Of a DNA stretch of 64,000 bases, positions 1-64,000 are shown piece by piece. The notes under the pieces were generated by a model that was given only the letters and a program-made list of their open reading frames with translations, ran no database searches and had not been told where the DNA came from. The DNA comes from Spirochaetales bacterium (lineage in GTDB: Bacteria; Spirochaetota; Spirochaetia; SZUA-6; RPPD01). Location: contig JAFGGG010000009.1 of assembly GCA_016930675.1 (NCBI GenBank), forward strand, positions 124,001 to 188,000, written 5' to 3'. Within the stretch, counting starts at the first letter, position 1. Each line of letters begins with the position of its first letter. A program made the position numbers and the translations under genes.

Positions 1-823
1 CACACCTACTCCGAACCAGAGGGTGCCCGCGTGCTCCATGGAAAAACCGCCCTCTCCCTGCAGGTAGCGCGCGAAAAACATCGTGTAGATAATATACGAA
101 AATCCATACATCACGTATATGAGGGCCAACTACCACACGGTCGGGTTTTTATAGACCATGTTCCAGGCGGGCACGGCAGGTTTTATGTGTTTTTTTGCCG
201 CTGTCTGCGGGCTGTTGCGTAAAAACAGCGTGCTGAGAATAAAAGACAAGACACAGATCGCTGCGTAAGCGAACCAGCAGTAGCGCCAGCCGTCCGTATT
301 ATAATTCGCAAGGATAAAGGGAACCAGCAGGCCGGATATCACCAATCCCAGGCTGGAGCCGCTTACCACTATTCCCGTGGCCAGTCCTCTGCGCTTTGTC
401 AGGAACCAGGCGGCTATCAGTCCCATCACGGGAATATTCACTCCCCCGGTTCCCATACCGGTAAGGGCGCGCATAATACCCGCGCCCCAAAAATCATCGG
501 TAATTCCTGTAAGAAATATGGAGACGGCTAATAAAGCACTCGACATTAAAATGATTATCTTCGGACCGAAGCGGGAGGATAATATGCCTCCCGCAATCGA
601 TAACAAAAGGTAGCCTATCATATTGGCGGTCGCGATATCGCCCACTTCAGCGTCGCTTAGGCTTAATCCGCTTTGCATATCGGGCAGAACCATGGTATAA
701 CCCAGACGGCCCAAGCCAATGGCGGCAGTGGTGGCGAGCAGACACACCGCGAGTACAATCCAGGCGTAATTTGTATGCTGTACTTCAGCCGATTTAGCGT
801 TTAACAGAAACGTATCCTTTCAT
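1..823 (-). pseudogene. MFS transporter, interrupted by in-frame UAG (partial)
   Basis: A 12-TM-type major facilitator protein runs off the left edge. The readable part has hydrophobic helices and MFS features such as GRLGYTMVLPDMQ in helix 1 and a helix-5 region rich in Gly. A UAG at 130-132 follows NPTVW, but the same frame continues open to base 1 with a convincing transmembrane segment (LALIYVMYGFSYIIY), so the stop is internal to the domain. The 5' end is also odd: the ATG at 823 opens a frame (MKGYVSVKR) that stops after nine codons, and the main frame begins just after a UGA with no good start, which suggests a one-base shift near 795. Seen: stop and frame break. Inferred: a decaying transporter gene. 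Readthrough cannot be excluded. The substrate is unknown. Confidence 0.7.
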
Positions 824-895
824 TCCGGGCCCGTTCTCACCTCGCCGCAGCCCGGCCCGGAAAACAGAGATATTTCACTCACCAGTTCATGCCGA

Positions 896-1327
896 TTAGT
901 TTCTTCTTTTGGAGAACGTGTATTTTTTTGTATAATTATTGCGGCCGCTGTTGTCCGTAAAGCGCGTGTAAACCTCTACCTGTAATTTATTGCCGCTCAA
1001 TAAACGAATCACCAAAACCGTCTCACTGAAATTGGTATTGTAGACAGCGGAAACCACCTGCGTTTGGTTAATCATACTCTGGGAAACACTGTTCGCATAG
1101 GGAAAAGCCTTGACCACGCCCCAGTCGCAATCTTCCGGGTGACATTTGCCCCAGACATGCACAAAAACATTACTGCCGCTTTTTGTAATCTCTATTCTGG
1201 TAATCCCTCCGGTGTCGGCATCTACGTTTTTCCAGCTTGCCAGATACTGGTTCAGATCCGCAAAACAGAATGAACCGGCAAAAAAAACAAAACAGAATAG
1301 TATGAAACCGATTTTTGATATTTTCAC
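896..1327 (-). CDS. small secreted protein, unknown function
   Basis: 143 residues from a GTG start. AAGGAG lies 6 bases upstream, which favours this start over the ATG that directly abuts the Shine-Dalgarno and over a longer upstream start. A typical signal peptide (KISKIGFILFCFVFFAGSFCFA) precedes a mature domain of about 120 residues beginning DLNQYLASW. The mature part looks beta-rich and has two nearby cysteines (KCHPEDCDWG) that could form a disulfide. The segment 'W-K-N-V-D-A-D-T-G-G-I-T-R-I-E-I' is of the sort seen in small extracytoplasmic lipocalin-like domains, but I do not recognise a family. It is divergent from the MATE gene. Confidence 0.6.
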   Translation of the reverse strand: MKISKIGFILFCFVFFAGSFCFADLNQYLASWKNVDADTGGITRIEITKSGSNVFVHVWGKCHPEDCDWGVVKAFPYANSVSQSMINQTQVVSAVYNTNFSETVLVIRLLSGNKLQVEVYTRFTDNSGRNNYTKKYTFSKRRN

Positions 1328-1424
1328 AATCATCTCCTTGCTAAAAAGAATTAATATGGGTAATATCATTAAAATTGAATTGACACAATCGGTCAATAGT
1401 AATGCATGTAATTCCTAAATAATC

Positions 1425-2846
1425 ATGAAAAAAAAGAGTCTTTTACCGCAGATTTTTCGCATCTCTCTTCCCATCACCTTAAACATGCTCACTCAATTCG
1501 CACTTCAATTTACCGATATGGCCTTTGTGGGTCATTACAACAAGGACGGGTTGTCGGCCATCCTCAACGCCATGATCCCGGTTTTTGTGTGTTATACTTT
1601 TTTCTTTGCCTTTTCCAAAGGAACAACCATCCTTATCGCCCAGAATATCGGCGCCAAAAAGTATCAAAAAGCCAAACGCTTCTGTGAAATTTCATTTCTG
1701 GGAAATCAATCCATCTCCTTTGTGTTTTTTATTGTATGGATAGTATTCGGCAGAGACATCCTTGTCTTGATCGGCACACACGAAAGTATATTAGCGTTAA
1801 GCACCGGCTACCTGCAGATTATCTGTTTTTATTTTCTGTTTTTCGGCATCGAAAATGCCATGCGTTCTTTTTTCGAGGGCATTGGTTTTACTCTGCCCAT
1901 ATTTCTGGCCACGATTATTCGAATAAGCCTTAATATAATTTTAGACTGGTTATTAATATTCGGAAACATGGGATTCCCCGAACTCGGTGTGGAAGGGGCC
2001 GCACTTGCAAGCCTCTTAAGTCTTTTCGTGGGCTCGGTCATATTATTTGTTTTTGTGCTCGCCAATAACAGGTATTTCAAAGTTACGGTTAAAGATATTT
2101 TCCGTTCCAATATACGATATTTTATCCGCGCGTTTTTCCTCGGACTGCCGGCAGGTATCGAGCTGGTACTCTGGTCGTCGGGACACATGGTGCAATTAAT
2201 GCTTTTAAACAGAGTCCAACTTTTTTATATTGATAGAATCCAATTATTATACGTAAATGTCGGACAGAACCTCTTAACAAACGCTTTCGCCATTTATAAC
2301 CTGCTGGTCAGGTTCGCGCTGTTCATATATATGGGCATAGGAGTGGCGGCCGTCAATCTTGTGGGAAAGTAGACAGGGGCCAAGGATAAAAAAAACGTCC
2401 TGCGCGCGGGGAACACCTGTTTACTCATAGCGTTGGCTGTTTGCGGCGTAGTCGCTCTGTTTTATGCCTTCTGGCCGCAGCAGATTGTGGGTATTTTTTC
2501 ACCTTATTCAACCATTATAAATAAGCTCTCCGGTCTTGTGCTGATGATTATTCTGATCTCGTTCCCCAAGGCGGTTAATGTGGTTATTACCAATTCAATA
2601 AAGGGTACCGGCAACACACGCTGGTCGCTCTTTACCCAATTACCGGGTACATTATCGGTAATTCTGCTGGCTTATATTTTTATGTTTGTATGCAAGCTGG
2701 AACTGCCGGGACTTTTCTTGGCTATTTTTATCGATGAACTCTGGCGTGCCGTTGTTAACTACGCGAAATTCTTTTTATCGTCAAAAGAACTCTCTTTAAA
2801 ATTGTTGATAAAAAAAATACGTGTGCTTTTTTCATACAGCTCTTAA
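1425..2846 (+). pseudogene. MATE-family efflux transporter interrupted by in-frame UAG
   Basis: Reading through one UAG (2370-2372) gives 473 residues, the normal length for a MATE (NorM/DinF-type) cation-coupled multidrug exporter with 12 helices. The first half starts MKKKSLLPQIFRISLPITLNM, a classic MATE N-terminus. The stop falls inside the conserved segment after helix 7 (VNLVGK-stop-TGAKDKKNVL), which is normally V-G-Q-x-x-G-A. The downstream 157 codons are in the same frame and clearly the MATE C-terminal half. A C-to-T change in CAG (Gln) would explain it. No good Shine-Dalgarno precedes the ATG, and none is evident at an internal start at 2433. Inferred to be a nonsense-mutated gene, although two half-proteins or readthrough are possible. 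Confidence 0.75.
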
Positions 2847-2861
2847 CTGTAATCAATCTTA

Positions 2862-3542
2862 TTATCGTGTGTATACTTTCTTTATAAAAAGTACATCCTC
2901 TTTAAGATCAAACTCGAAAAAATAAACCCAATCATAGTCATCAATTACTATCTCCCAATATTCATTTCTAAGTTCTCTGGTTCTTATAAGAGGCCAGGCA
3001 ATTAGGCCTTTTATATTATACGCGGCTAAATCGTCGGCAGCAGAATAGCTGCTGATAATCTGCATAATCACAGTCTGCGCTCTATGAAAGGGGATAATAT
3101 AAACTAGTTTAAGAATGATCATTCCGTCTTTTATTTCATCCTGATCCATTGAAGTATTATCTATTTTTAACAAGTAGTCTGTTACGGAAAGAGGTCTCTC
3201 TTCTAAATAACTATTTATCTCTTCATTTTCCTTAATTAAAGATAAATCTAATTTCGTGTCCTTATATTTTTCCAGATACATTCGTTGATATGCCTTTATG
3301 TGTTCTCCATGATTAGTATAAAAAACTTTAATTTTTCTATTTACGCTATGGTCTTTAAATCCGTTCCCTATTAATTTTTGCAGTTCATAAAAATCCAGAT
3401 TATGTATGTCTTCATGTAAAGAATATTTAAACTCCCGCAACTCCATCTCAAAATCATTCGCTTCCGATATCTGACTGTTCACGCAGCTTATACAGACAAA
3501 AAATGAGCATAAAACCACATAAAAAATAAAGCGCTTCATCAT
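2862..3542 (-). CDS. putative lipoprotein, unknown function
   Basis: 226 residues. It starts MMKRFIFYVVLCSFF and has a possible spirochaetal lipobox ending at Cys20 (VCIS-C), so it is probably exported and lipidated. The mature part is charged and mixed alpha/beta with several aromatic residues near the C-terminus (YWEIVIDDYDWVYFFEF). I do not recognise a family. It lies 19 bp downstream of the giant kinase gene on the same strand with CAAGGAG just ahead of its start, so it may be the last gene of that operon and could act as an extracytoplasmic partner; that role is inference from position only. Confidence 0.6.
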   Translation of the reverse strand: MMKRFIFYVVLCSFFVCISCVNSQISEANDFEMELREFKYSLHEDIHNLDFYELQKLIGNGFKDHSVNRKIKVFYTNHGEHIKAYQRMYLEKYKDTKLDLSLIKENEEINSYLEERPLSVTDYLLKIDNTSMDQDEIKDGMIILKLVYIIPFHRAQTVIMQIISSYSAADDLAAYNIKGLIAWPLIRTRELRNEYWEIVIDDYDWVYFFEFDLKEDVLFIKKVYTR

Positions 3543-3561
3543 CTAAAACTCCTTGTAATTT

Positions 3562-6500
3562 TTACTCTCCCAAGACCTCTTCTACCGCGGAAAGCAGCTC
3601 TTCCTGATTAAAAGGCTTCTGTAAAAAACTCTTCACGCCCATAGCCATCACTTCCTGCACCCGCTGATCCTTTCTGAAACCGGACATAAGGATTACTTTT
3701 ACACGTGGATCAAGCTGCTGCATCTCCATAAATACCTGTTTGCCGGATTCCTTGGGCATGACCATATCCAATAGGACCACGGATATTTTTTCGTGATGCG
3801 ACTTAAAATGCGCAAACCCCTCGGCCCCGCTTTCGGCACTGAGCACTACATAACCCACCGATTTAAGGATTCGCTCTACCGATTTTCTGATTACCTCTTC
3901 GTCTTCAATAATCAACACCGTACCATGACCATGGTGTACCGCCTTTTTAGGCTGTTCTTTAACCTGTTTTGTTTTTTTGATACGTTGAATGGGGAGATAA
4001 ATATGGAAGATGGAACCCTGCCCCAATTCCGAATACACATTGATATGCCCGTTAAAGCGTCTGATAATACTGTATACCATGGCCAATCCGAGCCCGGTTC
4101 CTTTACCTGTATCCTTGGTGGTAAAAAAGGGCTCGAACACTTTTTTCACCGTGTCCTCATCCATGCCTATTCCTGTATCTTCTATGGAAAGGCACCAATA
4201 ATCTCCGCGAACCGCATCTTCGACACCATTACCTACCGGCTTATACAGGATTACTTTTTTTATACTTATTGTAAGCGTACCACCCCATTTTTGGTTTTTA
4301 GGCCGCATAATTGTCATGGCGTGCGACGCGTTAATGCAAAGATTGAGAATGACCTGTTCCAGCTGAGCGGGATCAGCCATAATAGGTGCGGTTTCCGGGT
4401 GATACGATATATCAAATTCAATGCCCTTATCAAAAGATTTGCGGCAGATCTTGAGTACGTGATTAAGAGCATCATTGAGATCAACCGAAACAAATCGTAC
4501 TTCTTTACGCATGGAAATAGTAAGCAGCTGCTGAACTAAATTTGACGCTCTTTCCACCAGCTGGGTTATCATTTTAAATTCTTCTTCAAAATCGGATCTG
4601 GAAAAGGAATTTTTAGAAGGCAGTATACCGTGATTAAGAAAAGAGATGGTGGCCAGAATTCCACCCAAAATATTGTTGAAATCATGGGCCAGTCCTCCCA
4701 CCAGAGTTCCCACCGCCTCCATTTTTTGCGCTTGAATAAGATGCTGCTGGATTTTCTCCTGTTCCGTGATATTATTCAACTTTATAACAGCACCGGTAAT
4801 CTCTTCATACACTAAAGGAAAAATGGTAACCGCCCAATACTGTTTTTTTAAGGGCACTTTCTGGAACTCGATCAGCCGGTTCTCATTTACTACCTGTTCA
4901 AAGGCTTCCTTATATTTTTTCAGGACCGGTGCCGTCTGCCAAAGTGTTTTTTCAAGCGTTGCTTTGGCCAGTTCCGGAAAGCATGATTTTGCCACTGCGT
5001 TTATATACGTTGTACAGCCGTCAGGGTCTAAAGCGATAAGCGCCACAGGCATGGAATCGATAATACTGTTTAAATAGATCTGTAATTTTTTGGTTTCACG
5101 AAACAACAGTGAGTTTTCAAGCGCGATCGCCGCTTGTCCGGCCATGGCGTTCAACAAATCAAGTTCATGTTCCGTAAACAGACCCCCCACAAGATGGTTG
5201 CTGAGATATAACAAACCGATTTTTTTGTTCCTGCTTAAAAGCGGGACACAGAGAATGGATTTCAGTCCGTATTTATTAACGTGAGGATCGCTGCGGAAAA
5301 TAGGATCATTCCCCGCATCGGAAATAACCAAAGGCTTCCCTGAGTAATCGACTTTGGAAACCACACCCATACTCGCAGGGCTCTCCTCCGTGCCTTCGAT
5401 CACCACATGATATTTGGAAACAGGTTCATTTGCTTCATACAAAAACAGTTCGCCCTGTTCCGCGCCCACCAGCTGAATCGCGTGATTTAATATCTCTTCC
5501 ATCAACAGATCAATATCATGAATGATATTTATTTTTTTTCCGATATCGATTACCGTATCCAGCTCTCTGCTTATGGTAAAAGATCCCGGTTTGCTGTGAA
5601 TCACCGCGCGTTGCGTCTCTGCTATTTCCGTATGTATATTCGCTCTCTGTTCCATGAGTTCTTGAAGCAATCTTTCAATCTTATGCATTTCATACTCGGC
5701 CCCGCAGTTGTCAAAATCCAGGTACGTGTTCTCCAGTATTTCTATTGCCCGGCGAGGATCAACTGCCGTTAAGAACTCTCCATAGCAGTAAAAAAACACG
5801 GCTTTATTATAGCTTTCAGGACTATCTTTAAAATATTTCATCCCCTGTTTAAAGATTCGTTCCGCTTTTTTACGATCATTTTCCACAAGCCACGCATACA
5901 ATACAGAGATCAGGTAGAAGATGCCTCTTTGACAATCATAGGCTTCTGCCAGTTGTTTACACTTGAGATAATACTTTTTAGCTAATCCCAACCGCCGCTG
6001 TCTCTCCGTTTCGGTCTCGGCATATTTTATAAACTTGTCCAATAATGCTTCTACAAAGAAGGGGAATATCCTGGAAATCACTACACCATGAGCCTGGTGT
6101 TCTTTATTAATTATTTCAAGCGACTTATTAAAATACTCTTCGGTTTTATAAAAATAACCCTTTCTGCTGTACGCTTTAACCAAAAACAAATATGTATATT
6201 GACAGTTTACTTTGTCGGAAACCTTTATAAACTCAACCAAAGCGTTTTCCAAGAGTTTTATGGCTTCATCGGTTCTGCCGAGGTGATAGGCAGCAATTCC
6301 CGCGTAAAGGTCTCCGAGACTTATCAAAAGGGTGTTGTTAAAGATATTGCCTTTGGCTCTTACCTCCTCGGCAAGTTCTACCAGCATATTAAATTTTCCA
6401 TGATACTCAAAAATCTGGGCACAACAGTTGCTTATCTCCTGAAGATAGGTGACCGTATGCTGCTCCTGCAAAATGCCCAGCGCTGATCTTGCATTTTCAT

Positions 6501-9444
6501 AGGCCGAAATGTTCATCTCAATTGCTCCGTATACAGCCAGAAAAAGGGCCTTTACCAAAGGAGGATTATCTAAGGCTCCGATATGTTTATTTATTCTCCT
6601 TAAAAAGCGCCGGATGCGTTTATAGAGTTTTTTCACCACTGCCGGCGGACCGTCGATCGATCCGAGTACCGCGCAATGGGTAAGGAGAAGCTCAACACCC
6701 TCTTCGCTAATCCCCGCCCGATCGCACAGGTTAAGGGCTTTAAAATGAGAGTATATAAGCAGTTCCCTTTTCATGGCCCACAAACACACCCAGCCGATCA
6801 TTTGAAAAAGCATCTGTTTTTTATACTTTATACTTTCCTTCCTAACTATGATTTTCTTTCTAAACAGATAGGGAAAAAGGGAATGTATGAACTGTGTTAT
6901 TATTTCCTTAAGCAGCTTGAATCCCAGTACAGACATGTTTTCTGATACTCTTTCATTCAGTAAATGCAGAGAATTTTTCAAGATCCGGATCGCCTCATCA
7001 TATTTTCCGTTGGCTACCAGGCTGTAACTCATTTTTTTATACAATTCAATTTTGTCTTCCTTATCTTGAATAAAAGTCAGCGCCGCTTCAAAATGTTTTC
7101 CGGATTCATGATAGTCTCCAATATGTTTCAGCGACTCGCCTAGTTTTTCATGCAGCACACCCAAGTCAGCCTGTCCCCGGTTTTTACTTCGCTTTTTGGT
7201 TTTAAGGGCTAAATTAAAAAAGCGGACCGCATCCTGATGGCTGTTTCTGCTTTGGGCGAACTCTCCGGCCTTGATTAAATACTCAATCTTCTTTTTGTTA
7301 TTATTGGAATATTGGTAATGATGAAGTATTTTATACACGGATGTATCATCCAGTGCTTCCAGATAGTGAGCGATTCGTTCATGGTACTTTTTACGAGTCG
7401 TAAGCGGAATCTTATCATAAAAAACCTCATGCACGATGTCGTGACTGAAATAAATGGATGATCCTCCTGAAATAACAATGTTGTTCGCTTTAGCCTTCTC
7501 AATTGCCTGAAATATACTGTCATTGTGCAGTTCATTAAAACAAAGAGCCAGATGAGAGAATTCAAATTCCTTTCCGTATACAGCCGCCATGGCAAGCACC
7601 TCGCGTTCCTCCTGTGAAAGCTGGTTGGCGGTATTAATAATCAAACCGGCCACATTCCGCGTATACGGCAGCACATTAATCGCGGAATAATCAATTTCCC
7701 AGCCGTCTCGGTAACTCACCACTCCTTCACGCAGCAGCATCTGCACGAATTCCTTTACAAAAAAGGCATTGCCCGCTGTTTTTTGATAAATAACGTGCGC
7801 GAGTTTTTTTAGTTCTCCGCTTTCATCGCCCAACATCCGACATAATACCTGGAGCACCTCCTTATCCGAAAGGTTCTTGATTTTTAAATGGTGTATATTC
7901 TTTTCTTCAGCCAATGCAGCCTTGAATCCGCCTTCACTGCCTGTATCACCTTCTCTTGCAGCCAAAATATAAAAAATATTATTCAGATTTTTTGTTTTTG
8001 ACAGTTTCTTTAACAGCGCCAAGGTTTCATTGTCTGCCCACTGGATGTTATCTATAAAAAACACAACCACCGGCAGGTGTTTGCCCATACTTCCCAACAA
8101 TCTTATAAATACATTATCAAATCTTATTTTTTCTTTATCTCCTTCCAGCTGCTTAACCGAAATACTGCCGGCAAACAGATTATTGAGCTTGGGTATGGAA
8201 TAAGAAAACAAACCGCCCAACTTCCCCAATACCTGCTTAATGGAATCTTTTATCGAAAAATACTTGTCTTTGGAAAACATCTCTATCAGGTCTAAAAAAT
8301 GATTCACACAGCGCGTGAAACCACTGTAGGGCAATGGATTTTCCCTCTCTTCGAATTCCGTACTTACACAGATGCCTCCCGTTTTGATAGTATGCTCTTT
8401 TAATTCCTCCAACAGCCTTGTTTTACCCACACCGGGCTCTCCGCTTACCAAGACTATTTTCCCTCTGCCTTTTTTTGTCTCCTCATACAGGGATTTCAGA
8501 TATGCCAGCTCATACGATCTGCCCACAAAACTTATGTGCTCCTTTGAAATCTCCGGCCTGGTGGAGCTGCCCGGAATAAAATTCAATCTCTTGGGTTCAC
8601 CGGATATTCCTTTTTGAATACTTTTCAAATCTCTCACAAGAATTTCAGTGTTGGAATACCTGTCCGCTATCTCTTTTCGTAAAAGTTTTTCAATTACGTG
8701 TTCCAGAATCTCCGGCACCTCCGGGTTATATTTAGTTAAAGGATACGGCTCCGAAGCGATATGCATATGTATAAGTGAATAAATATCATTATGCTGGTAA
8801 GGAAGTTCTCCGGAAAGCATTTGGTAAAATAAGACACCTAAGGAATACAGGTCGCTGTGCAGATCGACAGGCCGCTTTAGCACCCCGCTTTGTTCGGGTG
8901 ACATATAGGCAAAGGTGCCTGAAATATGAGATCTGTATACACTGCCCAGATCCTTTAATAAGGCAACTCCAAAATCCAGTAATTTAATGCTGATCTCATT
9001 GGTGCTGACAGTGATTATGATATTCCCCGGCTTAATATCACCATGTACGACATTTTTATTGTGAATAAAAGCCAATGTTTCCGAAAGCGGTATGGCTATC
9101 TTTAAAAAAGTTGACACATCCAATACGCCCTTGTCCTTTAAAAACGCGGCCAAATCCTGGCCCTCCACATATTCCATGGCAATATAATTACTGCCGTCGC
9201 TTTCCCCGAAATTATATATTTCTACAATATTCATATGCCGCAACTGCTTTAGAATACTGGCCTCTTTGTTAAAGAGCAGCAGATTCTCAATATTCTTACT
9301 CCTTTTCCCCTCCAATATTTTTTTTACCACGAGCTTCTGCCTGCTTTGTATATCTTCCGCCAGCCAGATCTCGCTTATATCACTGCCGGCAATTTTTTCT
9401 TTGAGTTTATACTTTTCAGCAATGATAATTTCTTTAGACTTCAA
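3562..9444 (-). CDS. Ser/Thr kinase-AAA-TPR-GAF-PAS-histidine kinase-receiver hybrid protein
   Basis: 1960 residues, no signal peptide. Domains in order: a Ser/Thr protein kinase (about 10-275: Lys in LVVKK, HGDIKPGN near 135, DFG near 158, SPE of the activation segment); a predicted ATPase with Walker A GEPGVGKTR near 338 and Walker B VVVFFIDNIQWAD; a long helical TPR-like region (about 680-1260); GAF (about 1325-1450); PAS (about 1460-1560); histidine kinase with LAHDFNN near 1587, N box, DTGIGM and GTGLGLA; and a receiver with LLDMVMP near 1891 and the KPF lysine. The kinase glycine-rich loop is weak (AGSDIS). This matches the large STPK/histidine-kinase hybrids known from cyanobacteria, myxobacteria and spirochaetes; in those the ATPase-TPR part is a MalT-like regulatory module. 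The start is TTG in a TTGA overlap with the upstream citrate-synthase-like gene, with a G-rich Shine-Dalgarno about 8 bases upstream, so the two are translationally coupled. Input and targets are unknown. Confidence 0.92.
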   Translation of the reverse strand: MKSKEIIIAEKYKLKEKIAGSDISEIWLAEDIQSRQKLVVKKILEGKRSKNIENLLLFNKEASILKQLRHMNIVEIYNFGESDGSNYIAMEYVEGQDLAAFLKDKGVLDVSTFLKIAIPLSETLAFIHNKNVVHGDIKPGNIIITVSTNEISIKLLDFGVALLKDLGSVYRSHISGTFAYMSPEQSGVLKRPVDLHSDLYSLGVLFYQMLSGELPYQHNDIYSLIHMHIASEPYPLTKYNPEVPEILEHVIEKLLRKEIADRYSNTEILVRDLKSIQKGISGEPKRLNFIPGSSTRPEISKEHISFVGRSYELAYLKSLYEETKKGRGKIVLVSGEPGVGKTRLLEELKEHTIKTGGICVSTEFEERENPLPYSGFTRCVNHFLDLIEMFSKDKYFSIKDSIKQVLGKLGGLFSYSIPKLNNLFAGSISVKQLEGDKEKIRFDNVFIRLLGSMGKHLPVVVFFIDNIQWADNETLALLKKLSKTKNLNNIFYILAAREGDTGSEGGFKAALAEEKNIHHLKIKNLSDKEVLQVLCRMLGDESGELKKLAHVIYQKTAGNAFFVKEFVQMLLREGVVSYRDGWEIDYSAINVLPYTRNVAGLIINTANQLSQEEREVLAMAAVYGKEFEFSHLALCFNELHNDSIFQAIEKAKANNIVISGGSSIYFSHDIVHEVFYDKIPLTTRKKYHERIAHYLEALDDTSVYKILHHYQYSNNNKKKIEYLIKAGEFAQSRNSHQDAVRFFNLALKTKKRSKNRGQADLGVLHEKLGESLKHIGDYHESGKHFEAALTFIQDKEDKIELYKKMSYSLVANGKYDEAIRILKNSLHLLNERVSENMSVLGFKLLKEIITQFIHSLFPYLFRKKIIVRKESIKYKKQMLFQMIGWVCLWAMKRELLIYSHFKALNLCDRAGISEEGVELLLTHCAVLGSIDGPPAVVKKLYKRIRRFLRRINKHIGALDNPPLVKALFLAVYGAIEMNISAYENARSALGILQEQHTVTYLQEISNCCAQIFEYHGKFNMLVELAEEVRAKGNIFNNTLLISLGDLYAGIAAYHLGRTDEAIKLLENALVEFIKVSDKVNCQYTYLFLVKAYSRKGYFYKTEEYFNKSLEIINKEHQAHGVVISRIFPFFVEALLDKFIKYAETETERQRRLGLAKKYYLKCKQLAEAYDCQRGIFYLISVLYAWLVENDRKKAERIFKQGMKYFKDSPESYNKAVFFYCYGEFLTAVDPRRAIEILENTYLDFDNCGAEYEMHKIERLLQELMEQRANIHTEIAETQRAVIHSKPGSFTISRELDTVIDIGKKINIIHDIDLLMEEILNHAIQLVGAEQGELFLYEANEPVSKYHVVIEGTEESPASMGVVSKVDYSGKPLVISDAGNDPIFRSDPHVNKYGLKSILCVPLLSRNKKIGLLYLSNHLVGGLFTEHELDLLNAMAGQAAIALENSLLFRETKKLQIYLNSIIDSMPVALIALDPDGCTTYINAVAKSCFPELAKATLEKTLWQTAPVLKKYKEAFEQVVNENRLIEFQKVPLKKQYWAVTIFPLVYEEITGAVIKLNNITEQEKIQQHLIQAQKMEAVGTLVGGLAHDFNNILGGILATISFLNHGILPSKNSFSRSDFEEEFKMITQLVERASNLVQQLLTISMRKEVRFVSVDLNDALNHVLKICRKSFDKGIEFDISYHPETAPIMADPAQLEQVILNLCINASHAMTIMRPKNQKWGGTLTISIKKVILYKPVGNGVEDAVRGDYWCLSIEDTGIGMDEDTVKKVFEPFFTTKDTGKGTGLGLAMVYSIIRRFNGHINVYSELGQGSIFHIYLPIQRIKKTKQVKEQPKKAVHHGHGTVLIIEDEEVIRKSVERILKSVGYVVLSAESGAEGFAHFKSHHEKISVVLLDMVMPKESGKQVFMEMQQLDPRVKVILMSGFRKDQRVQEVMAMGVKSFLQKPFNQEELLSAVEEVLGE

Positions 9445-10274
9445 CCGGCTGTCCCCCTTTTTGCTTTTCCGGTATAGATAATATCACTCACTTTGAGGGG
9501 AAGCAGTGGTACATATTCACTTTTTTCTTTAATTTCACAGGCCGGCAAATATGAAGGCAGACTAACCATGTAATGCGCCATTACCACTATCTTATTATCA
9601 TCACAACAAAACGGCGGATCTAAAAGTAATGTCACAAATAAGGCTGCGTAATTTGGATGAATATTTTTATGTTTGGTAATAAGCGGTGCTATTTTAAACA
9701 GCAACTTTGTATATGTGCCAAGAGGATAATGCCATTCCTTAAGTAGTTCCGAAAGTTTGGTATAGCGTTCGTCCGGGCCCTGTATTAATGGCCGGCCAAA
9801 GCCAGGGAAAAATAAACCTTTACCCAGATATTCTTCTACTATCTCCTCTGCCGGGCGATTTGTTGAATCCTCCGCAAACTTTTCAAAAAATCGTTTACAA
9901 TTCAACGAAGCGCCAACAGCAAAAATCTTTGAATTAGCAGCCGCGTGCGCTGCGCCAAAACATGAAGATAAGGGCGCGCCCGATGCTGCTGCATAAGCAC
10001 CTGTTCTTATACTCCAAATTCTCATATCAGGATAAATATTCATGCAGATGAAAGTATCCATCAATTTTGTTTCCAAGTCGGTCGGTCTTCTCCCCAATGC
10101 CCACAACAATATGGACTCGGTTTGGGTAAGGTTCCCTGCGAGTTCGTCAATTACATCTTCTCCGCAAAAATCGATCTTCCCGTCCACTATACCTCCGAGT
10201 GAAGTAGTAATTGTATTGTAGCAATCATGGTACTGCTTAAGGCTTTCCTGTTTTGTTTTCATTCTTCCTCTCAT
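9441..10274 (-). CDS. citrate-synthase-fold protein B, canonical catalytic residues absent
   Basis: 277 residues (an alternative ATG at 10262 gives 273). The layout follows the citrate synthase/citryl-CoA lyase superfamily: an N-terminal helical part with DELAGNLTQTE, a RIW-x-x-R-x-G-A-Y-A-A-A helix, and FFPGFGRPLIQGPDERY, which matches the usual PGFGH-x-x-x-x-x-DPR substrate loop. By my alignment the first catalytic His (HGGA) is AVGA at 119-122, the second (GFGH) is Arg161, and the Asp is Ala210 in PNYAAL. It therefore keeps the fold but not the known chemistry. It lies 14 bp after paralog A and overlaps the giant kinase gene by 3-4 bases. It could be a non-catalytic or regulatory subunit, or an enzyme with new residues. 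It is shorter than full citrate synthase (about 370-430), like single-domain citryl-CoA lyase modules. Confidence 0.72.
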   Translation of the reverse strand: MRGRMKTKQESLKQYHDCYNTITTSLGGIVDGKIDFCGEDVIDELAGNLTQTESILLWALGRRPTDLETKLMDTFICMNIYPDMRIWSIRTGAYAAASGAPLSSCFGAAHAAANSKIFAVGASLNCKRFFEKFAEDSTNRPAEEIVEEYLGKGLFFPGFGRPLIQGPDERYTKLSELLKEWHYPLGTYTKLLFKIAPLITKHKNIHPNYAALFVTLLLDPPFCCDDNKIVVMAHYMVSLPSYLPACEIKEKSEYVPLLPLKVSDIIYTGKAKRGTAG

Positions 10275-10288
10275 CCTGTGTTTTTTGT

Positions 10289-11110
10289 TTATTGTTTTTT
10301 ATTATGTTCGTTCCCTGATTTTCTTTCATAATTATACACAGCATCAGAAAACCAGGTAGGATACTCATACCATTTTTCCGTATAACGTTCACTTAAGAAT
10401 CCCAACATGGAGGCTCCGCCGGCAAGCATATAAAGCCCGTGTCCCTGTTCAGGTGAAAATCCGAGATCCAGCAGTGAAGCCCCGAATACGCCATAGAGGC
10501 GTATTCGATGTTCACATTTTTCCGCTATTATAGTTTCTATCTTTACCAATAAACGGACGAAATTCCCATCCCATTGCCGCTTCTGCAAAAGCTTAAGAAG
10601 CCGGACGGCCTGAGTATCCTGTTCGGCATATAAAAATCCGAATCCGGGAATCTGCTCATTGTTTTGATATCTGTCTATTAATGCATTATAAGAAAAAGGG
10701 AATGCCGTGTCTTGGTCTGCTTGCTTTTTGATATCCAAAAGCATCCTCATAACGGCTTCAACCGCCAGTCCGCCCTGCAGCTCACCCATGGCGCAGGAAA
10801 ATCCGGCCGTAAGCGCTCCGCCCACGGGACAGCCCCCGATGGCGGCCGACATAGCCGCTCTATTCTGGAGATCGCGCGGCCCCGGATTCATGACAGCGGT
10901 AAGCAATAGATTAAAATGATTATTTGATTCCTTTGAGGGTAATTCACCTTTTAAATGAAGAAAAACTAGCTCGGCCCAGCTGTAATTTCCTAATAAATCA
11001 TTATAAAAATCATAACCATGGCAATAACTCTTCTCAGCATAGAACGGATTATGAGCGGCTGCTTCTTCACACCAAATTGAAGTCTTTATTTTGTTTTCTA
11101 ATTTCTTCAA
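10289..11110 (-). CDS. citrate-synthase-fold protein A, canonical catalytic residues absent
   Basis: 273 residues from a TTG start placed 8 bases after a perfect AGGAGGT. Superfamily signature seen: GYDFYNDLLGNYSWAELVFL, GELPS, a central helix, ELQGGLAVEAVMRML, IPGFGF and RLYGVFGASLLDLGFSPE. These correspond one for one to citryl-CoA lyase/citrate synthase blocks, but His of HGGA is Gln112, His of PGFGH is Phe159 and the Asp of the N-x-D-G block is Tyr206. So none of the three residues used for enolisation and condensation is present. It sits between the ThDP enzyme gene (36 bp upstream) and paralog B (14 bp downstream). A heteromeric complex of A and B is a reasonable inference. Product name and substrate cannot be assigned. 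Confidence 0.75.
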   Translation of the reverse strand: MKKLENKIKTSIWCEEAAAHNPFYAEKSYCHGYDFYNDLLGNYSWAELVFLHLKGELPSKESNNHFNLLLTAVMNPGPRDLQNRAAMSAAIGGCPVGGALTAGFSCAMGELQGGLAVEAVMRMLLDIKKQADQDTAFPFSYNALIDRYQNNEQIPGFGFLYAEQDTQAVRLLKLLQKRQWDGNFVRLLVKIETIIAEKCEHRIRLYGVFGASLLDLGFSPEQGHGLYMLAGGASMLGFLSERYTEKWYEYPTWFSDAVYNYERKSGNEHNKKQ

Positions 11111-11146
11111 GCATACTACCTCCTACAACAGCTTTAACAACTTTCT

Positions 11147-12931
11147 CTATACTGTTTTTTTCATGTACTTTAAAACTGCACGAACCCTTTCTATAAAAGG
11201 AGGTTCTTCTTCCGCATCAATAATCGCATCGATGACAGCCGGCTTTTTTTCTCGAACGATCTGGGGCATTATCTCGCACAGCTGTCCGGGTTCCGTAACC
11301 CGGTATCCGGTTGCGCCCATCACCTCGGCAAAAGCCACAAAATCAACCGGATGGAACTGTGACGACAGGCTTTTGCCTATCACTGCACGGTTTCCATGGT
11401 ACACCATTCCCCACTTACTGTCATTTAAAACAAGCCAGATCGCCGGAATATTATATTCAACCGCGGTATGAATTTCATTGCCGTTCATGAGTACGGCTCC
11501 GTCACCGACCACGGCTATCACCTGTTTTTGGGGAGCCGCCAGAGCCGCGCCGACAACACCGGCTGTCGCATGTCCCATGGAAGCGAATCCCAAAGCGATA
11601 TAATACTTTTGGGGGGGATTAATCACCAAATAATGCAATGTCCAGGCATATGAATTCCCCGCATCGGCAATTACAATGGCATCCTTCTCCAAACAGCTAT
11701 TCAGATCATGCATTAACCGCTGCGGCTTTAAGGGAACCGCATCGGAATGCATTTTTTCAGGTTCCTGATAAATTCCGGTTTGTCTCTTATATTCTATTAA
11801 ACTCTCGAATCTTTTACCGTTCACGATATGCTTGAGAGAAGTAATCGGAATCTGGTTTTTAATTCGCAATAAACTTATAAAAAGCTCCTTGACAGCCGCG
11901 CCCACATCACCCACAATACCCAGGCTTACCGGAAAATTCTGACCGATATTCTGTGAATCAACATCAATTTGAATAAGATATTTACTGGGGAAAAGATCGG
12001 GATTCCAGGCATCCGTGGTCCACTCCCCCAAGCGACTGGAAATCACAAGCAGCAGATCGACCTCTTCTTCGAATAAATATTTTTTAGCGCATAAATTGCC
12101 CGCAAAACCGAAAACACCGAAGGAAAGCGGATGACTTTCGGGGAAAATCCCCTTACCCTTGGGTGTGGTTAATACCGGACAGTTTAACATTTCGGCAATA
12201 TGGATGAGATCCTCTCTATGATATTCTGAACTTATACCCGGGCCCACCAAAATCGCCGGACGCTTGGCATTCACAAGCAGGGTTGCTGCTTTCTTTATCT
12301 GTTCAAAATCTATTGCCGCGTGTGAAACACGGTACTTTTTGGCGTCACTGTGTATATCAATCTTATTAAATTTGTATGAAGAAACATTAGTGGGAATACT
12401 TAAATGCACCGCCTGCTTATGTTCTCCCTGAGCCACCCTTAAGGCGCGGGTAAGAAGCTGCTGAAGTACTTCGGGCTCTGAAATCAAACTACTGAAACCG
12501 GTAAACTGACCATAGATCCCTACCGTATCAACACCAAACTCCGAGCTCTCTTGTACCGCGCCTTTACCCATAGTATGCGTGGCCGGCTGACCTGTAATTG
12601 CCAGCAGAGGTACCCGATCCTGCTGCGCGCACGCCACGCCGGTAAGCATATTGGTCGCGCCCGGACCGGCCGTGGAAAGGCAGACACCAATGCGACCGCT
12701 CACACGGGCATACATATCAGCCATAAAAGACGCGCTGCCCTCATGCTTGCTCATAATAAAATTAATGTCCTCTGCCTCTTCCAACGCCTCCAAAATCGAG
12801 ATAATAGTACCGCCGGAAACTCCGAATACATATTTCACACCCTCAACTTTTAAATACTCTATTAAAACCTGGGCGCATGTTACGTTTTTAAGTGTGTTAA
12901 AATTAGTGATGCTAAAATCAATGGGAGACAT
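11147..12931 (-). CDS. ThDP-dependent enzyme, acetolactate-synthase-like
   Basis: 594 residues from ATG 12931, preferred because AAGGTGG lies 6 bases upstream; a TTG 27 bases earlier has no such signal. It shows the three-domain layout of the POX/acetolactate synthase family: N-terminal pyrimidine-binding domain with activating Glu64 (SKHEG) and STAGPGATN; a middle Rossmann-like domain (AKRPAILVGPG); and a C-terminal diphosphate domain with the ThDP motif GDGAVLMNGNE...LVLND near 475. The family decarboxylates 2-keto acids and transfers the resulting carbanion to an acceptor. There is no small regulatory subunit (IlvN) and no other branched-chain gene nearby, so ordinary acetolactate synthase is doubtful. 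It is first in the operon with the two citrate-synthase-like proteins, which suggests a ketoacid or acyl-CoA substrate. Confidence 0.85.
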   Translation of the reverse strand: MSPIDFSITNFNTLKNVTCAQVLIEYLKVEGVKYVFGVSGGTIISILEALEEAEDINFIMSKHEGSASFMADMYARVSGRIGVCLSTAGPGATNMLTGVACAQQDRVPLLAITGQPATHTMGKGAVQESSEFGVDTVGIYGQFTGFSSLISEPEVLQQLLTRALRVAQGEHKQAVHLSIPTNVSSYKFNKIDIHSDAKKYRVSHAAIDFEQIKKAATLLVNAKRPAILVGPGISSEYHREDLIHIAEMLNCPVLTTPKGKGIFPESHPLSFGVFGFAGNLCAKKYLFEEEVDLLLVISSRLGEWTTDAWNPDLFPSKYLIQIDVDSQNIGQNFPVSLGIVGDVGAAVKELFISLLRIKNQIPITSLKHIVNGKRFESLIEYKRQTGIYQEPEKMHSDAVPLKPQRLMHDLNSCLEKDAIVIADAGNSYAWTLHYLVINPPQKYYIALGFASMGHATAGVVGAALAAPQKQVIAVVGDGAVLMNGNEIHTAVEYNIPAIWLVLNDSKWGMVYHGNRAVIGKSLSSQFHPVDFVAFAEVMGATGYRVTEPGQLCEIMPQIVREKKPAVIDAIIDAEEEPPFIERVRAVLKYMKKTV

Positions 12932-13125
12932 AGAGGCCACCTTCGGACCTAAGTTCAAGTTTAATATAGAATATATCCTATATTTCCTGACTTATGCCAC
13001 GATAAGTGATATATCCTGTTTTGTCAACAAAATTTTCTCCTCCACAATATTTTAATATACACGGAAAGCAATCTTTACTACAATTATTATGGAAAATATA
13101 TTATAATGGGGTAGCAAGGAGACAA
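12932..13125. promoter_or_regulatory. divergent promoter region between ThDP operon and GGDEF-EAL gene
   Basis: This AT-rich 194-bp gap separates two divergent starts and must hold both promoters. For the plus-strand gene a perfect TATAAT lies at 13102-13107, about 19 bases before the ATG, but no convincing -35 is seen at the right distance. For the minus-strand operon I see several AT-rich candidates but none I would defend. No clear operator palindrome was found. Confidence 0.35.
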
Positions 13126-15189
13126 ATGGACCTTACGGGGACACGGATACTTATTGTAGACGACAAACTGGACAATCTCAATACCTTAAGTCATATGCTG
13201 CGTAAAATCGGTTTTGATGTCGATACCGCACAAGACGGCGAAAGTGCCATAAAAAAATGCCATTCCCATAAATTTGACCTGGTGCTTCTGGATATCGTCA
13301 TGCCGCGTATGGACGGTTACCAGGTGCTGAAGGCTTTAAGAGAAAACTATTCGATGATCGAGTTACCCATAATAATGCTTACGGCGGTATCTGAAAATTG
13401 TGATATTGTGAAAGCACTCACGATAGGCGCCAATGATTATGTTATAAAGCCCTATGATTTTTCAGTAATTAACTCCAGAATTCGCACTCAGATCAGCCTT
13501 AAAAAAACACAGGAAGCGCTTAAACAAAGCGAAGAGCGGTACACCCTAGCCGCTCAAGCCACAAAGGACGGTTTATGGGATTGGGACTTAATCACAAATC
13601 GAATTTATTATTCTCCCAATTGGAAAGCTATTATTGGATTTTCAGAAAAACAAATTGATAATACACCTGACGAGTGGCTGGGACGCATCCATCCTGCGGA
13701 TAAAGAACAGGTTGAACTGTATCTGGAGAAACTGAAAAAAGGCGAAATAAAGCGCTTTGAAGTCGAACAACGGATAATGCATAAAAACGGTAATTATCGC
13801 TGGGCAGTTGCCACAGGGATTGCAGTAACTAATAATAACGGTAAGTCCGTACGTTTAGCGGGCTCTTTGGTAGATATTACGGACCGAAGAATTTATAATG
13901 TACTGACAGGACTTCCCAATCAAATACTTTTATTGGATCAACTGGAACGGGTCTTGCGTCAAATCAAATCAAAAGCTAAACAGACGGCCGCCCTCTTGTT
14001 CATCGATCTGGATCGCTTTAAGCTTATTAACCAGGCGCTGGGCATGAAAGTCGGTGATAAAATATTAGTACAGATCTCCGAAAGACTGGCCTCTTGTATC
14101 AGCTCCGAAGATATTCTGGCCCATTTCGGCAGAGATGAGTTTTTAGTACTCATAAACGAGTATGAAGATTTAAAAAAGCTTTCGGATACAATAATTTGCT
14201 TAAGGGAAATCATTAACAAACCGCTTCTTATACCCGAGGCCAAAGAAGATATCAGCGTTTCCGCGAGTATCGGAGTAGTGATAATCGATAAAAAGTATCA
14301 ATCCGTGCAGAAAGCGCTACAGGATGCCGAATCAGCCATGCAGCGCGCCAAAGCCAGTGGTCCTAATAACTTCCGTTTTTTTATTAAAGAGATGTATACA
14401 CAGGTTAAGGAACGGCTGAAAATAGAGAACAGACTGCGAAAGGCCTTGGAACGTGAAGAACTTGTGCTTTACTATCAACCTCAGGTAAGTATAAAAAGCG
14501 GCGAGGTAATTGGTGTTGAGGCATTGGTTAACTGGCACGATCCGGAAAAAGGCCTCATCACACCGGGCAAACTGATCCCCCTGGCTGAAGACAACGGCAT
14601 GATCGTTCCCATGGGTGAGTGGATTATGCACGAAGCATGTCGTCAGCATATGGCATGGCAGAATCAGGGGTTGTGTTTGCAGCGGATCGCGGTTAATTTA
14701 TCCGCCATTCAATTCAGCCAGAGAGATCTTTATAAGACTCTCGAAAATATTCTTAAAAAGGTCAAATTGGATCCTCAGTATTTGGAATTGGAAATTACGG
14801 AAAGCAGTGCCATGCAGGACGCGGAAACCACAATAAAAATCATGAACCGCCTTACAGAACTGGGTATTTCCTTTTCGATTGACGATTTCGGCACAGGATA
14901 CTCTTCACTTTCGATACTTAAACGCTTTCCCCTTACCACACTTAAAATCGACCGTTCCTTTATTCAGGATGTACCCGGAGACGATGATGCGGTAGCAATC
15001 GTAAAAGCAATTATAGCCATGGCTCAAAGTCTTAAATTCGAGATGATCGCAGAAGGAGTCGAGAACCGGCAGCAGCTCGATTTCTTGCGGGATTTAGGCT
15101 GTCAAAATTTTCAAGGCTTTTTATTCAGCAAACCTCTGCCCGCAGAACGTATGACGCAGTTTTTAATGTCAAAAACTGTAGCTGTATAA
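13126..15189 (+). CDS. response regulator with PAS, GGDEF and EAL domains
   Basis: 687 residues, start chosen at ATG 13126 because AAGGAG lies 5 bases upstream. Domains: receiver (RILIVDDK, phospho-acceptor Asp56 in LLDIVMPRMDG, Lys in YVIKPYD), PAS (about 135-250, DGLWDWDLITN), GGDEF (about 255-415), EAL (about 430-680). The diguanylate cyclase signature reads GRDEF at 335-339 rather than GG[D/E]EF and no RxxD inhibitory site precedes it, so cyclase activity is doubtful. The EAL half keeps EAL at 465-467, NLSAIQF, EITES, DDFGTGYSS, KIDRSF and EGVE, so c-di-GMP phosphodiesterase activity is likely. Known family role: control of motility and surface state through c-di-GMP. No sensor kinase is adjacent. 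Confidence 0.92.
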   Translation: MDLTGTRILIVDDKLDNLNTLSHMLRKIGFDVDTAQDGESAIKKCHSHKFDLVLLDIVMPRMDGYQVLKALRENYSMIELPIIMLTAVSENCDIVKALTIGANDYVIKPYDFSVINSRIRTQISLKKTQEALKQSEERYTLAAQATKDGLWDWDLITNRIYYSPNWKAIIGFSEKQIDNTPDEWLGRIHPADKEQVELYLEKLKKGEIKRFEVEQRIMHKNGNYRWAVATGIAVTNNNGKSVRLAGSLVDITDRRIYNVLTGLPNQILLLDQLERVLRQIKSKAKQTAALLFIDLDRFKLINQALGMKVGDKILVQISERLASCISSEDILAHFGRDEFLVLINEYEDLKKLSDTIICLREIINKPLLIPEAKEDISVSASIGVVIIDKKYQSVQKALQDAESAMQRAKASGPNNFRFFIKEMYTQVKERLKIENRLRKALEREELVLYYQPQVSIKSGEVIGVEALVNWHDPEKGLITPGKLIPLAEDNGMIVPMGEWIMHEACRQHMAWQNQGLCLQRIAVNLSAIQFSQRDLYKTLENILKKVKLDPQYLELEITESSAMQDAETTIKIMNRLTELGISFSIDDFGTGYSSLSILKRFPLTTLKIDRSFIQDVPGDDDAVAIVKAIIAMAQSLKFEMIAEGVENRQQLDFLRDLGCQNFQGFLFSKPLPAERMTQFLMSKTVAV

Positions 15190-15549
15190 TCATGCTTTAA
15201 TTAATAACAGCGGGATACTTGTTTTATGCTTTAAATGGTCGGAGACACTGCCGAATAACAGATCCAGAAAGAAATTATGTCCATGAGTGGCCATGGCGAT
15301 CAAATCATAATCACCCTCATCCAGTTCATGAAGTAATTCCCGTTCCGGCTCACCGCTGAGAATTATTACGCGTACGGGGATATCTTCCGCTTTAAATATT
15401 TTTTCCTTGTCGGCCATATATGCGGTTGTTTTTTCACGCAAAAACCGGTCCTGGTCAAAAGTGTGTGAGTGCACCACATGCGTAAGAAAAACGGTTGAGT
15501 CGTGTATTTTAGCAAGTTTGCAAACATGCTGTATAATAATATCATCCAC
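15190..15549 (-). CDS. universal stress protein (UspA family), N-terminally short
   Basis: 119 residues from a GTG start with GGAGG 4-5 bases ahead. The C-terminal Usp hallmark is clear: DLIAMATHG-H-x8-GSVSDHLKHKTSIPLLLIKA, including the G-x-S/V-x ATP-loop elements. The usual first strand ILVPVDGS with the nucleotide-contacting Asp is missing; an in-frame UAA lies immediately before the start, and no other frame supplies it. Family members are about 140-150 residues. It could be a functional short Usp or a gene truncated at its 5' end. It is convergent with the GGDEF-EAL gene, its stop abutting that gene's stop. Confidence 0.8.
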   Translation of the reverse strand: MDDIIIQHVCKLAKIHDSTVFLTHVVHSHTFDQDRFLREKTTAYMADKEKIFKAEDIPVRVIILSGEPERELLHELDEGDYDLIAMATHGHNFFLDLLFGSVSDHLKHKTSIPLLLIKA

Positions 15550-15697
15550 TTATCCTCCGTTATTTGAAATGAAATCTTTTTAATGCGCAAGTCAATGCAA
15601 CCGGAAAAAACATTAAATTAGTTCGATATCTATGTTCATATTCGCTTTATTTGAGTATAATAAGACTATAGATTTGTAAATATTCATGGAGATTATA

Positions 15698-17299
15698 ATG
15701 TTTAAAACAAATAAGTACAGGTTAAGACTCATTATCCCTGCATTTCCCAATTTTAATATATACAGCTTCACCGCAAGAGAAACAACATCGGTAGGCCCGC
15801 TTTCGGTTGCCACTGCCGCCAACCAATTGCAAAACTGGGACGTAGAAGTAATCGACGAAAATAATTGCAGAAGCAGTCTTTGCCCGAAGGATAAACACGG
15901 TCTTCCCGATCATAAAAAAATTCAACAGGAACGCCCGGCCGATGTAGTCGGATTTTACGGTTCTATTACTACTTCCATACCGCGATTGTATAAACTGGCC
16001 GCATTGTACAATGATCTTGGAGCAAAAACTGTGGCCGGCGGGAAACATATTGAAAATCTGCCGGAGGAAGCATTACAAAACAATGTGGATGTCGCAGTTT
16101 TCGGCGAAGGAGAAATCACCATAAAGGAACTCCTGCTTGCATGGCAGAACAATAAAAAACTGGATCAAATTAAGGGAATAGCCTTTTTAAAGCATAATAC
16201 AATGCATAAAACAAAACAGCGTCCTCTTATCCATAATTTTGACGCGCTGCCATACCCTGATTTTAATCTGCTGCTCTATGCAAAAATTAAATATTATCCC
16301 GTAAACCGCATCCGGGGCTGTAATATGAAATGTGAGTTTTGTGCGGTTAAAGAAAAAGCCAGATACGGCAGTCCTGAGCGGCTGATGGAACAGATAAAAC
16401 ATCTTGTAGAGACCAGAAATGCAAGAAGATTCTTTGAGACCAGCGATCACTTTGCCACAAACCGTAAAGACGCAATTGAATTCTGCAACCAGCTGGCCGA
16501 ATATCAGAAAAAAATCGGTAAGCGCCTTTACTTTGTTATTCAAACCAGGATCACGGATGCAAAATATCCTGAATTATTGGCTGCCATGAAAAAAGCCAAT
16601 TTCTACATGGTATGTATCGGTTATGAGTCACCGATAGATGAGGAATTACGCGCCATGAATAAAGGCTATAAATCCAAGGACCTGATTAAGTGGACCAAGG
16701 CCTTTCATGATCACGGTTTATTTATCCACGGTATGTTTATCTTCGGCTATCCGCAAAAAGAAAATTTTAAAATATCTCTTCCCCTGAAGGAAAAAATAAA
16801 AAGGTTCCGCAGCTTTATAAAAAAATCAAAAATAGACACACTTCAGGTGGTTCAAACAATTCCCCTGCCGGGAACGGAGCTAAGACAGCGTTTAAGAGAG
16901 CAAGGCAGATTATATCCATTAGATAAAATCGGATGGGAATATTATGACGGTCAGTTTCCTCTTTTCGAGCCTGATAACGGTGTATCTCCGGAGAAAATGC
17001 AGCAGGCGGTTTTTAAAGAGATAATGGGTAAATTTTACCGCTTTCATAGCTTTTGGCATATAACAACAAATATCCTCTTCCATTTTCCGCGCTTGGTTTT
17101 TTCATCCGCTTTTACGATTATAACCTTCAGGGTAAAGCATATAATCAATGCGTTTTTAATATGGAAAAAAAAGTATTTCAGAAATCAACTGGTAAGGTTT
17201 GGCGGATATATAATTTTGAAAAACTGGATAAAAAAACTTAAAACCGGAAGTTTTTTAGAAAAATTAAACAAAGCTAAATTCGATCTTAAAGGAAGCTAA
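15698..17299 (+). CDS. B12-binding radical SAM protein
   Basis: 533 residues from ATG 15698 (GGAG 7 bases upstream). The N-terminal Rossmann-like domain (about 1-180) resembles cobalamin-binding domains of the B12/radical SAM class: ADVVGFYGSITTS, KTVAGGKHIENLPEEAL, DVAVFGEGEITIKELL. The radical SAM core carries the cluster motif RGCNMKCEFCAV followed by the expected TIM-barrel strands (ETSDHFATNRKDA, VCIGYESPIDEELRAMNKG, GMFIFGYP). The C-terminal 100 residues are hydrophobic and basic, suggesting membrane association, as in hopanoid or lipid-modifying members. DHxxTxE-type B12 contacts are not present, so base-off binding is unproven. Substrate unknown. It is monocistronic and convergent with the chemoreceptor 7 bp away. 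Confidence 0.85.
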   Translation: MFKTNKYRLRLIIPAFPNFNIYSFTARETTSVGPLSVATAANQLQNWDVEVIDENNCRSSLCPKDKHGLPDHKKIQQERPADVVGFYGSITTSIPRLYKLAALYNDLGAKTVAGGKHIENLPEEALQNNVDVAVFGEGEITIKELLLAWQNNKKLDQIKGIAFLKHNTMHKTKQRPLIHNFDALPYPDFNLLLYAKIKYYPVNRIRGCNMKCEFCAVKEKARYGSPERLMEQIKHLVETRNARRFFETSDHFATNRKDAIEFCNQLAEYQKKIGKRLYFVIQTRITDAKYPELLAAMKKANFYMVCIGYESPIDEELRAMNKGYKSKDLIKWTKAFHDHGLFIHGMFIFGYPQKENFKISLPLKEKIKRFRSFIKKSKIDTLQVVQTIPLPGTELRQRLREQGRLYPLDKIGWEYYDGQFPLFEPDNGVSPEKMQQAVFKEIMGKFYRFHSFWHITTNILFHFPRLVFSSAFTIITFRVKHIINAFLIWKKKYFRNQLVRFGGYIILKNWIKKLKTGSFLEKLNKAKFDLKGS

Positions 17300-17306
17300 T
17301 ACACTC

Positions 17307-19574
17307 TTAAGCTTTTAGGCTTGCATTTAAAATATCGACATTATTTAAATTCTCCGACATAACATCCTTAATACTATTAATGGAAACAAAGAGTTCGTTT
17401 TCTTTTTCTTCCTGTTCTTTAAGTAAACCGGTTATAGTTTCAAATGAACCCCTAAAATCAACCAGTGTTGTTTTAATTTTTTCATCATCCTTCTGCTCTT
17501 CTTCACAGAGCTTGTTTATTTCCACCGTATCGTTCAATAAGCTTTCCACCGATTGTAAAATATTAATCGATTGGTTTTTTTGTTGTTCGATTAAATCAGT
17601 TATATGGTTTATCTTCAACGCCGAACGTTTTGATTCATTAATTATATTAAAAAGTCTATTATACACATTATCTGTTAATTGATTGCTTTTAAGTATTATA
17701 TTTTTCATATTGCTTAAATTCTCGAAGCTTGTATCCAGATTCTTTTTTGATTTGGCGGCGAGATTTCTTATCTCATTAGCTATAACCGAAAATCCTTTTC
17801 CGACAACACCGCTGTTAGCGGCCTCGATAGAAGCATTTATGGATAGCAAATTGGTTTTTTCGGTAATATCCTCAATGGATGATAATATTTGATTAATAAA
17901 TTCCGAATACTCCGTAATTTTATCGATGGTTTTTTTTGATTCCGAAACTATTTGTTTACTTTCATCGGCAATATGAGCAAGTTTGTTGGCAGTATTACTC
18001 GTTTCAATGGAAGAGGCTGAAGTAGCCTCAATATCCTGCTTCATTTTAGACATGATGCTGTTTACATCTCCCACAGCGCTTGTTTGGTGATTGATTGCTT
18101 TCGGTATTCTTTGGCTTGAGGTAGTTATCCTATTGGTAACCTGATTTATAATCAATTCAATATTTTCAAACTGTTTAATTATTTTTTCCAGCATTGCCTT
18201 GTTTGTTTCGCGGTTGTTTTCAATCACTTCCATTGATTTTTCTATATTTCCTTTCAGCCTTGTACTGGACTCTACTAAATTTGTAGCGACATATGAAATA
18301 TTATCCATCATCTTTCTTAATGAAATATTTTTTTTCTCCACTTCTTTTCGATTGTCTTCCGATTGCATAAAGACCTGTGACTGCTCGAGAGATAAAGAAA
18401 AGAATATGCTTAAAACCATTAATAAATAGCCGTAGGGAACAGTCCATGCATAGGGCGTCAGGGAGTTCATCACATTATACATATCATGACTGCTTGTAAT
18501 AATTATCATAATAAAACCGGCTAATACCGCTAACGGACTGTAATTTTTATTCCTGAAAAGCGCTATAAAAACATAACGAAACAATAATAGCGCAGAGAAT
18601 AATAATATCGGCAGGATAATATACAGCATCGCGCTGTCGAACACGGCATGAATGGATTGTTTTGTGTTTTGCAGAGCAATAACAAAAGCTATGATTATTG
18701 CCGGAACCGCAACGCCGAGTTTGATAATTATTTTGAGTTTTTTCTTGGCAGCAAAAGATTGTGTATACTCAATAATAAACAATAATAAACACATTGCAGT
18801 CAGCGGAAATCCGAATCTTGATATTTTTTCATTAACAACTTGATTAACCATGTTGTTTGAGTAAGTTATGTTGAAATAACTGAAAATAACAAACAGGCAG
18901 GTTAAAGAAAAAAACAAGTACTTTTGTTCTTTACACCTATGAGCAAAAAAGAGGAATAAAAAATATAAAAAAAGAATAAAGGCAATCAAGGACGATCCCT
19001 GGATAAGATGAACATTAAAGAGATCCCTAAAGAACGCTTTTACAGAGCCCCTGTTATACGATAAGATGGTCACAGTATCCAAAGGACTTATTTCATATTT
19101 AGGATATATCTGAACAGCCACTTCATTTTTTTCCTGACCGTATTTCAGCAGGTCCTGTGATAAAAAAATATTGGGTGAAGAATAGTTTGATGAGTTATAT
19201 CCGTCCCTGAAAATTCCGGATGTGAATACCTTAATACCATTAATATAGACTTGATAAGGATAATCAGACGGCCCAAAGTGCAGAGCCAGTTTTTCCTGCC
19301 TCAGCGATTCGTGGATAAAGAATTCCCCTCTGAAGGTATACATTCTTTTCTCTACATCTTTATCCTGCGGAAGGTTCTTGCCGTCGTACTTCTTAAAGCC
19401 AATTTCGTGGATATCCTCCGTGATATAGTTACCTTCATCCAGACTGCTTTCCAGAATGAATAACTCAACCACGACCTCATCAGCTGCATCCGAAAGAGTA
19501 TTGTCGGCAAAGCCAAATTGATGGAAAACAAATAAGCATAAACCAATAATAAATACTTTGTATTTTCTCTTCAT
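17307..19574 (-). CDS. methyl-accepting chemotaxis-type receptor with 7TM-DISM sensor
   Basis: 755 residues. Signal peptide (FIIGLCLFVFHQFGFA), then an extracytoplasmic beta-rich domain (about 30-180; 'F-I-H-E-S-L-R-Q-E-K-L-A-L-H-F-G-P' and 'Y-Q-V-Y-I-N-G-I-K-V' are typical of the 7TMR-DISM ligand domain), seven hydrophobic helices (about 195-395), and a cytoplasmic helical coiled coil with the MCP tip signature near 575-600 (NLLSINASIEAANSG, GKGFSVIANEIRNLAAKS). There is no HAMP between membrane and signalling part. Known role of the tip: binding CheA/CheW. The 7TMR-DISM class usually senses carbohydrate-like ligands and feeds kinases or cyclases; coupling straight to an MCP domain is less usual. 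Methylation sites were not examined in detail. Confidence 0.88.
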   Translation of the reverse strand: MKRKYKVFIIGLCLFVFHQFGFADNTLSDAADEVVVELFILESSLDEGNYITEDIHEIGFKKYDGKNLPQDKDVEKRMYTFRGEFFIHESLRQEKLALHFGPSDYPYQVYINGIKVFTSGIFRDGYNSSNYSSPNIFLSQDLLKYGQEKNEVAVQIYPKYEISPLDTVTILSYNRGSVKAFFRDLFNVHLIQGSSLIAFILFLYFLFLFFAHRCKEQKYLFFSLTCLFVIFSYFNITYSNNMVNQVVNEKISRFGFPLTAMCLLLFIIEYTQSFAAKKKLKIIIKLGVAVPAIIIAFVIALQNTKQSIHAVFDSAMLYIILPILLFSALLLFRYVFIALFRNKNYSPLAVLAGFIMIIITSSHDMYNVMNSLTPYAWTVPYGYLLMVLSIFFSLSLEQSQVFMQSEDNRKEVEKKNISLRKMMDNISYVATNLVESSTRLKGNIEKSMEVIENNRETNKAMLEKIIKQFENIELIINQVTNRITTSSQRIPKAINHQTSAVGDVNSIMSKMKQDIEATSASSIETSNTANKLAHIADESKQIVSESKKTIDKITEYSEFINQILSSIEDITEKTNLLSINASIEAANSGVVGKGFSVIANEIRNLAAKSKKNLDTSFENLSNMKNIILKSNQLTDNVYNRLFNIINESKRSALKINHITDLIEQQKNQSINILQSVESLLNDTVEINKLCEEEQKDDEKIKTTLVDFRGSFETITGLLKEQEEKENELFVSINSIKDVMSENLNNVDILNASLKA

Positions 19575-19655
19575 CTCATCAGTAATAGTATATTATTAAA
19601 TTCTATAAAAAGTTTAGTGGATGATAATCACGGAGTCAATAAAAATTGATTTTTA

Positions 19656-19684
19656 TTGTCATAATTCTTTATGCGGATTATAAT
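19656..19684 (+). promoter_or_regulatory. sigma-70 promoter of caspase fusion gene, possibly leaderless
   Basis: TTGTCA (19656-19661), a 17-base spacer, and a perfect TATAAT (19679-19684). A transcript starting 7-8 bases after the -10 would begin at or next to the A of ATG 19692, and no Shine-Dalgarno precedes that ATG. The region is AT-rich, so chance matches to the -10 are common, but the -35 and exact spacing add weight. Confidence 0.5.
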
Positions 19685-19691
19685 AATTATA

Positions 19692-21683
19692 ATGAAAAAG
19701 TTTTTTTGCTGGTCTTTATTTGTTTTTGCCGCCTTTTCATTATTACTGCTTATCAATGCAGAGAGTAATCCAATCAAAAAAGTGGCCTTGGTAATCGGAA
19801 ACAGCGCCTACAAAACATGCGGTTTAAAAAATCCTGCCAATGACGCATATGATTTAAGCAAAAAGCTGGAGAGGTTTGGATATGAGGTTATCAAACTGAT
19901 AAACGCGGGCAAACAGCAGATGAAGGAGGCAATAAGAACCTTCGGCGACAAGCTTTCCCAGGATTGGAATACACTGGGTTTATTCTATTATGCGGGTCAC
20001 GGCTGCCAGGTAAAGGGGATTAATTATCTTATCCCTGTGGACGCGGATATAAAAGAGCAAGACGAAGTCGAATACTCTGCTATTGATGTGGGATTTGTCC
20101 TGTCCAAAATGGAAAGCGCCGGAAACAGGGTGAATATCCTCATGCTCGACGCCTGCAGGGACAATCCGTTCAGAAGTTTCAGGACAGCCACACGAGGGCT
20201 TACGGTGGTTGAAGCGCCCAAAGGATCGCTTATCGTCTACGCCACGGCGCCGGGTTCGGTGGCCGCGGACGGCAAGGGAAGAAACGGTGTATTCACAGGC
20301 GCATTGTTGAAACATCTGGACAAGAATCCGGGAATGGATGCCGAGCTTTTTATAAGGAATGTCCGAAAAGAGGTGATGGTTGAAACCGGCAATGAACAGG
20401 TGCCGTGGACGTCGTCATCACTCACGGAAGGCATTTCGCTTAAAGGTACTATGCCGGAAAATACAGTCACGATTGTTACAACCACAAAAGAACTGGAAGG
20501 CACTCTTTCTATCTGGTCGTTTACCGATGAGTTTAAAACCGAAGGCATTATCGCGCGCTTTGAAAAAAAGCATCCCAAGGTAAAGGTAAACCTGCATGTT
20601 GTTACTCTCGGAGCCTATATAAAAGACCTCACGTCCAGATTACGCACAGGCAAGGATACCCCCGATATTTTTACGGCTGAAAACTCGAACCTTATCGAAC
20701 TTACGGAAAGCGATTTTTATGAGGACCTTTCCCGGGAACCTTATAATGCGGATGTATCGGATCTTTTTCTCTATCTGGTAGACGCAGCCACTGATTCTAA
20801 AGGAGCTTTACGGGCCGTTTCCTGGCAGGCCACTCCCGGTGGTATCTATTACAGAAGAAGTCTTGCCAGGCAGTATCTTGGTACCGACGATCCTGTTAAA
20901 GTGGGCAACATGCTCGACTCAGAAGAAAAATTTCTGGATGTTGCCCGAAAGATTAATCAAAAAAGCGGAGGAAAGGTTAAAATACTGCCCAGCTATATTG
21001 ATTACATGCATTATCCGCTTTGCCGGCGAACAAAAGCTTTTGTAGGGAGAAACAATAAATTTAATCTTGAGCAGTGCATTATCGATTATTTTGACCTGGC
21101 CAAAACCATGTATAACGAGCACCTGACTGCGGAAATTCAACAATGGTCATCTGAATGGTTCGCAGAAATGAATAAAAAAGACGCAAAAATATTCTGTTAT
21201 ATTTTACCCACATGGGGGCTGCACTATCAGCTTAAAGCACATGCAAAAAATACTAAAGGAGACTGGGGGCTGTGCAAGGGACCGGACTCCTATTTTTGGG
21301 GCGGCACCTGGATAGGAATCAATAAAAACTCAAAGAATAAGGAAATCGCCTGGGAGTTTATAAAAATGCTGACTCAGGACCGAGAAACAATTAGATGGTA
21401 TGCCAAAACCACAGGCGATTTTATCGGTAATCAGGCAATAATAGAAGAAATTAAAAATAATTTTTCCGAACCGTTTTTAAAGGGCCAGAACCACTATCTT
21501 TATTTCGCCGATGAAGCACCCAAGGTGAAGGGATATATTATGGGGAAATATGATCTGGATATCTGGGAGCTAATGAAGAGCGCTATCCAAAACTATGTGA
21601 ACGGCACGCTCACCAAAGAAGAGGCTCTTGAATCCTTTAAGAATGAGATAAAACAAATTCATCCGGATGTGATTGTGGAATGA
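19692..21683 (+). CDS. secreted caspase-fold protease fused to ABC solute-binding domain
   Basis: 663 residues if it starts at ATG 19692, just downstream of a good promoter; an ATG 21 bases upstream is the alternative but would overlap the -10. Signal peptide at 1-24. Residues about 28-255 are a C14/metacaspase-type domain: KKVALVIGNSAYK, catalytic His103 in YYAGHG, Cys155 in LMLDACRDNPF, and the ATAPGSVAADG substrate loop. Residues about 268-660 are an extracellular solute-binding protein of the sugar ABC class: TLSIWSFTDEF, FEKKHPKVKVN, TPDIFTAENSN, FWGGTWIGINKNSKN, AWEFIKMLT. Both halves look complete. No ABC permease or ATPase gene is near. The fusion suggests a periplasmic protease regulated by, or directed to, a bound carbohydrate; this is inference. 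Confidence 0.85.
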   Translation: MKKFFCWSLFVFAAFSLLLLINAESNPIKKVALVIGNSAYKTCGLKNPANDAYDLSKKLERFGYEVIKLINAGKQQMKEAIRTFGDKLSQDWNTLGLFYYAGHGCQVKGINYLIPVDADIKEQDEVEYSAIDVGFVLSKMESAGNRVNILMLDACRDNPFRSFRTATRGLTVVEAPKGSLIVYATAPGSVAADGKGRNGVFTGALLKHLDKNPGMDAELFIRNVRKEVMVETGNEQVPWTSSSLTEGISLKGTMPENTVTIVTTTKELEGTLSIWSFTDEFKTEGIIARFEKKHPKVKVNLHVVTLGAYIKDLTSRLRTGKDTPDIFTAENSNLIELTESDFYEDLSREPYNADVSDLFLYLVDAATDSKGALRAVSWQATPGGIYYRRSLARQYLGTDDPVKVGNMLDSEEKFLDVARKINQKSGGKVKILPSYIDYMHYPLCRRTKAFVGRNNKFNLEQCIIDYFDLAKTMYNEHLTAEIQQWSSEWFAEMNKKDAKIFCYILPTWGLHYQLKAHAKNTKGDWGLCKGPDSYFWGGTWIGINKNSKNKEIAWEFIKMLTQDRETIRWYAKTTGDFIGNQAIIEEIKNNFSEPFLKGQNHYLYFADEAPKVKGYIMGKYDLDIWELMKSAIQNYVNGTLTKEEALESFKNEIKQIHPDVIVE

Positions 21684-21748
21684 AATTGTAAAAATCAGAA
21701 TAAGCTAAAGCTTATACTTTTCATTTCTTGTAGCACAAAATAGCAGCA

Positions 21749-22663
21749 TCACAAAGGAATTTGCAGATAGACCAATTTCTTAAGGAGCAGGTGCATCAGT
21801 TTAAACGCTTCGGGTGAAAGCCTGTCCACAGTATCATCCCGGGTGTGTCTGATCCTCCAGGTTAAGGGCTGGATCGCTGAGTACTTCTGCCTCACCGAGC
21901 GCGCGTCCACAGCATTTGTTCTCCCCCTCAGTCTTTGCATTTTGCCTTTAAGCGTCTCAAGATTCTGCTGATACTGCGCCGCCTCTTCATACGGCAGGAC
22001 ACAAATCTGCATGGCGGGATAACCCTGCAGTAATAATCCCAAATTATCCGAGAAAGGTGTGCGTATGGATAAATACTGCCCCTGTTTTATGGTTTCGAGC
22101 AAACCCACAGTATAGCTCCTCAACAGCTTTAATTTAGTATAAACCTCCGTACGTGTCTTCCGGTGGTCTTCCAGCAGTCTTTCCCCGGCCTCACTGAGAA
22201 TGAGAGTATCCCCCACCCCGCACATATCGAAATTAAAAAACACACAATTTGTAATTTTAAGCCGCTTTAAAGCCATGCCCAATTTATACGTACCCTGCTC
22301 TTTTATCTGATCCGAATTTGAAGTTTCTTCATGATCACTTAGGACCATTTGTACATTGTGATGCTGTATTTTACTTTGCTTTAAAAAGAGCGCCAACTCA
22401 AGCAACTGAAAAACAGCAGCGCTGTTATCATTGGCACCGGGAGTGCCCTCTTTTCTGTCATAATGAGCAACGAGTGTTTTTATATAATAATTTTTCGGAT
22501 CATAATGAACGGTATCATATTTGATAATAATGAAATTCGAACCGGCGAGCGAGCTTATGGTATGCGGTATTTTATTCTGTAACAGATATGAGGTTAAATA
22601 ATTAAAGCGATTGCAATCCGAAGCACAAAATTCTCTCAACTGTTCAAGCAAATCCTGATTCAT
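21749..22663 (-). CDS. M28-family zinc peptidase, cytoplasmic
   Basis: About 304 residues from ATG 22663; a GTG 15 bases upstream is possible and neither has a clear Shine-Dalgarno. M28 metal-ligand motifs are visible: VAHYD (His, Asp), GANDNSAAVFQLLELA (bridging Asp), SDHEE (catalytic and ligand Glu), FFNFDMCG (Asp), and RHTRDDTVDRL (His). The family removes N-terminal residues with two zinc ions. There is no signal peptide, unlike secreted M28 aminopeptidases, so it probably acts inside the cell. It follows cysE by about 30 bp on the same strand and is likely cotranscribed. Confidence 0.82.
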   Translation of the reverse strand: MNQDLLEQLREFCASDCNRFNYLTSYLLQNKIPHTISSLAGSNFIIIKYDTVHYDPKNYYIKTLVAHYDRKEGTPGANDNSAAVFQLLELALFLKQSKIQHHNVQMVLSDHEETSNSDQIKEQGTYKLGMALKRLKITNCVFFNFDMCGVGDTLILSEAGERLLEDHRKTRTEVYTKLKLLRSYTVGLLETIKQGQYLSIRTPFSDNLGLLLQGYPAMQICVLPYEEAAQYQQNLETLKGKMQRLRGRTNAVDARSVRQKYSAIQPLTWRIRHTRDDTVDRLSPEAFKLMHLLLKKLVYLQIPL

Positions 22664-22692
22664 ATTAGCAATGAACACTCACAGTTCAATTA

Positions 22693-23601
22693 TCATATTT
22701 GGAAATCCGAAACCGGATCATGGCTTGTCTTATATACATAATGCTCCGGCTGATAGTATATTCTGCTGTGCGGAGGAACGGATGTTAAAATCCAGACATT
22801 ACCACCGACAACCGACCCTTCTCCGATGATTGTGTCCCCTCCAAGTATGGTAGCTCCCGCATAAATCGTAACGTTATCTTCAATTGTAGGATGCCGCTTT
22901 TTATCACCTTCTGCCTTTTTTACACTTAAAGCGCCCAGGGTTACTCCCTGATACAATTTTACGTTATTCCCGATTTTAGTGGTTTCACCGATTACCACAC
23001 CCGTACCGTGATCAATAAAAAAATACTCACCGATAGTCGCGCCGGGATGAATGTCTATCCCTGTTTTACTATGTATATATTCACTCATCATACGCGGAAT
23101 TAAAGGGACTTCGCGAATCCATAATTCATGAGCTATCCTGTGTACCAGAATGGCTTCCAGGCAGGGATAAGACAGGATTACTTCTTCATGTGATTTTGCC
23201 GCAGGATCTCCCTGAAAAGCCGCTTCCACATCCAGTTTTATCATCCTCCTGATTTCCGGAATAGCGCTCACTACTTCGCATACTATCTTTTCCGCATTCT
23301 CCTTTACACCACTGCTGTTTTTTCCCGTCAGTTTATTTTGATACTGAATGCTTTTTTCAACTTCGGGGGAAAGACTGCGTACGATACTGGTGATTTTCTC
23401 TCCCACCACATACTTTATATTAAGCTTATCAATCTCCTCATCTTCCCGGTAACCCGGAAAAACCAGGGACTGAAACTCATTCACAATCCTCATTATACTC
23501 TTTTGAGACGGGAGATTGGGTCCCTGGATATGGTTAATCCCCCCGATTTCTTGATATGATGCAACGATTTTCTCTACTATTTTATCTATTTTTTGCTTCA
23601 T
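22693..23601 (-). CDS. cysE: serine O-acetyltransferase
   Basis: 302 residues. It converts L-serine and acetyl-CoA to O-acetylserine, the first step of cysteine synthesis. The N-terminal helical domain (about 1-180) is followed by a left-handed beta-helix with hexapeptide repeats: GIDIHPGATIGEYFFIDHGTG (active His), VVIGETTKIGNNVKLYQGVTLGA, HPTIEDNVTIYAGATILGG. The protein is of the longer EpsC/SrpH class rather than the 270-residue enterobacterial one. A perfect TTGACA lies upstream on the minus strand at about 23631-23636 but no -10 at ideal spacing was found. No cysK is adjacent. Confidence 0.93.
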   Translation of the reverse strand: MKQKIDKIVEKIVASYQEIGGINHIQGPNLPSQKSIMRIVNEFQSLVFPGYREDEEIDKLNIKYVVGEKITSIVRSLSPEVEKSIQYQNKLTGKNSSGVKENAEKIVCEVVSAIPEIRRMIKLDVEAAFQGDPAAKSHEEVILSYPCLEAILVHRIAHELWIREVPLIPRMMSEYIHSKTGIDIHPGATIGEYFFIDHGTGVVIGETTKIGNNVKLYQGVTLGALSVKKAEGDKKRHPTIEDNVTIYAGATILGGDTIIGEGSVVGGNVWILTSVPPHSRIYYQPEHYVYKTSHDPVSDFQI

Positions 23602-23697
23602 ACAATATAATCTGTGTATAGAATAACAGATTTGTCAAGGGTTCCCTTAATTATCCGACTATGCTAAAGTACCATATCCTAACACGGAGGTTCTAAA

Positions 23698-24060
23698 ATG
23701 AAACACACCGCATTATTAGTCTTTTTAGGTATAATCTGTTTAAGTTTTATGCTTTGTAAAACCACCGGTCAGGGAAAGCCGGTGACGGCAGATATACTCA
23801 TCGGAAACTGGGAAACCATAAAAGGCGATGTTGAAGAAATAGCCTTTGCGATTGAGGAACAAGGTGTTAATACCTATACTTCCTACTTACATCAGAGAAT
23901 ATTCGAAACAGGATTATGGGAGTTTAAAGACAATCATCTGGTTGTCGACCTGGATACGGGTGAAAGCATAGTGTATGTAAAGGCGACTGTTGCCGGTGAT
24001 ATTCTCACACTGAGGACACAGAGCGGAGAAGAATCACAATATAAAAAAATTACTCCGTAA
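23698..24060 (+). CDS. small exported (lipo)protein, unknown function
   Basis: 120 residues, GGAGG 7 bases before the ATG. Hydrophobic signal (TALLVFLGIICLSFMLC) with Cys20 in a non-canonical lipobox (F-M-L-C). The mature part (ILIGNWETIKGD..., ETGLWEFKDNHLVVDLDTG, DILTLRTQSGEE) has the pattern 'G-x-W...F' of small lipocalin-like or META-like domains, which is common in exported proteins. No family is recognised with confidence. Divergent from cysE. Confidence 0.6.
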   Translation: MKHTALLVFLGIICLSFMLCKTTGQGKPVTADILIGNWETIKGDVEEIAFAIEEQGVNTYTSYLHQRIFETGLWEFKDNHLVVDLDTGESIVYVKATVAGDILTLRTQSGEESQYKKITP

Positions 24061-24079
24061 TATTTTTTTAACCGCGCCC

Positions 24080-25324
24080 TTACAGTATGACAAATTCCCC
24101 ATTTTCTATAAGGGGAACAGTCTTGCCTGAGCTTAAGCGTGCCGAAACACTCACCTCGGGGGAACCGATCATCACATCCACATGAATCTTACTTACATTG
24201 AACCCCGCTTCATTTTTCTGCTCTGCGTCCAGCTGTTCAATTCCCTTAAAGCATTCGGAAAACGCGGATCCGAAAGCAATATGACTGGCAGCGTTCTCAT
24301 CATAAAGCAGGTTATGAAACACGTAGCCGCTTAAAAATACCGGAGAAGTCGATTCCACAAGGGCTACTTCACCTAAAAGCCTGTTTTCGGGTCTTGAGAA
24401 AATATAATGCTTTAACGTATCAATCCCCCGGCTTCCGGAAATATCGCTGAGCATACCGTTTGTAAATTCCAGCCTGATTTTTTCTATATAAATATTTCGA
24501 TATACAAGCGGACGGCTGCATTCCACCCAGCCGTTAACCCTGCGAAAATCAGGCACTGTAAATACTTCTTCTGTGGGAATATTCGGAACAAAAACCTGGC
24601 CGTTTTGGCAATATGACTCTCCTCCTTGCCAGCGTGCTTGATTTGAAATTCCGATGGTCAGATCTATCTGCGGACCCTTAAATGATAATTCACTGATTTT
24701 AAGTCGATTGAGTTTCAGCTTGATAGAATTGAGTCTGTCAATATGCTCACGCCACGTTTTAAAAGGATCCGAAGTATTTATTCTGCATATTAAAAAATAT
24801 TCCTCCCACAATGTGCGGACGGCCTGCTTCACGGGAAGGCGCGGAAATATTTTTTGCGCCGTACCTGCCGTGGCCGAAGCCGCTACGCACCATTTCAAGG
24901 CGTTTGTACTCACCTTATCGTGAAAAAATGCCAGGTTTTCCGCTCTTGCCAACAGCATCTTGTTGCTGCGTTCAGGATCGATATTTTCATATTCTCCTAT
25001 CCGCTCTCTTCCCGCGAAAGAGAGAAACACTCCATTGTTTTCCAAAACTTCTTCATAGGCATTAATAACACTGCTGGAAAAATAATCCAAACTAAGAAAT
25101 TCCGCATGTTCAAGGCGGATACAATCAAGCAGTTCATCCAGATAAATAACATGTACATAAGAAGCGCCTTTTTTATACGCCTGCTCGGCACAGGTGAGGG
25201 CAAGCTCCCGGTGCACGGTTAAGGCTTGAATTAAACAGTATTCCCCTTGCTGCAGGTTCACCCCCAGCGAAAGTAAGAGATCCGCGTACGCCTTAAGCTT
25301 TTGATTAAAAACATCCTCATCCAT
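24080..25324 (-). CDS. M29-family aminopeptidase
   Basis: 414 residues, the usual length for thermophilic/AmpS-type aminopeptidases (M29). Signatures: PNIPTEEVFTVPDFRRVNGW, a central GEVALVE (metal-ligand Glu), YDENAASHIAFGSAF (metal ligands), and IHVDVMIGSPEVSV near the C-terminus. These dimetal enzymes remove N-terminal residues in the cytosol. It lies downstream of the M20 peptidase gene on the same strand but is separated from it by the TPR lipoprotein gene and a repeat that copies the end of the M20 gene; the ancestral order was probably M20 then M29 in one operon. No clear Shine-Dalgarno precedes its ATG. Confidence 0.88.
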   Translation of the reverse strand: MDEDVFNQKLKAYADLLLSLGVNLQQGEYCLIQALTVHRELALTCAEQAYKKGASYVHVIYLDELLDCIRLEHAEFLSLDYFSSSVINAYEEVLENNGVFLSFAGRERIGEYENIDPERSNKMLLARAENLAFFHDKVSTNALKWCVAASATAGTAQKIFPRLPVKQAVRTLWEEYFLICRINTSDPFKTWREHIDRLNSIKLKLNRLKISELSFKGPQIDLTIGISNQARWQGGESYCQNGQVFVPNIPTEEVFTVPDFRRVNGWVECSRPLVYRNIYIEKIRLEFTNGMLSDISGSRGIDTLKHYIFSRPENRLLGEVALVESTSPVFLSGYVFHNLLYDENAASHIAFGSAFSECFKGIEQLDAEQKNEAGFNVSKIHVDVMIGSPEVSVSARLSSGKTVPLIENGEFVIL

Positions 25325-25378
25325 AGTAGTACCGCATGATTTATCTATTTCTTTTATCGGTATGGATTAGAGTGAAGC

Positions 25379-25403
25379 CCGGGCTTTCGCGAAAAAAACT
25401 TCA
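25379..25403 (-). repeat. 25-bp direct repeat, copy 1 (copy of M20 gene 3' end)
   Basis: Identical over 25 bp to 26479-26503. On the minus strand it reads EVFFAKAR, and the frame continues as A-S-L-stop (stop at 25367-25369), matching the real M20 ending EVFFAKAR-N-S-L-stop. Looser similarity extends upstream with an in-frame 9-base gap. It lies 42 bp before the M29 start. Confidence 0.85.
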
Positions 25404-25503
25404 TAAAAAATATTATGAAGCTTACATAACCTTTTTAATTCTTGATTCTCTTTTCATAATAATTTATCATTTTATATACTAAATTTTTATGGGAGACCTA
25501 TCA

Positions 25504-26430
25504 ATGAATAAAATTATATCTTTGATAATGTGTTCTATTGTTCTCCTCTTCGGTTGTACAACAATCAAAACTGACGAACAGTCCGTAATCGATTATTATG
25601 ATGAAGGTAATTATAACGACTGTATTAAAGCCACAGATTTGATAATAAAGCGTGAGCCACAAAATGCTTTGGCATATCTCCTTAGAGGAGAATCATACTG
25701 CATGATTGGTGAATTTGATAAATCTATCTCCGATATTAGCCTGGCAATTGCGCTTAAGCCGGAAGAATACTATGCATATGCTTCACGCGGTGAGACTTAC
25801 CGGCTGAAAGGTGATTACGTCCTTGCCCTGAAAGATTTGAACAAAGCTCTGGAACTTGATCCTGAAAGTGCCTACGCATATGCTAACCGCGGAGATGTCC
25901 TAAGATCTTTAACAAGGTATGATGAAGCACTCCAGGATTTAAACAAGGCAATTGCTCTTTCTCCCGACTATGCATGGGCATATATGAGTCGTGGTTGTGT
26001 ATATGCCAAGATGGGTAATAATGAACAGTCAATGCAAGATCTGAATAAATCTATCGATCTTAATCCAGGTAATTACTATGCATATGGAAACCGTGGATTA
26101 ACTCTGAGGACGATGGGCAGATATGATGACGCCATACAAGATTTAAATAAAGCTATTGAACTTAATTCTAATGATTTCTGGTTATATGCTATCCGTGGAT
26201 CCGTGTACTACCTGAAAAAAAATTATAATAAAACCCTTCAGGACCATACCACAGTAATCAAGCTTAATCCAGATTATACCTGGTCATATGTAAAACGGGC
26301 GGAAATATACATCATTAAAAAAGAATATAAAAAAGCAATCAAGGATCTGGATAAAGCACTGGAACTTGAACCCAATAATACAGAGGCGCAATCAAAAAGA
26401 AAACAAGCTTACGAGTTATTGGAGAATTAA
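25504..26430 (+). CDS. TPR-repeat lipoprotein
   Basis: 308 residues from ATG 25504 (GGGAG 8 bases upstream). Lipoprotein signal with Cys18 in a good lipobox (LLFGC). The rest is almost entirely tetratricopeptide repeats of 34 residues, about eight, with the W/A-G-Y-F-A-P pattern (for example DYVLALKDLNKALELDPESA and YDEALQDLNKAIALSPDYA). Such proteins act as protein-interaction scaffolds at the envelope. The gene runs opposite to its neighbours and sits between two direct repeats of the 3' end of the M20 gene, which suggests that it was inserted there. No mobility gene accompanies it. Confidence 0.9.
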   Translation: MNKIISLIMCSIVLLFGCTTIKTDEQSVIDYYDEGNYNDCIKATDLIIKREPQNALAYLLRGESYCMIGEFDKSISDISLAIALKPEEYYAYASRGETYRLKGDYVLALKDLNKALELDPESAYAYANRGDVLRSLTRYDEALQDLNKAIALSPDYAWAYMSRGCVYAKMGNNEQSMQDLNKSIDLNPGNYYAYGNRGLTLRTMGRYDDAIQDLNKAIELNSNDFWLYAIRGSVYYLKKNYNKTLQDHTTVIKLNPDYTWSYVKRAEIYIIKKEYKKAIKDLDKALELEPNNTEAQSKRKQAYELLEN

Positions 26431-26466
26431 AGTTATACAGAATACAAATCGAAGAATTCTATGAAA

Positions 26467-27834
26467 TTATAACGAATTCCGGGCTTTCGCGAAAAAAACT
26501 TCAGGTAATTTGTAAAAATAATTATAGGCAAGCTCTAAACTTTTTATTGATATTTTTTCATCTTTTCCGTGAAACATAGAAGCATAATCATCTATGGAAA
26601 ACTCTTCGTCAAATAGAGAAAAACCATAGACAACCGTGCCTTTATTGCGCCAGAATCTGCCGTCCGTTACACTGCCGATAAACAGCGGAACATAGTATGC
26701 CGTGGGATATACAGGTGATACCACTTCTTTGGTGGCGGTAAATAGAGGCGTTTCCAACGGGGAAACATTGGCAGGGAAATATTCCATAATTTCAATGGTA
26801 AAATATTCATTAAATGGGCCCAATAGCTTTTCTATTTCTTTCACCACATCTTCTACGGTTTGCCCGGGTAAAAGCCTGATGTCGATCTCAATTATACCTG
26901 AATCCGGAATGATGTTTGTTTTACTACCGGCTTTTATCAGGTTTGGACTCATTGTCATACAGCTGGCAGCGTGCAGAAATTTCGCCAGACCGGGTGCTTT
27001 CAGATAAATCTTCTGCAAAACCTTTTTCAATTCTCTCAGGCTGGAAAGTGCTTTCACTTGTTTTTTATCTTCGCCAATGGCTTTGATCATGTTTAAATAC
27101 TCTTCATGAAGAGTATGCTTGGGTTTATAACGCGCAATACGCTCCACCGCCCTGCCGACCTTTACCGCGGCATTGTCGGAATGAAAGGGCAGGCTGCCGT
27201 GTCCTGCCGTGCCTTTTGTCTTTAAGCGCACCCAGACAATACCCTTTTCACCGCAGGATATGGTGATTCCCAGACCCTTTTTGTTATGAATAAAAAATCC
27301 TCCCAATTCCGTGACCATATAGTCGGCTTTAACCTTATCCCAGTGTTTTTCTACAAGCCAGCGCGCGCCCAGTCTGCCCGATGCTTCTTCATCGGCAACA
27401 GCCAAATAAATAAAATCACCGGGAAAGCGGTCTCTTTTATTCACCAGCTCGGCCACGGCTACCGCTTGTGAAGCGGTCATATTGAGCATATCCACCGCAC
27501 CCCGGCCCCAGATATATCCACCGCGCTTATCGCCTGAAAAAGGATCACAGCTCCACTCTTCACTATTGGCCGGAACTACATCCAAATGTCCCATATACAT
27601 AAGAGAAGGAGCTTTGGGGTCCTTGCCGGGGATGCGAACCAGGAGGTTGGAACGTCCCGGATGTGATTCCAATATTGTTGTTTTTATTCCGTGTTTGGAG
27701 AAAAACTTGTTCAGTGTTTCCGCGGAACGTACTTCCTGACCGGAATCCGGAGTGCCGTCATTCACACATTTATTGCGGATAAGCTCCTGCAACAAGGGAA
27801 CCAACTTTTTTTCAACCGTACGGTAACTCGCCAT
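26467..27834 (-). CDS. M20-family metallopeptidase/deacylase
   Basis: 455 residues. M20 motifs: MYMGHLDVVPA (ligand His and catalytic Asp), GRGAVDMLN (bridging Asp), VADEEASG (catalytic and ligand Glu), VTELGG, and a dimerisation domain around 200-330 (GHGSLPFHSDNA). The length and the CPG2/ACY1-like order suggest a dipeptidase or N-acyl amino acid hydrolase of the cytosol. The last residues EVFFAKAR come from the 25-bp repeat. Acylphosphatase lies 12 bp upstream on the same strand, so these are probably cotranscribed. Confidence 0.88.
   Translation of the reverse strand: MASYRTVEKKLVPLLQELIRNKCVNDGTPDSGQEVRSAETLNKFFSKHGIKTTILESHPGRSNLLVRIPGKDPKAPSLMYMGHLDVVPANSEEWSCDPFSGDKRGGYIWGRGAVDMLNMTASQAVAVAELVNKRDRFPGDFIYLAVADEEASGRLGARWLVEKHWDKVKADYMVTELGGFFIHNKKGLGITISCGEKGIVWVRLKTKGTAGHGSLPFHSDNAAVKVGRAVERIARYKPKHTLHEEYLNMIKAIGEDKKQVKALSSLRELKKVLQKIYLKAPGLAKFLHAASCMTMSPNLIKAGSKTNIIPDSGIIEIDIRLLPGQTVEDVVKEIEKLLGPFNEYFTIEIMEYFPANVSPLETPLFTATKEVVSPVYPTAYYVPLFIGSVTDGRFWRNKGTVVYGFSLFDEEFSIDDYASMFHGKDEKISIKSLELAYNYFYKLPEVFFAKARNSL
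26479..26503 (-). repeat. 25-bp direct repeat, copy 2 (inside M20 gene 3' end)
   Basis: Identical to 25379-25403, exactly 1100 bp apart, same orientation. This copy is within the coding end of the M20 gene, and the stop codon of that gene follows three codons later. The TPR lipoprotein gene lies wholly between the two copies. Confidence 0.85.
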
Positions 27835-27846
27835 TATGTATCCTTA

Positions 27847-28161
27847 TTAGAATTCAATCGTAAATCTGTTATATAAACCTCTGTAAGCTACAGGATGAAA
27901 ATCAACCTTCCTCACCAAAGCACCCGGAGGACCCTTTTTCAGCCATGCGGAAAAATTCTCAATACTTTCTTGATCTCCTTCCGCATATACTTCCACACAA
28001 CCGTCAGACATATTTCGCACATACCCCTTTATTCCAAGCCGCCGCGCTAAGCCTTGAGTCGAGTAGCGAAAGCCTACTCCCTGTACCACACCAGAAATCC
28101 GAGCTCTAAATGCTTTATTCTGTCTATTTCCCTTATTTTGTATGTTCAAGGACATCTGCAA
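27847..28161 (-). CDS. acyP: acylphosphatase
   Basis: About 104 residues; the start is uncertain (ATG 28161 or 28155, both inside the preceding receiver gene). The acylphosphatase signature is complete: GVVQGVGFRYSTQGLA with the catalytic Arg, and GYVRNMSDGCVEVYAEG with the catalytic Asn. It hydrolyses acyl phosphates. The N-terminal 17 residues ahead of ARISGVVQG are an unusual basic extension and come from the overlap with the receiver gene. It is third in a four-gene minus-strand run: HTH-receiver, receiver, acylphosphatase, M20 peptidase. Confidence 0.92.
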   Translation of the reverse strand: MQMSLNIQNKGNRQNKAFRARISGVVQGVGFRYSTQGLARRLGIKGYVRNMSDGCVEVYAEGDQESIENFSAWLKKGPPGALVRKVDFHPVAYRGLYNRFTIEF

Positions 28162-28495
28162 TTTCTTTTTCTAATTCGGCATAATCAAAAGGTTTGTAAA
28201 ATACTTTGAACGGAATATGGATATTTGGCTGTAAAAACCCGCTGGTTATAATAATCTTCTTGTCGGAACAGTATTTATTGAGCAAGCGAATCCAGTAATC
28301 ACCGCCTAAAATATCCATCCTGTAATCCGTAACAATAAGATCCACATTATTATCCAACAACTGCTTCAGGGCGCCCACTCCGTCTGAGGCCACAATTACC
28401 TGATATCCCTTTTGCTTCAGAAAATCACGCAAGGTAAGTCTGATTGAATCTTCATCTTCCACGATCAGGATGAGGGCCTGCGATTTTTTAACCAT
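28133..28495 (-). CDS. single-domain response regulator (CheY-like)
   Basis: 120 residues, one receiver domain: acidic pair in LIVEDEDSIR, phospho-acceptor Asp in LIVTDYRMD, Thr/Ser in IIITSGF, and Lys in VFYKPFDY. It overlaps the upstream HTH-receiver gene by 8 bases and the downstream acylphosphatase by about 23-29 bases, so the three are tightly coupled. It probably relays phosphate or works with the adjacent HTH-receiver. The cognate kinase is not adjacent. Confidence 0.9.
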   Translation of the reverse strand: MVKKSQALILIVEDEDSIRLTLRDFLKQKGYQVIVASDGVGALKQLLDNNVDLIVTDYRMDILGGDYWIRLLNKYCSDKKIIITSGFLQPNIHIPFKVFYKPFDYAELEKEIADVLEHTK

Positions 28496-29108
28496 CTTCG
28501 CCTCGATATTTATTCAGCAGATCAAGTATCTTATGCTTCAACTGTTCCAAATCCAAAGGTTTGGCAAAAAATGCATCCGCTCCATTACGGATAATTTCCT
28601 GCTCTTCAATCGGATCATTTAAACCGGTAATGGCTATTATAGCAGGGCTCTGTGCGTTACCGTTTTCTTTTAACTTCTGACACAGCTTATGTCCGTCAAT
28701 GCCGGGCAGGTTTATATCTAAAATGATAATTCCCGGTGTATGCTCTGAAATAAGCTTACCGGCTTCAAATCCATCATACGCCTGTAATACAGTATAATCA
28801 GGAAACTTTTTTAATAGATAGCGTTTTAATAGATCATTGATATCTTCATCATCATCAACAACTAAAATAATATTCCAGGCCAGTTTTTCATCATCCAACT
28901 TTTCAAGCTCTTCCGGTATTCTCATGCCGCGCGAACTTAAAAAATCTATTAGATCATCGGCATATACTCTGTACTGTCCGCCCGGTGTAATAAAAGCCTT
29001 TAAATGCCCGTTTTTTATCCAATTAATTGTAGTTTGATTTACAACTCCGCAGATATTTGCCACTTCAAGAGCAGAAAAAATTCTTACCTTTTTGCCATTT
29101 TTTGCCAT
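28488..29108 (-). CDS. helix-turn-helix protein with C-terminal receiver domain
   Basis: 206 residues from ATG 29108 (AAGGG 8 bases upstream; a TTG start 18 bases earlier is possible). The N-terminal 65 residues are a MerR/excisionase-type winged helix: FSALEVANICGVVNQTTINWIKNG, then the wing GGQYRVYADDLIDFL. The C-terminal half is a receiver: ILVVDDDED, phospho-acceptor Asp in IIILDINLPG, AITG, AKPLD. The order DNA-binding first, receiver last reverses the usual response regulator. It may bind DNA under phosphorylation control, or the receiver may govern the excisionase-like domain. The 5' coding end contains a short tandem ATGGCAAAAA repeat. Confidence 0.88.
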   Translation of the reverse strand: MAKNGKKVRIFSALEVANICGVVNQTTINWIKNGHLKAFITPGGQYRVYADDLIDFLSSRGMRIPEELEKLDDEKLAWNIILVVDDDEDINDLLKRYLLKKFPDYTVLQAYDGFEAGKLISEHTPGIIILDINLPGIDGHKLCQKLKENGNAQSPAIIAITGLNDPIEEQEIIRNGADAFFAKPLDLEQLKHKILDLLNKYRGEDG

Positions 29109-29228
29109 TTTTGTTACCCTTACCAAAAACTTACTTTTATTTAATCTTTCAATTATATAAAATTATAATACTTTTATTTACTATGTCAATCTGTTATCCC
29201 TCAATTTTAAATTAAGGCTTGCTTTTTT

Positions 29229-29930
29229 ATGAAAGAAATGTACAAAATAAGAACTGCTGTGAAAAACAATTTTAGACAAGCAGTTACAGATTATCGCTAT
29301 TTAAAAAATAAAAACTATTCCGATAAATCCTCCTTAAAACTGGTTGGTGATCGTTACCGGCTTTCAAAAATTGAGCGCAACTGCCTCCTTCGCGGTATCG
29401 TGGATACGACTACCAGCATAAAAAGAAAAAATAAGCTGATCGGATCCGAACAAATAGCACATCAGCACCTGGGAATTGATTGGTATAATGTGCTTATTAC
29501 TATAGAAAGTTATTTAAAGGGACATTTTCTCTTTTTAGCTGATGACGGCGTGATTAGAGATACTTCAGCTATCCATGGCAGCTACAGACAAAGCAAAATT
29601 ACGGAACGGGCGATTGAGATAATAGGCAATACCCTCGTTATTATAAAACCGAAGGAGATGAGCATAGCTATTGACTCACCGATATCACATTCGAAAGAAA
29701 TGGCGGATGATCTGCGCCGCAGATTTAATAAGCTACTGACCATGCCTTGTTTTCTATCACTTGCGCATTCAGCCGATTTTGAACTGAAAAGATACCGGGG
29801 AGTAGTCGCGTCATCAGATTCGGTTATAATGGATAGTGCGGAAAAAATCTTTGATTTGGCACATTTTAGCCTGCATACCTACTTTCAGTTTCAGCCAAAA
29901 CCTCTGGATGAGTATATCTTTCATGAGTAG
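29229..29930 (+). CDS. DUF434/DUF5616-type protein
   Basis: 233 residues. The N-terminal part (AVTDYRYLKNKNYSDKSSLK, LVGDRYRLSKIERNCLLRG) is the DUF434 signature as I remember it, and the following part (IDWYNVLITIESYLKG, ADDGVIRDTSAIHGSYR) matches the associated DUF5616 region, with conserved Asp, Arg and His residues that hint at a nucleic-acid or metal function. No function is established to my knowledge. The start has only a weak AAGG at 11 bases. Divergent from the HTH-receiver gene and convergent with recX. Confidence 0.75.
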   Translation: MKEMYKIRTAVKNNFRQAVTDYRYLKNKNYSDKSSLKLVGDRYRLSKIERNCLLRGIVDTTTSIKRKNKLIGSEQIAHQHLGIDWYNVLITIESYLKGHFLFLADDGVIRDTSAIHGSYRQSKITERAIEIIGNTLVIIKPKEMSIAIDSPISHSKEMADDLRRRFNKLLTMPCFLSLAHSADFELKRYRGVVASSDSVIMDSAEKIFDLAHFSLHTYFQFQPKPLDEYIFHE

Positions 29931-29941
29931 ACTGTCATTTG

Positions 29942-30601
29942 TTAAGAAATAATATTCTTATGTTTTAAGGCTTTGAGAATTAAATTGACGGGAAATCCTC
30001 TTGTTTTGAGTCTTCTTATGAGTTTTTCGGGAGTGTCATGTCTGCTCATTCTTATTTTTTCCAATAGTTTTAAAAGATTGCCATACTCTTCCTGTTCAGA
30101 ATATAAGGCAACTATTTCTTCGGCTATTTTTCTTGTAACTCCGGTACGCATTAATCCGGCACATAGGGAAAATCTTCCTTCATGACGACGCTTAATCCGA
30201 GAATCTATCCATAACCTGGCGAACTCTCTGTCATCCAGATATCCGAGTTCTGCAAGGTTATCCAGCACATATGAAATATCATGCTGTTCAAAGCCTTTTT
30301 TTTCAAGTTTTTTTTCAAGCTGATAATACGAATGAGGTCTTTGTGAAAGAAAAAGCAGAGTTTTTTTTTGAATCTCCAGCCTTACCGATTGAGACAACAA
30401 CTCTTGTTTTGTCCGTACCTTAATAATCTGACCTCGGTAGAGGGCATGGTCTCTGATAATATCATTTAAGATAATAATAGCTGTTTTATCTGAGAATGTT
30501 AGTTTTCGTTTATTATGCTGTCCTGCCTGCTTGGTAATTGAGACCAGAGTTAATTTAGCGTTTTGAGAATTGGAATCTTCTACGAGCGCCTCTTCTTCCA
30601 T
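29942..30601 (-). CDS. recX: regulatory protein RecX
   Basis: 219 residues. Three-helix RecX repeats are visible ([59 protein letters not shown], and a third near the C-terminus). RecX binds RecA filaments and restrains recombinase activity. The N-terminal 60 residues form an extra beta-rich part common in longer RecX proteins. If the ATG at 30601 is the start, the gene overlaps rpsI by 47 bases; no clear Shine-Dalgarno is seen. recA is not in the window. Confidence 0.85.
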
Positions 30602-30947
30602 ATTTCTTTCGCTCTACCATACGCGGATCTCGGGTAAGAAGACCATTGCTTTTAAGTGACGCGGTATTTGATGAGTCCGCCTTCACGAGTACACGGGCTA
30701 TTCCGTGTCTTATAGCGCCGGCCTGACTGGAAACACCGCCACCTTTTACCGAAACCAATAAATCATAATTAGTGAGATTATCAGTAATTTGCAAGGGCTG
30801 TTTAACAATAATCTGATGCCAGGCCAAAGGGAAATAATCTTCTATTTTTTCTTTATTAATAGTAATCTCTCCCTTGCCTTTTCTCAAAAAAACACGTGCT
30901 ACTGATGTTTTTCTTCTTCCTGTTGCAATACTCAAGTTTTTTACCAA
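30555..30947 (-). CDS. rpsI: 30S ribosomal protein S9
   Basis: 130 residues, full length. N-terminal [14 protein letters not shown] and the conserved basic tail [13 protein letters not shown]...[10 protein letters not shown], which reaches the P-site tRNA in the ribosome. It directly follows rplM, the universal bacterial order. The 3' end overlaps recX. Confidence 0.98.
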
Positions 30948-30976
30948 TTGTATTCTCCTCTAAGCAATATCATAAA

Positions 30977-31405
30977 TCAGACTTCCAAAACTTCCGGCAT
31001 CTGAGCACTGTGCGGATGATCTGATCCTGCATACACTTTTACATTCTTAAACAGTTTTCTCCCTAAACGCCCCTTGGGAAGCATGCCTTTTATCGCATGC
31101 TCCAAAGGAAAGGTCGGTTTTCTCTGTATTACTTTAGCAAGACTTTCAGTCTTTATTCCACCGGGATATCCTGTATGGTGGTAATAATTTTTCTGCTGAA
31201 GCTTCCGGCCGGTAACTTTAATTTTCCCTGCGTTTATTATTACAATCTTATCACCCACTTCCAAATGTGGTGTATAGATCGGTTTTTGCTTACCCCTTAA
31301 AACCGGCACTACTTTCGCGGCTACTCGGCCCAGGGTTTTTCCCTCCGCATTTACCAGATACCATTTGTGAGTAATGTCCTTCTTTTTAGCAAAAATCGTT
31401 CTCAT
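30977..31405 (-). CDS. rplM: 50S ribosomal protein L13
   Basis: 142 residues, full length. Typical features: WYLVNAEGKTLGRVAAKVV, LRGKQKPIYTPH, YYHHTGYPGG, HAIKGMLPKGRLGR, and YAGSDHPHSAQMP. First gene of the rplM-rpsI(-recX) operon. A perfect TTGACA (31469-31474 on the minus strand) lies about 65 bases upstream of the start with AT-rich -10 candidates after it. Confidence 0.98.
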   Translation of the reverse strand: MRTIFAKKKDITHKWYLVNAEGKTLGRVAAKVVPVLRGKQKPIYTPHLEVGDKIVIINAGKIKVTGRKLQQKNYYHHTGYPGGIKTESLAKVIQRKPTFPLEHAIKGMLPKGRLGRKLFKNVKVYAGSDHPHSAQMPEVLEV

Positions 31406-31468
31406 AATATATTACCTTTATTGTGAATTAATATAAAGAGCACATATAGTTACATAATACTGTAATTA

Positions 31469-31474
31469 TGTCAA
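31469..31474 (-). promoter_or_regulatory. rplM: probable -35 box of rplM-rpsI operon
   Basis: A perfect TTGACA on the minus strand about 65 bases before the rplM start. The -10 that should follow at 16-18 bases is poorly defined (AACTAT or TAACTA), so this is tentative. Confidence 0.3.
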
Positions 31475-31485
31475 GCGGTTTAGAT

Positions 31486-31719
31486 TTATTCTTCTTTGCT
31501 TGCGGTTTTCTCTTCTTTTTTTGCCTCGATCTTGTCTTTAATATCCGCTATTCCAATAAAAAAAGCAATAATTCCTATTAAAAGGGCTAGAATAGGTGCT
31601 CCGCCTTTAAAGAATTCAACCACGAACGGCCACCAATCACGACCGTAAAGTATATCCGCAGGTAATACCGTCCATACAGCAGCAGCGATAAATATCAACC
31701 CAATAATGAGTGCAATCAT
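31486..31719 (-). CDS. small membrane protein with two helices
   Basis: 77 residues. Two hydrophobic segments (IALIIGLIFIAAAVWTVL and PILALLIGIIAFFIGIADI) flank a short polar loop with GRDWWPFVVEFFKGG; the C-terminus is a charged tail of Lys and Glu. The composition and good start context (GGGGG upstream) support a real gene. I know of small spirochaetal proteins with this layout but not of a function. Confidence 0.65.
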   Translation of the reverse strand: MIALIIGLIFIAAAVWTVLPADILYGRDWWPFVVEFFKGGAPILALLIGIIAFFIGIADIKDKIEAKKEEKTASKEE

Positions 31720-32043
31720 TAATAAACCCCCTTTTGATATATAATAAGTTCCTTCTGCAAAGATATTTATTTTTCTAATAATGTCAACTCCTTTTTTGAA
31801 GTTTTTTTAACATGCCACAAGCAAAGCTGGCGGTATAGCGGGGGAACACCCCATAGGGGAGCGATGTGGGCGAAAAAGCCATCACCATACGCGGCGGCTT
31901 TTTCGGAAGTGAATACACCCAATATCGGAATATATATTCATGTTTGGATCCTAAATAAATAAAAAAACATGTTCCGACCACTTGCACAAGAAGTTATTTT
32001 TTATTAGCTTATGCCTATAATATCTTAATTAAAGGAGTTCAAA
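31720..32043. other. intergenic region with several inverted repeats
   Basis: No convincing gene. It contains: GGGGG-aaca-CCCC at 31840-31852 with a second GGGG at 31856-31859; a perfect 10-bp inverted repeat CGAAAAAGCC (31871-31880) / GGCTTTTTCG (31896-31905) around a 15-base loop; and CATGTTT (31939-31945) / AAACATG (31965-31971). A short minus-strand reading frame of 67 codons spans most of this but lacks a Shine-Dalgarno and any recognisable motif. The structure is what one expects of a repeat element or structured RNA. The last 20 bases hold the AAGGAG of the ferredoxin gene. Confidence 0.5.
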
Positions 32044-32229
32044 ATGAAGGTCAAAATCGACGCCGATTTATGTACAGGATGCGCACTGTGTACGGACAGC
32101 CTTCCTGAAATATTTGTAATGGCTGACGATGTTGCTGAAGTAGCTACACCTAACGTACCGGCTAATCAAGAAGCCGCAGTTCAAGAAGCCGCAGACGATT
32201 GTCCGGCAGAAGCAATTATAATTGAATAA
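32044..32229 (+). CDS. single-cluster 4Fe-4S ferredoxin
   Basis: 61 residues, AAGGAG 6 bases upstream. Cluster ligands: C-x2-C-x2-C in LCTGCALC near the N-terminus and a fourth Cys in DDCPAEAI near the C-terminus, the pattern of monocluster bacterial ferredoxins such as those of Desulfovibrio and Thermotoga. It carries low-potential electrons in the cytosol; the partner enzymes are not nearby. A strong terminator follows directly, so it is a single-gene unit. Confidence 0.92.
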   Translation: MKVKIDADLCTGCALCTDSLPEIFVMADDVAEVATPNVPANQEAAVQEAADDCPAEAIIIE

Positions 32230-32234
32230 TAGAG

Positions 32235-32262
32235 AGGCCCTTTTTAAAAAAAGGGCCTTTAA
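32235..32262 (+). terminator. intrinsic terminator after ferredoxin
   Basis: AGGCCCTTTTT (32235-32245) pairs with AAAAAGGGCCT (32248-32258), followed by TTAAAA. The 11-bp stem with its A/T-rich top begins 6 bases after the stop codon. Nearly symmetric, so it may work on both strands. Confidence 0.8.
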
Positions 32263-32374
32263 AATGTAAAAAAGTATATTAGTTCTTTTTTTTCTTCGTT
32301 CGCTAAGATATCGGTGATATTAAATTCAGTACTTAACAAGAACGGCAATTTCAAATTTGATTTACTAAAAATAT

Positions 32375-32402
32375 TTGCCATATCACAAAAACATGGTACA
32401 AT
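32375..32402 (+). promoter_or_regulatory. candidate promoter of PQQ-propeller gene
   Basis: TTGCCA (32375-32380), 16-base spacer, TACAAT (32397-32402). Transcription would start 6-8 bases later, only a few bases before ATG 32413, giving a leaderless or very short-leader mRNA. No Shine-Dalgarno is seen before that ATG. Tentative, given the AT-rich context. Confidence 0.35.
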
Positions 32403-32412
32403 TAATACTATA

Positions 32413-34122
32413 ATGAAGAAGTACATCCTCATTTTAAGCATATTGTTCTGTGCTTTTGTAGTGTGCACCTCATTTCTCGCCCCGCCGGGAGAACAGTTAT
32501 GGCGCTTTATTACAGGTGGAAGAATCCGGTCCCAACCGGCGGTAGGATACAACGGAATTGTATATGCTATCTCCGAAGACAGGTATCTTTATGCCCTCAA
32601 TTCAGAAGGGGTCTCCTTATGGCGGAGTGATCTTAAAGAACGGGTGAGCGATTGTTTTACTATTGGTTACGATGGCAGCATCTATATCGGATTGAAAAAT
32701 GGAATCATAATCGCTCTTAATCCGCACGGTAAAATAATTTGGAAGTTTAATACCAAAGAACCATTAAAATACTCACCAGCTTTGCATGGTGACGGAACGC
32801 TTTATTTTATAACAGACCAAGGCACTATTTTTGCCCTTTCCCATACCGGGACTGCCTGCTGGAAGAAAAACCTGGACTTGTGTCCGTCAGGCAGCCCTGT
32901 GGCAGACGCCGACGGCACGCTTTATATTCCCCTTAACGATCAAAAACTCTCAGCCCTTTATCCCTGGGGGGAAGAAAAATGGCAGCTCTCACTTAAAGGC
33001 AATCCCCGCACACCTGCGATTGCCGCGGACGGCACACTTGTTTTAGGAACCGATCTGGGTAATCTATACACGATACATCCGAACGGGCGAATCTTATGGT
33101 CATTCACTTTCAACACAGAAGTCTTAAGTCCTATTATCGGTAGGAACGGGACTATTTACGGTACCTTAAAAAACGGGCAGGTGTTTTGTATTGATAAACA
33201 CGGTGAACTGCTATGGATCGTGAGTGTGGGTGCAGCGTTATCCCGCTCCTGCGTCATAGGCTCAAGCGGTACACTTTATGTTTCAGCGGATGAAAACCAC
33301 CTCTCCGCCCTCTCCCCCAGCGGAACCGTTCTTTGGTCGCAACAAATACAGGGAGAAATGACAGACCTCATGCTTTCCCGGCAAGGTATTCTCTATGCCG
33401 GATCAAGCGACTGGTCGCTTTATGCATTTAAAGCGGAAACAGCAATGGCAAGCCCGTGGCCTCAATATCAACATGATGCTTTGCATTCGGGGCAGTCGTC
33501 AAGAAAATTAGCAAGAGTTTCGATTGAGGATCTTTACGGAAATAACCCGGACTATCTCTATTTCAAAAATTTATTACTATCTTTTAACCCATATCTCATG
33601 CAAAAGGGCCTGGATGAAATCCAGCAACGATATGATGCTTTAGCCATAACATCAAGCAGGAATTATTTATTCTTTCTCTTAGGCAAGGTCGCGGGTATCA
33701 GTATTACGGAAATCGATAAGTATTATAATTATCCTGAGGACGGTTATTCCAGAATCCGGGAACAAGCTTGCAGACTATATACACTGCTCGGCGGATTTTA
33801 TGCTCGCGATTTGCTTTTGCATTTAATTGAAGATGAAAAGGAAATGAGCATGAAAGCCGTGGCTATCCGCTGTCTAGGCATACTCCAGAGCGATCCGGAA
33901 GGGAGCGCGGTAAACCACATGGCATCTTTGATTTTATCAGGCAGGGGAAATACCCCCGATAACAGCCTGGCGCGAGATATTACGCATACATTGCGTAATA
34001 TTGCTTACTACAATGGCGCACTACCGGCAAGCGGAATAAAAACACTGTTAACTATCAGTCAGGGGCACTATTTAAAAAATGTGAAAGAACAGGCTTTGAC
34101 TGTATTACAGGAAATTCAATAA
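32413..34122 (+). CDS. secreted PQQ-like beta-propeller protein with helical C-terminal domain
   Basis: 569 residues from ATG 32413, which gives a proper signal peptide (MKKYILILSILFCAFVVC). Residues about 30-360 are repeated PQQ-propeller blades: 'L-W-R/K...G-x-I-Y-x-G-x-x-D-x-x-L-Y-A-L' appears at least seven times (for example DGSIYIGLKNGIIIALNPHG and NGTIYGTLKNGQVFCIDKHG). Residues about 390-569 are helical and HEAT-like (IREQACRLYTLLGG, MSMKAVAIRCLGILQSD), including a repeat-unit loss and gain pattern. No catalytic residues are evident. Acts outside the cytoplasm, perhaps as an envelope scaffold. 16 bp before the P83/100 gene and likely cotranscribed. Confidence 0.85.
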   Translation: MKKYILILSILFCAFVVCTSFLAPPGEQLWRFITGGRIRSQPAVGYNGIVYAISEDRYLYALNSEGVSLWRSDLKERVSDCFTIGYDGSIYIGLKNGIIIALNPHGKIIWKFNTKEPLKYSPALHGDGTLYFITDQGTIFALSHTGTACWKKNLDLCPSGSPVADADGTLYIPLNDQKLSALYPWGEEKWQLSLKGNPRTPAIAADGTLVLGTDLGNLYTIHPNGRILWSFTFNTEVLSPIIGRNGTIYGTLKNGQVFCIDKHGELLWIVSVGAALSRSCVIGSSGTLYVSADENHLSALSPSGTVLWSQQIQGEMTDLMLSRQGILYAGSSDWSLYAFKAETAMASPWPQYQHDALHSGQSSRKLARVSIEDLYGNNPDYLYFKNLLLSFNPYLMQKGLDEIQQRYDALAITSSRNYLFFLLGKVAGISITEIDKYYNYPEDGYSRIREQACRLYTLLGGFYARDLLLHLIEDEKEMSMKAVAIRCLGILQSDPEGSAVNHMASLILSGRGNTPDNSLARDITHTLRNIAYYNGALPASGIKTLLTISQGHYLKNVKEQALTVLQEIQ

Positions 34123-34138
34123 TCAAGGAGAGGGAATT

Positions 34139-35674
34139 ATGAAAAAAATATTTTTAGTTGTTATATTATGTTTCCTCAAGCTTTGTGTTTGGTGTGAGCT
34201 GAAAGTAGACCGAGACGAGCTAACCAAGGGCAAAGGTGAGGAAATAGGATTTGTTAATTATAATGGTCCCTATCTTTATTACTACACCTTGGAAGAAATC
34301 AGAAACATAGGCGTTTTTTTGGGAAACAATATCGCAAAAGTATATTCACGGTCCACATTTAACGCACTTTATTCAATTATTCATGCTGTTGATTTAAATG
34401 ATTCCTCGGAAAAATTTGACGCTGATATTTTTGTTATCGAACCAAACGCTTTTTTAGATCATGTTAGAAATCTACGTGTTATTTTGGCCGGATTTTTACA
34501 GAGTGCTTACGGTTATTCATATGATGACGCCCTGCTTATTGCCAAATTCATAACGTATTACAATGCAACCTTCAGAGGCGATGTTTCATATTTTAAAGAA
34601 CACTATAAGGCAGTTGTGATGCGCCATGTTTCAGCTTACGACGCGGGTTTAGCCACGACATACAGCGAATGGCCCGGACGAACCAAAGTTTTGATACCTT
34701 TAAGCGATGATTTTGAAAAAGGCGACTTAAGTTCGCTGGACACCGAAGAGCTTACCAGAGAAGAAGTTATTGAGGACCTGAAAAAACTTGATGACAAAGG
34801 GGTCGAGGACAGAAAAGATATAGTGGAACTGCAGGAAAGGGAATTGGAAAAAGAAGAAAAAAAGCTGGAGGAGGATAAAGCTATCCTGGAAGAGGACAAG
34901 CGCCAACTGGAAGAAGACAAGCGTAAGTTGGAAGAAGATAAAAAAAGCGGAGAATATACCGACGAAGAAATCGCGGAGCGGGAAGAGGATATCAAGAAGC
35001 GGGAAGCTGAAATAAAGGAGCGGGAAACTGAAATTGCCAAGCGCGAAGAGGAAATTAAGGAAAAACAGGAAAAGATTAAAAAAACACGGGAAGATATTGC
35101 TGAAGATGACCGCAGTCTGCCCTCAGACAGTAAAAGCACCGACCGTGAAACCAGCATAACCGAAACTACCGATAGCGGTTCAGGTCAAGGATTATTCTTG
35201 AAAGTACAGGAGGGTGCCGAAGACAGCACCGGAGAGATAGTACTTCTGGATTTTAAATCAGATACATTATTGGCACGCACTGAAAATATTAAAATAAAGG
35301 AGCGCAGATTTTATGTTTTTTCGGGTGCTTTGCTGGTAACAGCCGAACCTGATGCTGAAAATAAAAGTTATCTGATGCTGCTCGATCCGGGTTCCTTGGA
35401 AGTCAGAATCAAGAGTGATGAGGAAGTATTTGCCCGCTCTCTAGTTCTCATGAACTCCAATAATATATTTGCGGTTATTAAAAAAGGGAACGCGTATTAC
35501 ATAGGTAAGTTCGACAGAAATTTAAAATTGCTTACCGCCACCGAGCAGGAAGTAAATCCTCTGACTCCGCTGTTTCTTTCCGGTAATTCACTCTACGCTC
35601 AGTCTAAGAGAGGAAAGGTGTTACAGCTGGCAGTGAGTAATTTAACGCTGCAAAAAACAGCTACGTTACCATAG
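34139..35674 (+). CDS. P83/100 family protein
   Basis: 511 residues, signal peptide ending near VWC-E, AGGAG 9 bases upstream. The N-terminal domain (GEEIGFVNYNGPYLYYYTLEE, NIGVFLG) matches the spirochaete P83/100 family known from Borrelia antigens and Treponema homologs. Residues about 210-345 form a highly charged coiled coil with short tandem repeats of L-E-E-D-K-R-x and E-I-x-x-R-E; the C-terminal 150 residues are a beta-rich domain. In Borrelia the protein is membrane associated with unknown function. Its stop is followed 1 base later by cobO, so the genes are coupled. Confidence 0.88.
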   Translation: MKKIFLVVILCFLKLCVWCELKVDRDELTKGKGEEIGFVNYNGPYLYYYTLEEIRNIGVFLGNNIAKVYSRSTFNALYSIIHAVDLNDSSEKFDADIFVIEPNAFLDHVRNLRVILAGFLQSAYGYSYDDALLIAKFITYYNATFRGDVSYFKEHYKAVVMRHVSAYDAGLATTYSEWPGRTKVLIPLSDDFEKGDLSSLDTEELTREEVIEDLKKLDDKGVEDRKDIVELQERELEKEEKKLEEDKAILEEDKRQLEEDKRKLEEDKKSGEYTDEEIAEREEDIKKREAEIKERETEIAKREEEIKEKQEKIKKTREDIAEDDRSLPSDSKSTDRETSITETTDSGSGQGLFLKVQEGAEDSTGEIVLLDFKSDTLLARTENIKIKERRFYVFSGALLVTAEPDAENKSYLMLLDPGSLEVRIKSDEEVFARSLVLMNSNNIFAVIKKGNAYYIGKFDRNLKLLTATEQEVNPLTPLFLSGNSLYAQSKRGKVLQLAVSNLTLQKTATLP

Positions 35675-35675
35675 C

Positions 35676-36203
35676 ATGCAAACAGGTATCATAATTATAT
35701 TTACCGGCGAGGGCAAAGGAAAGACAAGCGCGGCCCTGGGAACGGCATTACGAGCAGCCGGCCACAAGCAAAATGTGTGCATCATCCAATTTATTAAGCA
35801 TAAACATATGGTATGCGGTGAGCACAAGGCTTTAAAAGCCTTTTTACCTCAGATAGAACTGTATACTATCGGTTCGGGATTTATAACATCTAAAAATCTC
35901 AAGAAGAAAACTCATCAGGTACAGGCTCAAAAGGCGTGGCTTCTCGCTCAGGAAAAAATTCTTTCCGGCAAATTTGCTTTAGTCGTATTAGATGAGCTTA
36001 CTCATGTGATTTCGTTGAAATTGATTTCCGAACAGGAAGTTTTAAATTTTTTAACAAAAAAACCACCACATGTTAATGTTCTAATTACAGGCAGAGCTGC
36101 TTCTTCGTCTCTACTAAAAATCGCCGATCTGGTTACGGAATGTACTCAAATAAAACATCCGTACAAAAAAGGCAAAAAAGCATTAAAGGGAATAGACTAC
36201 TGA
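35676..36203 (+). CDS. cobO: cob(I)yrinic acid a,c-diamide adenosyltransferase
   Basis: 175 residues, the usual length of CobO/BtuR. Walker A GEGKGKTSAALG at 10-21, FIKHK, LLAQEKILSGKFALVVLDEL (Walker B), and VLITGRAAS match the family, which makes adenosylcobalamin from corrinoid and ATP. The W-G-A/E-F sequence often seen is replaced by IGSGFIT. No other cobalamin biosynthesis gene is near, so it probably supports salvage. The B12-type radical SAM gene upstream is a possible consumer of cobalamin but needs no adenosyl form. Confidence 0.9.
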   Translation: MQTGIIIIFTGEGKGKTSAALGTALRAAGHKQNVCIIQFIKHKHMVCGEHKALKAFLPQIELYTIGSGFITSKNLKKKTHQVQAQKAWLLAQEKILSGKFALVVLDELTHVISLKLISEQEVLNFLTKKPPHVNVLITGRAASSSLLKIADLVTECTQIKHPYKKGKKALKGIDY

Positions 36204-36230
36204 TCAGAATATTAAAAATACGTAATTTAT

Positions 36231-37535
36231 TTAATTATCAATCTCTTCAACCGTTCTTATTAATTCCTCGTGTTTGAAAGGTTTTGTGATTACAAGGTAA
36301 TTTTCCGCTAAAAAGTTTTCCTTAAGTTCATCCAACAATACTTTATCATCACCTAAGGCTGTGGAAAAAATAAATTTTGCTTTGCTGTTTAACTCAATAA
36401 TTTTTCTTGCCGCTTCTATTCCGGACATTATGGGCATGGTTATATCTATAATAACCAAATCGGGCCTAACTTCTTTGTATAATTTTACGGCTTTTCTACC
36501 GTCTAGTGCATAGCCGGCGATACGCCAACCCTGTTTTATCAGCAGCGGCGCCATTTTATAATGCACATACAGAGAATCATCCACGAGTAAAATAGATTTC
36601 GCAGAAGGGTTTTTTAATTTTAAGGTATTAAGCTTTACCCAGACTCTGCCATTTTGTTGCTGCACATTTTCCCCCCGCAACTGATCAAGTAAATTGGCAA
36701 AAACCAAGGAATCTATATCAACACCCGCCTTTGCGTATTCCATATTAATAATCTCTCTCAGTATCATTGCTTTCTTTTTAACCTCGTCGATAGACAGACC
36801 ATACCATTCTTCCAGCATATGGAATCCTTGCTTCAAATTACTGATTTGAAAAGCGGGTATGGTAATTGCCACAATAGTCCCTCCTTCGGGATTATCTAAA
36901 AGCTTAATATCCCCCCCCTCTTTATTTATTATATTCTGGACTATCCACAATCCCATGCCTGAACCTTCAATGTGTTTAGCAGTTTGGGCCCTGTATGATC
37001 TTTGGAACACCTTGTCCTTTTCTTCATCGGGAATCCCCATTCCGTTGTCCATTATCTTAATTTCAATATCATCCTGTAAGCGTTGCAACTGAATAATGAC
37101 GTTTGTTTTAGAATCCGAATATTTTAAGGCGTTTTCGATTACATTACAGAGTACATTTTTAAAAACACGCCCGGTTTCTACAAAAAACAGTTTCCTAGAA
37201 GTATAGTTAAATTTTATCCGAGGATGTTCAGAGAGAGGAATCCTCTCTTTTTCCAGAGAGATTGAATTTATCATCTCGACCAGTGAAAATATTCTTTTTT
37301 CAAAACTGATATACCCCAATGCTTCCGCTACCAGATTATAGAGTTCGTTTATATGCTTTGTGAGAGAATTGGCAACCCCAGTAGAGGGAAGATCCACCAA
37401 GAGAGCAAAAATATTGGTAAAAAGATTTTTTGTATCGTGCGCAAGAATATCGAGTGTGGTTTGCATGATGATGGCATCTTCCGAGAGTTTTAATTCAACA
37501 TCATTCCACTTCAAAAGATGCTTCTGCTTATACAT
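36231..37535 (-). CDS. soluble histidine kinase with C-terminal receiver
   Basis: 434 residues, AAGGAG 9 bases before the ATG. There is hardly any sensor region: the phospho-acceptor His33 lies in LAHDTKN, followed by an ATPase with N box (NVLCNVIENALKYS), G1 (DNGMGIP) and G2 (GSGMGLWIV). A linker of about 70 residues leads to a receiver (SILLVDDSL, Asp in VIIDITMP, Lys in ITKPF). With no transmembrane or input domain it is likely driven by partner proteins. The cognate output is unknown. Confidence 0.9.
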   Translation of the reverse strand: MYKQKHLLKWNDVELKLSEDAIIMQTTLDILAHDTKNLFTNIFALLVDLPSTGVANSLTKHINELYNLVAEALGYISFEKRIFSLVEMINSISLEKERIPLSEHPRIKFNYTSRKLFFVETGRVFKNVLCNVIENALKYSDSKTNVIIQLQRLQDDIEIKIMDNGMGIPDEEKDKVFQRSYRAQTAKHIEGSGMGLWIVQNIINKEGGDIKLLDNPEGGTIVAITIPAFQISNLKQGFHMLEEWYGLSIDEVKKKAMILREIINMEYAKAGVDIDSLVFANLLDQLRGENVQQQNGRVWVKLNTLKLKNPSAKSILLVDDSLYVHYKMAPLLIKQGWRIAGYALDGRKAVKLYKEVRPDLVIIDITMPIMSGIEAARKIIELNSKAKFIFSTALGDDKVLLDELKENFLAENYLVITKPFKHEELIRTVEEIDN

Positions 37536-37654
37536 GAGCGAAAACTCCTTTTTACTCGCTTCCTCATGTGTTGTTTAGTTTAATATATTGTGATTTTATT
37601 ATAGTGAATTTGATTTATGTTTGCCAGAAAATAACTTTTTTATTTAAAACTTGT

Positions 37655-38326
37655 TTAGTTCACTTTCCTTTTAACGGATACTTCAGATATATAACTTGTT
37701 TCAAGCCCGTTTAATGCTTTTACCCAGATTAAAAATTTTTCCGCTTCTTTTTTTATGGTATAAGGTCCGATACGCACACGATAGAAAGTCTTTCCATTAA
37801 CACTCTTGGTTGAAATTCTACCGGGCAAACCCTTCTCCATAAGAAAATCATTAAGATCATCAGCTTTGTGTCTATCAATATAGGAACCGGCCTGTATCCA
37901 ATATTCTTTAGCCAACACAGTACGTGACTTGGCAGGTGAAGTTGCGATGCCGGAAGAGGTTGTTTTGGCTGTTGTTTTAGGTGTTGTGTCTTTGGGTTTA
38001 GTGGCTGATTCTTTGGTATCTTCCTCTTTAACTCGTACGGCTTCTTCTTTCTCTTGTTCATCGGCCTCGCCTATGACCACATCACTCGATATTACATCAT
38101 TTTCTTCTAATGTCGGTTCCAATCCGGTTAAAGGATAGTTCTCCCTTGTATAATCAAAGGCATAGCTTTCTGCATTTATACGCGACATCGGTGTGTTCAT
38201 TCCCGACCTGTCATCCGTTTGTATGGTTAAGGTCTCATCCTTCAATAAAATTAATCCCCCCAGCAGAACAATAATTGCCGCTACGGTAACCGATAGAATG
38301 ATCCAGATAAGTTTTTGATTCTCCAT
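37655..38326 (-). CDS. membrane-anchored SPOR-domain protein
   Basis: 223 residues. One N-terminal transmembrane helix (IWIILSVTVAAIIVLLGGLILL), a disordered Glu/Lys/Thr-rich linker, and a C-terminal SPOR domain (about 140-218: EYWIQAGSYIDRHKADDLNDF, RVRIGPYTIKKEAEKFL). SPOR domains bind denuded septal peptidoglycan, so a role in division or cell-wall remodelling is likely. It starts 5 bases after coaE, and the Shine-Dalgarno GGAGAGGGG lies inside the end of coaE. Confidence 0.88.
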   Translation of the reverse strand: MENQKLIWIILSVTVAAIIVLLGGLILLKDETLTIQTDDRSGMNTPMSRINAESYAFDYTRENYPLTGLEPTLEENDVISSDVVIGEADEQEKEEAVRVKEEDTKESATKPKDTTPKTTAKTTSSGIATSPAKSRTVLAKEYWIQAGSYIDRHKADDLNDFLMEKGLPGRISTKSVNGKTFYRVRIGPYTIKKEAEKFLIWVKALNGLETSYISEVSVKRKVN

Positions 38327-38331
38327 GCTTT

Positions 38332-38919
38332 TTACCCCTCTCCTCTGTGTCTTTGCTTCAAAATCCCAAGTATTCGCTTTTCTAGCTTCTGAATACTTTC
38401 TTTATTGTATTCATAATAAATATCGACTCCTGGTAATTTTAATTTAGTGAAGATTTGAAATTGAGAGAAAAATCTCCTTAATATATTCCAGATCGACAGT
38501 TTATCTCTGCTTAGAGCCCGGTTTACCCGTACCCAAAACGGTGCTTTAATATATATAATAAAATCACAGAAACCATGAAGCTGCATTTGAAAAAGTAAAG
38601 CGGCATTAATTACATAATTCTCATTGTTTTTTTTTATTATGTTTTGAATACGTGTTTTCATAAGGGGATGCAGGATATGCTCAAGTCGTATTCTTTGTTT
38701 TTTACTTTTAAATACGATTTTTGCCAGTTTCTTCCTGTCGATCTTTCCCGCTTGATCAAGAATTCTGCTGCCGAAAGTACGGATTACTTGTCTGGCTTGA
38801 TTTTCTAAGACCTGATGCCCTATTTTGTCTACATCTATTTCTGTAAAGCCGTGTTCGGTTAGAATACATGACACTACATTTTTCCCGGAACAGTACTTGC
38901 CGGTCACACCGATTACCAT
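38332..38919 (-). CDS. coaE: dephospho-CoA kinase
   Basis: 195 residues from ATG 38919, 2 bases after the polA stop; longer starts inside polA are less likely. It phosphorylates dephospho-CoA in the last step of CoA synthesis. The phosphate loop reads GVTGKYCSGKN, with Asn in place of the usual Ser/Thr; this variant is, as far as I recall, typical of spirochaetes. Also seen: IDVDKIGHQVLE, FGSRILDQAGKIDRKKLAKIVF, and YVINAALLFQ. In a coupled run after polA. Confidence 0.9.
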   Translation of the reverse strand: MVIGVTGKYCSGKNVVSCILTEHGFTEIDVDKIGHQVLENQARQVIRTFGSRILDQAGKIDRKKLAKIVFKSKKQRIRLEHILHPLMKTRIQNIIKKNNENYVINAALLFQMQLHGFCDFIIYIKAPFWVRVNRALSRDKLSIWNILRRFFSQFQIFTKLKLPGVDIYYEYNKESIQKLEKRILGILKQRHRGEG

Positions 38920-38921
38920 AA

Positions 38922-41624
38922 CTAATGAATGTTTCCCCAACTTTCTCCGCACTCAATATTTACCTTCAGGCCAACTTTCAGTTTGACCACATTTTCCATA
39001 ATAGATTTTAACAAATCCTTTGCGGAAGCTAATTCAGCCTCCGGAACCTCGAAAATTAGTTCATCGTGGACTTGAAGCAGGAGTGTTGTTTTTAAACCTT
39101 TCTCATGTAGTGCTGCGGCGATTTCCAGCATGGCGCATTTAACAATATCCGCGGCACTGCCTTGAACCGTGGTATTAACAGCGATCCTTTCGGCCGCCAT
39201 CTTTTCCATCCGGTTTTTACTATTTATATTCAATATTTTCCGCTTTCTTCCCATAATAGTCTGTACATATTCACACACTTCAGCAGATTTTATGGTATTT
39301 TCTATATAAATTTTAACGTGACGAAATTTTTCAAAATAGCTATTTATGAACTCTTCGGCTTGCTTTCTGCTTATTTTCAGATCTCTGGCCAGCCTAAAGG
39401 AAGACATTCCGTAAATTACTCCAAAATTTATCGTCTTACCGAGCCTCCGCTGATCGGGAGTTATATGTTCCCGTTTTTCATTAAAAATAATTGCCGCTGT
39501 TTCAGTATGTACATCCCGGCCGCTGTTAAACGCATCAATAAGCAGGGTATCGTGCGAGAGATGAGCCAGGACCGCCAACTCAATCTGTGAGTAATCGGCG
39601 CTTAAAAACACAGATCCGGCTTTGGGTACAAACGCTTCCCTGATCTTTCGTCCGTCTTCATCTCTAATGGGAATATTCTGTAAGTTGGGATCTTTGCTGG
39701 CGAGCCGTCCCGTTGTGGTTCCGGTTTGAATAAATTGGGTATGAATTCTCCCTGTTTGAGTGTGGATAAGCTCCGGCAGAGTATCCAAATAGGTATTTTT
39801 TAATTTGGCCATAGATCGATGCTCTAATACCAGGCGCGGCACCGCATCATCAGTCGTCGCGGATAAAATTTCCAGCACCTGAGTGTCCGTTGAATAACCG
39901 GTTTTTGTCTTTTTTACAGGTTTAAGATCCCGTTCCGTAAAAAGCACCTGCTGCAATTGTTTGGTAGAGTTGATATTAAATTCCTTGCCGCAGAGTTTGT
40001 AAATCTGCTCTTCCAAATCCTTCATTCTGACGGCATACTGCCCGCTTAACTGTCGTAACTTTTGAGGTAAAATACGGATACCTTCCAACTCCATGTCGGC
40101 AAGTACTCTTACCAAAGGCATTTCAATATCATAAAAAACTTTTACTAAATCCTGTTCCTTTAACAGGGTTTTAAAATGTAAATAGAGTTTAAATGTTATA
40201 TCCGCGTCTTCAGCCGCGTAATCTGCGGCTTTTTGAAGATCGATATCTGATAGTAATTTACCGCTCTTTTTTTCTATAAGATCACCATACTTTATGGTTT
40301 TGTGATTTAAATATTTTTCCGCTAATTTATCGATATTATAAGCGCTCATAGATCCGCTTTCCAATACCCACGCCGCAATCATAGTGTCAAAATAAATTCC
40401 TGTTATGGTAATGCCCCAGCGCTTTAATACTTTGTAATCATATTTTATATTTTGACCAATAACTCGAGACTGCGGATTTCCCAATAGTTCCCTTAATTTT
40501 TGCTTTACCACTTCCTGATCCAATACATGAGCGTCGTTTGCTTTTATGGGTATGTAGCACGCTTTGTCAGGAGCCGTACAGAGGGAAAAGCCGATCGGAG
40601 AGGCCAGCATATCATCCGTGCTGTCAGTTTCGATATCGAAAGCAAAAATGGTGCTTTTACGCGCATCATCAATCCACCGCTCCAGATCCATAAGCTTGGT
40701 AACCGTAGCATAGGCTCCTGATTTTGTGTTCGTTAGATTAAGCTCCTCTTCCACCACTCCGCCCAGATCCTCAACAAGGGTTTTCATGCCTTCTTTGGAA
40801 AAAAGCGGAATAGCCTTATCAATATCTAATGCTTTTAGTTCAAGCTCACTTAGTTTAACATTAAGCGGTACATCCTTACGCAGTGTCACCAGTCTCCTGC
40901 TTAATTCCGCAGAATCCTTACCCTGCTGCAGTTTTTGTTTCCGGCTTTCAGGCGTAATATCCTGAATATGCGCATAGATATTATCGAGTGTATTATATTG
41001 TTCGAGTAATTTTACCGCAGTTTTGGGTCCGATCCCCTGAACTCCGGGAATATTATCCGACTGGTCACCCGTGAGAGCCAAATAATCTATAAGCTGCTCG
41101 GGATATATTCCCAATTTATCGTGCACCTCATCCCTGTTCCACACATCAAAACCGTTTGCTCCTTTTTGCTGGCGCAGTACAACCGTATTATCTCCCACAA
41201 CCTGAAGAATATCTTTATCTTTAGTGATAATAAAACAGTGGAAATTCTCTTTTTTACACTGCTGTGCCAGAGTGGCGATTATGTCATCCGCTTCGAAACC
41301 GTCACAGCGCAGAAGTGAAATACCAAGCGTTTTTAAAATTTCTTCAATGACATCTATCTGGATGTGCAGCTCTTCCGGAGTGGCATCACGCTGTGCTTTA
41401 TAAGGCGGGTACTCTTTATGGCGGAAGGTCTTTACTTTTGAATCAAATACTACCGCCAGATGCGATGGATGACGCTCCCTTTTCATGGCAAATAATGAGC
41501 GAAAAAATCCGTATATGGCTGACGAATTTCTTCCTTCCGGATTAAACAGAGGTCTGTTTTTAAATGCATAATATGCCTGATAAATGAGATTATAACCGTC
41601 GATAAGATACAATGCTTTTATCAT
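38922..41624 (-). CDS. polA: DNA polymerase I
   Basis: 900 residues with all three domains. 5'-3' exonuclease/flap domain (1-290: LIDGYNLIYQAYYAF, GFEADDIIAT, LTGDQSDNIPGVQGIGPKTAVKLL); 3'-5' exonuclease (about 315-490) with intact FDIETD and YDYKVLKRWG; polymerase (about 510-900) with motif A DYSQIELAVLAHLS, O helix RLGKTINFGVIYGMSS, and motif C QVHDELIFEV. It overlaps the flgN-like gene by 4 bases (ATGA), tying its translation to flagellar chaperone genes. Confidence 0.97.
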   Translation of the reverse strand: MIKALYLIDGYNLIYQAYYAFKNRPLFNPEGRNSSAIYGFFRSLFAMKRERHPSHLAVVFDSKVKTFRHKEYPPYKAQRDATPEELHIQIDVIEEILKTLGISLLRCDGFEADDIIATLAQQCKKENFHCFIITKDKDILQVVGDNTVVLRQQKGANGFDVWNRDEVHDKLGIYPEQLIDYLALTGDQSDNIPGVQGIGPKTAVKLLEQYNTLDNIYAHIQDITPESRKQKLQQGKDSAELSRRLVTLRKDVPLNVKLSELELKALDIDKAIPLFSKEGMKTLVEDLGGVVEEELNLTNTKSGAYATVTKLMDLERWIDDARKSTIFAFDIETDSTDDMLASPIGFSLCTAPDKACYIPIKANDAHVLDQEVVKQKLRELLGNPQSRVIGQNIKYDYKVLKRWGITITGIYFDTMIAAWVLESGSMSAYNIDKLAEKYLNHKTIKYGDLIEKKSGKLLSDIDLQKAADYAAEDADITFKLYLHFKTLLKEQDLVKVFYDIEMPLVRVLADMELEGIRILPQKLRQLSGQYAVRMKDLEEQIYKLCGKEFNINSTKQLQQVLFTERDLKPVKKTKTGYSTDTQVLEILSATTDDAVPRLVLEHRSMAKLKNTYLDTLPELIHTQTGRIHTQFIQTGTTTGRLASKDPNLQNIPIRDEDGRKIREAFVPKAGSVFLSADYSQIELAVLAHLSHDTLLIDAFNSGRDVHTETAAIIFNEKREHITPDQRRLGKTINFGVIYGMSSFRLARDLKISRKQAEEFINSYFEKFRHVKIYIENTIKSAEVCEYVQTIMGRKRKILNINSKNRMEKMAAERIAVNTTVQGSAADIVKCAMLEIAAALHEKGLKTTLLLQVHDELIFEVPEAELASAKDLLKSIMENVVKLKVGLKVNIECGESWGNIH

Positions 41625-42100
41625 GAACTAATATCTATAAAATTTGGTGTCCCGATCTTTTTATATGGCGAGCTTACCTTATACGATCTAAAAGGTAAAG
41701 CGGCTAACTCCTTTTTCATGAGAGCAAGCTTCTCCTTTACCAGTGTTTTATTGGTTGTATTTGCCTGATATGCCTGTTCCGTTAATTCCTGCAACAGTGT
41801 GAACATTTCTTGTATATCCCGGGCAGGCTGGTTTTGAACCAGGTTTTGATATTTTTTTTTCCAATTTGTAAGTGCTTTATCGCATGCGGTAAGAGTGGTA
41901 TTGAATCTGTTCTCCAATTCAATATATACGGAAATCTTATCCATATCTTCACTGAGAATAGCTGCTTTTTCTTTTTCTAATAGATTCAAATACTGTTTCA
42001 GGTTTTTATGTTGCGCAGCCAGGAGATGCTTAAGATTTTTAATAATAAGGTTACCTGTTTTTGTATACTGCTGTATATTATGCGAGGATTTTTCAGACAT
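41621..42100 (-). CDS. FlgN-like flagellar export chaperone
   Basis: 159 residues, helical. FlgN-type heptad pattern: NLKHLLAAQHKNLKQYLNLLEKEKAAILSEDMDKISVYIELEN near the N-terminus, and further helices. FlgN proteins protect hook-filament junction proteins FlgK/FlgL before export. Family similarity is weak at residue level, but position directly after fliS supports it. Stop overlaps polA start (ATGA). Confidence 0.65.
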   Translation of the reverse strand: MSEKSSHNIQQYTKTGNLIIKNLKHLLAAQHKNLKQYLNLLEKEKAAILSEDMDKISVYIELENRFNTTLTACDKALTNWKKKYQNLVQNQPARDIQEMFTLLQELTEQAYQANTTNKTLVKEKLALMKKELAALPFRSYKVSSPYKKIGTPNFIDISS

Positions 42101-42123
42101 CGGTAATATTAAAAATACCTCTT

Positions 42124-42552
42124 TTACCCTGCGATATTAATACCGGTAGAGTTACTCTGATTCTGTTCCGCACCTGCTTTATTTGCTACTTCAGCCCAGG
42201 CAGAACGCAGTTCCATAAGCAGTTTCTTTACTTCGCCCAGTAGTTTCGTATCCTTTTTAATATTGGCTTCCAGAAGCTTACGGTTCATATACATGTAAAG
42301 ACTGAACAGGCTCCTGGCAATTTCTCCGCCCTTTTCAAAATCAAGCGAAACCATAAGCTCGGTAACAATATCTTGCGTGCGGATAATATGACTGCTCACT
42401 TTATCGTAAGCGGCAAATTTTTTATCTATATTCTCAGAAGCCAGATTTATATACTTAATTGCTCCATCATAAAGCATAAGAATAAGTTTTCCCGGAGTAG
42501 CTGTTTTAATCTGCGTTTCTCTATAGGAATGAACAGGGTCCATCTTATTCAA
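42124..42552 (-). CDS. fliS: flagellar export chaperone FliS
   Basis: 142 residues. FliS features: SYRETQIKTATPGKLILMLYDGAIKYI, DIVTELMVSLDFEKGGEIARSLFSLYMYMNRKLLEANIKKD. It binds the C-terminus of flagellin in the cytosol and prevents early polymerisation. The start is TTG at 42552, with GGGAGG about 10 bases upstream; a tiny MKQIE reading frame lies in between. 23 bp upstream of the flgN-like gene. Confidence 0.93.
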   Translation of the reverse strand: MNKMDPVHSYRETQIKTATPGKLILMLYDGAIKYINLASENIDKKFAAYDKVSSHIIRTQDIVTELMVSLDFEKGGEIARSLFSLYMYMNRKLLEANIKKDTKLLGEVKKLLMELRSAWAEVANKAGAEQNQSNSTGINIAG

Positions 42553-42688
42553 TTTGTTTCATCCTCCCTTTAACATCTTTCTCGCCATTTAATATATCGA
42601 CAACGTCCATTGTTAACTTAAGGCTCTACCTGTATAAATCTACTAATTTCTCTATTTTTTTCAATAGCTTTTGCTTAAAATATTATTT

Positions 42689-45022
42689 TTATTTTGCATG
42701 CTCCATCAGTGTTGAAACGGTTACGATCTTATAGCCTAATTTCAATAAAGCATTGATAATAACATCCACCCTGTGGAACAGGTAATCATCTCTTTCTCCG
42801 GTTAATCTCCCCAAGCGGATAGGGATGATGGAGCCCGGTTTTTTCAATTTCAGTATCCGTTCCACAAGAAGCCCCGCTGTAAAATATATTCCCGTACTGA
42901 TGTTCTTTTCATTCTTGGAAACCCAATCCAGACTATCGATATCTCTTCCGATATATGAATAGTTCATGGCTTTTGAAGCCTTGATTATCTCTGAGCTGAT
43001 AAAATAATAGGGTGCGTGCCACAGGATAGATAATTCTTTTCCTGTAGCCAAATAATATTCATCCTCATTACGCGCCAATCCCTTTTTAATAAAATCTTCG
43101 TCGATATTAAACCTGGCATCTGTCATATTAAAATACGCATAAAATAGAGAACCAACCTCGTGTCCTGATTCGGCAATCTCTTTAACCGCATCGGGATAAC
43201 GTCTGATAAATTCTCCGTTGACAAAGAAGGTGCAGCGTATCCGGTAATCAGACAAAACCTTCAATACTGCGGTTAATCCTTCTGTTGAATCTATGGCATT
43301 AAAAACCAAGGCCACCTCTCTGCGTCTTATGCGGGAACCATGATTAAAGTAATTAAAATCAATAGGGGTTTCTTTTTCCGGGTAGGTTTCATATATATAT
43401 TCCTTAAACGGAAACAGAGTGAGCGTGGTAAGCCCTTTTAAATCTCGGACCATAACCATATTCGCATAGTTGCCGCGCTCGATGTCTTCGATATATACTC
43501 TAAAATCTTCACCTGCTGTTTCATTATCCGCAATTTTAAACTCCCCGGCAGCCTGCCAGGAAATCCTCTCAATCGGTACGGTATAAATCCCGTTATCGAT
43601 TTTTGTGAGTATGTTTTTATAGTCTTCCGAAAAACCGAACGCTCCCGGCTGGGAAAGAGTAATAAACTGACGAGCTCCTGTCGTCATATTATAGAGCTCC
43701 GTCAACTGAGCTCCTGCAATAATTAATTCGGAGTCCGATTTCCATAGCACCTGCAGCACTCCCGGGTGAGTAATTTCATGTATTTTATTCCATTTTTTAT
43801 AGTCATAGATATCAATACTGTTCGCTTTCATTAACGCAATCTTTTTCCCGTCATCCGCTAGCGCTATGTCTTTAACCTCGCCGACATTCAATTCGGCAAA
43901 TGCTTTATTTTCATCTTCAATAGGAACGGCAATGCGATAGATACTTGTCTTTATTTTTCCCTTTTCCATCCTTTCGGCAAGCAATGTAATATAATCGTCT
44001 ATGGACCATAATATTTTAGTTATCAGGGCGTCGCGAGGAAGATATAAATAAGGCAGATTGGTAATTGAATCTGTTATATGTGTGTCTTCATTTTTCAACA
44101 AATAAAGGAATATATTTTTCCCACCCTTATTGAGGAGAATCTTTTTGCCATCGGGCGAGATATAAAAGCTGTCAAAATTTGACTCAAAGGGAAAAGGTAT
44201 CCGGCCCACAATAGTACCGAGTTTTAGAAAATTTATATACAAGGCTCTGGTAAAAAACTCACTCCCCACAAGCTTATATACCAATGTGTCATATATATAA
44301 TAAAGACTGCCAAAATTATCCCAATGAATATTTGAAATTGTGCCTTCCGCGATGTTTCTATAATTTTCCGCGATGACTCTGTTTTTACGCAGCTGTTCGA
44401 TCGAATAATAATATATCTTGTACGCTTTGCTATAAACAAAATACCTGGAGTCGGTTGACCATTCTACCGGCGGAGAGGAAAGAGTCAGCTCTATTTTTTC
44501 GGAGACAAGCCATTCTTTGTTGTTTTCAAAATCGTAAAGCATGAGATTACCGAAAGCGGGAGTTGTTGGTTTGAAGTAAATAATATAATTTCCGTCGGGA
44601 GATGCTTTAACCGGACTGATTTTTCCGCTTTCGATTTCATAACCATGTACAAAAGCGGGAAATATCTTGACCGCTTTTATATTTGTCAAGCCCGAATCTG
44701 TTCTGAAAATCCCAAAACGATTCTGAAACTGTAAAATACTCTTATTGTTCAATAACATCACTTTTTCGGGGAAAAAAGTGAGTTGAGTGATCGCTTTTTG
44801 TTTCAAATTGCTAAAGAACAGGGTATCATAGCTTCCATAGCCCGGAAACTCCGCTTTAGCCCTAAACAACAGCATGTTTTCCCGTGCAAGTTTGAGGTCG
44901 GAAAAAGTGATCTCTGCAAATACAGGCTGATATACTGTGAAAAAAAGGCATATAAGAAAAAAGATAACGTGTATTGTTGTAAATAGTTTATTGTTCATAC
45001 TCTCTGTTATATTCGGCAGCAT
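42689..45022 (-). CDS. secreted beta-propeller protein with degenerate NodB deacetylase domain
   Basis: 777 residues (ATG 45022) or 769 (ATG 44998, which gives the more standard signal peptide). Residues about 35-500 are repeated TolB/WD40-like beta-propeller blades (SPDGNYIIYF, WSTDSRYFVYS, SPDGKKILLN, ALADDGKKIALMK). Residues about 565-775 resemble a NodB polysaccharide deacetylase: CTFFVNGEFIRRYPDAVKEIAESGHEVGS and LLKLGYKIVTVSTLM are typical. The catalytic features are gone: TFDDG is VFNAI, the two metal-binding His of the H-S/T-x2-H motif are absent, and the C-terminal catalytic His is Arg. It is likely a carbohydrate-binding pseudoenzyme in the periplasm. Confidence 0.82.
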   Translation of the reverse strand: MLPNITESMNNKLFTTIHVIFFLICLFFTVYQPVFAEITFSDLKLARENMLLFRAKAEFPGYGSYDTLFFSNLKQKAITQLTFFPEKVMLLNNKSILQFQNRFGIFRTDSGLTNIKAVKIFPAFVHGYEIESGKISPVKASPDGNYIIYFKPTTPAFGNLMLYDFENNKEWLVSEKIELTLSSPPVEWSTDSRYFVYSKAYKIYYYSIEQLRKNRVIAENYRNIAEGTISNIHWDNFGSLYYIYDTLVYKLVGSEFFTRALYINFLKLGTIVGRIPFPFESNFDSFYISPDGKKILLNKGGKNIFLYLLKNEDTHITDSITNLPYLYLPRDALITKILWSIDDYITLLAERMEKGKIKTSIYRIAVPIEDENKAFAELNVGEVKDIALADDGKKIALMKANSIDIYDYKKWNKIHEITHPGVLQVLWKSDSELIIAGAQLTELYNMTTGARQFITLSQPGAFGFSEDYKNILTKIDNGIYTVPIERISWQAAGEFKIADNETAGEDFRVYIEDIERGNYANMVMVRDLKGLTTLTLFPFKEYIYETYPEKETPIDFNYFNHGSRIRRREVALVFNAIDSTEGLTAVLKVLSDYRIRCTFFVNGEFIRRYPDAVKEIAESGHEVGSLFYAYFNMTDARFNIDEDFIKKGLARNEDEYYLATGKELSILWHAPYYFISSEIIKASKAMNYSYIGRDIDSLDWVSKNEKNISTGIYFTAGLLVERILKLKKPGSIIPIRLGRLTGERDDYLFHRVDVIINALLKLGYKIVTVSTLMEHAK

Positions 45023-45078
45023 CAGTAGAAAATTCCATTATAAATTATAATATAATCTAAGGGTATTATCTCGCAATG

Positions 45079-45321
45079 TTATGGTTTTTTGAGGATGATT
45101 ATTGAATTCAATTCTTTTTCCAGATCCATTAACTGTTTTTCGAGATGACCTAACCTTTTTAAATAACTGGTTCTAGATTTGGTATCAATCTGCTGTAGTG
45201 AGTCATCGACAATTTCATTCATCGTGGCTTTTCCTTTCTTGGGAATTCCGCAAAAAGGACAAAAATTAAAAGACACGTTCAAAATATTGCCGCATGCTTT
45301 ACAAAAAGTGACTGCCTTCAT
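45079..45321 (-). CDS. zinc-ribbon small protein
   Basis: 80 residues. N-terminal zinc ribbon C-x2-C-x12-C-x2-C (FCKACGNILNVSFNFCPFCG), then a coiled-coil-like tail (RTSYLKRLGHLEKQLMDLEKELNSI). Probably binds one zinc and acts as an adaptor. No family name can be given. Confidence 0.65.
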   Translation of the reverse strand: MKAVTFCKACGNILNVSFNFCPFCGIPKKGKATMNEIVDDSLQQIDTKSRTSYLKRLGHLEKQLMDLEKELNSIIILKKP

Positions 45322-45462
45322 TACTCTTCTAGTATAAAACCCTTATTCATGGTATTCAAGTATTTATTACTAGATTTTCGACAATTTATCATTCTGAATT
45401 TAACCGCCGGCTAAAATTTCATAAGTGCCGTCACAGCCATCGCGCCAAACAGCAATGGAGCA

Positions 45463-45915
45463 TTACTTTTTTGAATACATGCGCTCGATACTGGAGTACT
45501 TTGCCTCCTTTGTTTTAACCCGGCCAAAAACAATTATACTGATGACGCTCATCCCTAAAAGGATGATAAAAGCCACGATATTGAGCGGTTCCGGTGGAAA
45601 CTTCAAATTGATTTCCGTAATCTTTTCATCTATAACAGAAATGTAAGCGGTTGTAAGGTGTTTGTGCAGACGCGCTTCTATAGTATAACTGCCGGGAGCA
45701 GCCACCTTTGTAGTAAGCGGCGAGATGCCGCAATACGTACTATTAATATAGATTTTAGCATGAGGCGGAGAAGTTATAACTTTAAGGATAACCTCTTCTG
45801 ATAAGTCTGTATGGGTTTCACTAACCGCATCTTCCTGCTCATCCGCATACATATGAAAGCCGAGTAAAAAAAGACAAAAGACAATTATAATCTGTCCCTT
45901 AACACAAGCTTTCAT
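45463..45915 (-). CDS. PEGA-domain membrane protein
   Basis: 150 residues. Signal peptide or N-terminal anchor (IIIVFCLFLLGFHMYA), a PEGA domain (about 42-108: VITSPPHAKIYINSTYCGISPLTTKVAAPGSYTIEA), then a transmembrane helix (LNIVAFIILLGMSVISIIVFG) and a short basic cytosolic tail. PEGA domains are surface-layer and envelope modules. It starts 6 bases after the enolase stop, so they are cotranscribed. Confidence 0.85.
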   Translation of the reverse strand: MKACVKGQIIIVFCLFLLGFHMYADEQEDAVSETHTDLSEEVILKVITSPPHAKIYINSTYCGISPLTTKVAAPGSYTIEARLHKHLTTAYISVIDEKITEINLKFPPEPLNIVAFIILLGMSVISIIVFGRVKTKEAKYSSIERMYSKK

Positions 45916-45921
45916 TATGCG

Positions 45922-47229
<1,308 letters not shown>

Positions 47230-47414
47230 TTACTTAATGTATCCTATTATATATAATTATAAAAAATAATTATACACTATTACCAAGTTAAAAATAGTAA
47301 CTGTTAAACATAAATAATTCAACTGCTGTGATCAAAAAAATCATAATTTATTATGTCGAATTATCGTGATTATGTTATATAATAATACACAGAAGGGAGG
47401 GGAAGGGGGCGTTA

Positions 47415-50400
47415 ATGAAATATGTATTATTCCTACTATCCGTACTAAGTCTATTATATATTTCCTGCGGGAATGAGACAAAAGTAGACTATGAAGATTT
47501 TATCGACACCACGGCGGATAATTTTTCCGAAGCGCTTGAAGTCGAACTCAAAGGCAGTCTGGATTTTTCCGAAAGTTCCATCAACTACTTTGACATCGAT
47601 AAAATAGAACATGCTGAGTTTAAAATGGCCGAGGATGACAGTCCGCTTACTATCGTGGACTTCGGCCCCGTGGGCGAGCTGCCCGTTGAAATGAGGCAGC
47701 CGACAATTTATGTGGTGTTTTCTCACCCCATTGTGCCCTTAAGCAGACTGGGCGCCCCGCTTAAAAGTTCACCTTACATGAAGATAACTCCTGAGATTCC
47801 CGGCGTATTCCGCTGGTACGGTTCCAAACTGCTTAGTTTTGAACCCGAGGAATCCTTTTTTGCCGGAGTGCAGCGAACATATCGGGTTACCATTTCACCC
47901 GATGTACAGTCTTTGGGTAAAAAGAAACTGGGAAAATCCCACAGTTTTGAATTTTTCAATGAGTATTTGAATATCGCATCTTTTCATCCCGGCACACCGG
48001 AGACGCAATATTCAGTCAATTATAATGATGTTCCCATGGATATCGCCCAAAAAATGACAGTGCGTTTTACCTATCCGGTAAATATCAACCTTATAAAGCG
48101 CTATATAAAAGTAGAATGTAACAATAAATCCTACAGTTTTAGTTTGGACCGCCCCCAAAAACACAATGACTATACTCCCGATAATTTGATCAACCGCTCT
48201 GTTATTATAACGTTAGGGCAAAAACTGCCTGAAAACAGTAAAGTGATCTTTACCCTGCTTAAAGGCGCGCGCTCGGAGGAGGACTGCGAGGGTACGATTG
48301 AAAATATACAACGCAGCTATCATACCCTCACACCGTTCAGGTTTAAAAGAAGCTCGCAGTATAATTATTCATATCCCCGCAGCAGCAAAGGCGACGCCAA
48401 TCCCGTGTTTCTTGAATTTTCTCATCCCGTAAAAGAGGAACATGTGGAGAAGTATTTTTCAACCTCCTTTAACATCCCGAATCTTAAAGAGCATATCGAT
48501 GTCTGGTATAACACCGTAAAAATATCAAATTTACCGGTGGAGTATGATTCAAACTATATCATTTCCATCAGCCGCCAACTTACCGATATTTACGACCGTG
48601 AACTTGGTAAAGATATTGAAGAGAAAATTAGCGTCGGTAAAGCGGCCAGCTACGCCTATTTCCCCAATGCCGGGACCAAAATGCTGGAAGCGGCGTTTGC
48701 CCCCCGTATTATTTTTGAATACCAGAATGTCTACAACGGAAAATGGAAGATCGGCTCAATTACGGATCCCTATCCATACAAAGGCATATCCTTTTACAAT
48801 CTGGATCCATATGACTTTTCATCTCTGGAACCAAATACCAAGCACTATGAAGTAGTGGATCTCTCCCCATACCTCAATAAATCGGGTAAAGGCTTTGTGG
48901 GAGTGGCCTGGCATTTCCGGACTACCGATAGAAAGGGCAGACTGCGCGAAGGATATCAACAAAATCTCAATTTACAGGTTACTGATTTTGGAGTGACCAC
49001 CCGCTATGCGTATAATAAAGTCATCGTATGGGTGGCCTCTCTTTCCACAGGCAAACCGGTAGCACAGGCAACCGTGACGCTGATGCATAACAGATCTCCC
49101 CGCCTCACGGGTAAAACCGATGGTAAGGGCATGGCACTATTTAATCTCTCGCCCGGTGCTTATAGAAGTAAATTCGCGGACAGTAATAACCATGATAATT
49201 TGAGGATCCGTGTTGAAAAAGGTGACGATAAGGTTGAATTCAGGCCCAATTACTCACACAACATGTACCACTTCGGCATCTACAGTTCCACAAGTCCGGT
49301 TAATATCGAAGCGGAACGCATGGAAACCCTGCTTTTTACCGACCGCGGTTTATATAAGCCCGGAGAAACAGTGACCTTTCGCGGTATCGACCGTACCTGG
49401 TCCGCTGGTACATACTCTATTTATCAGGGACCCTATACTATTACGGTACGGGAACAAAGATGGGACAGCAAGCCCTTTTACGACACTCACGGTTCCACCA
49501 GTGCCACCGGCGGCTTCTACGGCAGCTTTAAAATCCCGGAAACCCTGGAGCCCGGCTATTATACCATAGAATACAGCAGGGATTCAAAGAACAAACACGC
49601 CATTACCTTCCAAATTGCTCATTTCAGAAGGGTAAGCTTTCAGGTGAACCTCTCAAAACCGGACAGAGAATATTATCAGGGTGATAATCTGGCATTTAGC
49701 GCCAAGGCAAGCTATTTGGCAGGAGGCGCGGTAGCGGGCGGCACCTACAGCTATTATTGGTACAAACAGCCCACTTTCTATAAACCCCCCGGTAAAAAAT
49801 GGGAACCCTATGTGTTCGGTCCGTCACAATGGGGTTCGCAGACTACACTCGGCTCCGGCAAGGGCACACTCGGAGTATCGGGCACCGCGTCCTTAAGCCA
49901 GGAGACAACAGCCGACGGCATAGAAGGCAAACCCTATCTCTATAGCGCGGAAATCATTGTCAGCGATATAAGCAGACAGGAGCTTTCCGCGCGTCAAAGC
50001 GCGATTGTGCATCCCGCCGGCTTCTACATCGGCGCTAAACTGCCGGATGCCCAGGACGGGTGGTGGTCGAGTTTCGTGGAGTCGGGCAAAGCCTTCCAGG
50101 CGGAGATGGTGCTGGTAAAACCCGACGGCGATCCTTATAAAACCAAAACAACACTGACAATAGAACTGATAAAGCGGACATGGAAAATAGCCCAACAGCA
50201 GGGGGTGTATGGCCGGGTAAATACCCGCTATGAAATGGTGGAAGAAATAATTCGAACTGAGAAAAGAGATATAGGCAATGGAAGCGGAAGAGTGAGTCTT
50301 ACTCCACCGGATGCGGGATCATATATTGTACGCTTTAAGGCTGAGGATAAAAATACCAACAAAGTACTTACCGATATTTATCTATACGCAACCGGCGCTT

Positions 50401-53255
50401 CCTGGGTAAGATGGGGATCCAGAAATCCTCAGGATATTGATCTAGTCGCGGATAAAGATTTGTACGGCGTAGGAGACAAGGCGCGTATTTTAATCAAATC
50501 TCCTTTACCGCAAGGTGATTATCTGCTTACGATTGAGCGGGAAGGGATTTTCGAAGAAAAAATTATTCATATCAATGGGTCGGCTCAGCTCATCGAGATT
50601 CCCATTAAAGAAACATATGTACCTGTGATTTATGTGGCGCTTTCAAGTTACTCCAAACGAGAAGCCGTGCCTTCATCCTACTTTGAACCGGATTTAGGTA
50701 AACCCAAGGGTTACTTCGGGATTACCGCACTTAAGGTAAACACCGAGACCAAAACCTGTTCCGTTGAAATCATACCGCATAAGGACATCTACCGTCCTGG
50801 TGAAAAAGCCGAGGTGACGATTCTGGTAAAAAAGAACGGAAAACCGCTGGCTAACGCCGAGGTTACCTTTCTGGCCGCGGACAGGGGGGTATTGGATCTG
50901 ATCAACTACCATGTGCCCAATCCCATAACCTTTTTCTATAACAGTTACAAGTTTCCTCTGGGGGTTTTGGGCGCGGACTCTCGTTCCCTGCTTATCGATC
51001 CTGTTACCTATGAGATTAAAGACCTGCAGGGCGGAGGCGGTGAGGGAGGAAAACTCCAGCGCAGGAAAGACTTTGTGCCTTTGGCGGTATTCAAACCCTA
51101 CCTGGTCACAAATTCACGGGGGGAAGCTGTTGCTTATTTCACTTTTCCCGATACCCTTACCACCTATCGCGCCACCGCGCTGGTAGTTAAGGAAAATATG
51201 TTCGGCATTAAAGAATCAGAGATAATGGTACAGAATCCCATCAACGTGCGCACGGCTTTACCACGCCGTCTGCGGGTACGGGATACGGCTGTGGCCGGCT
51301 GTATTATCACCAATTTAAGCAAACAGGAGCATAAGGTCACGGTATCATTACGAACAGATATTATAGGAATTCACGGAGAAAAAGAAAAAACCGTTCACGT
51401 TCGCGGTGGAGCGAGCGTGGAAGTACCCTTTAATTTACTTGCTCTCAATCAGGGCGAGGCCACTCTGGTTTTTACCATCCGTTCACAAATTCTCTCCGAA
51501 GAGCTGGAGCATAAACTCATTGTGGAAAAGCCGCTTATAACAGAGGCTTTTACGGTAATGGGTAAAACCGAATATAAAGACACCCAGGCTCCAAAAGACA
51601 AAGACCAGTCCTATGCCGAAGAAGGTTTTATTATTCCCAAAAGCATTGCCCCCGGTTACGGGAGTCTTATCATACGACTGGACTCCACAAGACTCACCGC
51701 TTTGGCCGAAGCCGTGGAATATCTGCTCCATTATCCTCACGGATGCGTGGAACAGCGTTTGTCTGCAGTTCTGCCCTATATCCTTTTCGGAGACAAGCTG
51801 GAGCAGTTCGGTTCAAAATATGCCGGTTTTTATTCACCAAAACTCGTAGAAGGCCTCTTTGAGTTATTGGCCAAATACCAGCACACGGACGGCGGGTTCA
51901 GTTTCTGGCTGGAGAGGACAGAAAGATCAAGTCCTTTTGTGTCGGCAAAAGTAGCCCACTACATCTACCTGGCCAAAGAGCAGGGCTTTAACATTACCTC
52001 CAAACTGAATGTGTATAAACTCCATTCTTACTTGAGGAGTTTTTACAATAATAAATACATAAGTGATTACTTAAAACTCTACGCACTCTATATCCTGGCC
52101 CTAAACGGCGACGATGTAAAAACACAGCTGAACAGTTTCTATAATAAGGGAGACAGTATCGGTCTTTCAGGTTATGCCCTGCTCGGTCTGAGTTATTACG
52201 CTCTTGGTGACAGCGGTTGGGCGCGCACGATGTTCGGACGTCTGCGAAAATTCATTAAAGTCGGCACTCGCTCGATCGATCTGGTAGAGACTTATGAAGC
52301 GCGTTATTACTTCGATTCGCAGACACAGCAATTGGCACTCCTGCTCATGCTCTATCATAAGTTGGAGCCAGCAAGCGACATGGTCCAGCGGATTACCACA
52401 ACTCTCCTCGGCAGGCAAAAAAGAGGGTACTGGAACAATACCTGGGACACATCGTGGGCGCTGATTTCTTATAATCAGCTTCTTAAGGGAGAAGCCGGCA
52501 GCCAAACGGATTTTGTGGCTTCCGTATCCGTTAACTCACAGCCGCTTATTAACAGAGAGTTCAAGGGCATTTCCAAAGGAGCCTATGTCAAAGAATATGC
52601 GCTGTCTGAACAACCGCTTAAAGAGCTTAAGCGCAATACCCTTTTTCCATTGCGCTTGATAAAAACGGGTACGGGAATGCTCTATTATAATATGACAATC
52701 CGCTACGCGCTGCCTACAGAGATTGCCATAGCGCGCGATGAAGGGTTCAGTGTGTTCTCTGAAATTTATGATCTGGACGGCAATAAAATCGAGGGGAGGG
52801 AACTCAAATTAGGTGAAACCTATCGCATGCGCACGGTAATCTCCAGCTCCAAGCGCAGGACTCTGGTAGTATTACGAGTCCCTGTTCCCTCCGGAGCTGA
52901 TATTGTCGATGCTTCATTCGTGACCTCCAGCCATTACTACCACAAAGGAGGAGTAAATACCCGGGAGTGGGTTCGTGAGACCATCTACGGTGATCAATTT
53001 ACATTTGTGGGGGAAGGCTCATTATATATGACTCCGGGAGGGTTGTTCTTTGACTTCTACGGGCCTGAACAAAAAATAATGGATAATGAGGTTAAATACT
53101 ATTTCGATGATTTATATCGCGGCAAACAGGAGGTAACCTTTTTATTCAGAGCCACAACACCCGGTATTTATCCTACTCCGCCTGCGTACGTGGAGTGTAT
53201 GTATGAAGAAGAGGTGTTCGGGCGAGCCCAGGGACGCCTGATCGTTATAAAATAG
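47415..53255 (+). CDS. bacterial alpha-2-macroglobulin lipoprotein
   Basis: 1946 residues. Signal with lipobox ending at Cys18 (LYISC). Long string of MG/beta-sandwich domains, a macroglobulin core with DRGLYKPGETV and AAYFTFPDTLTTYRATALVV, and the thioester motif GCVEQ with Cys1444 and Gln1447, followed by the alpha/alpha TED region and receptor-binding-like C-terminus. These periplasmic proteins trap proteases covalently. A very strong Shine-Dalgarno-like G-rich tract (47395-47409) and a TATAAT at 47378-47383 precede it. The directly downstream pbpC is the usual partner of this family, indicating a joint role in guarding or repairing the envelope. Confidence 0.93.
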   Translation: MKYVLFLLSVLSLLYISCGNETKVDYEDFIDTTADNFSEALEVELKGSLDFSESSINYFDIDKIEHAEFKMAEDDSPLTIVDFGPVGELPVEMRQPTIYVVFSHPIVPLSRLGAPLKSSPYMKITPEIPGVFRWYGSKLLSFEPEESFFAGVQRTYRVTISPDVQSLGKKKLGKSHSFEFFNEYLNIASFHPGTPETQYSVNYNDVPMDIAQKMTVRFTYPVNINLIKRYIKVECNNKSYSFSLDRPQKHNDYTPDNLINRSVIITLGQKLPENSKVIFTLLKGARSEEDCEGTIENIQRSYHTLTPFRFKRSSQYNYSYPRSSKGDANPVFLEFSHPVKEEHVEKYFSTSFNIPNLKEHIDVWYNTVKISNLPVEYDSNYIISISRQLTDIYDRELGKDIEEKISVGKAASYAYFPNAGTKMLEAAFAPRIIFEYQNVYNGKWKIGSITDPYPYKGISFYNLDPYDFSSLEPNTKHYEVVDLSPYLNKSGKGFVGVAWHFRTTDRKGRLREGYQQNLNLQVTDFGVTTRYAYNKVIVWVASLSTGKPVAQATVTLMHNRSPRLTGKTDGKGMALFNLSPGAYRSKFADSNNHDNLRIRVEKGDDKVEFRPNYSHNMYHFGIYSSTSPVNIEAERMETLLFTDRGLYKPGETVTFRGIDRTWSAGTYSIYQGPYTITVREQRWDSKPFYDTHGSTSATGGFYGSFKIPETLEPGYYTIEYSRDSKNKHAITFQIAHFRRVSFQVNLSKPDREYYQGDNLAFSAKASYLAGGAVAGGTYSYYWYKQPTFYKPPGKKWEPYVFGPSQWGSQTTLGSGKGTLGVSGTASLSQETTADGIEGKPYLYSAEIIVSDISRQELSARQSAIVHPAGFYIGAKLPDAQDGWWSSFVESGKAFQAEMVLVKPDGDPYKTKTTLTIELIKRTWKIAQQQGVYGRVNTRYEMVEEIIRTEKRDIGNGSGRVSLTPPDAGSYIVRFKAEDKNTNKVLTDIYLYATGASWVRWGSRNPQDIDLVADKDLYGVGDKARILIKSPLPQGDYLLTIEREGIFEEKIIHINGSAQLIEIPIKETYVPVIYVALSSYSKREAVPSSYFEPDLGKPKGYFGITALKVNTETKTCSVEIIPHKDIYRPGEKAEVTILVKKNGKPLANAEVTFLAADRGVLDLINYHVPNPITFFYNSYKFPLGVLGADSRSLLIDPVTYEIKDLQGGGGEGGKLQRRKDFVPLAVFKPYLVTNSRGEAVAYFTFPDTLTTYRATALVVKENMFGIKESEIMVQNPINVRTALPRRLRVRDTAVAGCIITNLSKQEHKVTVSLRTDIIGIHGEKEKTVHVRGGASVEVPFNLLALNQGEATLVFTIRSQILSEELEHKLIVEKPLITEAFTVMGKTEYKDTQAPKDKDQSYAEEGFIIPKSIAPGYGSLIIRLDSTRLTALAEAVEYLLHYPHGCVEQRLSAVLPYILFGDKLEQFGSKYAGFYSPKLVEGLFELLAKYQHTDGGFSFWLERTERSSPFVSAKVAHYIYLAKEQGFNITSKLNVYKLHSYLRSFYNNKYISDYLKLYALYILALNGDDVKTQLNSFYNKGDSIGLSGYALLGLSYYALGDSGWARTMFGRLRKFIKVGTRSIDLVETYEARYYFDSQTQQLALLLMLYHKLEPASDMVQRITTTLLGRQKRGYWNNTWDTSWALISYNQLLKGEAGSQTDFVASVSVNSQPLINREFKGISKGAYVKEYALSEQPLKELKRNTLFPLRLIKTGTGMLYYNMTIRYALPTEIAIARDEGFSVFSEIYDLDGNKIEGRELKLGETYRMRTVISSSKRRTLVVLRVPVPSGADIVDASFVTSSHYYHKGGVNTREWVRETIYGDQFTFVGEGSLYMTPGGLFFDFYGPEQKIMDNEVKYYFDDLYRGKQEVTFLFRATTPGIYPTPPAYVECMYEEEVFGRAQGRLIVIK

Positions 53256-53274
53256 AGCAGCGGTTCATACTAAA

Positions 53275-55536
53275 ATGAAATGCAAAGAAATTTTGCAAAA
53301 TTCTCTTATTACTTTGGCTTGCCTCTGCTTTGTCATACAATTGTTTTTTTTGATGTGGCCCTATCCGGAATTTAATGAATTCGGGCAAAAACCGTTCAGT
53401 CTGCACATCTTGGACCGTAACGGCACAGTTATGCAGATTCTTGCTTTGGAAACCGGAGAAAGGCGCGAATATATTCCTCTCACCGATATCCCGCCTCTTT
53501 TGGTTGATGTTTTCATTAAGGCCGAAGACGCCCGTTTTTACTCACACGGAGGATACGATATTTTTGCGTTATTACGGGCCTTAGACCAAAACGTGCGGCA
53601 AGGTGAGATTGTTTCAGGTGCTTCAACCATTACTATGCAGCTGGCTCGCCTTATTTCTCCCCACGGATACGGTTATGCGGGAAAAGTACAAGAAATATGG
53701 AACGCCCTTTTCATAGAAGCCAGAATGAATAAAGATGCCATCCTTGAGCTCTGGCTCAACAGTATTCCGTTCGGTTATAAAGCAATAGGAGTAGCTTCAG
53801 CCAGTAAAATATTTTTCGGCGTACCTCTTAACAGGCTGTCGCCTGCTGAATTTGTTCTCCTCGCCTTAATCCCCCGCAGTCCGGTAAAATACAGTCCTTT
53901 TACCGGAGGTGAGGACGTTATCCGTGCTGCTTCTAACCTGGCGGAGAGGATCGGCCTTCCGATTACGGCCCAAGAAATCAAGATCGCATTAGAAAAGGCC
54001 CGGATCTACAGAAAACAGTTCAGCTGGCCGTTCTACGCGCCCCATTTTGTTAACTTTGTTGCAGAAAGAGTAACCTCCGCAGAACGCGCAGCAGGTCGTC
54101 CCATCCGCACATCACTTGATCTTGATTTAACCATTGCCCTGGAAGCGGCCCTGGCAGCCAAGATAGAATCCGCCTACACCCATCGCATCCATAACGGTGC
54201 GGGTATTATACTGGATAATGCCACGGGTGAGATCCTGGCGTATGTAGGATCCCAAGGATATTTCGACTCCGATTTCGGAGGTCAGATTGACGGCATCCAT
54301 ATCAGAAATCAACCAGGTTCCACTCTTAAACCTTACCTTTACGCGTTAGCGCTTACCAAAGGCTTTACCGCTGCCTCTGTGCTGCCGGACATTCCTTCTT
54401 ACTTCGGCGGTGAAGAAGTATACATCCCTTTGAACTTTAATGAGCGTTTTAACGGTCCCGTACGGCTGCGGGTGGCATTGGCGTCATCATTAAACATCCC
54501 CGCCGTGTATTTATTGGAACGGTTGGGTGTCAAAAACTTTACGGACACACTTATTGATGTGGGTTTCGATTCGATCAAAGACCAAACCTCCGTAGTAGGG
54601 ATAGGTCTTGCTTTGGGTAATGCGGAAGTATCTCTTTATGAACTGACAAAAGCATTCGCCCTCTTTCCCCGTGCCGGGAAGCTTCTACCGGTAACCTGGC
54701 GCAGACAAACAAACTTCGATCAGCATAACTGGATAAAAGGAAAGCAGGTATATGATCCCATAACCGCAGGTATTATCCGTGATATACTATCCGATAAAAC
54801 CAGCCGTGTTATGGGGTTCGGACCATATAACATCCTCAATACGGATTTTCCCGCCATTTTTAAAACAGGCACTTCAAATCAATTTAATAATATCTGGGCT
54901 ATCGGCGCGACACCGCGTTATACCATGGGAGTATGGATGGGTAATTTTTCCGGAGAAACCGTGATCGGAGCTCCCGGAAGTTCACTGCCGGCTCAGGTTG
55001 TAGTACAAATCTTGAAAGAACTTTCCGATCCTGATGACAATTTTCCAAACATAGAGAATGCTCAACAAATCGAAATTTGTACTCTCTCCGGCGGCAAAGC
55101 AACCCCTCTCTGTCCAAGCGTAATGCTGGAATATTTTCCTCCCGGTGTCCAACCTGAACCCTGTACCTATCATATTCAGATTAATGGCCAGATTGTGATA
55201 AATTATCCGCCGGAATACCAGATCTGGGCTGCGGAATCCGGATATTCGTTTGAAAATATCCCACAAAATCAAGCTGCGGAAAGTCTTCATATTGTACACC
55301 CCGGCAATGGTGCGGTTTTCTTTTTTGATCCCAGTATATCCCCGGAAGAGCAAGCCGTAAGCATTGAAGTTATTGATGTTGGTTCATTTCATCCCATAAA
55401 TCTCTTTTTAAACGGAAATCTTATCTCGACAGGAACCTCACCCCTTAAATGCAATGTACCTTTGGTTCAGGGATTATATACCGTATATGCTGAAGGAGTT
55501 AATGCTTCCGATCAAATCCAATTTGAAGTGCGTTAA
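53275..55536 (+). CDS. pbpC: penicillin-binding protein 1C
   Basis: 753 residues. N-terminal transmembrane helix, then glycosyltransferase family 51 (EDARFYSHGGYDIFALLRAL, GASTITMQLARLI, NSIPFGYKAIGVASASKIFFG), then a transpeptidase with Ser349 in PGSTLKP (S-x-x-K), S-x-N in ASSLNIP and KTG in FKTGTSNQ. Residues about 665-753 are the C-terminal domain special to PBP1C (BiPBP_C-like). Polymerises and cross-links peptidoglycan. Starts 19 bases after the alpha-2-macroglobulin stop. Confidence 0.95.
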   Translation: MKCKEILQNSLITLACLCFVIQLFFLMWPYPEFNEFGQKPFSLHILDRNGTVMQILALETGERREYIPLTDIPPLLVDVFIKAEDARFYSHGGYDIFALLRALDQNVRQGEIVSGASTITMQLARLISPHGYGYAGKVQEIWNALFIEARMNKDAILELWLNSIPFGYKAIGVASASKIFFGVPLNRLSPAEFVLLALIPRSPVKYSPFTGGEDVIRAASNLAERIGLPITAQEIKIALEKARIYRKQFSWPFYAPHFVNFVAERVTSAERAAGRPIRTSLDLDLTIALEAALAAKIESAYTHRIHNGAGIILDNATGEILAYVGSQGYFDSDFGGQIDGIHIRNQPGSTLKPYLYALALTKGFTAASVLPDIPSYFGGEEVYIPLNFNERFNGPVRLRVALASSLNIPAVYLLERLGVKNFTDTLIDVGFDSIKDQTSVVGIGLALGNAEVSLYELTKAFALFPRAGKLLPVTWRRQTNFDQHNWIKGKQVYDPITAGIIRDILSDKTSRVMGFGPYNILNTDFPAIFKTGTSNQFNNIWAIGATPRYTMGVWMGNFSGETVIGAPGSSLPAQVVVQILKELSDPDDNFPNIENAQQIEICTLSGGKATPLCPSVMLEYFPPGVQPEPCTYHIQINGQIVINYPPEYQIWAAESGYSFENIPQNQAAESLHIVHPGNGAVFFFDPSISPEEQAVSIEVIDVGSFHPINLFLNGNLISTGTSPLKCNVPLVQGLYTVYAEGVNASDQIQFEVR

Positions 55537-55685
55537 AACCCTCAATTATAATTACAGCATAAAAAACTGATGATATCTTAAATTTTACGATTGTTATTTT
55601 ACATGTATATGTTTATAATAATTTTGTACGGACTTAACAGGCAGGGAGTTAAAAGAAAGGAGTATCTGGAATATAAAAACACGTT

Positions 55686-56918
55686 ATGGAAAACAATTCC
55701 GAGAATATTAAGCGAATTTTACAACTTGAATGCGAGTTTAACCGGATACAGGACGTTGATATATTACTGGAAAGAATCCTTACCGAAGCGCGGAATATGT
55801 TAAACGCCGATGCGGGATCTATTTATATCGTAGAAGGCGATAAACTTGAAATAAAATTCTCTCAAAATGAAACCAAACAAAAAGAGCTGCCCCCCGGGCA
55901 AAAACTAATCTATTCTATCTTTAAAATAAACATTAATAAAAAAACAATATCCGGTTATGTTGCTGCTACCGGCGAGATCGTCAACATACCCGACGTATAC
56001 ACAATACCTGCTGATGCGCCATACCATTATGATCCAAGTTATGATAAATTAGCCGGATATAAGACAGGCTCAATGCTGAGTATTCCCTTAACCTCAAGTA
56101 CCGGAAAAACAATAGGTTTGATTCAAATTATAAATAAAAAGGATGCCAAAGGTAAGATCATCTCTTTTACAAAGGATGATGAGCTTTTAGTAATGCATTT
56201 TGCCAATAACGCTACGGTTGCGCTGCAACGCGCACAAATGACTCGTGCCATTATCCTAAGGATGATTAAAATGTCCGCTCTCCGTGATCCCAAAGAGACG
56301 GGTATGCATGTTAACCGGGTGGCCGGATATGCTGTGGAAATCTATGAAAGGTACGCCAATAAATACAAAATAACAGAAAAAGATGTGCAAAAAAACCGAG
56401 ATATTCTGCGCATGGCCGCTATGCTGCACGATGTAGGGAAAATAGCTATTTCAGATACTATCTTAAAAAAACCGGGCAAACTCAATAAAGTTGAATTTGA
56501 TACCATGAAAGGTCATACCTATCTGGGAGCCCGTCTCTTCATCGATAAGCAGTCGGAATTTGACGAAATAGCCACCCAAATAGCTTTGACGCATCATGAA
56601 AAGTGGAATGGGCAGGGTTATCCCGGCCATATCAATATAAATACCGGCAAAGCCAAAAAAAAGGATAAACATGGCAATGCCAAAGGACTCAAAGGGCAAG
56701 AAATCCCGCTATGGGGAAGAATAGTCGCTATAGCTGATGTGTATGATGCGCTTTCCTCAAAACGTGTTTATAAGGAAAAGTGGGAACAGGATCGTGTATT
56801 GGAAGAAATCAAGACGCTTTCCGGGAGCAGTTTTGATCCGGAATTAGTTACTATTTTCTTTGAAGTGCTTCCGCACATTAAACAGATATCTGACCGTTAT
56901 GCGGAGGAGAAAGAATAA
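55686..56918 (+). CDS. GAF-HD-GYP cyclic-di-GMP phosphodiesterase
   Basis: 410 residues. GAF domain (about 20-185, NADAGSIYIVEGDKLEIKF, SMLSIPLTSSTGKTIGLIQI) and HD-GYP (about 195-400: MLHDVGKIAISDTIL, HHEKWNGQGYPGHI, DVYDALSSKRVYKE). HD-GYP enzymes break c-di-GMP to GMP. In place of the short loop after GYP there is an insert of about 20 residues rich in Lys and Gly. The start is uncertain, as the nearest AAGGAG is about 25 bases upstream. Confidence 0.92.
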   Translation: MENNSENIKRILQLECEFNRIQDVDILLERILTEARNMLNADAGSIYIVEGDKLEIKFSQNETKQKELPPGQKLIYSIFKININKKTISGYVAATGEIVNIPDVYTIPADAPYHYDPSYDKLAGYKTGSMLSIPLTSSTGKTIGLIQIINKKDAKGKIISFTKDDELLVMHFANNATVALQRAQMTRAIILRMIKMSALRDPKETGMHVNRVAGYAVEIYERYANKYKITEKDVQKNRDILRMAAMLHDVGKIAISDTILKKPGKLNKVEFDTMKGHTYLGARLFIDKQSEFDEIATQIALTHHEKWNGQGYPGHININTGKAKKKDKHGNAKGLKGQEIPLWGRIVAIADVYDALSSKRVYKEKWEQDRVLEEIKTLSGSSFDPELVTIFFEVLPHIKQISDRYAEEKE

Positions 56919-56964
56919 TTCAAGACGTTCCCTGGAAAAGAAATTTTAAATTTGCATTGAACAT

Positions 56965-57783
56965 GTGGTTAACGTAGTGAATAATGTACAAACCGAAACA
57001 GTAAAGATTTATTTCATAGAACCCATCCATTTGATTTCAGTTGTCATTGATACTCTTATAAAATTAAACTTTGAAGCCTACTCGATTGAGGGTGCCTATA
57101 AAGAAAAGCTCATTTCCATTCTCAAAACAAATCCTCGTAACGTTATTTATATCTGTATTCTGGGAGACGCCAGTGTTGAAGAATGGCTCCACTATATCGA
57201 TGAGCTGCAGGTTATTAATCAAAGCCAAATTCAAGTGGGTGCGTTTATTTTTAATAAAATGCCGTTAGAAACAAGAACTCAATTTCTAGAGAGAGGTATC
57301 GCCACCATTCCCTTTGAACATCTAAAAAACGACACTCTTCAGACCTTAAAAAAAATACTTACTTATTTCGAGGCGGGCAGTAAAAAGAAATATGTGTCTG
57401 CGGCCACCTTTGGTATCTGTCAGGCATCATTCCAAATAAGGGGTCAGCCCAATCCCATCCAAACAGACATGCTTTCGCTCTCGGTATATGCTTTCTCTTG
57501 TTATATAAAAGAAACTGATAGAATGCAATTCGGACATGGAAATTTCTTTAACGAGGTTACTCTGCTTTTGCGCGGCAGAAGAGTAATTATCTCTGCCAAA
57601 TTTATGGGTTTCGGCAGAGAGAATCCGCAGATCGGTATTTTTAAGATTTATATGCCGTCTTCCCCGGGGTCTGTCAACCAGTATCACAACCAGCTTACAC
57701 AAGATGTTAAGAACAAACTTTATGACGCAATAAAATCATTTCTAAAAGACAATCTAAAAAAGAAACTGGACACAATTCAATAA
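56965..57783 (+). CDS. unknown two-domain protein, possibly PilZ-related
   Basis: 272 residues from a GTG start (a second GTG 12 bases later is possible), no clear Shine-Dalgarno. The N-terminal half (about 10-125) has alternating strand/helix order like a receiver pseudo-domain without the phosphorylation residues. The C-terminal half has a beta-rich pattern with DMLSLSVYAFSC near 165, similar in spacing to the D-x-S-x-x-G part of PilZ, but the R-x3-R motif is not present. Placement 47 bases after the HD-GYP gene fits a c-di-GMP effector; this is inference. No signal peptide. Confidence 0.45.
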   Translation: MVNVVNNVQTETVKIYFIEPIHLISVVIDTLIKLNFEAYSIEGAYKEKLISILKTNPRNVIYICILGDASVEEWLHYIDELQVINQSQIQVGAFIFNKMPLETRTQFLERGIATIPFEHLKNDTLQTLKKILTYFEAGSKKKYVSAATFGICQASFQIRGQPNPIQTDMLSLSVYAFSCYIKETDRMQFGHGNFFNEVTLLLRGRRVIISAKFMGFGRENPQIGIFKIYMPSSPGSVNQYHNQLTQDVKNKLYDAIKSFLKDNLKKKLDTIQ

Positions 57784-57843
57784 GCAGCCTGCAACCAGCC
57801 TTGCAGATGGTATAAAAGACGATATCTGCGGAATGCAGTTTGA

Positions 57844-58233
57844 TTATTTGCCGATACTTACCAGAACGGCAACATTGTACTGTTTGATATCAGCAAGATA
57901 TACCACAAGAGTAATTGTATTTTCATCAATCACAGAATAATGCATGATTATATCTTCGTCCCCTGCCTCTATGGTAAAGAAAGACTCTTCAGCATTCAGT
58001 TCATAACTCATTTCAATATCGCCTTCATCTTCATCCTCGGAAACCACGACAATTGTCTCATCATCAATAAATTTCCAGATTGCGCCGTCTCCTGCAGCTG
58101 GATCACACTCTCCGCCCTTCAAAATAAATTGCGGTACCAATCCCCATCTTCCCAACAGAGGATTTTCCGGGCCATTGGCAAAACATGCCACACTCACTAA
58201 AATACTCAAAGTACAAACCAATAACTTTTTCAT
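57844..58233 (-). CDS. small secreted protein, unknown function
   Basis: 129 residues from the ATG with AAGGAG 5-6 bases upstream; a longer upstream start is unlikely. Signal peptide (KKLLVCTLSILVSVACFA), then a beta-rich mature domain containing NPLLGRWGLVPQF, DGAIWKFIDDETIVVVSED and INTITLVVYL-like strands, the lipocalin-like pattern also present in the other small secreted proteins here. Strongly acidic. No family assigned. Confidence 0.65.
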   Translation of the reverse strand: MKKLLVCTLSILVSVACFANGPENPLLGRWGLVPQFILKGGECDPAAGDGAIWKFIDDETIVVVSEDEDEGDIEMSYELNAEESFFTIEAGDEDIIMHYSVIDENTITLVVYLADIKQYNVAVLVSIGK

Positions 58234-58330
58234 GGCATCTCCTTTTAGGCTTTTATCATTATAAATAAGTATAGTATCTGTGTTATAAAATCTCAAAATT
58301 TATTTGAAAAAACAGATTTTTAGGGACGGA

Positions 58331-58813
58331 TTAAAATTTATAGCCAAACTTGCGTAAAAGTTCCTTGCGGTTATTTTTATCCTCTGCTGTTTCCACTCCC
58401 TTTGGACAGAAACCGTCTACCACTCCCACGATTCCTCTCCCCTGACCGGTTTCCGCTACCAGCAGCTGTAAAGGATTGGCTGTGGCACAAAAAATACGAG
58501 CCACTTCCTGACATTGTTTAATTTGATTCAGCACATTGATGGGAAAAGCGTTTTTCATAATCAGATAAAAAGAGTGTCCCGCCCCGGCTGCGCCCGCACA
58601 CTTGGCTGCTTCGCTTACCAGTTGATCGTCATTGCCTTCTGTTCTAATCAGGCAGGGACCCGAAGCCTCACAAAAGGCCAGACCAAATTTCACTCCCGGC
58701 ACGGCTGAAATCATAATTTCAGCAATATCTTCTACGGATTTAATAAAATGAGTTTGGCCGACTATTATATTACAGTCTTTGGGAAGACGTACATCTACAA
58801 CAATAATATCCAT
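58331..58813 (-). CDS. adenosine-specific kinase family protein
   Basis: 160 residues, nearly the whole length conserved with the archaeal/thermophile family once named adenosine-specific kinase: VKFGLAFCEASGPCLIRTEGND, AAGAGHSFYLIMKNAFPINVLN, VARIFCATANPLQLLVAETGQGRGIVGVVDG, and LRKFGYKF. GGAGG 7 bases before the ATG. Its placement 19 bases after pheT suggests one operon. The physiological substrate is not well established. Confidence 0.85.
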   Translation of the reverse strand: MDIIVVDVRLPKDCNIIVGQTHFIKSVEDIAEIMISAVPGVKFGLAFCEASGPCLIRTEGNDDQLVSEAAKCAGAAGAGHSFYLIMKNAFPINVLNQIKQCQEVARIFCATANPLQLLVAETGQGRGIVGVVDGFCPKGVETAEDKNNRKELLRKFGYKF

Positions 58814-58832
58814 TTTAGAACCTCCAAAATAC

Positions 58833-60530
58833 TTATTTCATTATTTGATCAAGGTCTATTTCAGCAGTGGTACAAGGCATCCCGATACCCCAATTCTCAA
58901 GAATATCCGGATGAACCTCTCCCATAACACCTACAGATTTATCCCGGTAAAAAACCGTTGCGCATCTGCCCTTGATAAAACGCGGATCATCCACATCCTG
59001 TAACGTATAGTCTTTGCACAGATAGTAAAAAAGAGCGGATACCTTTGCGCTTATATCATTAAAGTCCGCCTCTCTATCTGAAAATAAAAAAGACAGATAG
59101 TTCTTTGTTTTGGAACCGTAATTTTCGTCTTTAGCTTTTAAGACTACTTTGCCTGCTTCAAAAATCAAATGAGGATATACCGCGTTACCGGATATGGCCT
59201 CAGAAGCCAAGAGGTTCGGAATAATTGAATTGCGTACCATTTCATAACTTTCGGTCATTGGATTGGCAATCTCAATAATGCTATCTTCCACCATCTTCAT
59301 TTTTTCTATAAAATCTCTTTTGGATCCAAGGTAATTGTAAATCATCTCCTGAAAACCCAATCCTATCATAATATCACGAACCTTACGGGAGAACTCTTCT
59401 TCTTCGGTCAATCGCCCCATGGTAAAATCCTCTGCCATAACAGGAGTGAAACTGGCTATACCTCGACCCATCATTATTTCTTCAACAATATCCACAGGAT
59501 GCATAAAATCATTCCGGTATACCGGAGGAAATAACGTGATTTTTTCTTTTTCCACAGTTACTTTATTGCCCATCTTTTCTATATACTTCGCGGCCTCTGC
59601 AGGTGAAAGCGTTTCTCCCAATAATTTATTTGCCTCTTGGATATCCAGCATTATCGGTTTTTGAAAATAAAACGGGGTAATAATTTCACTTCCCAATGGA
59701 GTTTCATAAGGATAACAGACTTTTACGGGTTTTATCTTAAAACCCGCATCGGCAAAATCACAGGCAGCGATAGACGCGGCAAGAACGAGAGTATACATAT
59801 CGGTGCCGGTAAGTTCCACAAAAACCTTACTGTCGCCGACTTCCACGGCTCCGATTTTCGCACTGTTTATTATGGGCGGAAAACTCAACACATCACCTTT
59901 ATTATCTTTTAGAAAGGGATACTTTTTATATTCTTTAACGATATACGCGTATTCCATACCCTTGGGGTGGAGAGTGAGGATTTCATTAAGATTACACTCT
60001 TTTTCCAAACCTAACGGAATAAATTTCGTGCTGAGAGGATCTGCAGCGATATAGTGGATCGGATACTCTAATTTTTCCGATCGATAAATACCCATAGCTA
60101 TGGTTTTGCGTTTGCTGCCGTAATTTCCGCATAGTTTTTCCTGCGATTGGATCAAATCGATAAGCAGTGCTTCGTCGATCGCAGGACCCTCGGCAACAAA
60201 AGCTGCAATGAAGGGTCTGATATGTTGTAACCCCATATCCACGAATATCACCCGATCGTCAACTTCCTTTTGCGCTTCCGGAGTAGAATAAAAGTCAAAC
60301 TGGGAAGGTTTACCGCCCAGATATACTTTTAACTGACGAGCCAGACCTAAAGTTGACCATAAATCCGGTCTGTTCGTATCGTTCAATTCGATTTTTAATA
60401 TTCCGTCTTCTTTGTTTACCTCATCCAACTCGGCTTTTGCCGCTTCCAAAACATCAATGAGTTCCGTATGATTCAGTTTTTTACCAAGAAACTTATGAAA
60501 AAGTTTTTCATGTACCTCTATTTTCGGCAT
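58833..60530 (-). CDS. pheT: phenylalanyl-tRNA synthetase beta subunit, archaeal/spirochaetal type
   Basis: 565 residues, much shorter than the roughly 800-residue beta subunit of most bacteria and equal to archaeal/eukaryotic and spirochaetal forms. Seen: NDTNRPDLWSTLGLARQL, B5-type VRNSIIPNLLASEAIS, DIVEEIMMGRG, and MGEVHPDILENWGI. It lacks the tRNA-binding EMAP and FDX-ACB modules of the ordinary bacterial chain. Begins 3 bases after the pheS stop; the Shine-Dalgarno AAGGAG sits in the end of pheS. Confidence 0.95.
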   Translation of the reverse strand: MPKIEVHEKLFHKFLGKKLNHTELIDVLEAAKAELDEVNKEDGILKIELNDTNRPDLWSTLGLARQLKVYLGGKPSQFDFYSTPEAQKEVDDRVIFVDMGLQHIRPFIAAFVAEGPAIDEALLIDLIQSQEKLCGNYGSKRKTIAMGIYRSEKLEYPIHYIAADPLSTKFIPLGLEKECNLNEILTLHPKGMEYAYIVKEYKKYPFLKDNKGDVLSFPPIINSAKIGAVEVGDSKVFVELTGTDMYTLVLAASIAACDFADAGFKIKPVKVCYPYETPLGSEIITPFYFQKPIMLDIQEANKLLGETLSPAEAAKYIEKMGNKVTVEKEKITLFPPVYRNDFMHPVDIVEEIMMGRGIASFTPVMAEDFTMGRLTEEEEFSRKVRDIMIGLGFQEMIYNYLGSKRDFIEKMKMVEDSIIEIANPMTESYEMVRNSIIPNLLASEAISGNAVYPHLIFEAGKVVLKAKDENYGSKTKNYLSFLFSDREADFNDISAKVSALFYYLCKDYTLQDVDDPRFIKGRCATVFYRDKSVGVMGEVHPDILENWGIGMPCTTAEIDLDQIMK

Positions 60531-60533
60531 ACC

Positions 60534-62084
60534 TTAACTCCTTCTTCGCAAACGTACCTGTTCGATATCGGCCTGAAACAAATCCCGAATATCTTTTAAA
60601 CCCAACGACATCAGCGCCATCCGGTCAATGCCCAATCCCCAGGCTAAAACCGGCACATCAATCCCAAGGGGAAGGGTAACTTCCGGTCTGAAAATCCCCG
60701 CGCCCCCCAACTCAAACCAACCGAGTTCCGGGTGTTTAATATGAACTTCCACAGACGGTTCTGTAAAGGGAAAGTAGCCGGGAACATACTTTACGTCTTT
60801 GGCACCCGCCACCTGTTCTGCGAACATTTTTAATAGACCCAAGAGCGTTTTTAAATTTACATTTTTCCCCAACACAATACCTTCGGTTTGATAGAAGTCT
60901 GCCAGATGGGTGGCGTCAACCTTGTCATAACGAAAGCACCTTACCACTCCGAAGTACTTACCGGGTATTTTGGCATTGACCAATGCTTTTGCCGAAAGCA
61001 CAGTCCCCTGACTCCTTAAAATGAGCTTTTTGGTAAACTGCTTGTCGAATGAATATCCCCACCCTCTGCTGCCTGTCTGCCAGCCGTTTTCGTGTGCGTG
61101 AGAAACCTGACTTAAATATGGTTCTGCGATTGTTTTTGCGTACTGAGGCTGTTTTATATAATACACATCATGAATATCCCTTGCCGAATGAAACTGCGGC
61201 ATAAACAAAGCATCACAATTCCAAAATTCGGTTTCCACAAGCGGGCCGTCATACTCTTCAAAGCCTAAAGAAATGAGTTTGTCCTTTAATTTATCCAAAA
61301 ACTCAACATATGGATTTTTTCTGCCCAAAAGCACTCTTACGGGGGGTGTATTAATATTGTAACTGCGAAAACCTCTTTGTTTCCATTCTCCGCTTTTTAA
61401 CACTTCAGCGGTAAGCACGCCGATTTCCTGTCCTGTGACGCCTTTTGTCTGTAAGGCTTTTTTGACCGCTTCTCCCTGTGTGGTAAGAATATATACTACC
61501 TTATCCCTTTCCAGCTGCTTACAGATACTCGATCCCGATCCGCGCTTTTTGCTTAAGGAAGCCGCTAATTTCTGTAAAGCCGGTGTAAGCTCAGTATCAG
61601 GCACGGATTTCTTTTCATGTAGCAGATCAAGCAGTGCCCTTAAATGCTTAAGCCTCTGATCTTTGGTTTTATCCGCTATATAAATGGCTTTGTCTTCATT
61701 CATGGCGAGCATTCCCTCTTTGGAGAGCAGGCCGAAGGTCGATCCCACATCCTTGTTGTCGATGTTCAGGTACTTAGCCGCATCGGGAAGAGTAAGCTTT
61801 TTTTCTTTTTCCAGCAGGGTTACAATTCTCTCCTCCGGAGTACCCTGTTTATAATATTCCTCTCCCATTTCAGTAATTTCATAAGAGATAATTGTAAAAC
61901 GTTCTAATTCCGCCAAGAGTTCCTTCATACTCAACCAGCTGAAAACCTGATTGCATTGACCTAAATTAAAGGAAAGCTCCTGCATCAAAATTTCCGCATT
62001 AAGCTTTTTTCCTGTTTCCACATGAAGCAACACCTTGATCTCCAACGGATGAAGTGTTTTAATGATTGTTTCTACTGCTTCCAT
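60534..62084 (-). CDS. pheS: phenylalanyl-tRNA synthetase alpha subunit, archaeal/spirochaetal type
   Basis: 516 residues with an N-terminal winged-helix region (about 1-220) typical of archaeal-like alpha chains. Class II catalytic motifs: motif 2 in KYFGVVRCFRYDKVDATHLADFYQTEG and motif 3 in LAWGLGIDRMALMSLG. Forms the heterotetramer with pheT and charges tRNA-Phe. First gene of the pheS-pheT-adenosine-specific-kinase run. Confidence 0.95.
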   Translation of the reverse strand: MEAVETIIKTLHPLEIKVLLHVETGKKLNAEILMQELSFNLGQCNQVFSWLSMKELLAELERFTIISYEITEMGEEYYKQGTPEERIVTLLEKEKKLTLPDAAKYLNIDNKDVGSTFGLLSKEGMLAMNEDKAIYIADKTKDQRLKHLRALLDLLHEKKSVPDTELTPALQKLAASLSKKRGSGSSICKQLERDKVVYILTTQGEAVKKALQTKGVTGQEIGVLTAEVLKSGEWKQRGFRSYNINTPPVRVLLGRKNPYVEFLDKLKDKLISLGFEEYDGPLVETEFWNCDALFMPQFHSARDIHDVYYIKQPQYAKTIAEPYLSQVSHAHENGWQTGSRGWGYSFDKQFTKKLILRSQGTVLSAKALVNAKIPGKYFGVVRCFRYDKVDATHLADFYQTEGIVLGKNVNLKTLLGLLKMFAEQVAGAKDVKYVPGYFPFTEPSVEVHIKHPELGWFELGGAGIFRPEVTLPLGIDVPVLAWGLGIDRMALMSLGLKDIRDLFQADIEQVRLRRRS

Positions 62085-62207
62085 ATCCTAAAACTCCACT
62101 CATTATTATAAGCTTTTAAATTGGTAACCTTTAAAAAACAAATTGTAAAGGGATTTAGCGTATTTTTTATCCCTCTTTTTTTGATTTAAAATGAAAAATA
62201 GCTATTT

Positions 62208-62474
62208 TTAACTGTCTTCTTCTAAAAAATCGATCTCATGATGAGCAGACTCCTGGACTTCTTCGAATTTTATTCCCTCATCAAGCAAGTTTTGAATCTT
62301 TTCCAGGGTAGGGGGGTCAACAGTAAACCCCACTTCTAGGGCATGTTTTTCTGAAACAGGGCGGGACATATCCTGGTTATCAAAAAAACCGCACGGTCCG
62401 TCAAAACATACTTTTTCCCCGGTGAAGACACACGTGCCTTTTATCGGCCGATCGACGATCATTAAATATATCAT
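62208..62474 (-). CDS. small Cys-containing protein, unknown function
   Basis: 88 residues from ATG 62474, 7 bases after AAAGG; a longer start at 62522 lacks such a signal. Three cysteines (GTCVFTGEKVCFDGPCGFF) in a cluster that could bind metal or form a disulfide, then VSEKHALEVGFTVDPPTLEKIQNLLDEG and an acidic tail. No signal peptide and no family recognised. Small cytosolic regulator or metal carrier are both guesses. Confidence 0.55.
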   Translation of the reverse strand: MIYLMIVDRPIKGTCVFTGEKVCFDGPCGFFDNQDMSRPVSEKHALEVGFTVDPPTLEKIQNLLDEGIKFEEVQESAHHEIDFLEEDS

Positions 62475-62695
62475 GTATGTACCTTTCAATATTATGCATC
62501 TACTTTCATAAACATATATCAAGAAGTTCGTATTATTTCTATGCCCATGATTGTTCGCAGATTACCAACATATGTTAACACAAAAAATGTTAATTTTCAA
62601 GTTGCGTATTAATGTATGAAATAGCTAATTTATTTCTTTACTGCGTTTACTCTGATATCGATAACTAGTATGTTAATTAATGAGTTAGGATCGGT

Positions 62696-63790
62696 ATGAA
62701 AAAGACAATATATATAATTCTGTATATTTCTCTTATCATTGTAAACATTGAAGCTCAAACCCCAAATCGACTTGAATGCACGTTTCTGGGTGATATTATG
62801 GCTCATAATGTAAATTACAGAATGAAGAATTACAATCACATCTATGAAGGCGTAAAAGACATTCTGCTCTCTGATGATCTGACTTTTGCTAATCTGGAAT
62901 TCCCGATTGTGAGCGACCGCCCCTACTCAACCTATCCGCAATTTAACGTGCAGCCCCCCTATGTAACTGCCGCCATACGGGCGGGAATAGAGGTGGTTTC
63001 TTTAGCCAACAACCATTCGACCGATCAAGCTGAAGAAGGAGTGTTAAAAACCTTGGCCTCCATTCTCCTGCTTAAAGATCAGGCCGGAGGAAATCTCTAC
63101 TACTCAGGTATCCGCGGCAATATCAACCAAAGCATGAGCCCGGTGACCATTTATAAAAACGGAATAAAAATTGGTTTTTTAGCCATAACCCAATTTCTAA
63201 ACATTCCGCAAGAGCATCCTTTCGTATATGTTGTGGATTATAATAATGAAAAACAGGTTAAAGAACTCAAAACTCTGCTGTTGCGGATTACTCCGCAATA
63301 TGATCTGTTTATTCTTTCTTACCATGGTGGTGTGGAATACGCAGAACAGCCAGATCCTAAAAAAGCATTATTCTTTAAAGCACTCATCGGGTATGGTGTG
63401 GATATCGTATACGGGCATCACCCCCACGTACTACAGCCTTTTGAAGTAGTGAATTACAAAAACGCACAAAAACTTATAATTTATTCCATGGGTAATTTCA
63501 TTTCCGGTCAAACGTGGAGAGTAAATCCTAAAGATCCCTACAGTACGTGGGCCAATACCGGAGATTCTGTTTTGCTAAGGGTTTCTATTGAAGTCCGTAA
63601 CTCGGAAGCTCATATAAGAAAAGTAAATCCTATCCCCATTTCCCACTATATTAAACCAAATAAAGATATTGTGGTACAAAAGCTGGAAAGCTTGGCGGGG
63701 AAGTCTCTCTACAGCTCGTGGTCTAATTATTACAAAATACGCCTTACCATGATGCAGAAATTCTTACAGACCTTAAACTGTTATAATTAG
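62696..63790 (+). CDS. CapA-family protein (poly-gamma-glutamate/capsule biosynthesis)
   Basis: 364 residues with a signal peptide (TIYIILYISLIIVNIEA). CapA/PgsA-type metallophosphatase-like fold: FLGDIMAHNVN, FANLEFPIV, VVSLANNHSTDQAEEGV, DLFILSYHGGVEY, VDIVYGHHPHVLQPFEV and LIIYSMGNFISGQ, with conserved Asp, Asn and His pairs of the calcineurin-like site. Family members act in poly-gamma-glutamate and capsule polymer handling. No capsule operon is near. The stop overlaps that of the convergent folC-like gene by 2 bases. Confidence 0.9.
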   Translation: MKKTIYIILYISLIIVNIEAQTPNRLECTFLGDIMAHNVNYRMKNYNHIYEGVKDILLSDDLTFANLEFPIVSDRPYSTYPQFNVQPPYVTAAIRAGIEVVSLANNHSTDQAEEGVLKTLASILLLKDQAGGNLYYSGIRGNINQSMSPVTIYKNGIKIGFLAITQFLNIPQEHPFVYVVDYNNEKQVKELKTLLLRITPQYDLFILSYHGGVEYAEQPDPKKALFFKALIGYGVDIVYGHHPHVLQPFEVVNYKNAQKLIIYSMGNFISGQTWRVNPKDPYSTWANTGDSVLLRVSIEVRNSEAHIRKVNPIPISHYIKPNKDIVVQKLESLAGKSLYSSWSNYYKIRLTMMQKFLQTLNCYN

Positions 63791-64000
63791 ATTAATAATT
63801 TTCGCGCGCTTTTGCGAATTTCAGCAGCAAAATACAGCGAGCCTGTGGCAAAAACAGGCAGTTTTCTCTGAGAAAGTTCAAGTGCTTTCTGAAAAGCGGA
63901 ATGAGGATCCTTTTCCAAATATACATTCCGGTTGTATTTACGAAAAACAACATATGTGGCTTTGGGTTCGCTTTTTCGAAAGGATCCCGGAGTTGAAATG
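63787..64000 (-). CDS. folC: folylpolyglutamate synthase-like protein, C-terminal end (partial)
   Basis: Runs off the right edge; 70 codons up to a UAA at 63787-63789. The readable end (DPHSAFQKALEL, PVFATGSLYFAAEIRKSARKLL) matches the C-terminus of FolC and related Mur ligases (V-T-G-S-L-Y/F). Folylpolyglutamate/dihydrofolate synthase is the best match. Only the terminal domain is visible, so a murein ligase relative is possible but less likely. Confidence 0.7.
   Translation of the reverse strand, partial: ISTPGSFRKSEPKATYVVFRKYNRNVYLEKDPHSAFQKALELSQRKLPVFATGSLYFAAEIRKSARKLLI

Follow-up and report, generated by a model that had tools for sequence, protein, structure and literature searches.

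Two citrate-synthase-fold paralogs without the catalytic triad in a conserved spirochaete operon with a ThDP enzyme and a giant hybrid kinase

The window, i.e. the whole 64,000-nucleotide stretch of DNA from an uncultured Spirochaetales bacterium analysed here, carries two adjacent genes, A and B. Their products are functional paralogs of the short citryl-CoA-lyase type that separated long ago (a putative single origin, with long branches in the tree) and that retain none of the three catalytic residues of citrate synthase. The two genes are maintained together in a compact operon that also encodes a giant sensor kinase and an enzyme of acyloin synthesis, so that a change of function is more probable than a loss.

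Fold and active-site positions of the two paralogs

The pair consists of two complete genes, found where the original prediction had placed them:

10289-11110, minus strand: paralog A, a short citrate-synthase-fold (citryl-CoA-lyase-type) protein of 273 aa, with Gln112/Phe159/Tyr206 at the triad positions
9441-10274, minus strand: paralog B, a short citrate-synthase-fold protein of 277 aa, with Phe118/Arg161/Ala210 at the triad positions

Gene A starts with a TTG codon preceded by GGAGG, and 14 nt separate it from B. Both proteins pass the Pfam Citrate_synt cut-off of 27 bits (39 for A, 32 for B). Their closest PDB structure is 6hxp, the short citryl-CoA lyase of Hydrogenobacter thermophilus, whether searched by sequence, by profile (8e-15 for A, 2e-8 for B) or by Foldseek with AlphaFold2 models built from an 18-row alignment of the locus proteins (mean pLDDT 78 for A and 72 for B). 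Foldseek ranks 6hxp first with a probability of 1.00, TM-scores of 0.66-0.72 and E-values of 4.6e-11 (A) and 4.1e-8 (B), followed by the CCL modules of ATP-citrate lyases. Since the three approaches all return 6hxp first, the citrate synthase fold of A and B is secure, and it spans the whole of each protein according to the Pfam HMM, the profile search and Foldseek. The two align with one common region of 6hxp, 14-227 for A and 26-174 for B by sequence and ~240-250 columns by structure. The idea that the pair is an ordinary citrate synthase split in two, against which the original prediction had asked to be checked, was thus rejected, each protein aligning with an entire citryl-CoA lyase.

In the multiple alignment, the catalytic positions H274, H320 and D375 (numbered, throughout, as in pig citrate synthase) correspond in A to Gln112, Phe159 and Tyr206, an assignment proposed from the start and upheld by alignment and model. 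For B, Arg161 and Ala210 were likewise called correctly; the residue initially proposed for the first position, Ala119, is one residue off, the correct one being Phe118, which alignment and predicted secondary structure put two residues before a helix, like Gln112 of A. His110 of B, considered as a displaced H274, was rejected because it sits inside the preceding helix. Ala210 lies within a PN[YF]A segment where PNVD is expected, B retaining the PN. In the orthologs described below, the three positions read Glu/Thr/Tyr (A) and Phe/Arg/Ala (B), so that all 12 triad positions of the four proteins are non-catalytic; intact citryl-CoA lyases from the same phylum (genomes G049, G419 and G352) read H-H-D in that alignment. 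None of the alignments restores His, His and Asp in A or B. The three replacements in B and Tyr206 in A are unchanged between orthologs; positions 112 and 159 of A differ (Q/E and F/T, respectively), a variation that gives no hint of a new catalytic set having become fixed at these two sites.

The loss extends to other active-site positions. The position of His238, involved in oxaloacetate binding, is occupied by Pro76 in A and Pro82 in B; the equivalents of R329 and R401 are both absent from A, and that of R329 is present in B as Arg170. With the two His and the Asp gone, enolisation of an acyl-CoA in the manner of citrate synthase is not expected of A or B, and neither, judging from its sequence, is expected any longer to perform citrate synthase or citryl-CoA lyase chemistry. 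Overall, A and B resemble citryl-CoA lyases (PRK06224; 6hxp; the CCL module of ATP-citrate lyase) in size, fold, full-length alignment and PGFG loop, but they differ in lacking the His-His-Asp triad and the His238 equivalent, in scoring far below the NCBIfam citryl-CoA lyase cut-offs (PRK06224 models; at best 102.8 bits vs 245 for A, and 46.3 vs 212 for B), and in having operon neighbours unrelated to citrate.

Conservation of the pair and of its operon

The genes surrounding the pair, and a promoter-like element, are:

11147-12931, minus strand: ThDP enzyme; the ORF extends to 12958, the conserved start being probably the Met at 12931
3562-9444, minus strand: giant protein of 1960 aa with Ser/Thr kinase, AAA_16, TPR, GAF, PAS, HisKA/HATPase and receiver domains; TTG start
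13126-15189, plus strand: divergent receiver-PAS-GGDEF-EAL protein, syntenic in G001; start approximate (ORF from 13006)
12999-13027, minus strand: promoter-like TTGACA-N17-TATCGT upstream of the ThDP gene; consensus match only

Orthologs of A and B lie next to each other in G001 (contig JAFGJO010000065.1), a Spirochaetales MAG of the same family and another genus, with 46% identity for A and 51% for B. Identities at codon positions 1, 2 and 3 are 56, 70 and 32% for A and 58, 71 and 35% for B; as synonymous sites are saturated and protein-changing sites are not, both genes are under purifying selection. Active-site segments, which we picked from the alignment after citrate synthase, are more conserved between orthologs than the rest of the fold (40/63 vs 55/143 identical in A, Fisher p 0.0007; 44/62 vs 65/144 in B, Fisher p 0.0005), which argues for a retained ligand pocket. 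Within them, the PGFG loop is identical at 16 of 17 positions in B and at 7 of 16 in A. The view that the triad was not lost by random decay is therefore borne out by an orthologous, syntenic pair in another genus, by purifying selection and by the conservation of the active-site segments.

The order ThDP enzyme, A, B, giant kinase, together with the divergent receiver-PAS-GGDEF-EAL gene, is the same in the window and in G001; this synteny covers five genes, and the genes farther out differ. The giant hybrid kinase, which the original prediction had overlooked, is thus the fourth gene of the conserved unit, and, in the window as well as in G001, the beginning of its reading frame shares 4 nt with the end of B, at the stop codon (TTGA and ATGA, respectively), an arrangement that commonly indicates translational coupling. 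In G001, the ThDP gene is preceded by TTGACA-N17-TATTGT, again a consensus match only. On the operon strand, terminator-like stems are fewer than in shuffled sequences, with a single weak one within A. Alignment of the two divergent intergenic regions (window and G001) revealed no conserved motif, the score being below the shuffled mean.

The pair, for which a search of other genomes had been suggested, was indeed found again, yet only in two Spirochaetota genomes among those searched: the source genome of the window (G000; 3.2 Mb, 78% complete) and G001, after searches of 61 relatives, of the complete set of 26 genomes from the order and of a sample of 393 genomes from Spirochaetota. A genome-contig scan with the single A sequence and two viral-contig scans, all working with a few short peptide patterns, returned no relatives; a genome-contig profile scan with B, of the same kind, matched the G001 contig alone, and tblastn against plasmids gave just distant citryl-CoA-lyase-type matches (23-28% identity). 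As the search outside Spirochaetota consisted of short peptide patterns and plasmids only, the unit may occur there.

Two observations concern other parts of the window. A MATE-type transporter appears to be divided between two ORFs (1425-2372 and 2433-2846), through either gene disruption or faulty assembly, and a Caspase-domain (Peptidase_C14) protein is fused with an ABC-type solute-binding protein domain (19671-21683).

Triad losses elsewhere in the phylum

Other short citrate-synthase-like proteins of the phylum lack one to three of the triad residues, including a second type of tandem pair found in three genomes (G086, G075 and G060), in which two overlapping short citrate-synthase-like genes precede one for a SauS/EutE-like acylating aldehyde dehydrogenase. 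Their loci, and those of single proteins discussed below, are:

L102:568-2483, L103:2080-4028 and L104:7868-9870: tandem citrate-synthase-like pairs with an acylating aldehyde dehydrogenase
L018:7969-8793, L019:7600-8454, L020:8175-9080, L021:1830-2654 and L034:1381-2229: citryl-CoA-lyase-type proteins without the catalytic Asp

These pairs share with A/B the tandem arrangement of short genes, the triad losses and a second member devoid of all three residues. They differ in that the first member keeps His274 (the only triad residue left), His238 and an Arg, whereas A and B both lack the triad; in addition, no ThDP enzyme or kinase was seen nearby, and they branch apart from A/B in the tree. 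In the five single 'citryl-CoA lyases' the two His are present, Pro or Ala replaces the catalytic Asp, and an HHPQH motif stands at the PGYGH loop. Because such proteins can lack the catalytic Asp, one of them (in G012) even while scoring above the curated NCBIfam cut-off, the annotation 'citryl-CoA lyase' is unreliable. A literature search for degenerate citrate synthases or for citryl-CoA-lyase/dehydrogenase pairs found nothing relevant. Triad loss is thus not unique to A/B, which represent the extreme case with both members lacking any triad residue. The novelty of the pair is therefore weaker than had been implied. The roles first suggested for A and B, a new enzyme, a CoA sensor or a partner of the ThDP enzyme, would each fit the operon.

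Possible roles of the pair

Against solved structures, the ThDP enzyme scores 470 bits with BbmA, 277 with CsmA and 246 with the best acetolactate synthase, and by sequence it belongs with the first two, which are alpha-hydroxy-beta-keto acid synthases. It retains the catalytic Glu73 and the GDG...N motif (Gly485-Asp-Gly487, Asn512). Elsewhere, the genome carries genes for an intact citrate synthase and for a further protein of the acetolactate synthase type, so neither housekeeping job need fall to the A/B operon. In the cyb (furanolide) pathway, the ThDP enzyme CybE is followed by an acyl-CoA-using enzyme, CybF (PMC12395478), annotated as a 3-oxoacyl-ACP synthase (PMC8777810). The A/B operon is reminiscent of this layout, its citrate-synthase-fold pair adjoining an acyloin synthase closest, among solved structures, to BbmA and CsmA; however, CybF does not have the citrate synthase fold, and the conserved unit lacks an acyl-CoA ligase and an ammonia lyase.

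Citrate-synthase-fold proteins are dimers and the two genes form a fixed tandem pair, from which we infer an A-B heterodimer. We tentatively favour, at a little under an even chance, a heterodimer whose remodelled pocket would act on what the ThDP enzyme produces, making or reporting a hydroxyketone-type metabolite or signal. By analogy with its closest relatives, the ThDP enzyme would couple two alpha-keto acids; the resulting alpha-hydroxy-beta-keto acid can decarboxylate to an acyloin. The heterodimer pocket would bind this product, with or without an acyl-CoA, and A/B would then either alter it chemically or deliver it to the giant hybrid kinase. That the pair may bind the acyloin and either modify it or inform the kinase is suggested by the constraint on the pocket, the operon partners and the overlap with the kinase gene. 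The operon as a whole would make and report a small hydroxyketone-type metabolite or signal, with the divergent receiver-PAS-GGDEF-EAL protein as a putative c-di-GMP output.

A more specific version, a four-gene synthesis-and-sensing operon in which the ThDP acyloin synthase and the emptied heterodimer produce or capture a hydroxyketone-type metabolite read by the Ser/Thr-His hybrid kinase, is conceivable but doubtful. Gene pairs of an alpha-hydroxyketone synthase and a sensor kinase are known in Vibrio and Legionella (CqsA/CqsS and LqsA/LqsS; PMC3376566). The likeness, a hydroxyketone synthase gene paired with a histidine kinase gene, is one of layout and not of membership: those synthases are PLP enzymes and the one in the window uses ThDP, CqsS and LqsS are membrane sensors, and neither system includes citrate-synthase-fold proteins. 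The favoured reading is weakened by the restriction of the unit to two of the genomes searched and by the variation at positions 112 and 159 of A; several observations on the kinase count against it too. Pfam reveals no obvious extracellular sensor domain; similar giant kinases are common in the order, and no citrate-synthase-like gene adjoined any of those whose gene neighbourhood was inspected; and the Ser/Thr kinase domain of the G001 protein (L016:10290-16196) reads HGN in place of the HGD of the window (HxD being expected), so that it may be a pseudokinase.

The same data can be read in other ways. A and B could be a non-catalytic metabolite sensor, whose pocket would bind CoA or an acyl-CoA/keto acid and whose dimer would directly regulate the giant kinase, the ThDP product not being their ligand; this would account for the way in which B and the kinase gene overlap in the window and in G001, the almost invariant PGFG loop of B and the loss of all catalytic residues from otherwise conserved pocket segments. 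We consider it rather unlikely, as the same loop is poorly conserved in A and as the operon begins with a biosynthetic enzyme, needless for a pure sensor. Still less probable is a new, active enzyme whose catalytic residues have moved to other positions and which performs acyl transfer, hydrolysis or aldol-type cleavage independently of signalling: candidates identical in the orthologs exist (Tyr206 and Arg79/Asp80/His224 in A; Arg161, Arg170 and His110/His234 in B), and the aldehyde-dehydrogenase-linked pairs suggest CoA-ester chemistry without the classical triad, but with just two orthologs single-residue identity is weak evidence.

The adjacency and fixed order of the genes in both genomes, and the fact that non-catalytic citrate-synthase-fold proteins could act as scaffolds, would also suit a role of A and B as subunits on which the ThDP enzyme depends for its structure or its allosteric control. 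This is distinctly unlikely, since the conserved parts are pocket segments and not surfaces alone, and since the structure search retrieved the solved chains of BbmA and CsmA as ThDP enzymes only and named no citrate-synthase-fold partner. Finally, the lost triad and the low identity to any solved enzyme might point to decaying or misannotated genes or to one split citrate synthase; this we regard as highly improbable, both genes being open and conserved in another genus, with third codon positions saturated and first and second kept, each aligning with a whole citryl-CoA lyase, in a genome with a separate intact citrate synthase.

The citrate synthase fold is known almost exclusively from CoA-ester C-C lyases or synthases with a fixed triad. 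The A/B pair, whose pocket is constrained and whose genes adjoin those of an acyloin synthase and a giant kinase, would be a case of the fold having been adapted to binding, sensing or other chemistry, and its locus would offer a concrete, testable spirochaete operon. If the four genes do combine synthesis and sensing, they would represent both a new use of the citrate synthase fold and a new layout of hydroxyketone signalling in spirochaetes.
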